NCBI GenBank assembly: GCA_015548865.1
Contig: JADMXW010000026.1
Coordinates: 1 to 64,000 of the forward strand
DNA length: 64,000 nt
Direction: 5' to 3'
DNA from: Serratia marcescens
Lineage (GTDB): Bacteria > Pseudomonadota > Gammaproteobacteria > Enterobacterales > Enterobacteriaceae
Shown: positions 1-64,000 of the stretch, in pieces
Layout: every line of letters begins with the position of its first letter
Position numbering within the stretch: the stretch's first letter is position 1
The notes under the pieces: generated by a model
Databases searched by the model: none
Told to the model about the DNA's origin: nothing
The model's input: only the letters and a program-made list of their open reading frames with translations
Made by a program: the position numbers and the translations under genes

Positions 1-1
1 T

Positions 2-77
2 GGGTGATTAGCTCAGCTGGGAGAGCACCTCCCTTACAAGGAGGGGGTCGGCGGTTCGATCCCGTCATCACCCACCA
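2..77 (+). tRNA. tRNA-Val (anticodon UAC)
   Basis: A complete 76-nt cloverleaf with an encoded CCA tail. The acceptor stem is GGGTGAT/ATCACCC, the D-loop contains AGCTCAGCTGGGAGAGC, and the anticodon arm CCTCCCTTACAAGGAGG presents TAC in the loop. The T-arm carries GGTTCGATCCC. It lies 7 nt before a tRNA-Lys and is probably processed from the same transcript, as in the enterobacterial valT-lysW type clusters. More tRNAs may lie left of the window. Confidence 0.97.
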
Positions 78-84
78 CTTCTGC

Positions 85-160
85 GGGTCGTTAGCTCAGT
101 CGGTAGAGCAGTTGACTTTTAATCAATTGGTCGCAGGTTCGAATCCTGCACGACCCACCA
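85..160 (+). tRNA. tRNA-Lys (anticodon UUU)
   Basis: A complete 76-nt tRNA with encoded CCA. The acceptor stem is GGGTCGT/ACGACCC, the anticodon arm TTGACTTTTAATCAA places TTT in the loop, and the T-loop motif GGTTCGAATCC is present. It is the last tRNA of the cluster. No strong hairpin terminator follows directly, only T-rich sequence. Confidence 0.97.
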
Positions 161-480
161 TTTCCGCAAATACTCTTTTATTCCCTCTCAAACGTTGCGT
201 TTTTATATGTACAGCACTGTGCAAATGTGAAGCTGCATTCGCTTAATATATCCCCCACGTCTCCACTTGCTTTGTTTTCTCATCCGTCTGTGTATCTTCT
301 CTATTTTCTAACGTTATTTTTTCACTACATTACCGCCTGAAAGCCGCTTGCACCCTAACACAGCAATTTTTTTGACTAGCTATGTCAAATAAATTTGTTT
401 TCTCTACGTCACTAAAATAGGGACACTACGTCCTGTTGTCCTTCCCACAATTTTTGTGAACATACATAGGGTTAATTATT
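161..480. other. Intergenic, no gene seen
   Basis: AT-rich spacer between the tRNA cluster and the DoxX-family gene. It should contain the end of the tRNA transcript and the promoter of the downstream gene, but I could not pick a convincing -35/-10 pair or a hairpin. A weak AGGG stands upstream of the ATG at 481 as its likely ribosome binding site. Confidence 0.6.
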
Positions 481-915
481 ATGATTGCTCAGCTCAATCG
501 GTCATTCAACCGCCTTGCAGACCATCAGGATGCGGGCATTCTGTTACTGCGTCTGACCATTGGTATTTTGTTGCTGTTTCACGGCGTAGCCAAAATAGAG
601 CACGGCGTGGGTTGGATTGTGCAGATGCTGCAAGCTGCGGGCCTGCCGGGGTTTATCGCTTATGGCGTGTATATTGGTGAAGTGGTTGCTCCGATTCTGA
701 TTATTTTGGGTATCTTTACCCGCATTTCAGGTTTGATTGCTGCCTTCACGTTAGTTGTTGCCACACTGATGGTCGGTATTGGTAATTTCTTTACCCTGAC
801 GAAGGTCGGTGCCTGGGCACTGGAAGTGGAAGCACTCTACTTTTTCGGCGGCTTGATTATTACGCTGGTGGGCAGTGGGCGTTATTCTGTGGTTTCTAAC
901 CCTGACTACCGTTGA
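481..915 (+). CDS. DoxX-family inner membrane protein
   Basis: A 144-aa integral membrane protein of the DoxX/YphA type. About four hydrophobic segments are visible (roughly residues 20-40, 55-75, 78-98, 115-132). The first includes LLRLTIGILLLFHGVAKI, the usual DoxX N-terminal signature, followed by a G-rich GVYIGEVVAPILIILG segment. Family members are small quinone-linked or oxidoreductase-associated membrane proteins of unclear biochemical role, so no reaction is assigned. It is a single-gene unit that ends in a strong bidirectional hairpin shared with the converging sulfate-transport operon. Confidence 0.85.
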   Translation: MIAQLNRSFNRLADHQDAGILLLRLTIGILLLFHGVAKIEHGVGWIVQMLQAAGLPGFIAYGVYIGEVVAPILIILGIFTRISGLIAAFTLVVATLMVGIGNFFTLTKVGAWALEVEALYFFGGLIITLVGSGRYSVVSNPDYR

Positions 916-940
916 TGAGTAATATCAAACAACATGCATA

Positions 941-968
941 AAATACGCCCGCATTTGCGGGCGTATTT
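941..968. terminator. Bidirectional rho-independent terminator
   Basis: A perfect 12-bp inverted repeat, AAATACGCCCGC and its complement, with a 4-nt ATTT loop. The ends are A/T-rich on both sides, so it can stop transcription of the DoxX gene from the left and of cysA from the right. Confidence 0.88.
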
Positions 969-993
969 GTATTTATGAAACAGGTGTTGCCGC

Positions 994-1986
994 TTAGATT
1001 TCCCAATCGTGGTTATACACTTTAGGTTTAAACTGGATAACATCGCCACGCTTCAAGCCGTTGAGGTTGATGTCATCCTGTGCAACTTCGGCTTCTATCA
1101 GTTCGGGCTCACCTTCGACTTTTAACGACAGACGAGTCAATGCCCCCAATGGACGGATATCCCGCACCACAACGGGCTGAAACCCTTCTTGTACCTCCGC
1201 AGAAATCGCCACTTCATGGGGACGGAACAGGATCGGCTTATCGCTGTGCGCCACCGTCAGGCGGTTGCTGTCACCAAGGAAGTGATAAACAAACTCACTG
1301 GCCGGGTGGTTATACACCTCAGCAGGCGATCCAATCTGCTCGATAACACCTTTGTTCATCAGCACAATACGGTCAGCAACTTCCATCGCCTCTTCTTGAT
1401 CGTGCGTCACAAACACAGATGTCAGGTTGATATTCTCATGTAAACGTGACAACCAACGTCGCAGCTCTTTACGCACTTTGGCATCCAACGCACCAAAAGG
1501 CTCATCCAGAAGCAAAATACGCGGTTCGACAATCAATGCACGCGCCAACGCAATACGCTGGCGTTGGCCGCCGGAGAGCTGCTCCGGGTAACGATCCGCC
1601 AGCCAGTCAAGCTGAACCATATTCAACAATTCGTGCACTTTCGCTTCAATATCACGCTTGGAAGGGCGGATGCTGCGCGGCTTCATGCGTAATCCAAACG
1701 CCACGTTATCAAAGACGGTCATATGGCGAAACAGCGCATAATGCTGGAACACAAAGCCCACATTGCGATCGCGCACATCGTGTACCGACACATCTTCACC
1801 GTGAAAAACAATCTGGCCGCTGTCTGGCTTTTCCAGGCCAGCAATAATACGTAGCAGGGTCGTCTTACCACAGCCCGACGGCCCCAGCAATGCCACCAGC
1901 TCACCGCTGTTGATCGCCAGATTAATTTCATTCAAGGCCCGGAACTGGCCAAACTGTTTGTTTATATTACGAATATCAATGCTCAT
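994..1986 (-). CDS. cysA: Sulfate/thiosulfate ABC transporter ATP-binding protein CysA
   Basis: A 330-aa ATPase that powers sulfate/thiosulfate import. Visible motifs are Walker [11 protein letters not shown]-loop VFQHYALF, signature [15 protein letters not shown], Walker [13 protein letters not shown] and H-loop [10 protein letters not shown]-terminal regulatory (TOBE-like) region follows, ending in YNHDWEI; the protein is shorter than the 365-aa E. coli CysA. I place the start at ATG 1986 because the protein then begins [13 protein letters not shown] like the family, and AGGAG lies upstream. An upstream in-frame start would add 18 non-conserved residues. It overlaps cysW by 11 nt and is the last gene of sbp-cysTWA. 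Confidence 0.95.
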
Positions 1987-2860
1987 TTGGAGCCAGCTCC
2001 TGTTGGTGTTTCTCAACCTGTTTTGCCAGACGCCCTTCACTCCATTGGCGCAGCAGCAATACCACTAACGACATCAGCAATAATAAAATCGCCACGCTAA
2101 AAGCGGCTACGATGTTGTACTCGTTGTAAAGAATCTCTATATGCAACGGTAAGGTGTTGGTCAAACCACGAATATGACCAGAGACTACAGACACCGCACC
2201 AAACTCGCCCATCGCTCGTGCAGTACAGAGCACCACACCGTAAATCAGCGCCCATTTCACATTAGGCAGCGTGATATGCCAAAACATCTGCCAGCCGTTG
2301 GCACCCAGCAAACGGGCTGCCTCTTCTTCTTGAGTACCCTGCTGTTCCATCAGTGGAATCAGCTCGCGTGCCACATAAGGCAAGGTGACAAAAATGGTTG
2401 CCAGCACGATCCCTGGCACGGCATAAACAATTTCAAGATGGTGTGCCGTCAGAAAAGGATAAAAATAACTTTGTGCACCAAACAACAGCACATACACCAG
2501 TCCCACCACCACCGGCGACACCGAGAAGGGCAGGTCAATCAATGCCAACAACAAGCTTTTGCCGCGAAATTCAAATTTGGTCACGCTCCAGGCGGTAGCT
2601 AACCCAAACACGACATTAAGCGGTACAGAGATAGCCGTCGCCAGTAGCGTCAATTTCAGCGCGGAAATCGCATCCGGTTCTGAAATCGCTTGCCAGAATG
2701 CACCAACGCCTTTCGCCAACCCCTGCGTCAGTACCATCAATAATGGCAATACCAGCACCAGAAAAAACACCAGCCAAGCCAGCGTTACCAGCACATAATA
2801 GGTCGTTGCGCGTTTTTTAGCCTTAGGGGCTCGCGCAGCGGTAGCAATTACCTGTTCCAT
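1976..2860 (-). CDS. cysW: Sulfate/thiosulfate ABC transporter permease CysW
   Basis: One of two inner-membrane permeases forming the sulfate channel with CysT. It is 294 aa with about six transmembrane segments. The EAA loop contacting CysA is visible as [20 protein letters not shown], and the stretch [13 protein letters not shown] is typical of CysW. ATG 2860 is preferred over GTG 2866 because AAGG sits 9 nt upstream of the ATG but only 3 nt from the GTG. It is 10 nt downstream of cysT and overlaps cysA, so translation is probably coupled. Confidence 0.95.
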
Positions 2861-2870
2861 TGTCACCGCC

Positions 2871-3683
2871 TTACAGTTTGGGCTGAATACGACGCTGCAA
2901 CAGGTTAATCAGCAGCAGCATAATAAAAGAGACCAACAGCATAAATACGCCGATACCCGTTGCGCCCTTGTAGTCATACTGATCGAGTTTGGAGACGATC
3001 AGCAACGGGAGGATCTCGGTTTTAAACGGAATGTTACCCGCAATAAATACCACCGAGCCGTACTCCCCCACTCCGCGTGCGAATGCCAGTGCAAAACCCG
3101 TCAACCAGGCAGGCAATAAAGCGGGCAGCAGCACATGCCAAAAGATCTGAACCGGTTTTGCGCCCAGACAGGCCGCCGCCTCCTCCACTTCTCGAGGAAT
3201 ATCAGCCAGTACCGGTTGCAGTGTTCTTACCACAAAGGGCAAGGTGACAAAGATCAGCGCCAGCGTGATACCTAAACTGGTATAAGCAATCTTGAAAGGG
3301 AATAGCCCACCAATGAGTCCATTAGGTGCATACAGTGCCGTGAGTGCAATGCCCGCTACCGCCGTTGGCAGTGCAAAAGGCATGTCGATCATGGCATCAA
3401 TGACTTTACGGCCCGGAAACTGATAGCGCACCAGCACCCATGCCAGCAAGGTTCCCAATATGCCATTGACAAAGGCTGCCGCCAGCGCCGTACCAAAAGA
3501 GAGTTGTAGCGAAAAAAGCACCTGACGACTAGTAATTAGGGTCCAGAATTGTGTGAGTGTAAGCTGACTGGCATAGACAAACATGCCCGCCAGCGGGATC
3601 AACACAATCAAGCTTAAGTAGCTAAGGCTAAACCCTAGGGTAAGGCCAAAACCAGGAATGACGGGAGAAATGCGTCGTGACAT
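2871..3683 (-). CDS. cysT: Sulfate/thiosulfate ABC transporter permease CysT
   Basis: A 270-aa permease that heterodimerises with CysW. It has six predicted membrane helices and the EAA motif [20 protein letters not shown] before the fifth. It starts [19 protein letters not shown], matching the family, and follows the sulfate-binding protein gene in the same direction after a 97-nt gap. The gene is also called cysU. Confidence 0.94.
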
Positions 3684-3780
3684 ACCAAGCCTTTCTTAAT
3701 GCAATAGTTCAGTGAACCAGCCCTATCCACATGGCAAAGCCGCTATCGATGTAGCGGCCAACCAGTAGGTATTTTAAAAT

Positions 3781-4791
3781 TTATTTATTGATTTCATTAA
3801 ATATTTTGTCAAAAATGCCGCCATCATTGAAGTATTGGTCCTGAACTTTAGTCCAACCACCAAACTCTTCATCGATAGTCACCAGTTTCACTGGTGCAAA
3901 TTGACCTTTAAACTCTTCGGCTATCTTGGCATTTCGCGGACGGTAGAAGTTCTTACCGATAATGCGCTGTGCATCGTCGCTATAGAGGTATTTCAGATAG
4001 GCTTCAGCCTGTTTTTGCGTGCCTTTACGCTCAACCACTTTGTCCACAACAGCTACCGGCGGCTCTGCCAAAATAGACAGCGATGGTGTGACAATTTCCA
4101 ACTGATCGCCCCCTTGCTCTTTCAGTGAGAGATAGGCTTCGTTTTCCCATGCCAGGAGCACATCGCCCAGTTGGCGTTGTACGAAACTGATGGTGGCACC
4201 GCGCGCACCCGTGTCTAATACCGGCGCATGGCGATACAGCTCAGTCACAAATTTCAGCGCGGTAGCATCACTTCCGCCCGGCAGGTGCTTGGCATAAGCC
4301 CACGCGGCCAGGAAGTTCCAGCGTGCACCACCGGAGGTTTTCGGATTCGGTGTGATCACTTCAACGCCGGGTTTCACCAGATCGCCCCAGTCCTTGATGT
4401 TTTTCGGGTTACCTTTGCGTACCAGGAACACAATAGTAGAGGTGTAAGGCGTGCTGTTATCCGGCAGGCGCGCCTGCCATTTAGGATCGATCAGCGGCTG
4501 ATTCAGGTTCAGGGCATCAATATCTCCCGCCAACGCCAACGTCACGACATCCGCCTGCAAGCCATCAATCACCGAGCGCGCCTGTTTTCCGGAGCCACCG
4601 TGGGAGTTTTTAATGGAAATCGTTTCACCCGAGGTCTCTTTCCAATGTTTGATGAAGGCAGCGTTATATTCCTGATACAGTTCACGCGTCGGATCATAAG
4701 ACACGTTCAGCAGTTCCGTTGCCGCAGACGCAGCACCCGCAAATAATACCGTTGCTGCTGCAAGAGATACTCCCAGACGGCGTATTGACAT
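3781..4791 (-). CDS. sbp: Periplasmic sulfate-binding protein
   Basis: A 336-aa periplasmic binding protein that delivers sulfate to CysTWA. The signal peptide is residues 1-23 (cleavage near [10 protein letters not shown]). The mature chain matches Sbp rather than Cys[69 protein letters not shown] and [14 protein letters not shown] 4791 is chosen because GGGAG lies about 8 nt upstream; a GTG at 4800 is too close to that site. It heads the operon. In E. coli cysP, not sbp, has this position. Confidence 0.93.
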
Positions 4792-4991
4792 TATTATCAC
4801 TCCCTCAACATTTTTCGTAATTTGTGTAGTGTGTTCGGCTTGGTGCGGGCAATGGGCTCACAACATGGAGTGACAATAGAGGATAGGGAGTGGGGGCAAA
4901 AATATTGTTTCGCGATAATTTATGCTCTCGCGTTATATTCTTTGACCATATTCATTTTTTTAAATCTAAGCGTGTGACAGAGTTTTCGAGA

Positions 4992-5014
4992 TAAAAAAGG
5001 GGCCTATGGCCCCT
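4992..5014 (-). terminator. Rho-independent terminator of cdaR
   Basis: On the minus strand a 7-bp GC-rich stem (AGGGGCC/GGCCCCT, 3-nt loop at 5005-5007) is followed directly by a run of T. It lies 21 nt after the cdaR stop codon. Confidence 0.85.
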
Positions 5015-5034
5015 ATGATCAACCAGATAACGCA

Positions 5035-6192
5035 TTATTCTTCTTCATCCAATTGCAATGCCACATAGAGCAACAAACGGTCATCAAAGTTGCCCAAGTC
5101 CAACCCTGTCAGCTCAGAAATACGGTTCAGACGATATTCAAGCGTATTGCGATGAATGAACAATGCCTTGGCCGTCGCTCCCGGTTGGACATTATTGCGA
5201 AACCAGGCATTAAGTGTGCGCCGCAATAAACCGTTTCCATCCATCGCCTTTAGTTTGGCAAGCGGGCGAACCAGCTCATTAGCCTGCCAACCACCACGCA
5301 GACTATCGAGCAACACTGGTAGCATCAGATCCTGATAATAATAACAACGCTGGTTGGGCATACGCTGTTTCCCAACGCCCATGGTGGTGCGCGCAGTACG
5401 ATAGGAGCGCGCAATACTGCCAGGTCCGGTAAAATAGTTTCCCAACGCCATACGCACTCGCAAGCGGCCACTCTCGGTCATGCGGGAAAACAGGTTATCC
5501 ACTCGACGTCGGTGTTCTTCAGCATCCCAACGACCATGGTTATTCAGCGCGGGTTTCAGCACCACCATCTCGGTCAGAGAAACGATAGCTATCAAGTTGT
5601 TACGCTCGGGCGTGGTCAGCAGCGTTTGCAACTGCTGCAATTCAGCCATGGCGCTGTCTACGCCCAACTGACCACTGTCTACCTCTACGACAGCAACTAC
5701 ACGAGGCGTATTAAGATCGATCCCTAGGCGTTGTGCCCATTCCATCAACGCGGGAGAAAGTTCGTCGGTACGAATCAGGTTCAGCACCAACTCTTCTCGC
5801 AAACGGCTGTCCTGCGCCAACATATGCAACAGGCGGGCTTGCTCCAGCATCATCTCCGCCGTCATGCACACCAACTCACCATACTGTCGAAGATGGGCAG
5901 GGTTACCTGTCAGGCCAATTACACCGACGATTTCACCGTCAATACGAAGCGGTAAATTGATACCAGGCCGGACGCCATGTAAGTGGCGGGCAACGGCGTC
6001 ATCAATATCAACGACACGCCCTTGTGACAAGGCCAGCAACGCACCTTCATGCAGTTCCCCGACACGTTCCCGATCGCCACTGCCTATAATTCGCCCACGC
6101 GCATCCATCACGTTGATGTTGCTATCAATAATCTGCATGGTGCGCGCAACGATATCCTGCGCCAGCTTTGCGCTGAGATGATATGACGCCAT
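5035..6192 (-). CDS. cdaR: Sugar-diacid utilisation regulator CdaR
   Basis: A 385-aa transcription activator of glucarate, galactarate and glycerate utilisation genes. The N-terminal sugar-diacid recognition domain (residues ~1-135) contains RTMQIIDSNINVMDARGRII and GDRERVGELHEGA. The C-terminal PucR-type helix-turn-helix (~320-380) contains LFIHRNTLEYRLNRISELTG. Length and sequence match E. coli CdaR throughout. It lies downstream of degP, as in E. coli, but has its own terminator and a GGGG ribosome site. Confidence 0.96.
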   Translation of the reverse strand: MASYHLSAKLAQDIVARTMQIIDSNINVMDARGRIIGSGDRERVGELHEGALLALSQGRVVDIDDAVARHLHGVRPGINLPLRIDGEIVGVIGLTGNPAHLRQYGELVCMTAEMMLEQARLLHMLAQDSRLREELVLNLIRTDELSPALMEWAQRLGIDLNTPRVVAVVEVDSGQLGVDSAMAELQQLQTLLTTPERNNLIAIVSLTEMVVLKPALNNHGRWDAEEHRRRVDNLFSRMTESGRLRVRMALGNYFTGPGSIARSYRTARTTMGVGKQRMPNQRCYYYQDLMLPVLLDSLRGGWQANELVRPLAKLKAMDGNGLLRRTLNAWFRNNVQPGATAKALFIHRNTLEYRLNRISELTGLDLGNFDDRLLLYVALQLDEEE

Positions 6193-6344
6193 TCCCGCCC
6201 CTGGAAAGAGAAAGTGACAATTGCACTATCATAGCGTTGCCCTAAAACCTGGACATTGTGCAATTTCACAAACATCTACCCAATTCATTAGAATTGCGGG
6301 AAATATCACAAAATAATAGCGAGGGGTGGATTGCAAAAGCGGAA

Positions 6345-6375
6345 ATAAAAAAGGAGCGGAAATAACACGCTCCTT
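6345..6375 (-). terminator. Rho-independent terminator of degP
   Basis: An 8-bp inverted repeat AAGGAGCG/CGCTCCTT (6351-6358 with 6368-6375) with a 9-nt loop, followed on the minus strand by a T-run. It sits 22 nt past the degP stop. Confidence 0.82.
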
Positions 6376-6396
6376 TCAGGCTGGAATGGCTTACGT

Positions 6397-7830
6397 TTAT
6401 TGTGCCAACAGATAAAGCGTTGTATCTCCGCGCCGCACATTCAGTGCTAACACAGGAGGCTTGCTGTCCAGAATTTTACGCAGTTCGCCGAGATTCTGTA
6501 CTGGTTGCTGATTAACACCAAGGATCACGTCATCCTTCTTCAAACCGATTTTCGCTGCCGCCGAACCAGCTTTCACATCATCCACTTTCACGCCTTTCTG
6601 GCCGTCGATTTCAGTGTTGCTCAGTGATGCACCGCTGATCCCAGTATAGAGATTGCCAGAGGCCATCTGCGTCTGGTTCGCCTGCTGCAAGGTCACTTCC
6701 ACCGTTAACGGTTTGCCCTCACGCAGCAAGCCCAGCTTGACCTTACTGCCAACCGGCAAAGAACCAACCTCAGCGCGCAGTGCAGCAAAGCTGCTGATCG
6801 GTTTATCATTCAGTGTCAAAATTACATCACCGGCTTTGATCCCAGCTTCATCTGCTGCAGATTTCGGCCTGACCTGGCTGACGAACGCGCCGCGCTGCGC
6901 ATCCACTTTCATTGCCTGTGCCAAATCGGAGTTTAACTCAGTGCCGGTAATACCCAGTTCACCGCGTTTCACATCGCCATATTCAACCAGTTGCGCTGTC
7001 AGGTTTTTCACCATATTACTGGGAATTGCAAAGCCAATACCGATATTCCCGCCATCCGGCGCCAGAATAGCGGTGTTTAGGCCGATAAGCTCACCGTTGA
7101 GGTTAACCAACGCACCGCCAGAGTTACCCCGGTTGATTGCCGCATCGGTCTGGATAAAGTTTTCATAATTTTCGATATTGAGCCCGCTGCGCCCCAGCGC
7201 TGAAACAATACCGGACGTGGCCGTTTGGCCCAAGCCGTACGGATTACCGATCGCTACCGTATAGTCCCCCACGCGTAACTGATCGGAATCGGCGATCTTG
7301 ATGGCCGTCAGGTTTTTAAAATCAATTAGTTGGATCAACGCAACATCGGTACGCGGGTCTTTGCCAATCACTTTAGCATCGTACCTGCGCCCGTCGTAGA
7401 GACGCACCTGAATCTTGTCCGCGTTTTCTACCACATGGTTATTGGTTACCACATAACCTTTCTCCGCGTTAATCACCACGCCAGAGCCCAGTGCCTGGAA
7501 GTTCTCACGCTTCGCCGGCGCGCCCTCTTCCCCGTCATCCTCAGCCCCCTGACAAATCGGGGAATTTTGGAAGGGCGAACCGTCCTGACAGAACGGTGAA
7601 TTCTCGCCAAAGAAAGGTTGCATCTGCTGTGGAATATTGCTGCGCTTAACGTCGGTATGCCCTTCAATGGAGATGCTGACGACGGAAGGCATCACTTTCT
7701 CGAGCATCGGAGCCAGACTTGGCATCTGGCTGGATGTCGATACTGTCGCCTCGGTCGCCGCAGAGACTTGCCCCATGCTCATTGCCAGGCTCAGCGCCAA
7801 TGCACTCAGAACCAATGATTTTCTTTTCAT
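6397..7830 (-). CDS. degP: Periplasmic serine protease/chaperone DegP
   Basis: A 477-aa envelope protease that degrades misfolded periplasmic and outer-membrane proteins. The signal peptide ends near residue 24. The chymotrypsin-like domain has His132 (TNNHVV), Asp162 (RTDVAL) and Ser237 (RGNSGGAL), and two PDZ domains follow (~280-365 and ~385-477). The LA loop keeps two cysteines (81 and 93) that form a disulfide in E. coli DegP. A sigma-E promoter lies about 115 nt upstream, matching its known envelope-stress control. Confidence 0.97.
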   Translation of the reverse strand: MKRKSLVLSALALSLAMSMGQVSAATEATVSTSSQMPSLAPMLEKVMPSVVSISIEGHTDVKRSNIPQQMQPFFGENSPFCQDGSPFQNSPICQGAEDDGEEGAPAKRENFQALGSGVVINAEKGYVVTNNHVVENADKIQVRLYDGRRYDAKVIGKDPRTDVALIQLIDFKNLTAIKIADSDQLRVGDYTVAIGNPYGLGQTATSGIVSALGRSGLNIENYENFIQTDAAINRGNSGGALVNLNGELIGLNTAILAPDGGNIGIGFAIPSNMVKNLTAQLVEYGDVKRGELGITGTELNSDLAQAMKVDAQRGAFVSQVRPKSAADEAGIKAGDVILTLNDKPISSFAALRAEVGSLPVGSKVKLGLLREGKPLTVEVTLQQANQTQMASGNLYTGISGASLSNTEIDGQKGVKVDDVKAGSAAAKIGLKKDDVILGVNQQPVQNLGELRKILDSKPPVLALNVRRGDTTLYLLAQ

Positions 7831-7942
7831 GATCTATTATCTCGTCGTATCAACAGGTGAATCCCACGTCGCCGAACCTGTTTACCATCCCCTCAGCACG
7901 CTGGGGGGTTCGTAAACAGGCTCAATTGGCGTTCGCGCTATA

Positions 7943-7969
7943 TCAGATATACAAGAAAGCACAAAGTTC
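7943..7969 (-). promoter_or_regulatory. Sigma-E promoter of degP
   Basis: On the minus strand GAACTT (7969-7964), a 16-nt spacer and TCTGA (7947-7943) match the RpoE consensus exactly. It lies in the degP leader region and faces the gene, as the known E. coli degP promoter does. Confidence 0.85.
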
Positions 7970-8024
7970 ATCATCGTGCGTCAGGCTAAACGTAAGTAAT
8001 TATGGAACCGCTTTACATAAATTG

Positions 8025-9536
8025 TTATTCCGCCGCCATTAGCCGCCGGTATTCGTCGTAAGCGTAAAGATCTGTCATGCCGCTAATATAATCTTGAATC
8101 AATCGCGCACGATAATAGTATTCCCAGACCTCCTGTTCATCGCGCGAAAGCGAAGAAAGTCTGAGCGTGGCTTCGCGATAAGCCAGACAATGCTTGCTGG
8201 AAAGTTTGTGGTAAAGCCGGGTTTCAATGGGATAACGCGGATGCGTATCATTGTTCACCATCAGGCTGAAAGCGTCATAAGACATTTCCAGCAGAGGATG
8301 ATAGATATCCAGCAGACCACCGATGACGCGATACCCCTGCAGCTCCAGTTTTTCAACTTCTGCGTTATTAAACACGTATTTGCGCGCAACCTCTTTAAAT
8401 ACGCGCAGTAACTTGGCTTGTGCGCCCTTATCCTCCAGTAATGCCTCATCAAAAGAGCCATCATAAATGGCAGGCAAATTTTTGAGAAAACGATGCGCCG
8501 CGTAAGGTACCAGCCTCGCCACAGTATTGACGCGCAGCTGCATAAAAAATTGATCGTCGGTGCTGCGCCAGCGGTGCCGTTTTCGGCTTTCGTAGGCCTG
8601 CTCTACTGTTTTTGCGAACAGATCCGAGGGCTCTACTTCACCCCAGGTCTGGCGCAGATGCAGATATAATTGTTCCGTGGTGAGGATCTCTTTTTCTACC
8701 GCATCCTCCAGATCGGCGACGCAGTAGGAGATGTCGTCAGCCGCTTCCATAATATAGGTGAGCGGAAAGCGATGATATTCGTCCAGCGACAGAGCCTGGC
8801 GCAACTCGACAACAAAATCCTGTTCAGAAAGATAGTAGCCCGGCTTTTTCATCAAATACCGATAGTTGTCGGGTACATCTCCGACCCAATACGCTGGTCG
8901 GGTATATTTGAGAATGCAGCCAACCTGGCTATACGTAAGATTCAGCTTAAGCAGCGTATGCACCAAACGAATTGCCTGTGCATTACCTTCAAAATGGCTG
9001 AGATCCTGACGCACTTGACGACGCAACGCATCATACTCATCGCCTTTCAGGCGCAGGGCGCCTGCCTGGCAGATATCATCACGCGGCGACGCATCATCTT
9101 GAATATAAGCTACATCCAACTGTTTTCTAAACCAGTTGTTGATGGCTGATTCACCAAAATGGCCAAAGGGCGGGTTGCCGATGTCGTGCATCAGGCAGGC
9201 CATTTCTACCATACTTTCAAAAGGGGTCTGCCAGAGAGACAAACCGAGCGAGTCTAGTCGGCCTTCTCCTTTAATCCGCACCAGAATATCTTTAGCGATG
9301 TAGCGCCCAACCTGCTGCACTTCCATGGAGTGCGTCAATCGGGAACGCACGGCGGCGTTACGCTCAAGAGGAAACACTTGCGTCTTTTGTTGTAAACGTC
9401 GAATTGCGGCGGAGTTGATAATACGCCCCCTGTCACTTTCAAACAGACGGACAATGTCATATTCACTCTCAGCCGTAATCGGTTTGCTAAGAGGCCGTTG
9501 AACGCTAAACTTCTTCGAAAAATCGATATCGGACAT
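8025..9536 (-). CDS. dgt: Deoxyguanosinetriphosphate triphosphohydrolase Dgt
   Basis: A 503-aa HD-domain enzyme that splits dGTP into deoxyguanosine and triphosphate. Metal-binding residues are visible in RLTHSMEVQ (first His, ~residue 69) and in [14 protein letters not shown] (HD pair, ~116-129). The length is close to the 505-aa E. coli enzyme. The start [10 protein letters not shown] fits family members. It is transcribed away from mtnN and towards degP, the same arrangement as in E. coli. Confidence 0.96.
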
Positions 9537-9665
9537 ACCTTTCTCCCTTTACCGCCGCCAAAATCACGCCCGAACTCCATTCCACCCTGTTAGCCATGAT
9601 AGACTACACAACGCACACTACGGCTAACTATTCGAAATACTATTCAAAATTTTGTGGGGAATATT

Positions 9666-10367
9666 ATGAAAGTCGGCATTATCGGGGCCATGGAACAAGA
9701 AGTGACGCTTCTGCGCGATCGCATCGAAAACCTCAAAACCTTTACACGTGCCGGATGCGAAATCTACAGCGGCCGATTGAATGGCGTCGAGGTGGCGCTG
9801 CTAAAATCCGGTATTGGCAAGGTTTCCGCCGCGATGGGCACAACGCTGCTGCTGGAACACGCACAACCCGATATCATCATCAACACCGGCTCTGCTGGCG
9901 GCCTGGCGCCGACCTTGAACGTCGGCGATATCGTGGTATCAGGCGAAGCACGCTATCACGATGCGGATGTCACCGCGTTCGGTTACGAACCGGGTCAAAT
10001 GGCTGGCTGCCCGGCAGCGTTTCCTGCCGATGCATCGCTTATTTCATTGGCAGAGCGTGTGATCGCATCTCTGCAACTGCATGCGGTACAAGGGCTTATC
10101 GTCAGTGGTGATGCCTTTATCAATGGTGCAGAACCGCTGGCCCGCATTCGCCGCACCTTCCCACAGGCCGTCGCCGTCGAAATGGAAGCAACGGCCATTG
10201 CCCATGTATGCCATCAGTTCGGCATCCCCTTCGTGGTGGTACGCGCCATCTCTGATGTCGCAGACAAAGCCTCACACCTGAGTTTTGACGAGTTTCTGGC
10301 CGTGGCTGCCAAACAATCATCACGCATGGTCGAAGCCATGTTACAAGAGCTTGCCGGAAAAGCCTGA
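9666..10367 (+). CDS. mtnN: 5'-methylthioadenosine/S-adenosylhomocysteine nucleosidase
   Basis: A 233-aa nucleosidase (Pfs) that cleaves adenine from methylthioadenosine, S-adenosylhomocysteine and 5'-deoxyadenosine. It feeds methionine salvage and AI-2 precursor formation. Conserved segments are [44 protein letters not shown] and [12 protein letters not shown] with its substrate-binding MExxA. The ATG at 9666 follows GGGGA by 5 nt; an in-frame GTG at 9654 has no ribosome site. It overlaps btuF by one base (TGATG). Confidence 0.97.
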
Positions 10368-11200
10368 TGCGTGTTCGCTGTCTCTATCTTCTGTCGATGC
10401 TGTGCCTGCTCATTACCGGGCAGGCCAATGCTGATGTCGTCGCTCAGCGAATAATCAGTCTGGCTCCCCATGCTACAGAGATGGCCTTTGCTGCTGGTAT
10501 GGGTGACCAGCTCATTGCCGTTAGCGCATGGTCAAACTACCCACCCGAGGCGCAACAGCGTGAGCAGGTTGCCTCTTGGCAGGGTATCAATCTGGAACGA
10601 GTGCTAGCGCTGAAACCAGACTTGATCCTAGCCTGGCGTGAAGGAAACTCGCAGCGGCCGCTTGAACAGTTGTCCGCGTTTGGTATTCCGGTAGTGTATC
10701 TGGATCCCATGTCGCTGGATGCCATTCCCTCCATGCTGGAACAGCTTGGTCAATACAGTGCACACCCTGATGTGGCACGGCAGAATGCACAAACGCTACG
10801 CCAACAGTTAGCCGATTTGAAAACGCACTATGCCCAAACATCAAAACATCAGGTTTTCCTGCAATTTGGCACGCATCCGCTGTTCACTTCAGGCAAACAG
10901 TCATTACAGAACCAGGTGCTTGCCCTGTGTGGCGGGATCAACATTTTTGACGATAGCAAGGTACCTTGGCCTCAGGTCAGCCGTGAGCAGGTACTGCGAC
11001 GCAAACCACAGGTTATCATCACCACGGGCACCGCAGCCGACGCTGCCGCCACACGTAATTTTTGGTCACCCCAGTTGTCTGTGCCGATTATTACAGTAGA
11101 GGAAGACTGGTTTAACCGTAGTGGCCCGCGCCTGCTGCTGGCAGCTCAGCATATTTGTCAACAACTTGCCGCACTGCCTTCACAGGAAACAACACATTGA
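10367..11200 (+). CDS. btuF: Vitamin B12 periplasmic binding protein BtuF
   Basis: A 277-aa periplasmic binding protein that passes cobalamin to the BtuCD importer (not in this window). The signal peptide is residues 1-22 (GQANA/DVV). Class III binding-protein features include RIISLAPHATEMAFAAG, WQGINLERVLALKPDLILAW and VPWPQVSREQVL. It is translationally coupled to mtnN, as in E. coli. Confidence 0.95.
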   Translation: MRVRCLYLLSMLCLLITGQANADVVAQRIISLAPHATEMAFAAGMGDQLIAVSAWSNYPPEAQQREQVASWQGINLERVLALKPDLILAWREGNSQRPLEQLSAFGIPVVYLDPMSLDAIPSMLEQLGQYSAHPDVARQNAQTLRQQLADLKTHYAQTSKHQVFLQFGTHPLFTSGKQSLQNQVLALCGGINIFDDSKVPWPQVSREQVLRRKPQVIITTGTAADAAATRNFWSPQLSVPIITVEEDWFNRSGPRLLLAAQHICQQLAALPSQETTH

Positions 11201-11287
11201 TGCCTGCACTCGTGCAGGCATAGCCGTACACTTTTGATCCACAGGGAAAACCGCTATTATGCCGATAGCGGTCAAAACACAACCGTA

Positions 11288-11525
11288 TATACCCTAAATA
11301 ATTCGAGTTGCAGGACAAAACGTTAACGTTTTGAATAGCGCTTGCGCTGGCCCACAGAGTGAACCTCATCCTTAGGAGCTTACTCAGGTAAGTGACTGGG
11401 GTGACAAATCTGCTGGGAGCAGATTTGAACGCTGCGTGCAGCGGCCTCGTTAGAGGTGAGGCCCAAGGATGGGCCGAATAACGAACGTAGCCAACACACC
11501 TGCAACGTGAAGTATGACGGGTATA
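11288..11525. repeat. ERIC element with extra hairpin modules
   Basis: Both ends match the ERIC repeat (TATACCCTAAATAATTCGAG at the left, AAGTATGACGGGTATA at the right) and the central AGGAGCTTACTCAGGTAAGT is present. The element is 238 bp instead of about 127. The extra sequence holds perfect hairpins at 11316-11333, 11337-11348, 11405-11427, 11430-11443, 11445-11456 and 11460-11475. Removing 11406-11482 restores the normal ERIC junction GGGTGAC/GAACG. Part of the insert recurs near 44.5 kb. Confidence 0.88.
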
Positions 11526-11605
11526 CAAACCAAATTATAACGATTTAGTAACGCGCCATTGTGCGCAGAACCGGTGACGGTTCTTTTTAACACCAGGTAG
11601 AAAAA

Positions 11606-11863
11606 GTGAAAAAAATCTGTCTGCTTAGTGCGGGCCTGCTAATGCTAGCCTGCAATTCGGCTTATGCAGCGAGCACCAGCGGGCGAATCAATGTGGGGTT
11701 AAGCGTGGTTCCAACCTGTGAGATAAAGGGAACAACGGGAACGCCAAACATTGAGTGTCCGACAGCAAAAGCGCTCATGCCAAAAATTACCCAAACGCCG
11801 CTAAGCGCAAATGCTCGCTCAGCCACCCATCAAGAACAGCGCCTGATCACGATTGAGTGGTGA
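11606..11863 (+). CDS. Small exported protein, spore-coat-U-like
   Basis: An 85-aa protein starting with GTG, with AGGT about 8 nt upstream. A clear signal peptide covers residues 1-21 (MLACNSAYA/ASTSG). The mature part begins SGRINVGLSVVPTCEI, which resembles the first strands of spore-coat-U/CsuAB-type secreted subunits, followed by one more cysteine (two in the mature protein). It is far shorter than those roughly 150-aa proteins, so it may be a truncated relative or a distinct small periplasmic protein. It lies between btuF and erpA, where E. coli carries yadS. Function unknown. Confidence 0.6.
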   Translation: MKKICLLSAGLLMLACNSAYAASTSGRINVGLSVVPTCEIKGTTGTPNIECPTAKALMPKITQTPLSANARSATHQEQRLITIEW

Positions 11864-11896
11864 TGGCGCAAGTTGGTTTATTCGGCCCGTTAAAAC

Positions 11897-11926
11897 AAAA
11901 AACCGCGTTGAAGAACGCGGTTTTTT
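11897..11926. terminator. Bidirectional rho-independent terminator
   Basis: A perfect 13-bp stem AAAAAACCGCGTT/AACGCGGTTTTTT with a GAAG loop and T-runs on both strands. It ends both the small exported protein gene on the left and erpA on the right. Confidence 0.92.
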
Positions 11927-11948
11927 TTCGACATCAGCGGTAGGACAA

Positions 11949-12296
11949 TCAGATACTGAAAGAAGAGCCACAGCCGCAGGTGCTTTTCGCATTCGGGTTA
12001 GTGACCACGAAGCGAGAGCCTTCCAAACCCTCGGTATAATCCACCGAGCCACCGACCAGATATTGCAGACTCATCGGATCCACCACCAGCGCCACACCCT
12101 GTTTTTCAATGGTCATGTCGCCGTCGTTAATCTTATCGTCAAACGTAAAACCATATTGGAAGCCGCTACAGCCGCCTCCAGTGATGTAAACGCGAAGTTT
12201 CAGCTCCGGGTTATCTTCATCAGCAATCAGGACTTTCACCTTTTTTGCCGCCGCATCGGTAAATTGCAGCGGCACAGCCATTACTTCATCGCTCAT
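11949..12296 (-). CDS. erpA: Iron-sulfur cluster insertion protein ErpA
   Basis: A 115-aa A-type carrier that transfers Fe-S clusters to apoproteins of respiration and isoprenoid synthesis. The three conserved cysteine ligands are seen in [11 protein letters not shown] and in the C-terminal TCGCGSSF. Length and sequence match E. coli ErpA closely. It is monocistronic, upstream of the convergent terminator at 11.9 kb. Confidence 0.97.
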
Positions 12297-12388
12297 TGTC
12301 GTACTCCCAGCTTGTCTTTTATTGGGCGGCGCATGCCGTTTGCCTTAGCCCAATCATACGCTCATTATCCAACAGCGGGAAACAAGGT

Positions 12389-13786
12389 TCAAGGTGTGAC
12401 CTTGTGTTCATTTTCTGTACCCTGCTCTAGCGCATTCTGCCGTTGCAGTGTCCGAGCCAAAATTGCAGAGTACAGTGGTTGTCCGCCTAAAAACTGCGCC
12501 ATTAACGTCGCGCCCAGACAGGTGATGATCATTGGCAGAATCAATTGATAGTTGTCCGTCATTTCCAGCACCAGCACAATACCCGTCAATGGTGCACGAA
12601 CCGATGCCGCAAACAAAGCACCCATTCCCGCGATGGCAAAGGTGCCGACGCCTAGTGCATAGTCAGGCAGTAGACCTTGAAATAACAGCCCATAGGCGCC
12701 TCCCAGTACTGTACCTAACGCCAGCATTGGCGCAAAGATCCCTCCGGGGGCGCCAGAACCAAAGCAGAGCAACGTCAGTAACATACGCAACAAGAATATC
12801 AGCAACAGCATGCCCACGCTGTACTGGGCTGCCGTTACGTCAGGAATGATCGCAAAGCCACCGCCAGAGACATCGCTGAATGCCAGAGAAAGCACACCAC
12901 AAAGCCCACCCGCTAGCATGCCGACCAGGATAAAGCGCGTTAAACTCTGCCCATGAAAGCGTAAAAACATCGCCTGCGTTCCCAAGACCAGACGATTAAA
13001 CACCACGCCAACGACACCAAACACAATGCCTAACAACAGGTAACACCACAATGTATTTACCGGAGCATTTGGTAATGTTCCAACGTGAATGACCGCAGCC
13101 TCACCGTTAAACAGACGAAACACCACGCTGGACATAATGACGCCAATAAACACTGCCTTAATAGAGATAAGGTTGTAGCGAAATTGCGGCCTCATCTCTT
13201 CAATAATAAACAAGATCCCCGCCAACGGGGCGTTGAACGCCGCCGACAACCCCGCCGCTGCGCCAGTAGCCAGCAGCGAATGACGCACTTCTGCACGTTT
13301 GGCGGGGAACAAATCTGCGATCATCCCACCCACATTGCCGCCGAGTTGCACCGTTGGCCCTTCTCTCCCCAGCACCATACCAGCACCAAGTGTTCCCAAA
13401 CCACCGAAGAACTTCACCGGCAAAACACGCCACCAGCGTACCGGACGAAGATCTTCCAACGCGCCTTCAATCTCTGGAATACCCGATCCCCCCGCTTCCG
13501 GTGCAAAACGACGCACCAAAAAATATCCCCCTGCGGCCATCAGTCCAGAGAAAAAAAACGCCAGCGGCCAGCGCCACTCATCTTGCACTGAATGCATCAC
13601 CGTTTCCAAACGAAGTGTTTGTAGTGCATTAACCCCTTTCTCAAATGCAACCCCAACAAGACCGACCAACGTACCAACAAGAGCGGCCAACACCAGAATT
13701 ATCACGGGCGTTTTATCACGGCGCAGGAATTGCCGAATAGCGGCCCGGCGCACCTCAATAAGGGAAATATCTCGGGAAGTCATCAT
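12389..13786 (-). CDS. clcA: H+/Cl- exchange transporter ClcA
   Basis: A 465-aa CLC antiporter that exchanges two chloride ions for one proton and supports extreme acid resistance. Selectivity motifs are [25 protein letters not shown] (gating Glu) and [10 protein letters not shown], and the inner Tyr lies in [12 protein letters not shown]. The start is set at the ATG 13786 ([14 protein letters not shown]) because upstream residues to 13834 have no family match; a second ATG follows at 13783 and neither has a strong ribosome site. Confidence 0.93.
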
Positions 13787-13880
13787 TGGATAACCAAAAG
13801 CATCTAACACAAAAGAGGCACAGTATACGCCCATCCATCACACAACACCTCTCACTCTATCTGACATTAACGACGCGCAT

Positions 13881-13908
13881 TTGATAACGCGACAGCGTTG
13901 TTTACAAT
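13881..13908 (+). promoter_or_regulatory. Probable sigma-70 promoter of hemL
   Basis: TTGATA (13881-13886), a 16-nt spacer and TACAAT (13903-13908) give a near-consensus promoter 36 nt before the hemL start codon. Confidence 0.5.
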
Positions 13909-13943
13909 AGGCAGAACTTCGCCCTCTTTTCAGGACCCTTTCC

Positions 13944-15224
13944 ATGAATAAATCAGAAAGTCTCTATGCTGCGGCACAGCAGCTTATTCCAGGTGGCGTC
14001 AACTCGCCAGTGCGCGCCTTCAACGGCGTTGGCGGTGTGCCTCTGTTTATCGAACGGGCTGAAGGAGCGTATCTCCACGATGCAGACGGTAACGCCTATA
14101 TCGACTATGTCGGCTCCTGGGGACCAATGGTGCTAGGCCATAACCATCCTGCCATTCGTCAGGCCGTCATCGCCGCCGCAGAGCGAGGGTTAAGCTTTGG
14201 TGCCCCGACCGAAATGGAAGTACATATGGCGCGATTAGTCACCTCGCTGGTACCGTCGATGGACATGGTACGCATGGTGAATTCGGGTACCGAAGCCACC
14301 ATGAGCGCCATTCGTTTAGCGCGCGGCTTCACCAGTCGTGACAAAATCATCAAGTTTGAAGGTTGCTATCATGGTCACGCTGACTGCCTGCTGGTCAAGG
14401 CGGGGTCAGGTGCATTGACGCTAGGCCAGCCCAACTCCCCCGGCGTACCCGCTGATTTCGCCCGCCACACCCTGACCTGCATCTACAACGATGTGGTTTC
14501 AGTCCGTCAGGCTTTTGAACAATACCCGGATGACATCGCAGCGATTATCGTTGAGCCAGTAGCAGGCAACATGAACTGCATTCCACCACTGCCAGAGTTT
14601 CTGCCGGGATTACGTGCGCTGTGCGATGAATTTGGTGCGTTACTGATCATCGATGAGGTGATGACGGGCTTTCGTGTCGCGCTGGGCGGTGCACAGGCAC
14701 ACTATGGCGTTGTTCCCGACCTGACCTGTCTGGGAAAAATTATCGGCGGAGGTATGCCTGTGGGCGCTTTTGGCGGGAGGCGGGATGTGATGCAAGCGCT
14801 GGCCCCAACCGGCCCAGTGTATCAAGCGGGGACGCTATCCGGAAACCCGATAGCCATGGCAGCAGGTTTTGCCTGCTTGACCGAAGTGGCTAAACCCGGT
14901 GTGCATGGCACGCTTACTGCACTAACGACGCAGTTGGCTCAAGGCCTGGAGGAAGCGGCCAGAACCCAGCACATTCCTTTAGTGGTTAATCACGTGGGCG
15001 GCATGTTCGGTCTGTTTTTCACCGATGCACCGAGCGTAACTTGCTATCAGGATGTGACACAGTGCGATGTAGAACGTTTTAAGCGTTTCTTCCATCTGAT
15101 GTTGGCAGAGGGTATTTACCTTGCTCCGTCAGCGTTTGAAGCCGGATTTATGTCATTGGCGCACAGCCAGCAGGATATAGAGAACACCATCGCGGCGGCA
15201 CGCCGCTGTTTTGCCCAATTGTAA
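13944..15224 (+). CDS. hemL: Glutamate-1-semialdehyde 2,1-aminomutase HemL
   Basis: A 426-aa PLP enzyme that converts glutamate-1-semialdehyde to 5-aminolevulinate, the C5-pathway precursor of haem. The PLP-binding lysine lies in [17 protein letters not shown] (about residue 265), with [17 protein letters not shown] and [11 protein letters not shown] also present. Length equals the E. coli enzyme. It is convergent with the fhu region, from which it is separated by a receptor remnant and an ERIC. Confidence 0.97.
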
Positions 15225-15240
15225 TCCCTACGCCAAGATA

Positions 15241-15268
15241 CACTCCCCGACCGGATGGCCGGGGAGTG
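15241..15268 (+). terminator. Probable terminator hairpin after hemL
   Basis: A 9-bp GC-rich stem CACTCCCCG/CGGGGAGTG 16 nt after the hemL stop. There is no T-run on the plus side, so termination strength is uncertain. Confidence 0.5.
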
Positions 15269-15274
15269 AGCACA

Positions 15275-15420
15275 TCAGAAGTTGTCATTCACACTCATAG
15301 ACACGCTGCGCGGTGCGCCATAGGCATAGTTGTCACTGAGCGCACTGTACAGTAATTTATTGACGTTAACCTGCACCGCCAATTGTTTGTTGATCTGGTA
15401 GCGTCCAAACAAGTTAGGCA
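15275..15420 (-). pseudogene. Remnant 3' end of a TonB-dependent siderophore receptor
   Basis: The minus strand encodes about 47 residues that end an outer-membrane beta-barrel: NLFGRYQINKQLAVQVNVNK, then LLYSALSDNYAYGAPRSVSM and VNDNF before TGA. NLF, the Y-G-PR motif and a terminal Phe are typical of the last strands of FpvA/FoxA/ferrichrome-type receptors. The reading frame stops at the ERIC boundary (15423), with a TAG just inside. The rest of the barrel is missing. The gene lies where a receptor partner of fhuCDB would be expected. Confidence 0.75.
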
Positions 15421-15422
15421 AC

Positions 15423-15549
15423 TATACCCCAAATAATTCGAGTTACAGGAAAGCGGTAAGTGAAGGCATCCCAATGAGCTTACTCAGGTAAGTGATTCGG
15501 GTGACTGAACGCAGCCAACGCACCTGTAACTTGAAGTATGACGGGTATA
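15423..15549. repeat. ERIC element, full length (127 bp)
   Basis: A complete ERIC: TATACCCCAAATAATTCGAG at one end, the central GAGCTTACTCAGGTAAGTGA, and CTTGAAGTATGACGGGTATA at the other. Its 127-bp length equals the classic element. It lies exactly inside a broken TonB receptor gene. Confidence 0.93.
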
Positions 15550-15550
15550 T

Positions 15551-15610
15551 CATCGTAAATCCATTCCGCACAGCATTCGCGCCCTGATACATAGATGTGA
15601 TCGTTGAAGG
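15551..15610 (-). pseudogene. Possible plug-domain fragment of the same TonB receptor
   Basis: On the minus strand the 20 codons next to the ERIC read PSTITSMYQGANAVRNGFTM. The GANAxxNG pattern recalls the plug domain of TonB-dependent siderophore receptors. An in-frame TAA precedes it a few codons upstream. The match is short, so this is a suggestion only. Confidence 0.35.
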
Positions 15611-15640
15611 CATATGATATTAGATAGCAAGAATCAAGGT

Positions 15641-15659
15641 GATAACGATTTGCATTTAA
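15641..15659. promoter_or_regulatory. Fur-box-like sequence, possible relict
   Basis: GATAACGATTTGCATTTAA matches 12 of 19 positions of the Fur consensus. It lies upstream (minus strand) of the receptor remnant, where that gene's own promoter would have been. It may be a relict or chance similarity. Confidence 0.3.
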
Positions 15660-15675
15660 AATGCAAGTGAGCTTA

Positions 15676-15705
15676 CGTGTTGGCAAGATGTTCCTTGCCA
15701 ACACG
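15676..15705 (-). terminator. Stem-loop after fhuB
   Basis: A perfect 12-bp stem CGTGTTGGCAAG/CTTGCCAACACG with a 6-nt loop, 3 nt beyond the fhuB stop codon. It lacks a T-run, so it may be a weak terminator or an mRNA 3'-end stabiliser. Confidence 0.6.
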
Positions 15706-15708
15706 CGG

Positions 15709-17700
15709 TTAATGGACCTGTTTACGCAGCAGGTAGATAAAGTAAGGCGCACCGATAAAGGTCGCTAGCAGGCCGGCAGGAACCTGATTAGGAAACAAGA
15801 TCATACGACCCGCCCAATCGGCCAACAGCATCAATATGCCGCCAATCAATGCAGAGCAGCATAGCTGCGGGATCACACGGGAAAAGCCCATCATGCGGGC
15901 CAAATGCGGTGCCATCAGCCCGACAAAACTGAGCGGCCCTACCGTCAAGGTAGCCATCGCAGTTAATACTGATGCCAGCAGTAAAATAAGCAAACGTACC
16001 GGCGTGACGGCAACCCCCAACGCCTGAGCAGCCATGCTGCCGAGCGGCAAAATACGCAGCCAACGTTGGCACAATGGCACCATCAAGGCTAACACCAGTG
16101 CCACGCCTGCTGTTTTGATCGCCTGTGAGGATTCAACACCGTATGTCGAGCCAGAAATCCAGGTTATTACATCACCCATACGTGGATCGCCACTCGCCAG
16201 CAACAGCGTAAGCACGGTAGAAAATGCGGTACTCAGAGCAATCCCCGCTAATAACATGCGCTGCGTGGAAAACCCACCTCGACTGGCGATAGTGATCATC
16301 ACCAGCAGCGTCAACGCCGCACCTGCACTACCCGCAGGCAACTGCCAGGCGCTGGTGTCTCCTGGCATCAGGAACAACAGCAGAATAACCCCTGTCGCCG
16401 CGCCAGCGCTGATGCCCAACACTTCTGGGCTCCCCATCGGATTAGCCGTCAATTTCTGGATCAGCGTACCCGCCATAGCCAACATCATGCCCGCAGTCAG
16501 TGCCGCTAACGCGCGCGGCCAGCGCCAGGGCAACAATTGCGCCAGCTCCTCACCACTGCTCCATTGCCAGCCTTGTACGCCTTTACCCAGCATCAACGCC
16601 ACAGCCAGCCCTCCCACCAAGAGCGCAGAACCGGCCAACAGCCAGCAGCGCCAACGCGGCGCAACAGCATTGGCGTCTCCAGGGGGCGTGAGTAAGGCAG
16701 GCTGGTGTGTGGTACGTAAACGGGGTAACAGCCATAGCAGCAATGGCGCACCGATCAGTGCCGTTACCGCGCCAGTAGGCACTTCACGCCAGATGCGGGC
16801 CAGCCACAGCACGGTTTGATCGGTAACCCCCAGTAACAGCGCTCCCAATAACGGAGCCAGCCAGAGCCGTTGCCACAAACGACGAGCACCCAGCATGCGT
16901 GCCAGTAGCGGAGCAAACAGACCAATAAATCCGATGATACCAGCCACATTTACCAACTGTGCGCTAAGGAAAATGGCGACGCCAAGCGTCGTTAACCGGG
17001 CCAACACAAGCCCCAGGCCCAGATTACGCGCAACACCGTCATCCAGCCCCAATAGCATCAGAGGGCGCAACAGCAGCAACGCCAGTGCATAACAGACCAA
17101 CAGACGAGGGAACAGAAACGTGACGCGGTTCCAATCCTGCTGGTTTAGCATGCCGCTGCTCCACAGAAACACGTTTTGTAGCTGCTCATGGTTAAACAGC
17201 ACCAGCAGTTGATTGACGGCTGCACAGTAAAAACTCAGCACCAATCCAGCGAGTAGCAACGTAATCGGCGACATCTGCTTGCCCCATGAGAGGCCAAACA
17301 CAAGCACACCGATACCGAGCGCACCCGCCATCGCCATCCACTGCTGTGCAGCTTCGCCGCCCGGCAGCATCCATAATGTTGCAACCGTCACCCCAAGCTG
17401 CGCGCCGGTTGCAATGCCAAGCGTAGCCGGTTCCGCGAGTGGGTTGCGCAGCACCTGCTGAAACAGTAATCCCGCCAGTCCTAACCCTGCTCCCACCAAC
17501 AGCGAAAGCGCCAGACGCGGCAACAGGCTGAAATGGAACAGCAGCTGGCGTAAATCACCCGGTTCCGGGTTCGTCATTGCCTGCCACCATGTCGCGACAG
17601 GCAACGCGTGGCGCAGATTGATTACCACCATACACAGCAATGCTGACAGCAAACCAACAACAACCAATATCGCTCCAGTATGCTTAGGCGTTGGCGTCAT
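15709..17700 (-). CDS. fhuB: Ferric hydroxamate ABC transporter permease FhuB
   Basis: A 663-aa fused permease for iron-hydroxamate siderophores, with two FecCD-type halves of about ten helices each. The N-half contains FQQVLRNPLAEPATLGIATG and the C-half contains LTANPMGSPEVLGISAGAA. The fused arrangement is specific to FhuB and the length matches the 660-aa E. coli protein. ATG 17700 (MTPTPKHTGAIL) is chosen; a longer reading to 17808 would add 36 residues lying within fhuD. It overlaps the fhuD 3' end by 17 nt. Confidence 0.95.
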   Translation of the reverse strand: MTPTPKHTGAILVVVGLLSALLCMVVINLRHALPVATWWQAMTNPEPGDLRQLLFHFSLLPRLALSLLVGAGLGLAGLLFQQVLRNPLAEPATLGIATGAQLGVTVATLWMLPGGEAAQQWMAMAGALGIGVLVFGLSWGKQMSPITLLLAGLVLSFYCAAVNQLLVLFNHEQLQNVFLWSSGMLNQQDWNRVTFLFPRLLVCYALALLLLRPLMLLGLDDGVARNLGLGLVLARLTTLGVAIFLSAQLVNVAGIIGFIGLFAPLLARMLGARRLWQRLWLAPLLGALLLGVTDQTVLWLARIWREVPTGAVTALIGAPLLLWLLPRLRTTHQPALLTPPGDANAVAPRWRCWLLAGSALLVGGLAVALMLGKGVQGWQWSSGEELAQLLPWRWPRALAALTAGMMLAMAGTLIQKLTANPMGSPEVLGISAGAATGVILLLFLMPGDTSAWQLPAGSAGAALTLLVMITIASRGGFSTQRMLLAGIALSTAFSTVLTLLLASGDPRMGDVITWISGSTYGVESSQAIKTAGVALVLALMVPLCQRWLRILPLGSMAAQALGVAVTPVRLLILLLASVLTAMATLTVGPLSFVGLMAPHLARMMGFSRVIPQLCCSALIGGILMLLADWAGRMILFPNQVPAGLLATFIGAPYFIYLLRKQVH

Positions 17701-18598
17701 CGAAAGCCTCCAGCGCATCCTGTAATACCTGACAAAAACGCATCGCAGACAACGTACCACCATACAGCCATACTGCAGGCACGCGCTGCCAGCGCTGCTG
17801 GCGCACAAAGGGCAGTGCCTGCCATAACGGGCTGCGTTCCACCTGCGCCATCATGGCGTCATCACCGTGACCAAAACAGAGCGCATTGGCATCCTGAATT
17901 TCTGCCAAACGCTCAATGCCCACCACCACACTCCCCCAAAAGCTGGTTTCTTCACGCCAGGCATTTTCAATGCCGAGTTCATCCATTACTTCCTGAAACA
18001 GGCTGTTTTTCGCGATGATCAAGACGTGCGAACTGTCGATAAAAGAGAACAGCAAAAGCGGACGACGGGTATAGAGCTTCAACTGCGCCTTGGCATGCTG
18101 CATAAAATCCGAGAAAGTTTGCAGGTGCTTTTCTGCTGCCTCGGGGATGGCTAAGGTCTGTGCTAATTGACGCAGCGAAGCTTTTGCCATGGTCAGCGGC
18201 CGCCCAGCTTCATTGTTAAAAGTGAACCCCATGGTGGGCGCAATACGCGACATTTTTTCCACTGACGGGCCATAACCCGCAGAATAGACAATAAGCGAAG
18301 GGCACAGTTGGGCCAGCAGTTCCATATTGGGCTCAGTACGAAAGCCCACATCTACCACAGAATCAGGCAGTCGGGGTTCAGCCACCCACAACCGGTAGTT
18401 AGGAATGTCAGCCACGCCCAGAGGAATAACGCCCAGTGCCAGCAGCAGCTCAGCAGGCAACCACTCCAGTGCTACGATACGGCGAAGATCTGGCGGTGTA
18501 TTGTTTTTCGCCCAAGCAGAAAAGCAAAGAGGAGAAAGCAACAGCGCCGTGAGTACGCGACGGCGATCGTGATTAATGCAATGGGATAACAAAGACAT
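17684..18598 (-). CDS. fhuD: Periplasmic iron-hydroxamate binding protein FhuD
   Basis: A 304-aa class III binding protein that carries ferric hydroxamates to FhuBC. The N-terminus has a twin-arginine-like signal (DRRRVLTALLL ... SAWA). Matches to FhuD include RIVALEWLPAELLLALGVIP, ADIPNYRLWV, FRTEPNMELL and NSLFQEVMDELGI. ATG 18598 just follows the fhuC stop; a GTG at 18607 that overlaps fhuC is a possible alternative start. Confidence 0.94.
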   Translation of the reverse strand: MSLLSHCINHDRRRVLTALLLSPLCFSAWAKNNTPPDLRRIVALEWLPAELLLALGVIPLGVADIPNYRLWVAEPRLPDSVVDVGFRTEPNMELLAQLCPSLIVYSAGYGPSVEKMSRIAPTMGFTFNNEAGRPLTMAKASLRQLAQTLAIPEAAEKHLQTFSDFMQHAKAQLKLYTRRPLLLFSFIDSSHVLIIAKNSLFQEVMDELGIENAWREETSFWGSVVVGIERLAEIQDANALCFGHGDDAMMAQVERSPLWQALPFVRQQRWQRVPAVWLYGGTLSAMRFCQVLQDALEAFDDANA

Positions 18599-18600
18599 CT

Positions 18601-19437
18601 TTAGCACACAAAACTTACTGGCGCACCGCCGCCAGGGTGCGGCAGGATACCCATCGGAATACCGTACACGGCTTCAAGTACCTGCGGCGTCATGATCGTA
18701 TCAGGGGTACCCTGCGCAATCATTTCACCGCCACGTAACGCCACCAGATAATCGCAGTAGCGCGCCGCCATATTGATATCGTGCAGCACGGCGATCACCG
18801 TTAATCCCTGCTCACGGCTCATGCGCTGGATCAGTGCTAACACCTCAACCTGATGCGCAATGTCTAACGCTGACGTAGGTTCATCCAGCAGCAGGCAGCG
18901 GCTATCCTGTGCAACCGTCATTGCCAGCCAGGCGCGTTGACGTTCACCACCAGACAGACTGTCCACCAGACGATGCGCAAACGATTTCAGTCCCACGACA
19001 GAGATGGCATTTTCCACTTTCTCGCGATCGGTACTGCCAAAGCGCCCTAGTGCGCCGTGCCACGGATAGCGGCCAAGCGCGACCAGTTCGCGCACCGTCA
19101 TACCTTCTGCAGCGGGGAGTTGTTGAGGCAGATAAGCAACCTGTCGGGCAAAAGATTTGCTATCCCAACAGGATAAAGGTGTGTCCTTAACCGAAATCAC
19201 TCCACTACTCGGCGTTTGGTGACGCCCCAACATCTTCAACAGCGTTGATTTGCCTGAACCGTTATGGCCAATCAACCCGCACACTTTACCGATAGGAAAT
19301 GTCAGGGAAAGCGGATGCAACAGGGTGCGACCAGGTACTGAGAAACTCGCCTCTTCGAGTCGAAAGGTGGTATCCGACCCATCATCAGCACGCACCGATT
19401 CATGAGAAGAAGTGTCTGAATTTTGCATAACCGTCAT
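18601..19437 (-). CDS. fhuC: Ferric hydroxamate ABC transporter ATPase FhuC
   Basis: A 278-aa ATPase for siderophore import. Motifs are Walker A GHNGSGKST, Q-loop YLPQQLPAAEGMTV, signature SLSGGERQRAWLAM, Walker B CLLLDEPTSALD and the switch His in VLHDINMA. It is the first gene of fhuCDB here, since no intact fhuA is present, and a strong Fur box lies 74 nt upstream. Confidence 0.95.
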   Translation of the reverse strand: MTVMQNSDTSSHESVRADDGSDTTFRLEEASFSVPGRTLLHPLSLTFPIGKVCGLIGHNGSGKSTLLKMLGRHQTPSSGVISVKDTPLSCWDSKSFARQVAYLPQQLPAAEGMTVRELVALGRYPWHGALGRFGSTDREKVENAISVVGLKSFAHRLVDSLSGGERQRAWLAMTVAQDSRCLLLDEPTSALDIAHQVEVLALIQRMSREQGLTVIAVLHDINMAARYCDYLVALRGGEMIAQGTPDTIMTPQVLEAVYGIPMGILPHPGGGAPVSFVC

Positions 19438-19510
19438 GGCCCGCCGTTGCTGTCCACCCTTCGTCAGGTAGCGGAGCTTTTCACCGTAGCCTACCGACGT
19501 AAAAGAGAAC

Positions 19511-19529
19511 GATAATGATTATTATCAAG
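19511..19529. promoter_or_regulatory. Fur box upstream of fhuC
   Basis: Read on the minus strand, the 19 bases CTTGATAATAATCATTATC match 15 of 19 positions of the Fur consensus, with the right 12 perfect. The position upstream of fhuC fits iron repression of fhuCDB. Confidence 0.8.
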
Positions 19530-19579
19530 AGCGGGAATGATAGGCGTAACCAAATCCCCCTCGCAAGCAATTTATCCCC

Positions 19580-19620
19580 GAAAAACACAACGCCCCGGCA
19601 TTAATCACGTCGGGGCGTTG
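19580..19620 (-). terminator. Rho-independent terminator of mrcB
   Basis: A 10-bp stem CAACGCCCCG/CGGGGCGTTG (19588-19597 with 19611-19620), followed on the minus strand by TGTTTTT. It lies 22 nt past the mrcB stop. Confidence 0.82.
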
Positions 19621-19642
19621 TTCATCAATAGACAACAAGCGA

Positions 19643-22129
19643 TTACTGACCAAACATCTCCTTGATCCAATCAGCAACACCGCTGTCATTTTGCTGCGCG
19701 GGTGCTTGTTGCTGCTGTTGCACACTCTGGCACAGCGCCTGCGGATTTTCCGTCCACACTGGCAATGCCCGGCCTGCGCTGCCATTACAGATAAACTGGC
19801 CGCCGCCATCGACAGTCATGGTGGCAATACCTTCCGGCGGTGTCAGCATCAGCGCCAACGGCGTCTGGTTTTCCAGATAGCGGCGATAAAGCGTTAACGC
19901 ACCGTTAGCACCGGTTAGTTTTGCCGGGCCGTTGTTATCTCGTCCTACCCAGGTGATCGCCACTTCTTTACCATCAACACCGGCAAACCAACTGTCGCGT
20001 AGATCATTGGTGGTCCCGGTTTTCGCCGCCAGATGGTAATTGGGGAATTTAACCGCCAATGAACGAGATGTCCCACGCTCTACCACCTGCTGCATGCCAT
20101 ACAGCGTCAAGTACGCCGCCTGAGCCGGCACCGCGCGCTCTGCCTGCGGGAAGCTTTGATACAGCACGCTGCCGTCTTCTGCAATCACTGAACGCAGCGC
20201 GGACAACGGTGCGCGATTACCGCCGCTGGCAATGGTTTGATACTCCTGTGCTACTTCCATTGGTGTCAGGCTGATTGCCCCCAGAAGCATGGCGGGAACC
20301 GGTTGGATCACCTCTTTCGGGATGCCGAGACGTTGCAGCGTATTGCTGATCTGCTCCAACCCGACGGTCATCCCCAGGTTAACCGTTGGCACGTTAAGCG
20401 AGTTGGCCAATGCATCTACCAACATCACACGCCCACGGAATTGACGATCGTAGTTGTTGGGCTGCCACACTTGTCCATTTGGCTGTTTAAGCGATAACGG
20501 TTCATCCGCCAGCCAGGTATTGAGACGGAAGGTATCCGGCTGACTCAACGCCGTAAGATAAGTCGCAGGTTTTGCCAGTGACCCCACAGGACGACGCGCC
20601 TGCATCGCGCGGTTAAAGCCGGCGTATTGCGTCTGTGCCCCGCCCACCATAGCGCGAATTTCGCCGCTGAAGCGATCGACAACCACCATTGCAGTTTCCA
20701 GATCGCTTACGTTACGCGCAGCACGCAGCGCAGGAATTCCTTCTTCAACAGCCTTTTCAGCCGCATCCTGTGAAACTGGGTCTAGAGTCGTGAAAATCTT
20801 CACGCCGGAGAGATCTTTTACCTTATCCCCTAAGCGCTGTTGCAACTCTTGGCGTACCATCTGCATAAAGGCAGGCTGCGGCGTGATCACGCCCCCTTTC
20901 GGCTGTACCCCTAGCGGGCGAGCACTCAGCATATTGTAGAGATCTTCGTCAATAATCTGCTGATTTTGCAGCAAACGCAGCACCAGATTACGGCGTTCTA
21001 ACGTCAGTTGCGGGTTACGCCACGGGTTATAGAGCGAAGCGCCTTTTACCATACCCACCAGTAGCGCTTGCTGATCCAGACTCAATTCATTTACCGGACG
21101 ACCAAAGTAGTAAAGGCTGGCGAGCGGGAAACCGCGAATCTGATCGTTGCCACTCTGTCCTAGGTACACTTCGTTCAGGTAGAGCTCAAGGATGCGATCC
21201 TTGCTGTAACGGTAATCCATGATCAGCGCCATATAGGCTTCATTCGCCTTACGCCACAGGGACCGTTCGTTGGTGAGAAACAGGTTTTTTACCAACTGCT
21301 GCGTCAGGGTACTCCCGCCCTGCACAGCACGACCGGCAGTGATATTCGCCAGGAAGGCACGGCCAATGGAAAGGAAGCTAATGCCATCATGTTGGTAAAA
21401 ATGGCGATCTTCCGTAGCAACCAGCGTATCCACCAGCAAATCGGGGAAACCGGAGCGCTGGACAAACAGCCGCTGCTCCCCATTGGGGGATTGCATCATG
21501 GTGATCAAGCGAGGATCGAGACGGAAGAAACCAAAATTACGTTGGTTCTCCAGATTCTGGATCTGAGCCAAACGATCGTTGGTAAAGATCAGTCGGGCGT
21601 TGATCTGCCCTTCCTTACCATCGGGAAAGTCAAACGGGCGGCGGAGTATATCAATGGTATTGCCACGCACACTGAATTCTCCCGGCCGGGTGATACGCGA
21701 TACCTGGCGGTATTGCATCCCTTCCAGCAGGTTTACCATCTCTTTCTGGCTGTAGGACATGCCCGGTTCCAGATTCACCATCCGGCCATAAACCGCCGCA
21801 GGCAGTTGCCAGACTTTACCTTCAATTCGGCTACGAATCTGGCTGTCGAGATAGACACCATACAGTGCCAACACCACGGCGAAGACCAGCGACAGCTTAA
21901 TGAACAACCCTAGCCAGCGTCTTTTTTTACGCGGTTTTTTGCTCATGGCGTCCTCATCGTCGTACTCATCGTACTCGTCGTCGTCTTCATCAATGTCATC
22001 CTGATAGACGTCATCCTCTTCTTCATAGTCATCCTTTCTACTACGACGCCGAGTCGCCTGAGGGCGCGGTGGTTTTCGTCCTGACGCCTTTCCCTTGCGT
22101 CCGATAGGTTCACGATCGTCCTGTGACAT
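19643..22129 (-). CDS. mrcB: Bifunctional penicillin-binding protein 1B
   Basis: An 828-aa class A PBP that polymerises and cross-links peptidoglycan. A basic then very acidic cytoplasmic tail (residues 1-70, rich in D/E/Y) precedes one membrane helix (~72-92) and the UB2H region. The GT51 glycosyltransferase carries Glu240 in [13 protein letters not shown] and [15 protein letters not shown]. The transpeptidase has Ser517 in GSLAKPAT, the SLN motif in ANSLNVPTV and KTG in [12 protein letters not shown]. Gene position next to fhu and hrpB matches E. coli. Confidence 0.96.
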
Positions 22130-22264
22130 TGCGGTTACTTCTCCATCAGGTTAAAGACAGCAACAGCGCCAATCTAAACGTTAGTGCTGGCCGTCGTCGC
22201 TTACTCTGTTGTTCCGCCCGGTTTCAGGAAAGCAGAACCGTCTGAAATACGTCGCGAAAACGTA

Positions 22265-24727
22265 TCAGGGTGTTTGATATTTCTTCGTGCGCCGCGTCGG
22301 CGCAGTATTGGCGGGATCATCCGGCCATACGTGCTTGGGATAACGCCCTTTCATCTCTTTCTGCACCTCACGATACGCCCCTTGCCAGAATGCGGCCAGA
22401 TCGCGCGTAATCTGCAAAGGCCGGTGCGCAGGGGAAAGCAGTTCCAACACGACGGCAACACGCCCTTCCGCCACCGTTGGGTTTTGCTGCTCGCCGAACA
22501 TCTCCTGCATACGCACCGCCAGCACCGGCGGCTGTTCGTCATGATAGCGTAACGGCAGATGGCTGCCGCCTGGGGCAGTGTAATAGCGCGGCAGCGCGCT
22601 TTCCAGCCGCTGTCGCATCGGCCAATTCAGCAGGCGCGTCAGCGCCTCATACAGGTCAATTTGTCGGAGCGCCCGCACATCGCGCACACCGTTGAGCGAG
22701 GGCAGAAGCCAAGTATCCAGCGTCGCCAGTAGCGCTTCATCGTCCATGGCGGGCCAATCGACCTCCGCCAACCACCGCCGCGCGCAAGCCACGCGCATTC
22801 GCAGTTGCTCTGCATCCATTTGCCAGTTGAGTGCAGCGAGGCCTTCCTCCCGCACCCAGTTCAGCAGAGCCTGCTGCATGGCGTCATCCGAGGGTTTATT
22901 TAGCGGCTGTTGGCGCAATGTCAGACAGCCAATGCACTCGCGTCGACTGGCGCGCAGGGTACCTTTTTCTTCATCCCAGTGCACGATGTTCTGTTCTGAC
23001 ACCAGAGCGGGATGCTGAGCGATAAGCGCATCAATATCGACGGACAACGCCAACGTAATACGAGCATCAGCGCTCTGCGCACCTTCTGCCAACATTAAGG
23101 CGGGCACAATCAGCCATTCCTGTGCCCCCAACGGTTCATCCAACGGTAATCTTGCGCCCAGACCGCTTGCAAGCTGGTAACGACCATCGGTACTGCGTCG
23201 CTGTGCGATGCGATCGGGATAGGCGAATGCCAGCAACTCAGGAAGCGCGGCGAGATGATCGGGATCATGCCAAACCGCTGATTTCCCCGTCAGGCGCGTC
23301 ATCAGTTGCGTAGCACGCTGCCGCCAGGATGCCGAAGGCCGTGCAAGCAAACGCTCGATATCGAGTGGCCCCATACGTGGTGGTTCTTCCAGCAATGCCG
23401 CCAGCAGACAGGCAGTGGCTTGTGTTTGCCTGTCGTGCTGTGCAGCGCAGTGCAGCATCGCGGCCAAACGCGGCTCAATGCCCAGCCGGGCAATATGACG
23501 CCCACTGGTCGTGAGTTTCCCAGCCTTGTCGGTTACGTTCAATTGCGTCAGCAGGCGACAAGCTGCGTTGAGTGCAGGCGACGGTGGAACATCCAACCAG
23601 GTGAGCGACTCAACGGAAGTACACCCCCATTGCAACAGTTCGAGCCAGACACTGCTCAAGTCGCTATTCAAAATCTCTGGGCTGCTTTGTGCTGCTGCAC
23701 GCTCCGCCTGCTCTTTCGCGCACAAGTGCACGCAAAAACCAGCTTCCAGTCGTCCAGCGCGCCCTGCCCGTTGCGTCATCGACGCCTGACTAATGCGCTG
23801 AGTGATCAAGCGCGTCAACCCACTTTTCACATCAAAGCGGGCAACACGCTCCAATCCACTGTCTACCACCAGCCGAATACCTTCAATTGTCAGGCTAGTT
23901 TCTGCAATATTGGTCGCCAATACCACTTTACGCCGCCCAGGTGCGGCAGGATGAATCGCTTTCTGCTGTTCAGCCAGCGTCAGTGCACCGTACAGTGGGC
24001 AAATATCCACCTCGCTGGAGAGCGTATCTTGCAGCAAGGCTTCAACCCGTTTTATCTCAGAAACGCCCGGCAAAAAAACTAACGCAGATCCGGGTTGTTC
24101 CGCCAGTAAACGACGAATTTGCCGAGCAATACCCTCTTCCAACCGCTCTTGCGTGCCTAATGGTTGATAGTGGCGCTCAACAGGAAAAGCGCGCCCTTGT
24201 GATACTACCGACTCAGCAGCAGGTAACAGCGCCGCCAAACGCGCGTTGTCCAGCGTAGCGGACATGATCAGCAGCGTTAAGTCTTCACGCAGGCCTTGCT
24301 GTACATCAAGCAGCAACGCCAATGCCAAATCAGCCTGTAAGCTGCGCTCGTGAAATTCATCCAGAATGACCAGTGACACGCCCGTCACCTCGGCGTCCCG
24401 TTGCAGCATACGCGTCAGAACCCCTTCGGTGACCACCTCGATGCGCGTCTCTGGGCCGACGCGCGTTTCAGCACGCATCCGATACCCCACTGTGCCGCCC
24501 GGCTTTTCACCCAGTTGTTCAGCTAATCGCCAAGCCACATTTTTTGCCGCAAGCCGACGCGGTTCCAGCAAAATAATCCGGCCAGAGAACCCGCCCTTTT
24601 CCAACAATTTTAGCGGTAGCCAGGTGGATTTCCCCGCCCCGGTGGGTGCGTGCAATAAGACCTGGCGCGCGCGCCCCAACGCGTCAATCACCTCATTCAG
24701 CACAGCGCTGACCGGCGGTAAACTCAC
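22265..24727 (-). CDS. hrpB: ATP-dependent helicase HrpB
   Basis: An 820-aa DEAH/DExH-box helicase. Motif I is APTGAGKSTWLP, motif II is VILDEFHERSLQADL, motif III is MSATLDN, and the C-terminal helicase motifs include ATNIAETSLTIEGIRLVVD and QRAGRAGRLEAG. The C-terminal HrpB-specific domain follows. Its cellular role is not well defined. The start is GTG 24727, with AGGAG 7 nt upstream. Confidence 0.94.
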   Translation of the reverse strand: MSLPPVSAVLNEVIDALGRARQVLLHAPTGAGKSTWLPLKLLEKGGFSGRIILLEPRRLAAKNVAWRLAEQLGEKPGGTVGYRMRAETRVGPETRIEVVTEGVLTRMLQRDAEVTGVSLVILDEFHERSLQADLALALLLDVQQGLREDLTLLIMSATLDNARLAALLPAAESVVSQGRAFPVERHYQPLGTQERLEEGIARQIRRLLAEQPGSALVFLPGVSEIKRVEALLQDTLSSEVDICPLYGALTLAEQQKAIHPAAPGRRKVVLATNIAETSLTIEGIRLVVDSGLERVARFDVKSGLTRLITQRISQASMTQRAGRAGRLEAGFCVHLCAKEQAERAAAQSSPEILNSDLSSVWLELLQWGCTSVESLTWLDVPPSPALNAACRLLTQLNVTDKAGKLTTSGRHIARLGIEPRLAAMLHCAAQHDRQTQATACLLAALLEEPPRMGPLDIERLLARPSASWRQRATQLMTRLTGKSAVWHDPDHLAALPELLAFAYPDRIAQRRSTDGRYQLASGLGARLPLDEPLGAQEWLIVPALMLAEGAQSADARITLALSVDIDALIAQHPALVSEQNIVHWDEEKGTLRASRRECIGCLTLRQQPLNKPSDDAMQQALLNWVREEGLAALNWQMDAEQLRMRVACARRWLAEVDWPAMDDEALLATLDTWLLPSLNGVRDVRALRQIDLYEALTRLLNWPMRQRLESALPRYYTAPGGSHLPLRYHDEQPPVLAVRMQEMFGEQQNPTVAEGRVAVVLELLSPAHRPLQITRDLAAFWQGAYREVQKEMKGRYPKHVWPDDPANTAPTRRTKKYQTP

Positions 24728-24905
24728 AGCATTCTCCTCTACAACCTATTGATGGTCATTTATTTCTCTGACAAAACAGTCCATTTATAGCGCAACGATG
24801 ACACAACGCCACATTCGCACGAAATAAGGTATGACGTGAAAGTGAAGGTTGTCGCCTTGCGGCGGGCATTGTAGCATCCTCTGTTATCCGCGTAGAGAGA
24901 GTGCC

Positions 24906-25448
24906 ATGCCAACCACACGCCGCCTGTTTTTTGCCTTATCCTTACCCGATTCGCTGGCACAAACGCTTGTTCAGTGGCGTGCTCAGCACTTTTCTCCAGA
25001 AGCGGGACGCCCTGTTGCTGCTGCCAATATGCATTTGACGCTGGCATTTCTGGGTGAGGTGAGCGAGCAAAAGGAGCGGGCTCTTCGGTCACTGGCCGAC
25101 AGGATCCAGCAACCCGCCTTTCAGTTGCATCTTAATGATGCCGGTCAGTGGCCACGCCCCGGTGTTGTATGGCTGGGCTGCCGCCAGGCACCGCGCGGCC
25201 TTCTGCAACTTGCCACCCTGCTGCGATCGCAAGCGGCACGTAGCGGTTGCTACCAAAGCCCACAGCCATTTCACCCGCATATCACATTGTTGCGCGGCGC
25301 GACCCGCCCCGTGGCTCTTCCCCCCGCCAATTTTGACTGGACGTTGTCTGCCAAACATTTTGCTCTGTATGAATCTCGCTGGGAGCAGGGAAAAACCCGC
25401 TACCAACGTGTGGCAGAATGGCCATTAGCCGAGAGCAATACAGGATGA
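24906..25448 (+). CDS. thpR: RNA 2',3'-cyclic phosphodiesterase ThpR
   Basis: A 180-aa 2H phosphoesterase (formerly LigT). The two catalytic HxT motifs are visible as MHLTLAF (~residue 41) and HPHITLLRG (~128). The family hydrolyses 2',3'-cyclic phosphates to 2'-phosphates and can ligate tRNA halves in vitro. ATG 24906 starts [14 protein letters not shown] as in relatives and is preceded by GAGAGAG. It is followed after 4 nt by sfsA. Confidence 0.93.
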
Positions 25449-25452
25449 TGCG

Positions 25453-26184
25453 ATGAATTTTATACCGCCACTCAAACCAGCACGATTGGTTAAGCGCTAC
25501 AAACGTTTCCTTGCTGATGTAGTAACTCCAGAGGGCGAGGCTTTCACACTGCACTGTGCCAACACGGGTGCAATGACCGGATGCGCGACACCGGGCGATA
25601 CGGTGTGGTACTCCACGTCGGATAACCCCAAACGCAAATATGCGCACAGTTGGGAATTAACAGAAACGGCGCAAGGGCACTGGATTTGTGTCAATACCCT
25701 GCGTGCAAATCAAGTGGTGCATGAAGCTCTCCTGGCGCAACGGATACCGGAACTTGCTGGTTACAGCCAGATCACGCCCGAGGTGAGGTATGGCATGGAG
25801 AACAGCCGTATTGACCTGCTGTTACAGGCACCTGACCGGATTAACTGCTATATTGAGGTGAAGTCAGTTACATTATTGCAACAAACACCGTTGTATATGT
25901 CGCCCTACCAGGGATTTTTTCCCGATGCAGTAACACAGCGAGGACAAAAACACCTGCGCGAATTGATGCAAGTGGCAGAAAAAGGTGAACGTGCCGTGCT
26001 GTTTTTCGCTGTGCTGCACTCTGGCATTGCTGAGGTCGCGCCTGCGCACCACATTGATGCCCGCTATGCAGAATTATTTTGCGAAGCGAGGCAAAAGGGG
26101 GTTGAAATTTTTTGCTATGCCACCACATTATGCCCTGACGGTATTACGCTCACGTACCCGTTGCCGTTAACCGTAACACGATAA
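25453..26184 (+). CDS. sfsA: SfsA family protein (sugar fermentation stimulation)
   Basis: A 243-aa protein matching SfsA. Conserved segments are [54 protein letters not shown] and the C-terminal [14 protein letters not shown]. coli SfsA affects maltose gene expression and binds DNA. Its PD-(D/E)xK-like core (EVKS) suggests a nuclease fold, but the function is unsettled. It is probably cotranscribed with thpR. Confidence 0.94.
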
Positions 26185-26381
26185 AAACGGTAGTGTGTTC
26201 ACCTGTTCTTGTTTGTTATCGGTATTGTTTGTTATCGGATGTGACGATGAGGTTCCTGACACGTTATCAGGCCTGTGACAGGAATTATTGCCAACCCCAG
26301 TTCCATCTGCTATTTATAGCGGCCTGTTTTTCTCCCCCTTAGGGATCGATAGTGCGTGTCGTGTTATGTAGGAGAAGCAAC

Positions 26382-26837
26382 ATGCAAGAAGAGCAAAACC
26401 GTAAGACATCTTCTCTGAGCATTCTCGCAATTGCCGGAGTGGAGCCGTACCAGGAAAAGCCGGGCGAAGAGTACATGAACGACGCCCAATTGGCTCATTT
26501 CAAGCGTATTCTTGAAGCATGGCGCAATCAACTCAGGGATGAAGTGGATCGCACCGTATCCCATATGCGCGATGAAGCTGCCAACTTCCCTGATCCGGTC
26601 GATCGCGCCGCACAGGAAGAAGAGTTCAGTCTGGAACTGCGTAACCGTGATCGGGAACGCAAGCTGATCAAAAAGATTGCGAAAACACTACAGAAAATCG
26701 AAGACGAGGACTTCGGCTACTGTGAATCCTGTGGTGTTGAAATTGGTATCCGCCGCCTGGAAGCGCGACCCACCGCCGATTTATGCATTGACTGCAAAAC
26801 GCTGGCGGAAATCCGCGAGAAACAGATGGCGGGATAA
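26382..26837 (+). CDS. dksA: RNA polymerase-binding transcription factor DksA
   Basis: A 151-aa cofactor of ppGpp that binds the RNA polymerase secondary channel. A coiled coil has the tip motif [14 protein letters not shown], and the C-terminal zinc finger has four cysteines in [10 protein letters not shown] and LCIDCK. Length and sequence are nearly identical to E. coli. ATG 26382 follows a GGAG ribosome site; an upstream in-frame start adds 10 unconserved residues. Confidence 0.98.
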
Positions 26838-26920
26838 TCCCACAGTAGAGCGGAAAAGCTGTTCCGCTTTACGTTTTTGCCACCGCGCTGTCTCCCGGCA
26901 ACGAATGCGGGAGTAGCGCG

Positions 26921-27853
26921 ATGGCATTGTTCACCCGTATGCCTGATACCTATCGTTATACCGGTCGCTTTGCCCCGTCGCCTTCCGGCGATCTTCATTT
27001 CGGTTCCCTGATTGCTGCATTAGGCAGTTATTTACAGGCGCGTGCCAATCATGGCCGTTGGCTGGTGCGCATTGAGGACATCGATCCTCCGCGTGAAGTC
27101 GCCGGTGCAGCAAGTCGTATTCTTGCCCAGTTAGAACACTACGGTTTGTTGTGGGATGGCCCTGTGCTTTATCAATCTCAGCGCCATGCACGTTACCAAG
27201 AAATCCTGGCAGCGTTGAAAGCACGCCATCTGTGCTACTACTGCGATTGCACGCGTCAGCGCATCCATTTACTGGGCGGGCACTATGATGGCCATTGCCG
27301 TACGCGTCAACTGGGCCCCACCAACGCGGCCCTTCGTCTACGACAAGATAATCCCATCCTGCACTTTAGCGACAGGCTCCGTGGCGAATTATATGCAGAC
27401 CCAGCGCTGGCGCAGGAAGATTTTATCATTCATCGCCGAGATGGATTATTCGCCTATAATCTTGCCGTTGTGGTAGATGACCACGATCAAGGGGTAACGG
27501 AAATTGTGCGCGGCGCTGACCTGATAGCCCCCACCGTACGACAAATTGCGCTATATAAGCAGTTGAACTATCCGGTGCCGGCGTACATCCACTTACCGTT
27601 GGTGCTCAACACGCAGGGAAATAAACTTTCCAAGCAGAACCACGCGCCAGCGCTGCCTGATGGCGATCCGCGGCCCGTGCTGTTAAGCGCATTGCGTTTC
27701 CTTAATCAGCCGGTGCCAGCGCACTGGCAAGATTTGTCATTAACGGGCCTTCTACAGTGGGCCGTTAGCCACTGGTCACTTGCATCTGTGCCGTTAATAG
27801 GGAAATCCGATGTGACCGAGGCAACATCGGCATTCTCAAAGATGGCGCGGTGA
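26921..27853 (+). CDS. gluQ: Glutamyl-Q tRNA(Asp) synthetase GluQRS
   Basis: A 310-aa paralogue of the glutamyl-tRNA synthetase catalytic core. It attaches glutamate to queuosine in tRNA-Asp. HIGH-like [10 protein letters not shown] and KMSKS-like NKLSKQNH are present. The zinc site CxCx11YxxxC uses Cys108, Cys110, Tyr122 and Cys126. GGGAG lies about 8 nt before ATG 26921; the inner ATG 26939 (MPDTYRYTG) is closer to the E. coli N-terminus but lacks a ribosome site. It follows dksA, as in many gammaproteobacteria. Confidence 0.95.
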
Positions 27854-27914
27854 GCTATGATTAGCCGCTATTTTTTGTTGTACCGTTATTTTTTTATCAC
27901 TATCGAGGTGTACC

Positions 27915-29318
27915 ATCTTTACCCGAGTCGCTAATTTCTGTCGCAAGGTACTCAACCGCGACAATGATGTGGCCACAGCGGAGCCCACACGTCAGAGCAT
28001 GACCGTGATTCCGCGCGACCAGCATACCATTTCGCGCAGCGATATCAGTGAAAATGCGCTGAAGGTGCTTTATCGCCTGAATAAGGCGGGTTATGAAGCC
28101 TATCTGGTTGGCGGCGGCGTCAGAGATCTGCTGCTGGGGAAAAAACCGAAAGATTTCGATATCACCACGAACGCCACGCCAGAGCAAGTACGTAAGCTGT
28201 TCCGTAACTGTCGTTTGGTGGGACGTCGTTTCCGGCTTGCTCACGTAATGTTTGGTCCTGAAGTGATCGAAGTCGCGACTTTTCGCGGTCATCACGAACA
28301 ACATCAGGAACAACAGCTAAAAACCACCTCTCAGCAGGCGCAAAGCGGCATGCTGCTGCGCGATAATATTTTTGGCAGTATTGAAGAAGATGCGCAACGC
28401 CGCGATTTCACCATTAACAGCCTCTATTACAATGTCGCTGACTTCAGCGTGCGCGATTATACCGGCGGGTTGAACGATCTGCACCAAGGTGTGATTCGGT
28501 TAATTGGCGATCCGGAAACCCGTTACCGCGAGGACCCGGTGCGGATGCTGCGCGCCATACGCTTCGCAGCCAAACTGAATATGACCATCAGCCCAGAAAC
28601 CGCCGAGCCTATACCGCGTCTGGCTGCACTGCTGCACGATATCCCGGCTGCACGCTTGTTCGAAGAGTCATTGAAATTGTTGCAGGCAGGCTATGGCTAC
28701 CCGACCTACCGCTTGCTGTGCGAATATCAACTTTTTCAACCGCTGTTCCCACTGATCAGCCGTCATTTTACGCCTAATAGCGATAGTCCTTTGGAAGGCA
28801 TGGTGGCACTGGTGTTGAAAAACACCGACCAGCGGTTGCAAAACAACATGCGCGTTAATCCAGCGTTCCTGTTTGCCGCCATGCTGTGGTATCCGTTAAT
28901 TGAACACGCCCAGAAGCTTGCACAGGAGAGTGGGTTAACCTATTTCGACTCTTTCGCACTCGCCACTAACGACATTTTAGACGAACAGTGCCGCTCTCTG
29001 GCCATTCCGAAACGTATCACTTCGTTAGTGCGTGATATCTGGCAGTTGCAACTGCGCCTTTCACGACGTCAAGGCAAACGCGCCTATAAGTTGATGGAAC
29101 ATCCAAAATTCCGTGCTGCCTATGATTTGCTGAGCTTGCGCGCTGAGATAGAGCGTCAGCCCGAGCTGCAACGTCTCGCACAATGGTGGGGAGAGTTTCA
29201 GGTGGCTGCACCGCCGCGTCAACAAGCTATGCTGAGCACGCTGGACGACGGCCCGACGCCACGTCGACGCTCTCGTCCTCGCAAGCCAACTGCGACGCGC
29301 AGAGAAAGAACCTCGTGA
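27915..29318 (+). CDS. pcnB: Poly(A) polymerase I PcnB, probable ATC start
   Basis: A 467-aa nucleotidyltransferase that adds 3' poly(A) tails to RNA, promoting decay and plasmid copy control. Catalytic motifs are [19 protein letters not shown] and the [11 protein letters not shown] region. A basic tail ends [15 protein letters not shown]. Homology to E. coli PcnB extends upstream of the first ATG/GTG: the codons from 27915 read (I)[14 protein letters not shown], with GAGGTG 5 nt upstream. E. coli pcnB is known to start at AUU. I therefore place the start at ATC 27915. The next usable start, GTG 27969, would lose 18 conserved residues. Confidence 0.9.
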
Positions 29319-29800
29319 CGCGCGTTTACCTTGCGCTGGGTAGCAACCTAGCGCATCCGTTACAACAGGTTAATTCCGCACTGGCTGCATTGGATACCGT
29401 GCCACACACGCGTGTACTGTGCTGCTCGCCGTTTTATCGCAGCCGCCCACTGGGCCCGCAGGATCAGCCTGATTATCTCAATGCTGTCGTTGCCCTGGAA
29501 ACAGCACTCGCGCCAGAGGCCTTACTCGATCACACTCAGGCGATTGAACAGCAGCACGGCCGTGAGCGTAAAGCGCATCGCTGGGGACCACGTACGTTAG
29601 ATCTGGATATTTTGCTGTATGGCAACGAAACCCTTCACACCGCGCGTTTAACCGTTCCTCACTATGACATGAAAAACAGAGAGTTCATGTTGTATCCGTT
29701 AGCCGATATCGCTCCGAACCTGCACTTTCCCGATGGTGAAGCCTTGACGTCCCGCTTGGCTACTGTTCCGCGCAACGGCATGACTCTGTGGGATGAGTAG
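29315..29800 (+). CDS. folK: 2-amino-4-hydroxy-6-hydroxymethyldihydropteridine pyrophosphokinase
   Basis: A 161-aa enzyme of folate synthesis that transfers pyrophosphate from ATP to hydroxymethyldihydropterin. Signatures are [36 protein letters not shown] and [15 protein letters not shown]. The start is GTG 29315, overlapping the pcnB stop (GTGA), which fits translational coupling. Length matches the ~159-aa E. coli protein. Confidence 0.94.
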
Positions 29801-29802
29801 GG

Positions 29803-29829
29803 TATACCCAAAATAATTCGAGTTGCAGG
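29803..29829. repeat. ERIC fragment (one end only)
   Basis: TATACCCAAAATAATTCGAG plus TTGCAGG, identical in type to the left end of the ERICs at 11.3 and 15.4 kb. The rest of the element is missing. It starts 3 nt after the folK stop. Confidence 0.8.
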
Positions 29830-29945
29830 GTACAAGACCACATCCGCCACATTTCGCCCCTTCAACTGTGTGTTTGATCGCTATGCCTTAACGCAGGCAT
29901 CCTTTAAGATGCTCTCCTGACTTTTTCGATTCTGGGAGGCTGCCT

Positions 29946-30740
29946 ATGAAACCGACAACCCTGTCCCACCTGCGCAAATGTAAGCAGGAGAAGCGTAAAT
30001 TCGCGACAATTACCGCTTATGATGCCAGTTTTGCCCGCTTGTTCTACGAAAATGGTATTCGCGTTATGCTGGTGGGGGATTCGCTGGGCATGACGTTACA
30101 AGGCCATGATTCCACGCTGCCGGTCACCGTCAGTGACATTGCCTATCATACCCGCTGCGTACGGCGCGGCGCGCCATTGAGCCTGCTGCTTGCCGATCTG
30201 CCGTTTATGGCTTACGCCACAGCTGAGCAAACGTTTGCCAGTGCGGCAGAAGTCATGCGTGCTGGTGCTAATATGGTGAAAGTGGAAGGTGGCCAATGGC
30301 TTGCCCCCACCGTGAAGATGCTGACCGAGCGCGCAGTGCCGGTATGTGGCCATCTTGGGTTGACGCCGCAATCGGTGAATATCTTCGGCGGCTACAAGGT
30401 TCAGGGACGAGACGACATAGCAGCGGCACAATTGTTGGATGATGCACTAGCGCTGGAGGATGCAGGAGCCCAACTATTGGTTCTGGAATGTGTCCCGGTG
30501 CCGCTGGCACAGCGTGTTACCGATGCGTTGTCGATCCCGGTTATCGGCATCGGTGCAGGTAACGTTACCGATGGTCAGATTCTGGTAATGCACGATGCGT
30601 TCGGCATTACCGGTGAGAGCACACCGAAATTTGCCAAAAACTTTTTGGCACAAAGCGGTGATATTGCAGCAGCAGCACGACTGTATGTGCAGGAAGTTGA
30701 GCAGGGACTCTACCCAGCAGAAGAACATTCGTTCCGTTAA
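29946..30740 (+). CDS. panB: 3-methyl-2-oxobutanoate hydroxymethyltransferase PanB
   Basis: A 264-aa enzyme making ketopantoate from 2-oxoisovalerate and methylene-tetrahydrofolate, the first step of pantothenate synthesis. Signature segments are [48 protein letters not shown] and [22 protein letters not shown] stands before ATG 29946. It is the first gene of panBCD. Confidence 0.97.
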
Positions 30741-30803
30741 GGTATACCCTTTCACTACCACAGCAAGCGCTGATAAAAATGATGAGTACAAAGGAGCAAG
30801 ACC

Positions 30804-31661
30804 GTGTTAATTCTTGAAACCCCTTTGCTATTACGCCGTGAGATTCGCCGCTGGCGTCAAGAGGGGAAACGCATTGCATTAGTGCCCACCATGGGCAATC
30901 TGCACGATGGACACATGACGCTGGTAGACGAGGCGCGTGCACGCGCCGATATTGTTATCGTCTCCATTTTCGTCAATCCGATGCAGTTCGATAGGCCTGA
31001 CGATCTGAAGCGTTATCCGCGCACCTTGCAAGAAGATTGCGAAAAGTTAACCCGACGCAATGTAGATCTGGTGTTTGCGCCGTCGCCAGAGGTCGTCTAT
31101 CCCAACGGTTTGGGCCAACAAACGTTTGTCGAAGTGCCGGGGCTTTCTGCCATGTTGGAAGGCGCAAGTCGTCCGGGCCATTTTCGCGGTGTGGCAACTA
31201 TTGTCAGCAAGCTGTTCAACATGGTACAGCCCGACATAGCCTGTTTTGGTGAAAAGGATTACCAACAGTTGGCGCTGATTCGTCAGATGGTGCGCGATAT
31301 GGGCTACGACATCGATATTGTCGGTGTGCCTATCGTTCGTGCACCGGATGGGCTGGCACTCAGCTCACGTAACGGTTATCTTAGCCCTGAAGAACGTCAG
31401 TTAGCGCCAGCGCTTAAACGCATCATGGATCAGGCAGTAGAAAAACTGAGCAATGGCGATCGCCAGTTGGAGGAAATACTGACCTGCGCTGCGGAATCAT
31501 TACGAGAAGCGGGGTTTACACCCGATGAGCTCTATATTCGTGACGCTGATACGCTGCAAGAACTGACCGTGGCCAGCACGCGCGCGGTGGTGTTGATGGC
31601 CGCTTGGCTGGGTAAGGCCCGTTTGATTGATAACCAGCAGGTCGACCTGGTCGACGACTGA
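30804..31661 (+). CDS. panC: Pantothenate synthetase PanC
   Basis: A 285-aa ligase joining pantoate and beta-alanine with ATP. The HxGH-type motif is seen as His34/His37 in GNLHDGHM. The [19 protein letters not shown] segment and the KMSKS-like ALSSRNGYL are conserved. The start is GTG 30804 with AAGGAG 8 nt upstream. It lies 63 nt after panB. Confidence 0.96.
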
Positions 31662-31695
31662 CTGGCATGATTGACATTAACCGAGGTAACAGACA

Positions 31696-32076
31696 GTGAT
31701 ACGCACCATGCTGCAAGGTAAACTGCACCGGGTAAAAGTGACTCAGGCAGATCTCCACTATGAAGGTTCTTGTGCCATCGATCAGGATTTTATGGATGCT
31801 GCTGGCATTCTGGAATATGAAGCCATTGATATCTACAACGTGGATAACGGGGCGCGTTTCTCTACTTATGCTATTGCGGCAGAAAGAGGGTCACGCATTA
31901 TTTCTGTTAACGGTGCCGCGGCGCGCTGCGCCTGCGTCGGCGATAAACTGATTATCTGCTCCTATGTGCAGATGTCAGATGAAGACGCGCGCACGCATCA
32001 TCCCAAAGTTGCCTATTTCTCCGGTGACAACGTGATGTCCCGCCAGGCGAAGGCCATTCCGGTTCAGGTCGCCTAA
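31696..32076 (+). CDS. panD: Aspartate 1-decarboxylase PanD
   Basis: A 126-aa pyruvoyl enzyme that makes beta-alanine from aspartate. Self-cleavage at Gly24-Ser25 in YEGSCAID produces the pyruvoyl cofactor. The start is GTG 31696, with GAGGTAA about 9 nt upstream. With panB and panC it completes the pantothenate operon; E. coli carries an extra insertion-type gene between panD and panC that is absent here. Confidence 0.96.
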
Positions 32077-32078
32077 GA

Positions 32079-32103
32079 AAACGGGGCCATTATGGCCCCG
32101 TTT
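32079..32103. terminator. Bidirectional terminator between panD and yadH
   Basis: A perfect 10-bp stem AAACGGGGCC/GGCCCCGTTT with an ATTAT loop, 2 nt after the panD stop and 5 nt before the end of yadH on the other strand. Confidence 0.88.
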
Positions 32104-32108
32104 CTATC

Positions 32109-32879
32109 TCAACTACGTAGGCCGCGCCCACGTTCAATCAACCACCACGCCAAGACGTAAAATACCAGAATAAACGCCAGCAATACTGCCATGGTGAAGG
32201 CCAGTGGTACATCCTGAATGCCGAGGAAACCAAAGCGGAAACCACTTATCATATACACCACTGGGTTAAGCTTGGACACCACTTGCCAGAATGGCGGCAG
32301 CAGCGTTAACGAGTAAAACACGCCGCCAAGATAGGTTAACGGTGTCAGCACAAACGTGGGGATCAGGCTGATATCATCAAAGGTTTTTGCGAATACCGCA
32401 TTCAGTAACCCCGCCAGCGAGAACAGCACCGCGGTCAGCAGCAGCGTAACCACCACCACCCACCAGGCATGCACATGCAGCGGAACAAAAAACAGCGACA
32501 CCGCAGTGACCAGCACGCCAACGCATACACCTCGGGCGACACCGCCCCCCACGTAACCCGCAATCACGATATGTGTCGGGACAGGGGCCACCAGCAGTTC
32601 TTCAATATTGCGCTGAAATTTGGCGCTGAAGAAAGAAGCCGCAACATTAGCATAGGCGTTAGTGATCACCGCCATCATAATGAGGCCAGGAACAATAAAT
32701 TGCATGTAATCGAAACCATGCATTTCACCGATACGAGAACCAATCAGACTACCAAAGATAATGAAATAGAGCGTCATGGTGATAACAGGCGGCACCAGCG
32801 TCTGTATCCAGATACGACTGAAGCGATTGATCTCTTTAGTCCAGATACTCTTCAGGGCGACCCAATATAATTGCGTCAT
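32109..32879 (-). CDS. yadH: ABC-2 type exporter permease YadH
   Basis: A 256-aa integral membrane subunit of an ABC-2 exporter with about six helices. Typical features are the amphipathic ALKSIWTKEINRFSRIWIQT start, the FQRNIEELLVAP loop and LNPVVYMISGFRFGF. The substrate is unknown. The start codon overlaps the yadG stop by 4 nt (ATGA), so the two proteins are made together. Confidence 0.92.
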   Translation of the reverse strand: MTQLYWVALKSIWTKEINRFSRIWIQTLVPPVITMTLYFIIFGSLIGSRIGEMHGFDYMQFIVPGLIMMAVITNAYANVAASFFSAKFQRNIEELLVAPVPTHIVIAGYVGGGVARGVCVGVLVTAVSLFFVPLHVHAWWVVVVTLLLTAVLFSLAGLLNAVFAKTFDDISLIPTFVLTPLTYLGGVFYSLTLLPPFWQVVSKLNPVVYMISGFRFGFLGIQDVPLAFTMAVLLAFILVFYVLAWWLIERGRGLRS

Positions 32880-33829
32880 GCTGTTTTCGCCTCCCCGTTC
32901 GCATTTGCACTTTTCATCTTTTCACCGTTTACCATGGAAACAAACAGCTCTTCCAGACGGTTCGCTTTGTTACGCATACTCAATATTTGAATCCCTTGGG
33001 CACTTAATTGGCTGAAAACCCCATTCAGTCCCTGCTCCCGCATCACGTCTATTTCAAGCGTTGACGTATCCGTCAGGCGGTAGGCATATCCCTCCAGCTT
33101 GGGAAGTGGGCTTTTCGGCGCTAAATCAAGAATGAACGTTTCCGATTTCACTTTAGCCAGTAACGCCTTCATGGAGGTGTTCTCCACCAGCTCGCCATGT
33201 TGAATAATGCCGATATTGCGGCACAGCATCTCGGCCTCTTCCAGGTAATGTGTGGTTAAAATGATGGTGGTACCCTGTGCATTCAGCGCTTTGAGGAACC
33301 CCCACATGGAACGACGCAGTTCGATATCCACCCCAGCAGTGGGTTCATCAAGGATCAGCAATTTGGGTTCGTGCATCAAGGCGCGCGCAATCATCAACCG
33401 GCGTTTCATTCCACCGGAAAGCATCCGCGCTTTTTCCTGCCGTTTTTCCCATAAGTCGAGTTGTGTGAGGTATTTTTCCGCTCGCTGCAGTGCATCCTGA
33501 CGTGAAACACCATAATAGCCCGCTTGGTGAGTAACGATTTGCAGCACCGTCTCAAATGGGTTGAAGTTAAATTCTTGAGGCACCAGTCCGAGTTGACGTT
33601 TGGCGTTAACGATATCGCGCTCCAAATCGTAGCCAAAAACGCGCACCTTACCGGAAGATTTGTTTACCAGTGAGCTGATAATACCAATCGTGGTCGATTT
33701 TCCTGCACCGTTCGGCCCCAGCAGCGCATAAAAATCCCCGGCTTCCACGCGCAGATCGATACCGCGCACTGCCTTGACGCCCCCAGGGTACGTTTTGGTC
33801 AGTTTCTCCAGTTCAAGTGCATATGTCAT
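32876..33829 (-). CDS. yadG: ABC exporter ATP-binding protein YadG
   Basis: A 317-aa ATPase paired with YadH. Walker A is LLGPNGAGKSTTIG, signature LSGGMKRRLMIARAL, Walker B LLILDEPTAGVDIELRR and switch His in LTTHYLEEAEMLC. A C-terminal region of about 90 residues and an Ala-rich tail follow, as in drug/lipid exporter ATPases. The substrate is not known. Confidence 0.92.
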   Translation of the reverse strand: MTYALELEKLTKTYPGGVKAVRGIDLRVEAGDFYALLGPNGAGKSTTIGIISSLVNKSSGKVRVFGYDLERDIVNAKRQLGLVPQEFNFNPFETVLQIVTHQAGYYGVSRQDALQRAEKYLTQLDLWEKRQEKARMLSGGMKRRLMIARALMHEPKLLILDEPTAGVDIELRRSMWGFLKALNAQGTTIILTTHYLEEAEMLCRNIGIIQHGELVENTSMKALLAKVKSETFILDLAPKSPLPKLEGYAYRLTDTSTLEIDVMREQGLNGVFSQLSAQGIQILSMRNKANRLEELFVSMVNGEKMKSANANGEAKTA

Positions 33830-33943
33830 AACAATTTAACTAGCCCTATTATCAATGAGTGACTCAGTTTCGATTTTAAAACATTCACGCTTGCCTTATA
33901 TTACCTTTCACTGCCCCTTTTTTGTCACAGGCCATTTACTTTC

Positions 33944-34585
33944 ATGAAAGATATTGAAACGCTCATCGCCAACAACCAGCGCTGGTCCAATACGATGGTT
34001 GAAGAAGATCCGGGTTACTTTGAACGTCTGGCGTTGGCGCAAAAACCCCGTTTTTTGTGGATCGGTTGCTCAGACAGCCGTGTCCCTGCAGAGAGTTTAA
34101 CCAGCCTTGCCCCCGGGGAACTTTTCGTTCACCGCAATGTAGCAAACTTGGTTATCCATACCGATTTGAACTGTCTTTCCGTGGTGCAGTATGCCGTTGA
34201 AGTGCTCGAAGTAGAGCATATCATCATTTGCGGACATTACGGCTGCGGCGGCGTGCAGGCCGCGGTAGAAAACCCTGAATTAGGGCTTATCAACAACTGG
34301 CTGCTGCACATCCGTGATTTGTGGTACAAGCATAGCTCGCTGCTAGGAGAATTGCCGCCTGAAGAGCGCTTTAACAAACTGTGTGAAATCAATGTTGTCG
34401 AGCAAGTCTACAACCTTGGACACTCCACCATCATGCAATCCGCCTGGAAACGCGGCCAAAAGGTCACTATTCACGGTTGGGTGTATGGCATCAAGGACGG
34501 TTTGTTAAGCGATCTGGAGGTAACCGCCACCAGTCGCGAAACTCTGGAACAGCGCTATCGCCGCGCTATCTCTTCCCTGATCTGA
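33944..34585 (+). CDS. can: Beta-class carbonic anhydrase
   Basis: A 213-aa zinc enzyme interconverting CO2 and bicarbonate. Zinc ligands and the catalytic dyad are visible: Cys42 and Asp44 in GCSDSRVP, His98 and Cys101 in CGHYGCGG. Sequence and position next to yadG and hpt match E. coli Can. It has its own terminator hairpin. Confidence 0.96.
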
Positions 34586-34591
34586 TTCTAC

Positions 34592-34618
34592 AGGGGCACG
34601 CTATGTGCCCCTCTATCT
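34592..34618 (+). terminator. Terminator of can
   Basis: An 8-bp stem AGGGGCAC/GTGCCCCT with a 5-nt loop, 6 nt past the can stop, followed by CTATCT. The T content after the stem is modest. Confidence 0.7.
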
Positions 34619-34625
34619 GGCGCGA

Positions 34626-34772
34626 CCACGTAGAGCCATCCCAGTAGGCGTAATTGGCGAAGCCAGTTTGGTCACGGACAGCGCGCAGAAACTGGAGCGT
34701 ACACGGAGTACGTGAGGATTTTGAGCACAGCCCAAGGCCAAAATGGCAAGTAAAATAGCCCTAATGGGGCAG
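34626..34772. repeat. Dispersed repeat, copy 1
   Basis: The segment with GGAGCGTACACGGAGTACGT, GAGGATTTTGAGCACAGCCC and CCCTAATGGGGCAG recurs in diverged form around 61.87-62.00 kb. This copy also holds the short inverted repeats GGCCAAAATGGC and GCCCTAATGGGGC-like sequence. It ends a few bases from the hpt stop codon. The family is not one I can name; it is not ERIC. Confidence 0.6.
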
Positions 34773-34776
34773 GATC

Positions 34777-35310
34777 TTATTCCTGCGGAATCACCTTGCC
34801 AATATAAGGCAAATGCCGATAGTGCTGCGCGTAGTCGATACCGTATCCCACAACAAACTCGTCAGGAATAGAAAAACCCACCCACTCTACTTTCACGTCC
34901 ACTTCCCGACGTTCCGGCTTATCCAACAGAGTACAAATCGCCAGTGATGCAGGCTCACGCAGGCGTAGAATTTCTCGCACCTTGCTCAAGGTGTTACCGG
35001 AATCGATGATATCTTCCACGATCAGCACATGCTTACCGCGAATATCTTCATCCAGGTCTTTGAGGATCTTAACGTCTCGCGTGGAACTGGTACCACTTCC
35101 ATAACTGGACGCGGTCATAAAGTCCACTTCGTGGGAGACATCGATCGCACGGCACAAATCAGCCATAAAAATAAAAGAACCACGCAGCAACCCGACCAGT
35201 ACCAGATCGCTATCATTGCCACGATAGTGCTGGCTGATTTCCTGGCCTAGTGCCACTACGCGCGCGCGAACGTCTGCTTCGGCAATCATGACGTCCACAG
35301 TATGTTTCAT
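34777..35310 (-). CDS. hpt: Hypoxanthine phosphoribosyltransferase
   Basis: A 177-aa purine salvage enzyme converting hypoxanthine (and guanine) plus PRPP to the nucleotide. The PRPP motif [17 protein letters not shown] and the flexible-loop/base region [20 protein letters not shown] are present, and the C-terminus [16 protein letters not shown] is typical. The start is set at the M that gives [15 protein letters not shown] codons just upstream (to 35322) are possible alternatives. Confidence 0.95.
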
Positions 35311-35591
35311 CATACACATCACTCGTTATAAAAAGGGGGCGATACCGCAGTACTACGCAGCTTTTTCGCTACCTGTTAGCGGTCTCTTTGAGGCGCGCAG
35401 TATAACGCCACGAGGCGGTGTTCTCAATGATACAGGTAAAGGCGAATAGGCCTTTATCACTTGGACGATCGCAAAATGGCAGGAGTGTAAGTGAAGCGTT
35501 ATCACAGCATAAAGGTGGGTAAAACCCATTGCACTCCCAAGCCAGAGCGGTTTTTATAGGGCCTGATTTCAGCCAGCAATAAGGATCTTTT

Positions 35592-35906
35592 ATGAACATG
35601 ATGCTGCAACGTCCATTTTCCGCTCTTCTGCTTCCCCTGCTATTAGGGACGTCTTTGATGACCCATGCCGCCCCCGACACTTCTCTCCCCCCACCGATGG
35701 GTGCCCATCCCTTTGCCAAGGGCGAGATTCCCCCACTCCCCGCGCCACCGCTTTACGAAGCCTCAATGCAAACCCATCAACCCACTGAGGCGCTCAACAA
35801 GTTGATTGCCAACGCCCCTCAGACAGAGAACAAAAACTATGAGGTCAGGGTAATGATTCGCGAGCTGCCAGCACTACCGCCAGAGATGAAGCCCTCAGCG
35901 AAATGA
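35592..35906 (+). CDS. Small proline-rich exported protein, function unknown
   Basis: A 104-aa protein with a signal peptide (residues 1-26, MTHAA/PDTS) and a mature part rich in proline (SLPPPMGAHP, EIPPLPAPPLYE, LPALPPEMKP). AAGGA stands 6-7 nt before ATG 35592. There are no cysteines and no membrane segment after the signal, so it is probably a soluble periplasmic or wall-associated protein. I do not recognise a family. It is alone between hpt and the EamA gene, both on the other strand. Confidence 0.65.
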   Translation: MNMMLQRPFSALLLPLLLGTSLMTHAAPDTSLPPPMGAHPFAKGEIPPLPAPPLYEASMQTHQPTEALNKLIANAPQTENKNYEVRVMIRELPALPPEMKPSAK

Positions 35907-35959
35907 ATACTGCTTTCCCTTGAAAGGCAAGGCGTTTCCTTTCTCTTCCCCCCAATAGA

Positions 35960-36862
35960 TTAAGCGAGACGCCTTTTGCGAACATACTGATCCACCAGAT
36001 TTACAATGGCGGGCAAACTCATGCCAACCAATATGAGCGCTCCTCCAAAAAGTACATTACCCGACAGGGTTTCATGCAGTAACCAAACTGCAAAAAATGT
36101 AGAAAATACAGGCTCGAGGTTATAGATCAATATGGCACGCAGTGGCGTGGTATAACGCTGATAATGGGTTTGAACCCAAAAAGCGATAACCGTAGAGAAA
36201 AGTGCAGTTACTAATAAGGCAATAACCAAGTCACTGTCCCATGTTGATGGCAACCCTACACCGCCCCTGGAATGCTCTAGTGTAATGAACACTATCGCCA
36301 TGGTCGCAATTTGTAAAAACGTCAGTGTCAGGTTGTCATGATGGTGGCTCAACCTATCAAGCACCATAATATGTACAGCAGTAAATATTGAACCAACAAT
36401 AACCAGTACATCTCCCCATTGTAATTGCCAGCCACTCACATCTGACATCAGATACAATCCAGCAATACCAAAAAGGGTCGCCAGGAGCGCATCAAGGCGA
36501 GGCAATTTCCCCGCCAACGGCCCTGAGAGCAAGAGCACCCAGATAACGCTGAGTCCAGAAAGGAACCCTGTGTTTGATGCTGTCGTTATCTGCAATCCCG
36601 AAATGAGGAAGATGAATGCCCCCCCGAGCAGAAGACCCAATCCAACTCCAGCGGCTAACGTATTAAGAGGCATCACGCCAAGTTTTCTAGCACTGAAAGG
36701 CAGTAATATCAGACTAGATAGTGCAAATCGTAATCCCAGCACCATGAGTACCGAGTGTGAATTGATGGCCAATTTCATAACAGGGAAACCTATTCCCCAC
36801 CCGGCAGCAACACAGAGTAACAATAGCTCGGCGATCCAACGTTTAGGAGTTACTGTACTCAT
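35960..36862 (-). CDS. EamA-family (DMT) permease
   Basis: A 300-aa membrane protein with about ten helices and two EamA repeats (~residues 10-140 and 150-290), the drug/metabolite transporter pattern. Typical segments are LLLCVAAGWGIGFPVMKLAI, GLQITTASNTGFLSGL and IYNLEPVFSTFFAVWLLHE. Members export amino acids, cysteine derivatives or other small metabolites; the substrate is not readable here. Its start overlaps the upstream cysteine desulfurase gene by 4 nt (ATGA), so the two are coupled. Confidence 0.88.
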   Translation of the reverse strand: MSTVTPKRWIAELLLLCVAAGWGIGFPVMKLAINSHSVLMVLGLRFALSSLILLPFSARKLGVMPLNTLAAGVGLGLLLGGAFIFLISGLQITTASNTGFLSGLSVIWVLLLSGPLAGKLPRLDALLATLFGIAGLYLMSDVSGWQLQWGDVLVIVGSIFTAVHIMVLDRLSHHHDNLTLTFLQIATMAIVFITLEHSRGGVGLPSTWDSDLVIALLVTALFSTVIAFWVQTHYQRYTTPLRAILIYNLEPVFSTFFAVWLLHETLSGNVLFGGALILVGMSLPAIVNLVDQYVRKRRLA

Positions 36863-38007
36863 GCGATTCCTCTCAGTCGCTGCGTATAGGACACAAGCAG
36901 GTCCAGAGCGTCATCCAGTTCTTGTTTTGTGGTGGTATGACTCATACTGAGCCTGAGCGCTCCTGTAAGCAGCAGTTCATTCAGCCCCATCGCGGTCAGC
37001 ACATGACTCGGTTTTTGCTCAGCAGAGTGGCAGGCAGAGGCGCTGCTCAATGCCACTTTCATTTTCAGTTTTTGCAGCAACGTGCTTGCTTTGATACCCG
37101 GAATCGAAAAATTCACCGTATTCGGTAAGCTTTGCTGAGGGCAACCATTAATAACGATTTCGGGTAAACGGTGCTGAAGACGATCGATAAGGTATTCTTT
37201 CATCGTTTTCTGAGCAGGAACACGTTGAGCACAGGTTGAAAGAAACTGCTCTGCTGCCTTTGCCATCCCGGCAACACCGGGAAGATTAACCGTGCCACCA
37301 CGCAGGCCTGACTCCTGACCGCCACCGTGGATAAGCGGAAAATGTCTCAATATGTCAGGTTTTGAACAATAAAGCGCGCCAACGCCACGGGGACCATAGA
37401 ATTTATGGGCCGACATACTGACAAAATCCGGCTTGAATGCGATAACCGAAAAGGGCAACTTCCCGACCCACTGCGCGGCATCCGTATGAAATAAGATATT
37501 ATGCCTACGCGCAATCTCACTAATTTCAGCCAAGGGTTGTAACACCCCGGTTTCATTATTCGCAGCCATGATAGATATCAAGCGAGTGTCAGGACGTATT
37601 GCCTTCTGAAGCGCACCGAGACATATCCTGCCAAGATGGTCCACGGGTAAGTAAGTCACATCAACGCCATAAGGATGAAGGTGCTGACAGACACTCAATA
37701 GACACTTATGCTCAATCATGCTGGTCACAATATGAATACGTCCCTGAGGTAAATAGTAATCAGCAACGGCTCGAATGACAGTATTGTTTGCCTCAGAAGC
37801 ACCTGAGTTGAATACGATATAGTGCGGTTCTGCATCGATTAATCGCGCTACAATCGCCCGACACGATTCTAAATACGCATTCGATTTTATCCCCTCATAA
37901 TAACCAACGGAAGCCGTGTTTGCGAAATATTCTTCGGTACAATGGATCATGGTGTTACGAACAACAGGATCCAAAACCGTCGTTGCGTTATTGTCCAAAT
38001 AAATCAC
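36859..38007 (-). CDS. NifS/IscS-type cysteine desulfurase
   Basis: A 382-aa PLP enzyme that releases sulfur from cysteine as an enzyme persulfide. The PLP lysine is Lys202 (SAHKFYGPRG), His100 (IEHKC) stacks on PLP, Asp176 is in HTDAAQ, and the catalytic Cys326 is in SSASACHSAEQKPSHVL, a group-I-like loop. It is not iscS: there are no iscR/U/A neighbours and the sequence differs clearly from E. coli IscS. Overlap with an EamA permease gene suggests a dedicated role in making or clearing a sulfur compound. Confidence 0.9.
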   Translation of the reverse strand: MIYLDNNATTVLDPVVRNTMIHCTEEYFANTASVGYYEGIKSNAYLESCRAIVARLIDAEPHYIVFNSGASEANNTVIRAVADYYLPQGRIHIVTSMIEHKCLLSVCQHLHPYGVDVTYLPVDHLGRICLGALQKAIRPDTRLISIMAANNETGVLQPLAEISEIARRHNILFHTDAAQWVGKLPFSVIAFKPDFVSMSAHKFYGPRGVGALYCSKPDILRHFPLIHGGGQESGLRGGTVNLPGVAGMAKAAEQFLSTCAQRVPAQKTMKEYLIDRLQHRLPEIVINGCPQQSLPNTVNFSIPGIKASTLLQKLKMKVALSSASACHSAEQKPSHVLTAMGLNELLLTGALRLSMSHTTTKQELDDALDLLVSYTQRLRGIA

Positions 38008-38042
38008 AGTTAAAACCCCATTTTACGAATTACACGCTGCTC

Positions 38043-38148
38043 TATACCCTAAATAATTCGAGTTGTAGGAAGGTGGCAAGCAAATGAATCCCGAAAGATG
38101 AATCAGATATAACCAAGGCTATCTGCAACGTAAATTATGGAAGTATAT
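38043..38148. repeat. Degenerate ERIC element
   Basis: The left end TATACCCTAAATAATTCGAG is intact, the centre is shortened and the right end (CTGCAACGTAAATTATGGAA) is worn. About 106 bp remain. It lies between the unrecognised 266-aa gene and the cysteine desulfurase gene. Confidence 0.75.
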
Positions 38149-38160
38149 CGATCACGAGTA

Positions 38161-38961
38161 TTATTGAATGCTATAACAGACATCGACAAATGCCCCTTCA
38201 TCATCCCCAAAAAAAACATTAATAATGGTGGTTTCGCAGAGAGGCTCATCCTTAAAAATAGAGTACGAAGATACGCCTTGCAAAACTTTCGTTTTATCTG
38301 AAGCGTCAGACCAGTCAATAATGACAAAGCTATTTGCTTTAAAGAAGCGTTGCGTTAATTTCAACATCACATCTTTGTAATGCTGTGAAATAATAGCAGG
38401 GCACTTCGCAGTAAACACATGCCCTTTCCGACGTGCGAGCATAAAAATACCTAAGGAGCTTGTTTTTATATTCACTTCATTGTCGAGACCATGTTGCGTA
38501 ACAATGATACTATCATGATTTATTTTCTTTTTTATAGTGCTTATGGCGCGATTTTTACTTGTACGTTCGGAAAAAAGCATCAACTTGTCTCTTTTTATAA
38601 GTTCAGTTTCCGCTATCACTTTCTCCAATTCATGAGGAAGTTCTTGCTCTTTCCTTTCATTTATTGGAGCAGAATTTACTGTGCAGAGATCCTCTGAACA
38701 AGAAATCCCTAAATCATCGATGAGAATCCCATAAACAAGCCTCACCTTTTTTGGGTATTTTCTTATCAAAGCCTTACCTAAAAAAATGGCATCTCTAAGC
38801 GTATTCACAGAGAACTCATCAACACCAAATCGATGATTAAAATGCCCCCCTTCCAGATAGATAACCATCGTCCCTGTGGATTTATGGCAGCATTCATCAA
38901 CGTAAGAAAGTATCTCACCGAAATAACTTCTTTCATGATTACCCTCAATGCTCAATGACAT
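38161..38961 (-). CDS. Unrecognised 266-aa protein
   Basis: A cytoplasmic-looking protein without signal or membrane segments. ATG 38961 is chosen because AAAGGG lies 6 nt upstream; in-frame codons up to 39039 have no ribosome site. The likely fold is alpha/beta: strand MVIYLEGGHF, helix TLRDAIFLGKALIRKYP, strand VRLVYGILIDDLG, and later ANSFVIIDWSDASDKTK and TTIINVFFGDDEG. Cysteines occur as CCHKS, CSEDLC, KCPA, LCE and VCY. It is AT-rich compared with the flanking housekeeping genes. It lies 153 nt upstream of the cysteine desulfurase, same strand. No family recognised. Confidence 0.7.
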   Translation of the reverse strand: MSLSIEGNHERSYFGEILSYVDECCHKSTGTMVIYLEGGHFNHRFGVDEFSVNTLRDAIFLGKALIRKYPKKVRLVYGILIDDLGISCSEDLCTVNSAPINERKEQELPHELEKVIAETELIKRDKLMLFSERTSKNRAISTIKKKINHDSIIVTQHGLDNEVNIKTSSLGIFMLARRKGHVFTAKCPAIISQHYKDVMLKLTQRFFKANSFVIIDWSDASDKTKVLQGVSSYSIFKDEPLCETTIINVFFGDDEGAFVDVCYSIQ

Positions 38962-39304
38962 GACCGACCCTTTTTCTTCGATGGAAATCTGTATTAAAAT
39001 AGTCATAATTTCATAAAAAACAATCATGAAACAATACAAATCAACAGAGTTACCTTACTCCCTTCATACATTTTCAGAGTCAAGTGTAAAGTACGTTTTA
39101 TGCCTAAAAATGAACTAAATAATATGTTGCTTCACTCTGTATTGTGAAAATGGTGTCCAGAATATCAAATGGAATATGTTGTCAATCAAGACACCAAAAA
39201 ATTATTTCTCCCAGAAAAACACATAATGCAGTTAGCAAAGTACTTATCAGATCGCATATTTTTCAACCTATGGTTGCTAAACCAGTGACACGCATATATC
39301 TCCG
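38962..39304. other. AT-rich intergenic region
   Basis: No gene seen. It should hold the promoter for the 266-aa gene, but no convincing -35/-10 was found. The right edge runs into an ERIC remnant that continues into the ATPase gene. Confidence 0.5.
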
Positions 39305-39332
39305 TCACACTTCACGTTGCGGGTGTGTTGGC
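39293..39332. repeat. ERIC remnant overlapping a gene end
   Basis: ATATCTCCGTCACACTTCAC followed by GTTGCGGGTGTGTTGGC is the reverse complement of the ERIC right end (compare 15513-15549). It supplies the stop codon and last residues of the ABC ATPase gene at 39305. Confidence 0.7.
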
Positions 39333-40375
39333 GTCAATGCGGGAAACAGGATGGGTTGATCCGGTCGGATACTGATTCTGACTTGCTGCCCCGGCTCAAA
39401 CCAGTTACTGGTTTGTACGATAAGTACTCGCTCCGCTAACCGAACCCGGTACACATTCGATGTGCCCAGAAACACACGATCTTCTACCAGCGCTGAACCA
39501 TCTGGATCGAGAGCCAGCGCGATCTCTTGTGGCCGTACCAGCCAATCGCACTGGCTACCTACCGGAAAGCTCAGTGGATAATTGGCGTGAAAATCCCCCA
39601 TTGGACTCTGCCATTGATGTTCGCTCAGCACGGTGATCGGCAGATAGTTAGTGTTACCTAGAAAATCGGCCACTACACGCTGTACTGGCCGATAATAGAG
39701 TTCATAAGGATTTCCTTGCTGTATCACCTTGCCGTCATGCAATAACACCACATGATCTGACCAGGCAAACGCCTCTTCGCGGCTGACCGTCGCCAGAATA
39801 GCCGCAATCTGACGCTGTTTGAGCAAATCGCGAATTTCCCCAATCAACCGATCTCGCTGCTGGCTGTCCATCGCGGGGAAAGGCGCGTCCAGCAGCAATA
39901 AGCGTGGCTTGCATAATAAGGCCCGCCCCAACGCAACACGTAACTGCTCTTCGGTGGACAAATCGCGCGGATAACGCGCGGCACACTCTGTCAATCCCAA
40001 CAGCACCAGCATCTCCTGTACCGCATCTTTATGTTCCTGTGTGGCTGGAACCGGACAGGCAAAGGCCAGATTCTCCCGCGCACAGAGATGCGGAAACAGG
40101 GCATAATCTTGGAAAACAAGCCCTACGGGCCGCAGATGTGCGGGAACAGACGCCATCGCGGTGCTCATGCGCTCCCCCACAATGGCGATCTCCCCTTGTG
40201 TCACCGGAAACAATCCAGCGATTGCTTGCAACAACGTGGTCTTTCCGCAGTCGTGCGGACCTAATACGCAAATCAGTTCCTGTTCACGGACTGAAAATGT
40301 TACTGCGTCCAACACTGACTGCTGTCTGATATGACAGGATAAACCTTGCACCGCTAATACCGTGGTGGGCGTCAT
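39305..40375 (-). CDS. Ferric-iron-type ABC ATPase with degenerate catalytic motifs
   Basis: A 356-aa protein of the FbpC/PotA-like family with an ATPase domain and a C-terminal TOBE-type region (~240-350). Walker A reads GPHDCGKTT with Lys45 kept, and the Q-loop VFQDYALFPHL is intact. The signature is LSTEEQLRVALGRAL instead of LSGGQ, Walker B is LLLLDAPFPAMD with the catalytic Glu replaced by Ala164, and the switch His is replaced by Val197 (ATVSREEA). It could bind ATP but should hydrolyse poorly. The last residues come from an ERIC remnant. It overlaps the permease gene by 4 nt. Confidence 0.85.
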   Translation of the reverse strand: MTPTTVLAVQGLSCHIRQQSVLDAVTFSVREQELICVLGPHDCGKTTLLQAIAGLFPVTQGEIAIVGERMSTAMASVPAHLRPVGLVFQDYALFPHLCARENLAFACPVPATQEHKDAVQEMLVLLGLTECAARYPRDLSTEEQLRVALGRALLCKPRLLLLDAPFPAMDSQQRDRLIGEIRDLLKQRQIAAILATVSREEAFAWSDHVVLLHDGKVIQQGNPYELYYRPVQRVVADFLGNTNYLPITVLSEHQWQSPMGDFHANYPLSFPVGSQCDWLVRPQEIALALDPDGSALVEDRVFLGTSNVYRVRLAERVLIVQTSNWFEPGQQVRISIRPDQPILFPALTPTHPQREV

Positions 40376-41985
40376 CGATTATTTCCCTTCCAAAACCATT
40401 GAAACCACAACATTGGCACACCGCCAATAATCACTAAGCACAGTGCCGGCAGCGCTCCCCACGGCAACAGGTTATCGGCAGCCAAACGAAAAACATACGT
40501 CGGCAGCGTTTCCCATCCGAACGTGCGGAACAAGAATGCGGCATTCAACTCTTTCATGCCTTCAAAAAACAGAATCACCGCCCCCATCATCACCTGCGGT
40601 TTCAATAACGGGAAATAAACACGTGCCCCACGTTGCCAGGCCGTGAGGCCAGCGACATCACTAGCCTGATCCAGTATGTGTGGAATGTTTGCCATACATA
40701 CACTGAGCGGCTCCGACACGAAACGGCTGAATTTGGCGCAGTAAACCAGCACCATAATCAACCAGACGCTGGAAAAAAGCGGGAAAGAAAACGGCATGCC
40801 AACCATCTCAACCAGAGGACGTAACCCGTTATCCAGAGCAATAAGCGGAATGGCAATTCCCGTCGCCAGCGCAGCCCCCGGAAAAACATAGCCCCATTGC
40901 GCGAGACCAAAAGAAATCCGTCCGGCACGTAAGCCAGCAAGGCGAATAAACAGCAAGAAAGGAATCATCATCACGCACAGGATAGCGGCAGCCAGCAATG
41001 CCATAGTCAGGCTGTTCAACAGCGCATCAAGCAGCATTGCATTCAAGCCATCACCGATATGAGCCAATTGCCAATACACTAAGCGCCCTAGCGGCAGCCC
41101 GATAGCCAACAGTGCCAACCCCCAACCTATCAGCATAACCAACCGAGCCTTACCCACCGTCAAAACCGGCTTGGTCATGTAATCTGTCACGCCTGGTAAG
41201 GTATTTTGCCGCTGCTGCCGGGCAAAGCGCAGCCCAAGCCAGGTAAGCAGGACAACGAAAGGCAACAGAGAGAGCGTCCAATGGGCTACAGCCTGAGTAT
41301 CACCTTGCAGCACACCCGCATCGATCAAACGCGTCGTCAGCGTGGGCAACGCCAACAAGCGCGCAGTACCATAATCATTCAGCGCTTCCACAGCCACCAG
41401 CACTCCCCCCATACCGATGACAGGGCGTACAAGCGGAAAGGATAAACGCCAAAACACCTGGCGCGGCGTCAATTTGAGTAACTGAGCAGCTTGTAACCAA
41501 TGCGGTGGCTGTGATTCCAACGCGTGGCGCACGGGCAGGTAAACGTAAGGATAGAAAGCCAGCGCCAACGCGGCACTGCCACCTGCAAGAGTAAAACGGC
41601 GGGCATTTTCCTCACTGAGTCCAGAAACATTAAACAGGGACCATAGCATCCCATTTTGTCCCAGCATATCCGCATAAAAATCTGCCAATAGAAAGGCTGG
41701 CATGGCCAGCGGCAGACACAGTGCCCAGGCAACGCTACGCTTGCCGGGAAAGCGATAACATGCCATCACCCAAGCGGCAGGAAGCCCAATCAGCAAACTG
41801 AGTACAACAGAACCGCATACGAGAATCGTCGTATGCAACAAGTAAAGCGGCATTCCCTGTTCCCATAGTGTCAGTACGCTGTCAGCCTCGGGCAAAAATG
41901 CCAGCGCAAATACTATACCCACGGGAAGCAGAAATGCTCCGTTAATCATCCAATAACTGATACGCCAGATACCCGATATCATCAC
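40372..41985 (-). CDS. Ferric-iron-type ABC transporter double permease
   Basis: A 537-aa fused permease (FbpB/SfuB-like) with two halves of about six helices. EAA-type loops are visible in each half: LQAAQLLKLTPRQVFWRLSF (~residue 185) and ASDVAGLTAWQRGARVYFPL (~460). Such proteins import ferric iron or related substrates with a periplasmic binding protein, but no binding-protein gene is next to it. ATGA overlap with the ATPase gene. The intergenic region to yacC shows no clear Fur box. Confidence 0.85.
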   Translation of the reverse strand: MMISGIWRISYWMINGAFLLPVGIVFALAFLPEADSVLTLWEQGMPLYLLHTTILVCGSVVLSLLIGLPAAWVMACYRFPGKRSVAWALCLPLAMPAFLLADFYADMLGQNGMLWSLFNVSGLSEENARRFTLAGGSAALALAFYPYVYLPVRHALESQPPHWLQAAQLLKLTPRQVFWRLSFPLVRPVIGMGGVLVAVEALNDYGTARLLALPTLTTRLIDAGVLQGDTQAVAHWTLSLLPFVVLLTWLGLRFARQQRQNTLPGVTDYMTKPVLTVGKARLVMLIGWGLALLAIGLPLGRLVYWQLAHIGDGLNAMLLDALLNSLTMALLAAAILCVMMIPFLLFIRLAGLRAGRISFGLAQWGYVFPGAALATGIAIPLIALDNGLRPLVEMVGMPFSFPLFSSVWLIMVLVYCAKFSRFVSEPLSVCMANIPHILDQASDVAGLTAWQRGARVYFPLLKPQVMMGAVILFFEGMKELNAAFLFRTFGWETLPTYVFRLAADNLLPWGALPALCLVIIGGVPMLWFQWFWKGNNR

Positions 41986-42155
41986 ACAAGCAACGATAAA
42001 TCCTATTGACCATAACTATTAATAACAGAGGGCGCGGACGGCGTCATGCTATCAACAGGGAATAAATGGGGCTTAATCGTGCCATTGGACCGTACATTAC
42101 ATATTGGGGCGCAGAGAATAACGGGTTTCACTAACGTAACCACGTAAAATAAACC

Positions 42156-42184
42156 TTGAAACCCCTCGCCCCATCTGTGATAAC
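42156..42184 (+). promoter_or_regulatory. Possible promoter of yacC
   Basis: TTGAAA (42156-42161), a 17-nt spacer and GATAAC (42179-42184), 33 nt before the yacC start. The -10 matches four of six consensus bases. Confidence 0.4.
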
Positions 42185-42216
42185 GTCATTTTAGGATTGT
42201 TGATACAGGTTTAATC

Positions 42217-42564
42217 ATGAAACGCTCTGCGCTGGCGCTGCTGTTGATGAGTCTGATGGGATTTTCGTCAGCCAGTAACGCACTGAATGAATTCGAGGCG
42301 GAAGATCTCGCTGACTTGACGGCTATTTTCGTCTACCTGAAAAACAACTGCGGCTATCAAGATCTCCCCAATGACCATATTCGGCGTGTACTGATCGCTT
42401 TCGCACAACAAAATCGTTGGAACCTCAACAATTATAATGAATTTGACATGACCAGTCTGGGGGAAGATAGCTACCGCGATCTGAGCAATATTCCAATTCC
42501 AACGCCGAAAAAATGTCAATCGCTAGCGCAAAATTCACTCGGTCTGCTCGCTTACGCGAAATAG
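42217..42564 (+). CDS. yacC: PulS/OutS-family periplasmic protein YacC
   Basis: A 115-aa exported protein whose signal peptide ends near residue 22 (SASNA/LNE). The mature sequence EAEDLADLTAIFVYLKNNCG, AFAQQNRWNLNNYNEFDM and LGEDSYRDLSNI matches E. coli YacC. The family includes the secretin pilotins PulS/OutS, but YacC lacks a lipobox and its function is unknown. It lies upstream of speED as in E. coli. Confidence 0.92.
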   Translation: MKRSALALLLMSLMGFSSASNALNEFEAEDLADLTAIFVYLKNNCGYQDLPNDHIRRVLIAFAQQNRWNLNNYNEFDMTSLGEDSYRDLSNIPIPTPKKCQSLAQNSLGLLAYAK

Positions 42565-42675
42565 TGCTCGCTTAACACTCCCTGTACCGCCTGGAATTTC
42601 GCCGTGCAAGCCAAGAGCGAGTTAGCTATGATGACGCGCGATTTTCACGGCTGTTATCGCAGAGGAAGCCCTGAC

Positions 42676-43530
42676 ATGTCCCGAAAAGAGATATGGCATG
42701 AAACATTGCATGCCAATTTTGGCCAATACTTTTCCATTGACCAAGTACTGTTCCACGAAAAAACCGCGCATCAGGATCTGATTATCTTCGAAAATGCGGC
42801 ACTGGGTCGAGTTATGGCCTTGGATGGCGTGGTGCAAACCACAGAACGCGACGAATTTATCTACCATGAAATGCTGACTCATGTTCCCCTGTTGGCACAT
42901 GGTTGTGCCAAACGAGTGCTGATCGTTGGCGGCGGCGATGGTGGCATTCTGCGCGAGGTGTGTCGCCATCCAGAAGTGGAGCAGATCACCATGGTGGAAA
43001 TTGATGCTGGCGTGGTCAGTTTCTGTCGTCAGTATCTCCCCAACCACAGTGCTGGTGCTTATGACGACCCTCGCTTGACGCTGGTGATCGCCGACGGCGT
43101 TGATTTTGTCCGCCAAAATCACGATAAGTATGATGTGATCATCTCTGACTGCACCGACCCTATCGGTCCAGGAGAAAGCCTATTCAGTTCAGCGTTTTAT
43201 GATGGCTGTGCGCGAAGCCTGAATCCTGGCGGCCTGTTTGTGGCCCAAAATGGCGTCTGCTTTCTGCAACAGGATGAAGCGATTAACAGTCACCGCTTGC
43301 TCAACCGATCTTTTTCGGATGTCACCTTTTATCAGGCCGCGATCCCCACCTATTACGGCGGCATCATGACTTTTGCCTGGGCTAGCAATACGCCTGCATT
43401 GCGGCAGATAGCACAGGATACGTTACAGTCACGTTATATTGCCTCGGGCGTCTCCTGCCGCTATTACAATCCGGCAGTACACACCGGTAGCTTTGCCCTT
43501 CCACAATATCTATTAAATGCATTAGCTTGA
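42676..43530 (+). CDS. speE: Spermidine synthase SpeE
   Basis: A 284-aa aminopropyltransferase converting putrescine and decarboxylated SAM into spermidine. Signatures are [28 protein letters not shown] (SAM site), [17 protein letters not shown] and [18 protein letters not shown] 42676 gives the family start ([18 protein letters not shown]) with AGAGGA upstream; a longer frame to 42604 adds 24 unconserved residues. It is followed after 29 nt by speD. Confidence 0.96.
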
Positions 43531-43559
43531 CGCTTGCAGCCATAAGGGGGTGACGAAAA

Positions 43560-44354
43560 TTGCACAAGCTGAAACTGCACGGCTTTAACAACCTGACCAA
43601 AAGCCTGAGTTTTTGTATCTACGATATCTGTTACGCCAAAACTGCTGACGATCGCGACGGCTATATCGCCTATATTGACGAGCAATACAATGCGAATAGA
43701 TTGACAGAGATTCTCACAGAAACCTGCTCGATCATAGGTGCCAATGTTCTGAATATTGCACGACAGGACTACGACCCTCAGGGAGCCAGTGTGACGATTC
43801 TGGTCAGCGAGGAGCCGATGGATCCACGCGATGTCGATAACTCTGAACATCCCGGACCTCTGCCCACTGCCGTGGTTGCGCATCTGGATAAAAGCCATAT
43901 TTGTGTGCATACCTACCCAGAAAGTCATCCTGAAGGGGGCCTGTGCACCTTTCGCGCTGACATAGAAGTTTCAACCTGCGGCGTGATTTCTCCGCTAAAA
44001 GCGCTGAATTACCTTATCCATCAGTTGGAATCCGATATTGTCACCATTGACTATCGGGTACGCGGCTTTACGCGTGATATCAACGGGGTAAAACATTTCA
44101 TCGACCATCAGATCAATTCTATCCAGAACTTTATGTCTGAAGATATGAAGTCTCTCTATCACATGATGGACGTGAATGTGTATCAGGAGAATATGTTTCA
44201 CACCAAGATGCTGCTCAAGGATTTCGATCTCAAGCATTATCTATTCAACGCCGCCCCAGAAAATCTGGAAGCCACGGAGCGTAAAAGAATCACCGACCTG
44301 CTTTATCATGAAATGAGAGAGATCTACTACGGTAGGAATCTTCCTATTTTGTAA
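43560..44354 (+). CDS. speD: S-adenosylmethionine decarboxylase SpeD
   Basis: A 264-aa proenzyme that self-cleaves at Lys111-Ser112 ([16 protein letters not shown]) to give the pyruvoyl enzyme supplying decarboxylated SAM to SpeE. It aligns to E. coli SpeD without gaps up to that site. The start codon is TTG 43560, preceded by the very strong ribosome site AAGGGGGTGA. With speE it forms the spermidine operon. Confidence 0.96.
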
Positions 44355-44367
44355 ACAATGCACTGAC

Positions 44368-44390
44368 GGGCCCACTGCGGCCCACTTTTT
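44368..44390 (+). terminator. Terminator after speD
   Basis: GGGCC/GGCCC stem with a 6-nt loop, followed by ACTTTTT, 14 nt past the speD stop. Confidence 0.65.
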
Positions 44391-44460
44391 GATCCCCCTC
44401 GGCCACACACGCTTTACACGATGGCGTACACTGAGATCGCTGACAAACCCTTTTAGGCAT

Positions 44461-44590
44461 GCCCGTGTTTCCCGGCGAATCACGACGAGGGGCCATTATG
44501 GGGTACATCCATGTACCCCACCCTACGGGCCAGCGCACACGCTGTTCAAATTTGCTCCAGGCAAATTTGTCGGCGGCTTACGCCGCTACG
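44461..44590. repeat. Hairpin-rich intergenic repeat
   Basis: Four hairpins lie in a row: GGGGTACAT/ATGTACCCC (44500-44519), CAGCG/CGCTG (44531-44544), CAAATTTGC/GCAAATTTG (44547-44569) and GCGGC/GCCGC (44573-44586). The stretch TTCAAATTTGCTCCAG and its arm correspond to the reverse complement of the insert in the ERIC variant at 11.4 kb. An open reading frame across it is ascribed to the repeat, not to a gene. The rest of 44391-44687 has no gene. Confidence 0.7.
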
Positions 44591-44687
44591 ACCCCATCGC
44601 CACACTTCGTCTAATTGCGGACTTTGTCATCAGTCTGACACTCCGTCATTTCCCTTTCAGTTGCCTGCCTGACAGCACACTCACTAA

Positions 44688-44703
44688 GCACCATATATTG
44701 TAT
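44688..44703. promoter_or_regulatory. NrdR box 1
   Basis: GCACCATATATTGTAT matches 13 of 16 positions of the NrdR-box consensus ACACwATATmTwGTGT. A second box starts exactly 31 bp further, the usual NrdR spacing. Confidence 0.7.
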
Positions 44704-44718
44704 GGTTGAAATTAAAAA

Positions 44719-44734
44719 CATCTACATCTAGTAT
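44719..44734. promoter_or_regulatory. NrdR box 2
   Basis: CATCTACATCTAGTAT matches 11 of 16 consensus positions and lies 31 bp from box 1, upstream of nrdH. The pair predicts repression of nrdHIEF by NrdR-ATP/dATP. Confidence 0.6.
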
Positions 44735-44846
44735 TTAATCACGCCCACGTTATTGATGAGGCGCGTTTCGCAGAAAGGCGGTAGCGGGATGGTGTCACAA
44801 GGCCGCTTTACCATACTGATTTCAACCCAAAAGGTAAATACGAATC

Positions 44847-45083
44847 ATGCGCATTACTATTTTCACTAAACCGCACTGCGTTCAGTGCAATGCGACGTGC
44901 CGTGCTTTGGATAAACAGGGTATCGCTTACCAACTCATCGACCTGACAGAAGATGAACAGGCGCTACAACGGGTAAGGGCATTGGGCTATCAACAAGTAC
45001 CGGTCGTCATGACAGAGGACGATCACTGGAGCGGCTTTCGCCCAGATAAACTCGGCTCATTACGCTCAGCACAGTTGCAGTAG
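44847..45083 (+). CDS. nrdH: Glutaredoxin-like protein NrdH
   Basis: A 78-aa redoxin that reduces the class Ib ribonucleotide reductase. The active site is CVQC (residues 11-14) in FTKPHCVQCNATCRALDKQG, and the C-terminal WSGFRPDKL is the NrdH signature for thioredoxin-reductase-dependent reduction. It is the first gene of nrdHIEF, 9 nt before nrdI. Confidence 0.96.
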   Translation: MRITIFTKPHCVQCNATCRALDKQGIAYQLIDLTEDEQALQRVRALGYQQVPVVMTEDDHWSGFRPDKLGSLRSAQLQ

Positions 45084-45092
45084 GGGGGCGTT

Positions 45093-45497
45093 ATGAATCC
45101 ACTGGTCTACTTTTCCAGTCTATCGGAAAACACGCATCGGTTTATTGCTCGAGTGGCTCTACCCGCCCTTCGAATTCCGATAGCAGAAGACCAGCCGGTA
45201 CTAAAAGTGGCACAACCCTTCATTCTGGTTGTGCCCAGCTACGGCGGAGGAAGCAGCAAAGGTGCCGTGCCACATCAGGTGATTCGATTTCTCAATGATG
45301 TCGACAACCGAGCCTGCCTGCGTGGCGTGATTGCCGCAGGCAATATGAATTTCGGCACCGCATATTGCCTGGCTGGCGACATCATCGCTCAGAAGTGCCA
45401 AGTACCGTATCTGTACCGCTTTGAACTGCTCGGAACACCGGAAGACGTCATCAATGTGCGCAAGGGAGTAACCCAATTTTGGCAACAACATCAATGA
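45093..45497 (+). CDS. nrdI: Flavodoxin-like protein NrdI
   Basis: A 134-aa flavoprotein that activates the dimanganese-tyrosyl cofactor of NrdF. FMN-binding loops are seen in [26 protein letters not shown] and [12 protein letters not shown]. Its stop overlaps the nrdE start (ATGA). Confidence 0.95.
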
Positions 45498-47638
45498 TCA
45501 CCACACTCGTGCAGGAAAAAGGCGATAACACGCTTGATTACCATGCACTCAACGCCATGCTGAATCTTTATGACGCTGACGGGCACATTCAGTTTGAGAA
45601 GGATCGGCTGGCAGCACGTCGCTATTTCCTCCAGCATGTGAACCAGAATACGGTGTTCTTTCACAATCTGGAGGAGAAACTGCGCTATCTCGTGGAAGAG
45701 GGATATTATGAGGCAGGCGTGCTGGATCAGTACGCATTCAGCTTTATCAAGCGTCTCTTTCAGCAAGCCTATGCGCACAAATTTCGATTTCAAACCTTCT
45801 TGGGAGCATTCAAGTACTACACCAGCTATACGCTGAAAACTTTTGATGGCAAACGCTATCTGGAGCGGTATGAGGACCGGGTCTGTATGGTCGCTATGAC
45901 GCTGGCCAAGGGTGACACTCAGCTTGCAAGCGCACTGGTGGATGAGATCATCAGCGGGCGTTTTCAACCCGCAACGCCAACCTTTCTCAACTGTGGTAAA
46001 AAACAGCGTGGGGAATTGGTCTCCTGTTTTCTGTTGCGTATTGAAGACAACATGGAATCTATCGGACGCGCCATCAACTCAGCGTTGCAGCTCTCCAAGC
46101 GTGGAGGCGGCGTCGCCTTTACATTGACCAACATTCGTGAAACTGGCGCGCCTATCAAGCGTATTGAAAACCAATCCTCAGGGATCATCCCCATCATGAA
46201 AATGCTGGAGGACGCCTTCTCCTATGCCAACCAGTTGGGCGCACGCCAGGGCGCTGGCGCCGTCTATCTCAACGCACACCATCCCGACATCTTGCGTTTT
46301 TTGGATACCAAACGTGAAAACGCCGATGAAAAAATACGTATCAAAACGCTCTCTCTTGGCGTGGTGATCCCTGATATCACCTTCCAATTGGCTAAAACTA
46401 ATCAGGTAATGTATCTGTTCTCTCCCTACGATGTGGAACAGGTATATGGCATGCCCTTCTCAGAGGTTAGCGTGAGCGAGAAGTATCATGAAATGGTAAA
46501 TGATAAACGTATCCGTAAATCGCAAATCAAGGCCCGTGAGTTTTTCCAGATTCTGGCAGAAATACAGTTTGAGTCTGGCTACCCCTACATGGTGTTTGAA
46601 GATACGGTCAATCGCGCTAATCCAATTCATGGCCGTATCACCATGAGTAACCTGTGCTCAGAGATCCTTCAGGTCAACGAAGCCAGTCTTTATGATGACG
46701 ATTTAGGCTATCGCCACATCGGCAAGGATATCTCTTGTAATCTGGGATCGTTGAACATAGCCAAAACGATGGACTCACCTGATTTTGGCAACACCGTTGA
46801 AACCGCAATTCGCGCCTTGACAGCAGTTTCAGACATGAGCCACATCGGTTCTGTGCCCTCGATCGCCAAAGGCAATGATGACTCTCATGCAATTGGTCTC
46901 GGGCAAATGAACCTGCATGGTTATCTGGCGAGAGAGCGGATTTTCTATGGCTCGCCTGAAGGCATCGATTTTACCAACATTTACTTCTACACCGTGGCAT
47001 ATCATGCACTGCGTGCATCTAACCAGCTGGCAATTGAGCGTGGGCGCACCTTTGCTGGGTTTGCCCAATCGACTTATGCATCTGGCGACTATTTTACTAA
47101 ATACATTGAACGCATCTGGCAGCCAGAAACGGAACGTGTGCGTGAACTGTTTGATGCGGCACACATCGCTATACCTTCACAGCAAGCATGGACTGAGTTA
47201 CGCGATTCGGTGATGGCGCACGGGCTGTATAACCAAAATTTACAAGCAGTGCCTCCAACAGGGTCTATCTCTTACATCAACCATGCAACCTCCAGCATTC
47301 ATCCCATTGTGTCGCGTATAGAGATTCGCAAAGAGGGCAAGATTGGGCGTGTGTACTACCCTGCCCCCTATATGACCAATGACAATCTGGATTACTACCA
47401 GGATGCTTATGAGATAGGTCCGGAAAAAATTATTGATACCTATGCTGCCGCTACCCAGCACGTCGATCAAGGATTGTCGTTAACCCTGTTTTTCCGCGAT
47501 ACCGCCACCACCCGGGATATCAACAAGGCACAGATCTATGCCTGGAAAAAAGGCATAAAAACCATTTATTACGTGCGCATACGCCAGATGGCGCTGGAAG
47601 GTACAGAAGTACAAGGCTGCGTTTCCTGTGCGCTCTGA
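45494..47638 (+). CDS. nrdE: Class Ib ribonucleotide reductase large subunit NrdE
   Basis: A 714-aa catalytic subunit reducing ribonucleoside diphosphates, the same length as E. coli NrdE. Catalytic regions include [31 protein letters not shown] and [18 protein letters not shown], and the C-terminal redox pair is in GCVSCAL. ATG 45494 overlaps the nrdI stop; a TTG at 45479 would add five residues and is less likely. Confidence 0.95.
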
Positions 47639-47641
47639 TAG

Positions 47642-48625
<984 letters not shown>

Positions 48626-48637
48626 TCCTCAAGATAA

Positions 48638-48660
48638 CGCCCGGGCAACTTTCCCGGGCG
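48638..48660. terminator. Hairpin between nrdF and the tad-end regulator
   Basis: An 8-bp GC stem CGCCCGGG/CCCGGGCG with a 7-nt loop lies 12 nt after nrdF and 7 nt before the convergent regulator gene. There is no clear T-run on either side. Confidence 0.55.
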
Positions 48661-48667
48661 AGTCGAG

Positions 48668-49357
48668 CTAGCGGAGGAAAAAAAAACCGTGAGGCACATG
48701 GCGCGCTATAGGCGGGGGGTTCTGGGCATTCACCTTCACAGTATTATTGTTGCTGGTTACAGAAAAGTTGTTCAAATAGAAAATTCCCACACGAGTAATC
48801 CGCCACAGTAGATAGAGCGAATATTCACTACGAATATCCATCTTCCGCTTTAATCTGCTAATCACTGAATAGGCTATACTCTTTAGTCCTACGGGGATAT
48901 TGCCGTGCATTGTCTCTTCCCAATACTGTAAAAGTTGTCGTTCATGCGGGTTGAAACGGACAAACACACAGCTTTCTTTATCTACACTGCTCAGCCAAGA
49001 ATGGCTTAATGTAAACAACTCTCGATTTGAAATATCAGATGAGACTACAATACAATAAGGAGTAATGACCAAATGTCGTTTCAACTTTCTCAGTTTTATC
49101 ATGTCAGAAAAGAATATGCGGTAAATAACAATATCAGAGTTATTTGCAAGCAAAAGTTTGTTTGTTCGTTCCATCTGCTGCTCGGACTGATTGCCAACGA
49201 TCAGCGCATTACGATACGGGGCTTTACGCGTTAATTTCCTTTCATTATAGTGATCGAACACATCAACTACAGGGTTACCATTAAATTTTTTATAAAAAAT
49301 ACCGCTCAACCCAACATAGCGATGATAAAGCGTATCAGCAATAATGATCGTTCTCAT
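48668..49357 (-). CDS. Putative LuxR-type transcriptional regulator at the tad locus end
   Basis: A 229-aa protein. Residues ~1-125 look like a receiver-type alpha/beta domain (MRTIIIADTLYHRYVGLSGI, YCIVVSSDIS) without clear phospho-acceptor residues. Residues ~135-187 (FNPHERQLLQYWEETM then LKSIAYSVISRLKRKMDI) follow the LuxR/GerE helix-turn-helix pattern. The last 40 residues are unusual. It lies 20 nt after tadG, same strand, so it is probably the last gene of the tad operon and may control it. The family is assigned from pattern only. Confidence 0.6.
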   Translation of the reverse strand: MRTIIIADTLYHRYVGLSGIFYKKFNGNPVVDVFDHYNERKLTRKAPYRNALIVGNQSEQQMERTNKLLLANNSDIVIYRIFFSDMIKLRKLKRHLVITPYCIVVSSDISNRELFTLSHSWLSSVDKESCVFVRFNPHERQLLQYWEETMHGNIPVGLKSIAYSVISRLKRKMDIRSEYSLYLLWRITRVGIFYLNNFSVTSNNNTVKVNAQNPPPIARHVPHGFFFLR

Positions 49358-49377
49358 AACGCCTCCGAGGTATCAGA

Positions 49378-51183
49378 TCAAAGATTATTTTCACTGGCAT
49401 CAACAAAATTGATGCGATTTTCTTTTGATATTGTCAGCAAAGATTGCATTAACGTATTATAATCAGTAGCGACAAAAGCATTATTTTCCCCGACACAATT
49501 ATCACGCCAGAATTTCATTCTTTTATCAAAATTACCCTCACGCCCAAGAGAAATATAATAAATTTCCGCATCAGTAGTTTTAGGCATTTTTCGATAATTC
49601 AATAACCCTTGCCTTATCTTTCCACAGATATTGTTTTTAGGGTCATGAAGTAAGTTTGTTAGTGCCTCGGCATTACCACTATCTTCGCCATCGGTAACCA
49701 TGATGATGACTTTCCTGGGGTTATTTCCCTTGGCAATCACTGGTAGCGATCGTAACAATCCACTGGAAGTATCCGTATCTCCTCCTGGGGCCTTCATTTT
49801 TTTAAACTCTTCAATAATTTTGATATCCGAACTTAATTCAATAAGATAAGATGGAGGTGACTTTATTTCTTTTACATATGAAACGAACACTGATTTAGTT
49901 TGCTCACTAACTCCATCTGGATTCAATTCAGACAAACCTAACATATAGTCATGGTCATAACACATTTTGTTTAATAAACCATCACGTTCATGGTATGGAA
50001 AATAAGTAAAGGTTGTTACCGACTCATCAGAAAATAAATTACTGTCTTTTAGCGTCTCTTCAATATCTATAGTTTTTGCATTTAAAACATTAAGATATAG
50101 ATAGCTCCTCCCATTCATCAACTCCCATAAATGTTTTACTTTATCATAGGTGTTATCAAATTCTTTACGGTGTTTAAATACGTTAGCACGTCGATCGGCA
50201 TCACAACTTAAAATATCCTCACCGTTTTTTTCATAATATTTATAACATCATTCTTTGTTACTAACCACATCATTATAATCAAGTTTCAAATAAGACCTAA
50301 GAATGTTTGTATAAACTGAAGTTACAAGTTCATTTTGTTTGTAAATGTTATTTGCCCCCGCAGAAAATGACTTATTATACCAAAAAGACAAATCGATATT
50401 TTTGTTATTAACCTGCATATACTCTTTTTTAATCCTCCCCATAAATGAACAACCAGTTTCTTTTCCACCCCAAAAATTATTCTTATCAAGTTTTACAGGA
50501 ACACCTACGTTAAAGGGAACAATTCCAATGGTATTTTTTATATTATTAGCAAGAATTTTATCAGAAAAATCCGTCACAACTTCTTTTAGTAATTCATATT
50601 TAATATATTTTTTATCTAATTTATTTATATACTCAAGCATAGAGGAAGAAATATCCACAACAAAAACATAATCCGTCGAAATACTTTTATTTTTAAAATT
50701 TTTTCTTACTGAACCAACAGTGCTGTCTGCTCTAAGATAAATATCATCGTTAAAACCTACTTCCCGATATGACTTAAACATCGGATGTGATTTGGCGGTT
50801 CCTTGCGCATTGTAATCAATCGATGTTAATGTTTTTAACTTATCACGGTTAAGATTTACGATAACGCGAAGATCAGCATCAGGAAATGTCACATCAGGAA
50901 GATAATAGTTCAGATAGCGCCTAAGCATTTGCAGGTTTTCAGGTTTGCGATTACATAAGCTATCAGCAACATAATCACAAGTATCATCTACCGCAATCGC
51001 TAACACTCCCTGGTTCATTGCATCTGCCAGTCGTGCTCGACTTGTCTGAAAACGAGCACCATCAAGTGCTACAGAAAAAAACATCAGCAGCAATGGAAAC
51101 ATAATAGCAAACATTAACGTTGTTGCTCCGGATTGCTTTCTCAATACAAAAGCTAAAAAAACATCAAGATATTTCGTTCTCAT
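49378..51183 (-). pseudogene. tadG: TadG-like pilus protein, split by an in-frame TGA
   Basis: A 601-codon frame encoding a Tad-locus protein with an N-terminal TadE-like helix (SGATTLMFAIMFPLLLMFFS) and a von Willebrand A domain. The MIDAS DxSxS (VFVVDISSSM) lies before, and the second MIDAS part (IIMVTDGEDSG) after, a single TGA at 50248-50250. Reading continues in the same frame after it as CYKYYEKNGEDILSCDADRR. The parts are 311 aa (50248-51183) and up to ~289 codons downstream. Separately made pieces would each hold half of the metal site. It could be a nonsense mutation, strain-specific inactivation, readthrough or a base-call error. Confidence 0.85.
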
Positions 51184-51219
51184 AACTCGCCCTGAGACTA
51201 TTTTTAACTTGAAAGATAT

Positions 51220-51846
51220 TTAACGAGGTATTACGGCATTACTTACAGAGATATTTTCAAAAGGCAATCCGATAGATTCAAATGTTTTCATAAATAAACT
51301 ATGATCACTTTCAGCACAAATAGTTACCTGGTATACTGGTAGCCAGTGCCCCTGCGATATTGATTCATTATCTGCATGGGAGAAAGGAGATAGTGCAATA
51401 AGTTTATTAAGATCTTTTGCAAAGGTAGACTTTGTACACTTTCCTCCACTTCTGTTATTTCCAGTGAATTCATCGGGTTTTCCTTTTATGATTTTTTCTG
51501 ATCTACTACTTTCTTTAAAATAGACAGCATCCACATAAAGTTGATACCTCTCTCCGATTCTGGTTTCAGCTAATAATGTACTTGCAAGTCTGTCTAATTG
51601 ATTAACATCTTTTTGTGTTAAAACGTCTTTTCCTTGATAAAGCGCCGAGCGTTCTCTTAATATGCTTGCAAGCGTATTATTAACGCGTTCAAGACATGCT
51701 TTATTCAAAAGAAACCGGCTAAAATCGATTAACAATATGCAGAGTAGACAGATTGCAAAAAAATAAAAAACAAATTCAATAGCGACGCTCCCTTTTTCGT
51801 TTTTTAATCTGAAAAATATTTTCCTCCACGAAAAAAAAGTGAACAT
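51220..51846 (-). CDS. tadF: TadF-like pseudopilin-type protein
   Basis: A 208-aa minor pilus-assembly protein. After a basic leader, GSVAIEFVFYFFAICLLCIL is the hydrophobic N-terminal helix with the conserved Glu of TadE/F pseudopilins. The periplasmic part contains two cysteines (KCTK and TICAE) that could pair. ATG 51846 is 1 nt after the tadE stop with AAGGA 7-8 nt upstream; a TTG at 51879 is less likely. Confidence 0.82.
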   Translation of the reverse strand: MFTFFSWRKIFFRLKNEKGSVAIEFVFYFFAICLLCILLIDFSRFLLNKACLERVNNTLASILRERSALYQGKDVLTQKDVNQLDRLASTLLAETRIGERYQLYVDAVYFKESSRSEKIIKGKPDEFTGNNRSGGKCTKSTFAKDLNKLIALSPFSHADNESISQGHWLPVYQVTICAESDHSLFMKTFESIGLPFENISVSNAVIPR

Positions 51847-51847
51847 A

Positions 51848-52372
51848 TTACAATCCTTCTCGTTGATATTCTTGAACAAAAACTGTTTTTTTATTTAATT
51901 GACTGTTAATTATGCTGTGTGGTGGAATAAAAAAAAGAGGTTGATAATCGACACTAACGCTGTATAGCGCCAGAGGTTTATTCACTGAGTTTGTAGACGA
52001 GCAATAACTTTTGTTATCGACTAACATGCCAACACTATCACAATAAAGCACGGAGAAATTTAGTTTTATTTTTTTTGAGAATAGTGTCCATGTATTCAGC
52101 CTATTATTTAGCTCTTTAGCAAAAAAAGCTTTATAGTCGCTCTCAGACGAACGAAGTGATGTTCGATACCCAGATTCGGCTAGAATTAAATCAAGCGCAG
52201 ATGAAATATATACAACCCGGCATAACTCGGCTAGAAAAAGCATGGCCATAATAAATGGTATAAAAACCAGGGATAATTCAATCGTAGTGCTTCCTGAATT
52301 TGAATTGAACCATAAATGTCTAAATCTATACTTCTTATTCAATGTTCTATTCCTTTTATTTATACAAGCCAT
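51848..52372 (-). CDS. tadE: TadE-like pseudopilin
   Basis: A 174-aa protein with the TadE motif SGSTTIELSLVFIPFIMAML (Glu at +5-type position) at about residues 26-45. The rest is periplasmic, with two cysteines (LYCDS and SYCSS). The start is uncertain: ATG 52372 overlaps tadV by 13 nt, and a TTG at 52393 is in frame. It belongs to the tadVEFG segment. Confidence 0.8.
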   Translation of the reverse strand: MACINKRNRTLNKKYRFRHLWFNSNSGSTTIELSLVFIPFIMAMLFLAELCRVVYISSALDLILAESGYRTSLRSSESDYKAFFAKELNNRLNTWTLFSKKIKLNFSVLYCDSVGMLVDNKSYCSSTNSVNKPLALYSVSVDYQPLFFIPPHSIINSQLNKKTVFVQEYQREGL

Positions 52373-52785
52373 AGCATCCAATACCCACAGCAAATGGCAA
52401 CGCCATAAGGAATGGTTATTAATTTTTGCTTTGATAAAACTTTATAATATAGCCATGTTAGTAGTGATAAAGGGATTCCAAACACTCCTGTCAATAACAG
52501 AAAATTACCCATTTCAGTTGTTGAAAGAGCAGTTGACAACGCGCATACCAGTTTTACATCACCAGCGCCGATGACACCCACCGTTGAGCACATGAAACCA
52601 ATAAAAAATAATATTATTAATGGCAGAAAAGAAATATTGTCAAGACGGTAAAAGGTCAATAAGAGTGAAAAAAAAAGTATCAGTGATGTTGTACCATTGG
52701 TTATTTTTCGCTGAAGAATATCTGTATAGCATACAAATATCAATGTTACGCTAATAGAAATAACAAGCATCCATTCAACTTTCAT
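52360..52785 (-). CDS. tadV: Prepilin peptidase TadV
   Basis: A 141-aa A24 aspartic membrane protease that processes Flp and the TadE/F pseudopilins. Active-site aspartates are seen in CYTDILQRKI and GAGDVKLV, embedded in about five helices. It is of the short CpaA/TadV type without the N-methyltransferase domain. ATG 52785 is preferred to GTG 52788. Confidence 0.88.
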   Translation of the reverse strand: MKVEWMLVISISVTLIFVCYTDILQRKITNGTTSLILFFSLLLTFYRLDNISFLPLIILFFIGFMCSTVGVIGAGDVKLVCALSTALSTTEMGNFLLLTGVFGIPLSLLTWLYYKVLSKQKLITIPYGVAICCGYWMLWLV

Positions 52786-52959
52786 CACGCACCATTTTGC
52801 TAAAAACTATGACTTCTCACAATTTGATGAATAGTAAAGAGTCGCCTACTATCTAGCGATCGGGTAATAGACGTAATACAGAATATCACCGACTATCTAT
52901 AGATATTAAAAGTAGATGAAATTTACTTACTACTAATAAATTACTGGAGATATAAGGCA

Positions 52960-54135
52960 TTAGCCGTAGTAAACATCAAATACTAATCTTTCAGGTGCTG
53001 TTTTCTCCATCGGAAGATGAAAAATCTTAATTTTTTCAGGTTTTCTTTTTAGAGAAAAATTAACGAGAATTGTATTTTTATCTTTCTGAATTATTGAAAT
53101 TGATTTAATATATTCTCCAGCAACCAAGCTATTTCCAATTCTGAGGATGTCATCACTGGCTTTTACATTGTTCAACGCATAAGTTATCTGGTTCAGATCG
53201 TCACATTTCAATTCTTTAAAGCTTATTCTTTCCTTAGATTCCATTGTCATCCTGAAGTATTTTTCATGCAACCCCGTACGTACAGTAATAATTTCATTTT
53301 TATGCTCTTCTGGCCGTGTTAACGCCGGTGAAGATATTTCGTTATCTATGTCGACCTTTACGGAACCCTCTTGGTTTTTTAGTAAACCTCTCTGTTGCAA
53401 TTGTTGTTGCGGACGAGGTTTTATGTGCGATAAGGCTTCAAGTAAATCATCGTTCATGTCAAAGTTTTTTTCTCTATTCAATATTGCCTCTGCACCAGAG
53501 AAATCTTGCATCTTCACTAAAACAAACACTAAATTATGCAATAAACTTTCGCTTGAATAACCACGAGCGTACAAAGGGGCCAAATAATCTCTAGCAATGG
53601 CATATTTTTCCTGCATGATAGCCAACATGGCCAGGTTATTAATAACCTTTTCCTCATCAACATAGTATATGCGTGCTTTATTAAACGCTAGCCTAGCTGC
53701 ATCGTAATCACCCTGTTGCGCTAGTAAGATGCCTTGAATATTCAACGCATCCCCATTATTAGGATTAATCTTCAAGGCACTTTTCACTTGCTCAATTGCT
53801 TCGAAATTATGCCCTTGTTCGAACAAATTTTTACCTTCAAGTAAAAGGGTGTCTTCATCAGGATTGTCTGCCAGTAAAGGCAATAAATAATGCCTTGATG
53901 ATTCATAATCCATAGCAAGATGATAATACTTTGCTAGATTATAACGTGTTTTTGCATCTTCTTTCCGAGCCAATTTTTCGCGATAAAGTTTAATCAACCC
54001 TTGTAAATCATTAACTTTCGTAAGAATAAATTCCCTTTGGTTTTCATCATTAACATTATGCGTTTCAGCACCCGTTTGACATCCGCCAAGAAAGAATACG
54101 GCTGCTAATAAAAAATAGCGAACTAATTTCCCCAT
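52960..54135 (-). CDS. tadD: TadD-like TPR lipoprotein with extra C-terminal domain
   Basis: A 391-aa lipoprotein with lipobox LGGC at Cys19. TPR repeats cover about residues 60-230 (for example ALKINPNNGDALNIQGILLAQQGDYDAARLAF). A C-terminal ~100 residues (RMTMESKERISFKEL to APERLVFDVYYG) look like an AMIN-type beta domain. TadD helps secretin or pilus assembly. The start overlaps the tadC stop by 13 nt. After its stop, 52786-52959 has no gene. Confidence 0.82.
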   Translation of the reverse strand: MGKLVRYFLLAAVFFLGGCQTGAETHNVNDENQREFILTKVNDLQGLIKLYREKLARKEDAKTRYNLAKYYHLAMDYESSRHYLLPLLADNPDEDTLLLEGKNLFEQGHNFEAIEQVKSALKINPNNGDALNIQGILLAQQGDYDAARLAFNKARIYYVDEEKVINNLAMLAIMQEKYAIARDYLAPLYARGYSSESLLHNLVFVLVKMQDFSGAEAILNREKNFDMNDDLLEALSHIKPRPQQQLQQRGLLKNQEGSVKVDIDNEISSPALTRPEEHKNEIITVRTGLHEKYFRMTMESKERISFKELKCDDLNQITYALNNVKASDDILRIGNSLVAGEYIKSISIIQKDKNTILVNFSLKRKPEKIKIFHLPMEKTAPERLVFDVYYG

Positions 54136-54971
54136 AGTGACATCATCCCTATCAACCCCGGCCCAGCAATAATCGCCAATAATGGAAACATGATAAAACC
54201 AATCATTGGCATGGTCATTTTTGCAGATAAGCTTGCTACTTTTTCTTCCATATCAAGTAACTGTATATCTCTCATTTCTTTAGATAAAGAAATGAGCATT
54301 TGATAAATAGATGCGCCAAATTTTATACTCTGTTGTAACGTGGTACAGAACATTCTTACCTCATTGCTGACAATTTCTTGATAAAGCTGCTCTAAGGCTG
54401 CGTTAATGCCACTAACGTCCGTTTTCAGCATAACGCGCTCCAAGAGACCGGCAATGTCTTCATTAATATATTTCGCATTATCACTAATATAACGCATTGA
54501 CTTTTCTACAGTCATACCTGACTGAATGCACACAGCCATCATGTCAATGATAAATGGCAGATCGTTGGATATATTTTTTATACGCTTTTTTATAAGTGTT
54601 TTTTTTACTATATCAGGTAACACTATAACGATTACAGTGATGAATAAAAAACAAAGAGCAATAGTATTCATCGTCATTGGAAATAAGCCACTAATGTCAG
54701 AAAAAAGTACCCCTCCGCAAAATAAAGCAATGGACGATATTTTTAACATAATATTTTTATCTAAAAGAGTAGCTAAAGAAATCATAAGGCTAGATTTTTT
54801 TAGCAATACTTCGACATGAGATATAGCATTATTATTTTCAATGTTATTTAAAAGTGACCTCTCGGAATGTAGCAAATTTAAAGTTTTACGCCTTCTACTT
54901 TTCTTTAAAAAATCAAAGATGAGCCCACCTAATCCAAGCACGATCATTAATAGTAAAAAAAGATGAAACAT
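54123..54971 (-). CDS. tadC: Tad pilus inner-membrane platform protein TadC
   Basis: A 282-aa type II secretion F-domain protein with about four helices. Typical segments are DLPFIIDMMAVCIQSGMTVE, FGASIYQMLISLSKEMRDIQ and KMTMPMIGFIMFPLLAII. It pairs with TadB to form the platform for pilin polymerisation, and starts 7 nt after tadB. Confidence 0.9.
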   Translation of the reverse strand: MFHLFLLLMIVLGLGGLIFDFLKKSRRRKTLNLLHSERSLLNNIENNNAISHVEVLLKKSSLMISLATLLDKNIMLKISSIALFCGGVLFSDISGLFPMTMNTIALCFLFITVIVIVLPDIVKKTLIKKRIKNISNDLPFIIDMMAVCIQSGMTVEKSMRYISDNAKYINEDIAGLLERVMLKTDVSGINAALEQLYQEIVSNEVRMFCTTLQQSIKFGASIYQMLISLSKEMRDIQLLDMEEKVASLSAKMTMPMIGFIMFPLLAIIAGPGLIGMMSLWGN

Positions 54972-54978
54972 AATTTCC

Positions 54979-55881
54979 CTATAACTTATTCATCATCAAC
55001 CAAAGTATAAAAACACCTAAACTAATGCTCCCTATAGCATAGCAAAGGATTACTTGTCCTATTGAGTTATACATCAATATGTCAAAATTCTCTGGAGAAT
55101 TGTATTTTATAAAAAAGAAGAAGAGAACAGGAATAGCCGTAAGTATTTTCACAGACATTCTTACTTCAGATGTCATTGCTATTTTCTTTCTTTCAACAAT
55201 CCTTCCATTTGAGATCATTGTGCTTAAACGTGTCATAATTTCCCTTACTTGTCCACCACCTTTCATATTAATCAAAACGGTAACAATAAAAAAATAATAT
55301 TCACGATAAGGAAAAATTCGATAAGAATCCATTAAAACAGTTTCGATGTCTTCACCAATTTCAAGGCGCTGAGATATTTTTCTAAACTCTTCACCCAGTA
55401 TCCCTTCAATCTTTTCGCCACACTGCTCAATTCCTTGCATAAGGGAGTTACCGGCCCCGATAGTACTGTTAATAATATTAAGTGATTCTGAAAAAGCCGT
55501 TTCAAATGATTTCCTTAGCGCTTTTTTGTTACGATAAAACAACACATAAAGTGTCAATACAAGCACAAGCGGTGATGAAACATGAAGCGTAATGTGTAAA
55601 TACTGTTGGCTGATGTAAACGCTTATCCCCTGAACTATAACGATAACAATGCCATGTTTTAGCACCAGCCCATATTCTCTCCCTAGCAGATAGTGGTGAA
55701 TGTCACCAAAGACAGTAGTGACATATTGCCACAATGTATTTTGCTGAAGCTGATGAGCCAATCTGTTTGTCGCCGGTACAGCTGTAATATGACTAAGCAG
55801 TCGAATATCTTTTCTCTTCTGATATTTTAAAATTATCTGAAGCACCCCCAGCAGAACCATGATTAAAAAAATCAAGATCAT
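54979..55881 (-). CDS. tadB: Tad pilus inner-membrane platform protein TadB
   Basis: A 300-aa T2SF-domain protein with N-terminal and C-terminal helices around the cytoplasmic F domain (AFSESLNIINSTIGAGNSLM, INMKGGGQVREIMTRLS). Its start overlaps the tadA stop by 4 nt (ATGA). Confidence 0.9.
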   Translation of the reverse strand: MILIFLIMVLLGVLQIILKYQKRKDIRLLSHITAVPATNRLAHQLQQNTLWQYVTTVFGDIHHYLLGREYGLVLKHGIVIVIVQGISVYISQQYLHITLHVSSPLVLVLTLYVLFYRNKKALRKSFETAFSESLNIINSTIGAGNSLMQGIEQCGEKIEGILGEEFRKISQRLEIGEDIETVLMDSYRIFPYREYYFFIVTVLINMKGGGQVREIMTRLSTMISNGRIVERKKIAMTSEVRMSVKILTAIPVLFFFFIKYNSPENFDILMYNSIGQVILCYAIGSISLGVFILWLMMNKL

Positions 55882-57173
55882 GGCAATTTATTCCCGAAAA
55901 GTTGCTTTAAGGGTTCTTGCATATTATGTATTATCGCCTGTTGGTAAACGATCGATCGTTGCAATAGCCCAAATGAGGTAAACCCCCCCCGTATTTCTCC
56001 AGATTCAGTCCGTTCAGCCTGTGCAGAATAACTGAATATATCTTGCAAAATAATATTATCGCCCTCCATCCCCATGACCTCCGTTATATTGGTGACCTTT
56101 CGAGAACCATCAGGAAGACGTGACACCTGAACAACAATATGGATGGCCGATGCGATATTACGGCGAATCGCAACAAGCGGAAGTGCAGCACTTGACATCA
56201 TTACCATACTTTCCAGACGGGCCAGTGCATCGCGTGGTGAGTTGGCATGCAGAGTCGACATAGAACCATCGTGACCCGTATTCATTGCCTGCAGCATTTC
56301 GAATGCTTCTTCTCCACGGCATTCCCCTATAATAATGCGGTCAGGCCTCATACGCAGCGCATTAACAACCAGATGCCGCATATTAATTTGGCCTTGGTTT
56401 TCTGCACCGGCCATACGAGTTTCCAGCCTGACAACATGAGGTTGCTGTAAGCGTAACTCTGCCGCATCTTCTAACGTTAGCACGCGCTCTCCCGCATCAA
56501 TATAGTGCGACATGGCATTTAAAAGGGTGGTTTTCCCTGAGCCTGTCCCGCCGGAAACAATGATATTCACACGGCAACGGCTCGCAATGACCAGAAAATT
56601 AGCCATCATTTCATTCATGCTGCCAAACTCAATCAAATTGGCCAGCGTTTTCTGCCCAGATCCAAATTTACGAATTGAAATTGAGGCACCATCCAGTGCA
56701 ATAGGAGCAATAACAACATTAAGACGGCTACCATCCGGCATACGCGCATCCACGAGCGGTTGTGAGTCATCAACTCGCCGTCCAACCCGAGCAACCAGCC
56801 GACGAGCGATATCAATCAACTGCTCATTGCTAATAAAGCGTTTATCCACTAATTCCAACTTTCCAGCACGTTCGACAAATATACGTTCCGGCCCATTAAC
56901 CAAGATGTCGCTGACACTCTCATCCTCCATGAGTTCACGCAGCGGGCCATACCCTGTAATCTCATCGGCAATGAGCTCGCTTAAACAACTACAGATACGA
57001 CTCGAAAGATATTGTCCTGTATTGTTCATCACTCGCTGAATGGCATCATTAACTTCTCGCAACAACGCATCGCGCTGGTTTTTCAATTCATCTATGCGTT
57101 CTAGATCGATATTCTTTAGTACCTGCTCACGAAAATAGAGCAGCGTACTGGTCATTTCAGTATCCGTACTCAT
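55878..57173 (-). CDS. tadA: Tad pilus assembly ATPase TadA (CpaF)
   Basis: A 431-aa secretion ATPase of the CpaF/VirB11 clade. Walker A is SGGTGSGKTT (residues ~207-216), the Asp box lies in VLTLEDAAELRL, the Walker B region is PDRIIIGECRGEEAFEMLQA and the His box is STLHANSPRDALARLE. It powers both assembly and retraction in bifunctional Tad systems. Confidence 0.95.
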   Translation of the reverse strand: MSTDTEMTSTLLYFREQVLKNIDLERIDELKNQRDALLREVNDAIQRVMNNTGQYLSSRICSCLSELIADEITGYGPLRELMEDESVSDILVNGPERIFVERAGKLELVDKRFISNEQLIDIARRLVARVGRRVDDSQPLVDARMPDGSRLNVVIAPIALDGASISIRKFGSGQKTLANLIEFGSMNEMMANFLVIASRCRVNIIVSGGTGSGKTTLLNAMSHYIDAGERVLTLEDAAELRLQQPHVVRLETRMAGAENQGQINMRHLVVNALRMRPDRIIIGECRGEEAFEMLQAMNTGHDGSMSTLHANSPRDALARLESMVMMSSAALPLVAIRRNIASAIHIVVQVSRLPDGSRKVTNITEVMGMEGDNIILQDIFSYSAQAERTESGEIRGGFTSFGLLQRSIVYQQAIIHNMQEPLKQLFGNKLP

Positions 57174-57234
57174 GGTATCTTACTCTCAAGAGTGTTTATT
57201 CACTGACCACATCAGGTCCGAGAATATGAAAATA

Positions 57235-58383
57235 TTATACGGCGGCACTCTGGCGTGCTGAGCGCAGAAAAGTCGGTAGAGGAAATCGGGGCTTACGCGT
57301 AGTCACCGGGCTCAAGGATTTGCCTAACACATGCGCGGCCAGTCGATAAAGTGCACTTTCGGTAGAGAGTCTGGCATTGTTGACGTTATAAACGTTTACA
57401 GCAGAAAGAGTCGTTCCGAGGTACTCTTCGATATCGTCGTTTGCAAGCTCATTGTTTTTTTTGGGATGACTCTCGTTCAAACAAAGCAAAATACGCACTT
57501 CCTTAAGTGGATTCGATAATAAGAAACGTTTATTCTCTTCAAGTATATTTTTGGCTATTCGTAATGCAGCCAAAGCCCGAGAGATAACTAACACTACGAC
57601 GTTTGATTGCATTAATACTTGTTCCAAATGCTGATCGAAATCCACATGGATACTGTGATCAAAAAATGCCAGATTATATCGATTGAACTGCGTATCTTCG
57701 TACTGCCATGCTCCGTCGTGCGTTTCCATCTTTACTGACTGGTGAGCAGAAAGAGCGGAAATACTACCGTCTTTTGGTAATGCTCTCGTCAGTAATAAAT
57801 CCAAGTCGCTACTCCCACTACAACCTTGAACCAAAAGCATCGGTATTGAAGTCAGCATTCCTGCGGCTTGAAAGAGCTGGTATGCAACCGTAGATGCTCC
57901 TGCTCCTCCCTTACATCCTAATACACTGATTTTCATCGTAGCCCGATTATGTGAAGCCGAAATGGGGTCACGCACGAGATCTGCCAGCTGTGGCAATTGT
58001 GACCCCGCATGCAGGTAGTTGACACCTGACATCATTAGCGCATGTGCAAAGCTAATAGAGTCATTGTTACCCACAATGATAGGCTTGGCAGAAACAGGAA
58101 TGAGTAATGCAGCGGTTTGTGTAATTAGTTCAACATTATCCGTATCACCAATATCAACTATCACGGCAATAGCATCGCAAGCGCCGGGATTATCCTGCAG
58201 CGAAAAAAAATCTACTTCACGAGGCATCACGTCCACTAAGTGATGCATTAATAGCTGGCTGACAATATCCGACATCACACTTTTTCTCGGCGAGATAACC
58301 AGGATAGGATGTGCCAACTTTTTTTTCTGAGATTGTCGTATGGTATTTTTATCATCCGGATTTGAATTAAAAAATAATTTCAT
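57235..58383 (-). CDS. tadZ: Tad pilus localisation protein TadZ (CpaE)
   Basis: A 382-aa protein with an atypical receiver-like N-half and a ParA/MinD-type C-half. The P-loop is GCKGGAGAST, where the usual Lys of Walker A is Ala, as seen in several CpaE/TadZ proteins. It recruits the pilus machine to a cell site. ATG 58383 follows GGGG by 7 nt; an earlier GTG 58395 is less likely. Confidence 0.88.
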   Translation of the reverse strand: MKLFFNSNPDDKNTIRQSQKKKLAHPILVISPRKSVMSDIVSQLLMHHLVDVMPREVDFFSLQDNPGACDAIAVIVDIGDTDNVELITQTAALLIPVSAKPIIVGNNDSISFAHALMMSGVNYLHAGSQLPQLADLVRDPISASHNRATMKISVLGCKGGAGASTVAYQLFQAAGMLTSIPMLLVQGCSGSSDLDLLLTRALPKDGSISALSAHQSVKMETHDGAWQYEDTQFNRYNLAFFDHSIHVDFDQHLEQVLMQSNVVVLVISRALAALRIAKNILEENKRFLLSNPLKEVRILLCLNESHPKKNNELANDDIEEYLGTTLSAVNVYNVNNARLSTESALYRLAAHVLGKSLSPVTTRKPRFPLPTFLRSARQSAAV

Positions 58384-58420
58384 GCTGTACCCCACTGTTC
58401 AATATTGATAGACATCGACA

Positions 58421-59821
58421 TTATTTGGAAAAACCACCGCGAGAGATAAAATTACTGGCATCGCTGGCCAATCTTCCTTCCCGAGTTTTCTGATCGACAC
58501 CAACATTAAAAAATAGCTGTGCGGCAGAACTACGTTGATAAACTGGCAACGAAATTTTCTCCTGTGATGCTGCAGACACAGGTTTCACAAGATTAACGGT
58601 AGCAAAAACAACCAATTCTGTTTTATTTCTCTGCGTGTGGGATTTTCTTGCCAATGCCCCCAGGATAGGTATGTCGCCGATGATGGGCACTTTCGTCAGT
58701 GACTCCACATCTTCTTCGTTAAGTAAACCTCCAATGACAAAACTATCACCATCAGCAAGTTCGATTGTTGAGCTCGAACGCCTTGTTTTTATCTTGGGAA
58801 TGTTGTAATTATTATAGGCATACTCCCCTGAAACATTGCTAATCTCATTAGAAACAAAGAGTTTTATTTTATGTTGTTTTTCAACCTTGGCCGCCACACT
58901 CAATCTGACACCATGTTCTTTATATTGTATTGTCGCACCATCTTTACCCTGAACTAAAATAGGAATTTCCCCGCCGACTAAAAAGTTGGCTATTTCACCG
59001 GACAAAACTGTGAGGCTTGGTTGAGCAAGCACGCGAGCCAAAGTATCATTATTAATCGCACTGATTATTGTGCTTATATTATCAGCATTAAAACCATGTT
59101 TGAGACCTATCAAACTAAAAACACCTGGCTCATTAGCTCCACTTCCATTTTTGGCTCCCCCTCCTAATGCTAAATTACTCCATTCAATGCCAAGTGTGTC
59201 TGTGAATTTTTTGCTTACCTCAACCACGGTAAGCTTCACATTCACCTGATTTGGTGAAGGCAATGTTAATCGGTTGAGGACATTGTCATAAATTTTATGA
59301 GATATGAAGAATATTTCAGAGCTTTTATTACTGGTTGTGCTCTGTTCTGCTTTCAGTTCTTTATTTTCTTTGCCAACCAAACTTCCTACTAACTGATAGA
59401 CTCCCCCTCGTGTTTCTTCATCAGGTACAGTTCCCGTCAGAATATACGTTTTTTTTTCGCCATTAGTAAAATGCTTTACCACTACCTGACTACCAGGAAA
59501 CTCTATAGCAATACGCTGATTGATATCGCCAATAAATTCGTCCACATTTATCTGTAAATCTGCTAATAAACTGGTATTCACATCATAGGCAGTGACCTCT
59601 GAAATACCAGACCCTTTAGCATACAACACTATCGTATTTTGATTTAATACTTTATAATCAGCGATAGCAGGATCTGAGATAAATACCGTATTGATGTTTC
59701 CTTTAATTCGTATCGTTTTTGACTGCCCTGGTTTCAAAAAAATTTGATTAGCCGCTACGGTAAGTGGGCATAATAGAATCAGTGTCAATACCAGACATAC
59801 GTGAAAAGAGAAACGCTTCAT
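58421..59821 (-). CDS. rcpA: Tad pilus outer-membrane secretin RcpA (CpaC)
   Basis: A 466-aa secretin forming the outer-membrane pore. It has a signal peptide (residues 1-23), N-terminal BON/N0-type region (KPGQSKTIRIKGNINTVFIS), and the secretin core with VRLSVAAKVE, RRSSSTIELADGDSFVIGGL and VPIIGDIPILGALARK. It follows rcpC after 63 nt. Confidence 0.93.
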   Translation of the reverse strand: MKRFSFHVCLVLTLILLCPLTVAANQIFLKPGQSKTIRIKGNINTVFISDPAIADYKVLNQNTIVLYAKGSGISEVTAYDVNTSLLADLQINVDEFIGDINQRIAIEFPGSQVVVKHFTNGEKKTYILTGTVPDEETRGGVYQLVGSLVGKENKELKAEQSTTSNKSSEIFFISHKIYDNVLNRLTLPSPNQVNVKLTVVEVSKKFTDTLGIEWSNLALGGGAKNGSGANEPGVFSLIGLKHGFNADNISTIISAINNDTLARVLAQPSLTVLSGEIANFLVGGEIPILVQGKDGATIQYKEHGVRLSVAAKVEKQHKIKLFVSNEISNVSGEYAYNNYNIPKIKTRRSSSTIELADGDSFVIGGLLNEEDVESLTKVPIIGDIPILGALARKSHTQRNKTELVVFATVNLVKPVSAASQEKISLPVYQRSSAAQLFFNVGVDQKTREGRLASDASNFISRGGFSK

Positions 59822-59884
59822 AATTAAACCATTTTCCTGTGTTAGAGATTACCTACCAGATTCCATCCCTAAAAAGGGTGTTAC

Positions 59885-60724
59885 TTAGCCGCGCCACTCA
59901 TGCGTCGGTCGAGAGCGGGGTTCGTCGAACAGGGGAACACTACTGACTGGCCACGCGACCTCCTTGTCGGATAATGCGTGATTTACGTCAGTACGTGAGT
60001 CAGTCGTCCCCTTAATTGTAGGAAAAACGAGTATTCTGGCTTTTCCCTCTAATCCTTTTAGGAATTTAATTTCAGCATCCCTCAGTTCAATCAATAATTG
60101 ACTTTCATTTTCTTCATTTTTCTCTTTTTTATTCCCGTTTACCGACCGTATTGCCAGTACACGTTTGTTGATCATTAGAGGTTTAAGACGAGTGTCGAGG
60201 ATAGATTCTGCGGGAGAGACAATCGCTGCCTTTCCGTTATTATCTTGACCAAGACTGTAAGAAAGATAGATATCAACGCCAGAACCGGGCTTTAAATTGG
60301 TTAACAAATAATTATCAGATGTCTCTAATTCAAAGGGATAAAGCACATTTCCGGGAATAATAAACATAGCGATATAGTCATCACTTCCGGGTTCAACCAT
60401 TGTGGTTGGTTGAAGGTAACTTCCTTTGGCTACTGCACTTCTAATCGCCCAATGCGTCAGGTCATTTTCATTTATGTTGAACTGCATATCTGTGCTCCCG
60501 GGCGTTACAGATAGACTTTTTAATTGAAAATCGTCTTTCTTAAGAATACTGTTAGCAGCCAAATCGTGCATGGCAACTGCAACAGAAATAGTTTCCCTCG
60601 GATAATCCCCTAGTGTTTCGTTCTGTCTTGATACTGGCGTATTTTCAGATTTCATATAAAATAATATACCAACGCTACCCGTTAGGATCATCAGCATATA
60701 AATAACCAGTGCGCTTTTTTTCAT
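59885..60724 (-). CDS. rcpC: Tad pilus assembly protein RcpC (CpaB)
   Basis: A 279-aa periplasmic protein anchored by an N-terminal helix (residues ~5-23). A SAF-like region contains VAVAMHDLAANSILKKDDFQ and AIRSAVAKGSYLQPTTMV, followed by the RcpC/CpaB domain (LKPGSGVDIYLSYSLG). It usually works with the secretin. No rcpB gene is seen nearby. Confidence 0.88.
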   Translation of the reverse strand: MKKSALVIYMLMILTGSVGILFYMKSENTPVSRQNETLGDYPRETISVAVAMHDLAANSILKKDDFQLKSLSVTPGSTDMQFNINENDLTHWAIRSAVAKGSYLQPTTMVEPGSDDYIAMFIIPGNVLYPFELETSDNYLLTNLKPGSGVDIYLSYSLGQDNNGKAAIVSPAESILDTRLKPLMINKRVLAIRSVNGNKKEKNEENESQLLIELRDAEIKFLKGLEGKARILVFPTIKGTTDSRTDVNHALSDKEVAWPVSSVPLFDEPRSRPTHEWRG

Positions 60725-60854
60725 TTTAGTTACAACCTAACTCTACTGTTAGTATAACAATACACCCATCAGATATATCATTAGTAATAGATTCAAGCCC
60801 TAGATATTCAATGTATAGACACCATACAAATGAAGATAAGGAATGGAAAGCTGC

Positions 60855-60881
60855 GCTCTATATCTGCATGAGATATAGAGC
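60855..60881. terminator. Stem-loop between flp and rcpC
   Basis: A perfect 11-bp stem GCTCTATATCT/AGATATAGAGC with a 5-nt loop. The T-run follows it on the plus strand, whereas genes on both sides are on the minus strand. On the pilin mRNA it would be a 3' stem-loop without U-run, more likely a stabiliser or partial terminator. Confidence 0.6.
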
Positions 60882-60955
60882 ATTTTTATCTAATTAAACA
60901 GACCGATAAGATTGTTTAATTTTTCGGCACACTATATTTCAATTGATACATGACT

Positions 60956-61195
60956 TTAAAGAATTTTTCCCGTTAGTTTTTTCTGTAAGCTAGCAAAAAT
61001 ATTATTTAGCATCGTTGAAAACGTTCCATTTTCCCCGAAAGCAATAGCAACCACACCACCAACACCCGCAGCCACAATAGCATATTCCACCGCAGTAACA
61101 CCTCTTTGGTCATGTTTAAAATTACGCAATGCTTCAGAAATGCAAACATAGCCTTGAATTGATTTCCCTTGAAAATAGTTAGCTAAGAAATACAT
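60956..61195 (-). CDS. flp: Flp-type major pilin
   Basis: A 79-aa prepilin. Cleavage is expected after Gly32 in DQRG/VTAVEYAIVAAGVGGVVAIA, giving a 47-aa mature pilin with Glu at +5 and Tyr at +6, the Flp signature. The start follows AGAGGG by about 7 nt. It is the first gene of the locus. Confidence 0.92.
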   Translation of the reverse strand: MYFLANYFQGKSIQGYVCISEALRNFKHDQRGVTAVEYAIVAAGVGGVVAIAFGENGTFSTMLNNIFASLQKKLTGKIL

Positions 61196-62174
61196 CTAAA
61201 ACCCTCTTAAATTAAAACATTTATATTTTACCCGTGAATTTACTTCGGATAAGCCATTTTCAGTACCAATCATTTGGCGGAGGTTTTATATCATCTCTTT
61301 TGGATTATTAACAATGAGCACATTATAAAAAAATATCTCACTAGCAATAGCCTAAACCTATCAATTAACAAGTTGATATCAAATATTAATAAAAAATAAG
61401 ATTTATCTTACTTATGTATAAAAGAGAAATAAAAGGACAAAAAGCATAACACTGGATTTCATTAAAGTGATATAGGACAATCAAACCCCAAAAACATCAA
61501 CAACCATCCACATATTGCATAGAGAAAAAAACAACATAATTACAACAAAAGCAAATAAAATGAAAGAAAATCCAACATCCAGTTTTTTATATCGAAAATA
61601 ATTCAATAAAAAAATAAAATACCTCTCACAGCAAAAAAATGAAAAAATTACACGCGTATCAACAAATCCCAAAATGTGAATACTGGAAAATATGTGAACA
61701 TCAATTTTTATAAAAAGAAAAGTAAAAGTTGAGATAACACATTGCTTTTATTGGAGATCATTGCTTTTCAGCGATGAAAAAAATGATAATAAATATAGCC
61801 TTTAGCTTGGAGAAATAGCATGTTTATTGAAAATGAAAAATTAATTACCTACCTAAAATTCTTATAACCTATTCCAATAGGAACAACTTGCGTAACCAGT
61901 TTTGCCACGTACAGCATGATGCCCACGGAGCGTACATACAGTATATGAAGATTTCGAGCACAACCCAGGGGAAAAATACCCCTAATGAGAAGAACTCTCA
62001 TAGTGGATAACTTATGAAGCCGCAATGAAGACCAAAACCCTACGTAACTTGCGTGAATAAATTCGTCCTGCGAATTTTTAAACAAGATGCCGATGCTCAT
62101 ACTCAGCATTTTCGACCAAGAGATGACTACATAATTTCGTTTTCTTTACTGTTCAGAGATTCATCACCCCATTC
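61196..62174. other. AT-rich region without a supported gene
   Basis: About 1 kb between the pilin gene and the tRNA-Asp terminator. It must contain the flp promoter, but no sigma-70 or sigma-54 site is clear enough to call. Short hydrophobic frames occur, without ribosome sites. A diverged copy of the 34.6-kb repeat lies at 61862-61997. Confidence 0.6.
61862..61997. repeat. Dispersed repeat, copy 2 (diverged)
   Basis: Same orientation as the copy at 34.6 kb. Corresponding pieces are CCTATTCCAATAGGA with CCATCCCAGTAGGC, GGAGCGTACATACAGTATAT with GGAGCGTACACGGAGTACGT, GATTTCGAGCACAACCCA with GATTTTGAGCACAGCCCA, and CCCTAATGAG with CCCTAATGGG. Confidence 0.55.
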
Positions 62175-62214
62175 GCAAAAAAAATGCTGATATAAGCGAA
62201 CTTATATCAGCATT
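62175..62214 (-). terminator. Terminator of tRNA-Asp
   Basis: A perfect 14-bp stem AATGCTGATATAAG/CTTATATCAGCATT with a CGAA loop, followed on the minus strand by eight T. It lies 10 nt past the tRNA 3' end. Confidence 0.92.
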
Positions 62215-62223
62215 CTTTGTTAT

Positions 62224-62300
62224 TGGCGGAACGGACGGGACTCGAACCCGCGACCCCCTGCGTGACAGGCAGGTATTCTAACCGACTGAACTACCGCTCC
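62224..62300 (-). tRNA. tRNA-Asp (anticodon GUC)
   Basis: A 77-nt tRNA with encoded CCA. The minus strand starts GGAGCGGTAGTTCAGTCGG, and the anticodon arm CCTGCCTGTCACGCAGG presents GTC. The acceptor stem pairs GGAGCGG with CCGTTCC. It lies next to dnaQ as in E. coli (aspV). Its 3' end faces the tad region. Confidence 0.97.
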
Positions 62301-62433
62301 CCATTAACATACCCTTGCGAGCGGGATGAATACTAAGGTGATCCGAGTATGGCGTCAATGCTTTTTATAATCAGCTCACACCGTTTGTTTATAATTCCAT
62401 CGCAATGATGTAATCATCGCCACATTGATAATT

Positions 62434-63168
62434 TTATTGGCGCCACAAACAGCTCCCCCCTTTTTTGGCAATCAAATCCAGGCGCGCTTCATGTGCTGTG
62501 AGTTCTTCTGCGTTAGCATATATGATAGGCAAGGAAGAAGCTTGGCGCTCTATCCGCTGAACGCTCTCACTTTCTACACTGACTTGCTGATTCTCACTCT
62601 CCATGGCAAACGCCAAAGAGGTTTGTCCCCCGGTCATCGCCAGGTAAACATCGGCTAAAATTTCGGCGTCGAGTAACGCCCCGTGCAGCGTTCGTTTGCT
62701 GTTATCTATCTGATAACGATCGCACAATGCGTCCAGACTGTTCCTTTTACCCGGAAACAATTTACGTGCGACCATCAGGCTATCGGTTATCTTGCAAAAC
62801 GTTTCCGTTTTCGGGATATCTCGATTTAACATCCGGAATTCATAATCCATAAAGCCGATATCAAACATGGCATTATGGATAACCAGTTCCGCGCCACGAA
62901 TAAACTCGAGGAACCCTTGCGCTACGTCTGCATAGGTAGGCTTATCTTGCAAAAACTCATCACTAATGCCATGTACAAGGAAAGCTTCCGGGTCGACTAA
63001 TCGGTCCGGCTTGATATAAACATGGTAATGCCGGCCCGTTAAGCGGCGATTGATAACTTCTACCGCACCAATCTCAATGATTTTGTGGCCTTCATAGTGA
63101 ACGCCGAGCCTGTTCATCCCCGTGGTTTCGGTATCCAGAACGATCTGTCGTGTAATTGCAGTGCTCAT
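62434..63168 (-). CDS. dnaQ: DNA polymerase III epsilon subunit (proofreading exonuclease)
   Basis: A 244-aa 3'-5' exonuclease of the DEDDh family. Exo I is VLDTETTGMN, Exo II is ELVIHNAMFDIGFMDYEF, and Exo III is LHGALLDAEILADVYLAM with its His. The C-terminal segment that binds the alpha subunit ends GGSCLWRQ. It is divergent from rnhA with a 56-nt gap, the classic dnaQ/rnhA arrangement with overlapping promoters. Confidence 0.97.
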   Translation of the reverse strand: MSTAITRQIVLDTETTGMNRLGVHYEGHKIIEIGAVEVINRRLTGRHYHVYIKPDRLVDPEAFLVHGISDEFLQDKPTYADVAQGFLEFIRGAELVIHNAMFDIGFMDYEFRMLNRDIPKTETFCKITDSLMVARKLFPGKRNSLDALCDRYQIDNSKRTLHGALLDAEILADVYLAMTGGQTSLAFAMESENQQVSVESESVQRIERQASSLPIIYANAEELTAHEARLDLIAKKGGSCLWRQ

Positions 63169-63224
63169 CGCTTTCGTTTTATGTCAGACTTACGGTTTTA
63201 TGATTAAGGCAGAGTCTACCAGAG

Positions 63225-63698
63225 ATGACAAAGCAGGTAGAAATTTTCACCGATGGTTCTTGCCTGGGAAATCCGGGTCCTGGCGGTTATGGCGTAGTAC
63301 TGCGCTACAAACAGCATGAAAAAACCTTGAGTGGGGGCTACCGCCTGACCACCAATAACCGGATGGAGCTAATGGCAGCAATCACTGCTCTGGAAACGTT
63401 GACAACCCCTTGCACGGTAACACTGAGTACTGACAGCCAGTATGTACGTCAGGGGATCACACGCTGGATCCACAATTGGAAACTTAAAGGATGGAAAACC
63501 GCTGATAAAAAACCGGTTAAAAATATCGATCTCTGGCAACGGCTGGATGCCGCTATTCAGCGCCATACTTTGCGTTGGGAATGGGTTAAAGGCCACGCAG
63601 GTCATCCTGAGAACGAAAAATGCGATGAGTTGGCGCGTCAGGCAGCTTCACACCCTACTCAAGATGATACAGGATATCAGCAAGAGCAACCGGCATAG
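63225..63698 (+). CDS. rnhA: Ribonuclease HI
   Basis: A 157-aa enzyme degrading RNA in RNA-DNA hybrids. Catalytic residues are visible in [17 protein letters not shown] (Asp10), [10 protein letters not shown] (Glu48), [12 protein letters not shown] (Asp70) and [10 protein letters not shown] (Asp134-type). The basic handle [20 protein letters not shown] is present. Its 3' end overlaps the converging yafS gene by 22 nt. Confidence 0.97.
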
Positions 63699-64000
63699 AA
63701 TGGCTTGGCCCCCTTACGATAACTTTTAGTTACTCCAACCGCCCTACGCACTGGTAGTTTGTTGAACTTCTGACGCATAGGGGACATCGTGAGTGGGATG
63801 GTGCGCTTACGCGCAATAAGAAGCATCAAGCACCCTAACGGAGTAGAATGCGGTTCTGATGCAGCTGCCTCTTGTGGCATCTTCCATGGAATAATGTGAA
63901 ATGCCCCTTGATGCAGCACTTCATAATTAAGCAAGCTAAGCCAATCCACTATGCGCATCTGTGTGAACATACGAGCGCAGTAGGGTTGGCATTGGCGTAA
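63677..64000 (-). CDS. yafS: YafS-like SAM-dependent methyltransferase, 3' part
   Basis: The C-terminal 107 residues of a class I methyltransferase-fold protein that runs off the right edge. The match to E. coli YafS is clear: [40 protein letters not shown] and [12 protein letters not shown]. The SAM-binding half lies outside the window. Its function is unknown. It converges on rnhA, the E. coli arrangement. Confidence 0.88.

Follow-up and report, generated by a model that had tools for sequence, protein, structure and literature searches.

An importer-type ABC ATPase with eroded catalytic motifs, maintained under purifying selection in Symbiopectobacterium

The window ATPase and the closest described systems

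ABC importers of the FbpABC type are taken to need both a binding protein and ATP hydrolysis. It is well established that heterodimeric exporters can combine a degenerate nucleotide site with a canonical second one. For MalK of E. coli the C-terminal domain is regulatory and acts on MalT. In the degenerate site of the exporter ABCB11 the Walker B Glu is replaced by Met, and the signature carries Gly to Arg and Gln to Glu changes (PMC7544095). We analysed an ABC ATPase gene within a stretch of 64,000 nucleotides of bacterial DNA (the window), which we counted in Candidatus Symbiopectobacterium as the closest records of the named collection are from this genus. Symbiopectobacterium are insect-symbiont bacteria.

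The locus resembles the ferric importers FbpABC, SfuABC and HitABC in the fold of the ATPase, in the combination of nucleotide-binding domain (NBD) and TOBE domain, in the fused two-half permease and in its synteny with a complete operon of Brenneria. It differs from them as the window pair has neither a substrate-binding protein (SBP) gene nor a Fur-like site and the catalytic motifs are lost. As in exporters with one degenerate site (ABCB11, TM287/288, BmrCD), the Walker B Glu and signature residues have disappeared. However, those exporters have a second, canonical NBD, whereas the only ATPase gene of the window operon is degenerate and hence both sites would be degenerate. MalK, too, is an importer ATPase whose C-terminal domain is of the TOBE type and can take on a regulatory role, but it is a competent ATPase with a regulator partner, MalT. 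The features of the locus are as follows:

39305..40375, minus strand: degenerate FbpC/SfuC-type ABC ATPase, 356 aa, NBD plus TOBE-type C-terminal domain, intact ORF
40238..40261, minus strand: Walker A GPHDCGKT, residues 39-46, Lys45 kept, second Gly changed to Asp42
40085..40117, minus strand: Q-loop with the helix after it (VFQDYALFPHL), facing the permease and retained; 1 of 11 canonical-invariant positions altered (I87V)
39944..39961, minus strand: signature LSTEEQ, residues 139-144, in place of LSGGQQ
39884..39901, minus strand: Walker B LLLLDA (LLLLDAPF, 159-166), catalytic Glu changed to Ala164
39785..39787, minus strand: switch (H-loop) His changed to Val197, context TVSREEA
39308..39679, minus strand: C-terminal TOBE-type domain, residues 233-356, the best-conserved part, 1 of 19 canonical-invariant positions altered
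40372..41985, minus strand: FbpB-type two-half permease, 537 aa, PF00528 match, 4-nt overlap with the ATPase start
41986..42216, no strand assigned: operon upstream region, no binding-protein gene and no Fur-box-like site (best 12/19, equalled by 50 of 200 shuffles)

The ATPase matches the Pfam families PF00005 (ABC_tran, 87.5 bits) and PF08402 (TOBE_2, 30.1 bits), both over the cut-off. It did not reach any NCBIfam equivalog cut-off: the top model was PhnT2 with 243.7 bits (457.7 required), and the ferric model NF008513 scored 177.7 bits, below its cut-off of 496. The AlphaFold model (pLDDT 87.6) shows an ordinary importer-ATPase fold. Among PDB structures the Thermus thermophilus ferric importer FbpBC (9j4r_B, TM 0.82) comes nearest, followed by PotA, CysA, FbpC (3fvq) and MalK. 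The protein therefore has the NBD, the TOBE_2 domain and the fold of an FbpC-type ATPase, and it is without that type's full set of Walker A and B, LSGGQ and switch His.

The residues reported in the initial annotation (Lys45 and the Q-loop kept, LSTEEQ, Ala164, Val197) carry exactly these numbers in the translated ORF, and the intact frame and the two halves of the permease that it described were likewise found. The Walker A change of Gly42 to Asp was absent from its list. Besides Lys45, Gln89 and the Walker B Asp163 are kept, and the D-loop reads P-A-M-D. The lost motifs lead naturally to the expectation that this ATPase would hydrolyse little or no ATP.

There are 142 PF00005 matches in the window genome, and we aligned 145 ABC domain rows, one of which is a fragment. 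At the Walker B Glu position we observed E in 142 rows, D in one and A solely in the window ATPase. At the second signature Gly, G occurs in 140 rows and E only in the window ATPase, which is also the only row with V at the switch position and the only one with D at the second Walker A Gly. This combination of losses is unique among the about 144 ABC domains of the genome, so we rejected the idea that such losses are common there by chance.

The operon and its orthologues

The initial annotation described the operon as otherwise normal. We cannot agree with this description, as a binding-protein gene was sought at the window locus and is absent; the pair has no cognate ferric-binding protein gene in its operon. 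Fur sites were scored by a simple match count to a 19-base consensus and compared with 200 shuffles. Upstream of the complete operon of Brenneria we counted 15/19 matches, and in Pasteurella 16/19, values that none of the 200 shuffles reached; the SfuABC paralogue described below had 14/19 (4 of 200). For Symbiopectobacterium, Pectobacterium, Dickeya and Lonsdalea we obtained only 11-12/19 (50-177 of 200 shuffles), which is not significant. Judged by the consensus count as the sole measure, Fur control was not recognised in the window. With no cognate binding protein and no Fur-like site, the window pair is doubtful as an iron importer.

We defined the locus as yacC-speE, operon, hpt-can. The pair sits between yacC-speE and hpt-can in Pectobacterium, Samsonia, Brenneria, Dickeya and two more genera; the genus names Musicola (g15) and Lonsdalea (g117) were inferred from placement beside Dickeya. 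At this locus Brenneria G172 (L104) has a complete operon with binding protein, permease, canonical ATPase and Fur-box-like site, which is apparently the ancestral type. It starts with the binding-protein gene, whose product is 69% identical to that of Pasteurella, and among the genomes searched G172 is the only one in which an orthologous SBP was seen. The gene is also missing at the locus in Pectobacterium, Dickeya and Lonsdalea, and all five Lonsdalea genomes were without any SBP match at E 1e-20. The eroded ATPases thus coincide with the absence of the binding-protein gene and of a recognisable Fur site. Symbiopectobacterium, Pectobacterium and some Brenneria gave only paralogues (42-45%) as matches; those of Symbiopectobacterium and Samsonia belong to a separate complete SfuABC-like operon with a canonical ATPase. 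In the window's own genome, NifH-like and NifD-like genes (L075 1-2242, contig C64) lie a few kb from this canonical operon; the window's Symbiopectobacterium may carry a nitrogenase cluster.

The ATPases at the syntenic locus differ in how many motifs they have kept. Those of Brenneria G164 and G172 are fully canonical (LSGGQ, Glu and His), as is the Pasteurellaceae outgroup. The signature reads LSGEQ in Brenneria G166 and LSGAQ in G165. In Brenneria G169 (L107 7835-8896) it reads ISRER; Glu, His and the ORF are intact there and the permease gene is gone. Pectobacterium, Samsonia and the other Brenneria have LSNEQ and retain both Glu and His. Dickeya and Musicola have LSREQ-like signatures and the Glu, and the His is replaced by Ser (Ala in one Dickeya). 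In Lonsdalea we found LSKEQ, Glu changed to Ser (Ala in one) and His changed to Thr.

The ATPase tree places the clade of Symbiopectobacterium (100/100, stem 0.69) with Pectobacterium, Samsonia and the LSNEQ Brenneria (97/90). The Lonsdalea clade (100/100, stem 0.72) joins Dickeya and Musicola (100/100), and the canonical Brenneria group falls outside both of these larger clades. As Symbiopectobacterium and Lonsdalea belong to separate clades, the tree is most simply explained by two independent losses of the catalytic Glu (to Ala and to Ser or Ala, respectively), each on a long stem and followed by renewed constraint. On the tree the signature changes come before the loss of the Glu. This order is sensible, because in ABCB1 the loss of the Glu alone locks the ATP-bound dimer and added signature and Q-loop changes relieve the lock (PMC7544095). 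The locus thus offers a natural series, from canonical Brenneria over Pectobacterium (signature lost) and Dickeya (His lost) to Symbiopectobacterium and Lonsdalea (Glu lost), with which the use of an importer ATPase after the loss of hydrolysis becomes testable.

Selection and retained surfaces

An intact ATPase orthologue is present in all five Symbiopectobacterium genomes. In each of them the Glu is Ala, the His is V or L and the signature is LS(A/T)(E/K)(Q/E). The orthologue alignment that the initial annotation had proposed thus shows substitutions that are fixed in the genus, and with five genomes in agreement an annotation or assembly error in the window genome was rejected. As for canonical orthologues in sister strains, which it had named as evidence to the contrary, there are none inside the genus and they occur only in one Brenneria group.

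For Symbiopectobacterium the codon model gave omega values of 0.091 (ATPase), 0.101 (permease), 0.122 (speE), 0.044 (hpt) and 0.018 (can). Pairwise NG86 dN/dS values of the ATPase range from 0.063 to 0.111 at a dS of 0.15-0.92. The log-likelihood was -2708.4 with omega free compared to -2887.4 with omega fixed at 1, a difference of 179 units. Such low values exclude neutral decay over the time sampled. The ATPase shows neither the broken frame nor the relaxed constraint of a pseudogene (omega 0.09). The suggestion of an early decaying gene is at odds with the genus-wide fixation and with a dN/dS of 0.06-0.11 at a dS of up to 0.9, and we rejected early decay on the basis of an omega of about 0.09. 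Purifying selection acts on the genes of the locus in every group measured, and in plant-associated genera with similar erosion of the ATPase omega is 0.07-0.15. Both the ATPase and its membrane subunit remain under selection and now probably have another task.

The permease is intact in the window and in two other Symbiopectobacterium genomes. Two assemblies show a broken permease beside an intact ATPase, with one stop in L011 and frameshifts in L012. L011 also has a broken speE and L012 a broken hpt, so these breaks may be sequencing (base-calling) errors. The permease itself is much changed and keeps 125-131 of 234 canonical-invariant positions. A loss of coupling in the EAA loop was considered and set aside as uninformative, as the EAA Gly is already missing in Brenneria permeases with canonical ATPases.

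In order to see which surfaces of the ATPase were retained, we took the 128 positions that are invariant in ten canonical orthologues and counted the losses in Symbiopectobacterium. We found 9 of 25 positions lost in the catalytic motifs, 27 of 73 in the remaining NBD, 1 of 11 in the Q-loop block and 1 of 19 in the C-terminal domain. The catalytic residues were thus kept no better than the average NBD residue, whereas those at the permease contact and in the C-terminal domain were. With a post hoc division, the ATP side of the NBD lost 36 of 98 positions and the Q-loop block together with the C-terminal domain 2 of 30 (Fisher p 0.001). In the other groups the losses lean the same way, but significance was reached only in Symbiopectobacterium. 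Omega values for the two domains are only suggestive: in Lonsdalea the C-terminal domain has 0.051 compared to 0.090 for the NBD, the relation is reversed in Pectobacterium (NBD more constrained) and the two are equal in Symbiopectobacterium.

Possible roles of the retained pair

A non-catalytic role of the window ATPase, as sensor or regulator, fits these observations best. The starting point would be a complete Fur-regulated ferric importer of the FbpABC/SfuABC type between yacC-speE and hpt-can. The binding-protein gene and a recognisable Fur site are missing in most Pectobacteriaceae. The signature would have eroded, then the switch His (Dickeya and Musicola, Lonsdalea, Symbiopectobacterium) and, twice, the catalytic Glu. 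What survives would be a non-hydrolysing membrane complex of permease and NBD/TOBE protein under purifying selection, in which the ATPase may be bound to the permease and have a structural or regulatory function, its Q-loop face and its C-terminal domain being the working parts. Such a complex could serve in sensing or gating instead of powering uptake. We favour the reading that the window pair stems from a Fur-regulated ferric importer which lost its binding protein, its iron control and its motor and was kept for a regulatory, sensor or gating role, while holding it as somewhat short of probable. The wider proposal is a tentative one: the importer may have evolved repeatedly into a motor-less and SBP-less complex in which the ATPase is a dedicated non-catalytic regulatory or sensor subunit, with the intermediates still alive in Pectobacteriaceae. 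Where these proteins are annotated as iron-transport ATPases, the function given is probably wrong. In the literature searched, which misses most subscription journals, we found no counterpart of an importer whose sole ATPase is predicted to be dead at both sites and is yet under strong selection.

Alternatively the window pair may have weak ATP binding, slow hydrolysis or a shared ATPase. Another competent ATPase of the MalK/FbpC type might drive the permease, either in a mixed dimer with the window ATPase, which would have one degenerate site like the heterodimeric exporters, or in its place. Four of the five Symbiopectobacterium genomes have the canonical SfuABC-like system, the genome has about 140 further ABC domains, the permease-facing Q-loop is kept and transport tolerates a degenerate site on one side (PMC7544095). 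However, the operon has one ATPase gene and the canonical SfuC paralogue is not universal: neither S. endolongispinus nor any of the five Lonsdalea has it, and in Lonsdalea the Glu is lost as well. The initial suggestion that the protein may pair with another ATPase thus does not hold for SfuC as a general partner, and universal pairing was rejected. Even in a mixed dimer, an eroded signature or an eroded Walker set would be part of each composite site, and the permease would remain without its cognate SBP. We regard a borrowed ATPase as unlikely.

The pair might also be a slow or leaky transporter with some hydrolysis left, or with gating driven by ATP binding, for a substrate that does not depend on an SBP. 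This would agree with the retained Lys45, Asp163 and Gln89 and with the purifying selection on the permease. The simultaneous loss of the Glu, the His, the signature Gly-Gly and one Walker A Gly argues against it, as does the missing SBP, and we consider it improbable. Decay at a late stage, in an operon that host-associated bacteria do not need, would suit the 2,679 pseudogenes against 2,559 intact genes of S. endolongispinus and the high load in host-restricted relatives (PMC13345370), the two broken permeases and the one Brenneria wholly without permease, but it is strongly disfavoured and in our judgement very improbable because of the omega of about 0.09 at a dS of up to 0.9, the intact ATPase ORF in 5/5 genomes and the similar erosion in plant-associated genera (omega values given above).

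Two further characteristics of the region were observed. Between the ATPase and hpt (window 35960-39039) there is a three-gene insertion of an EamA-like permease, a NifS/DndA-like cysteine desulfurase and a 292-aa ORF; the latter two were not found at the equivalent locus in other genomes. Near hpt (window 35592-35906, plus strand) lies a small secreted-looking ORF of 104 aa, and a similar ORF occurs in L011.
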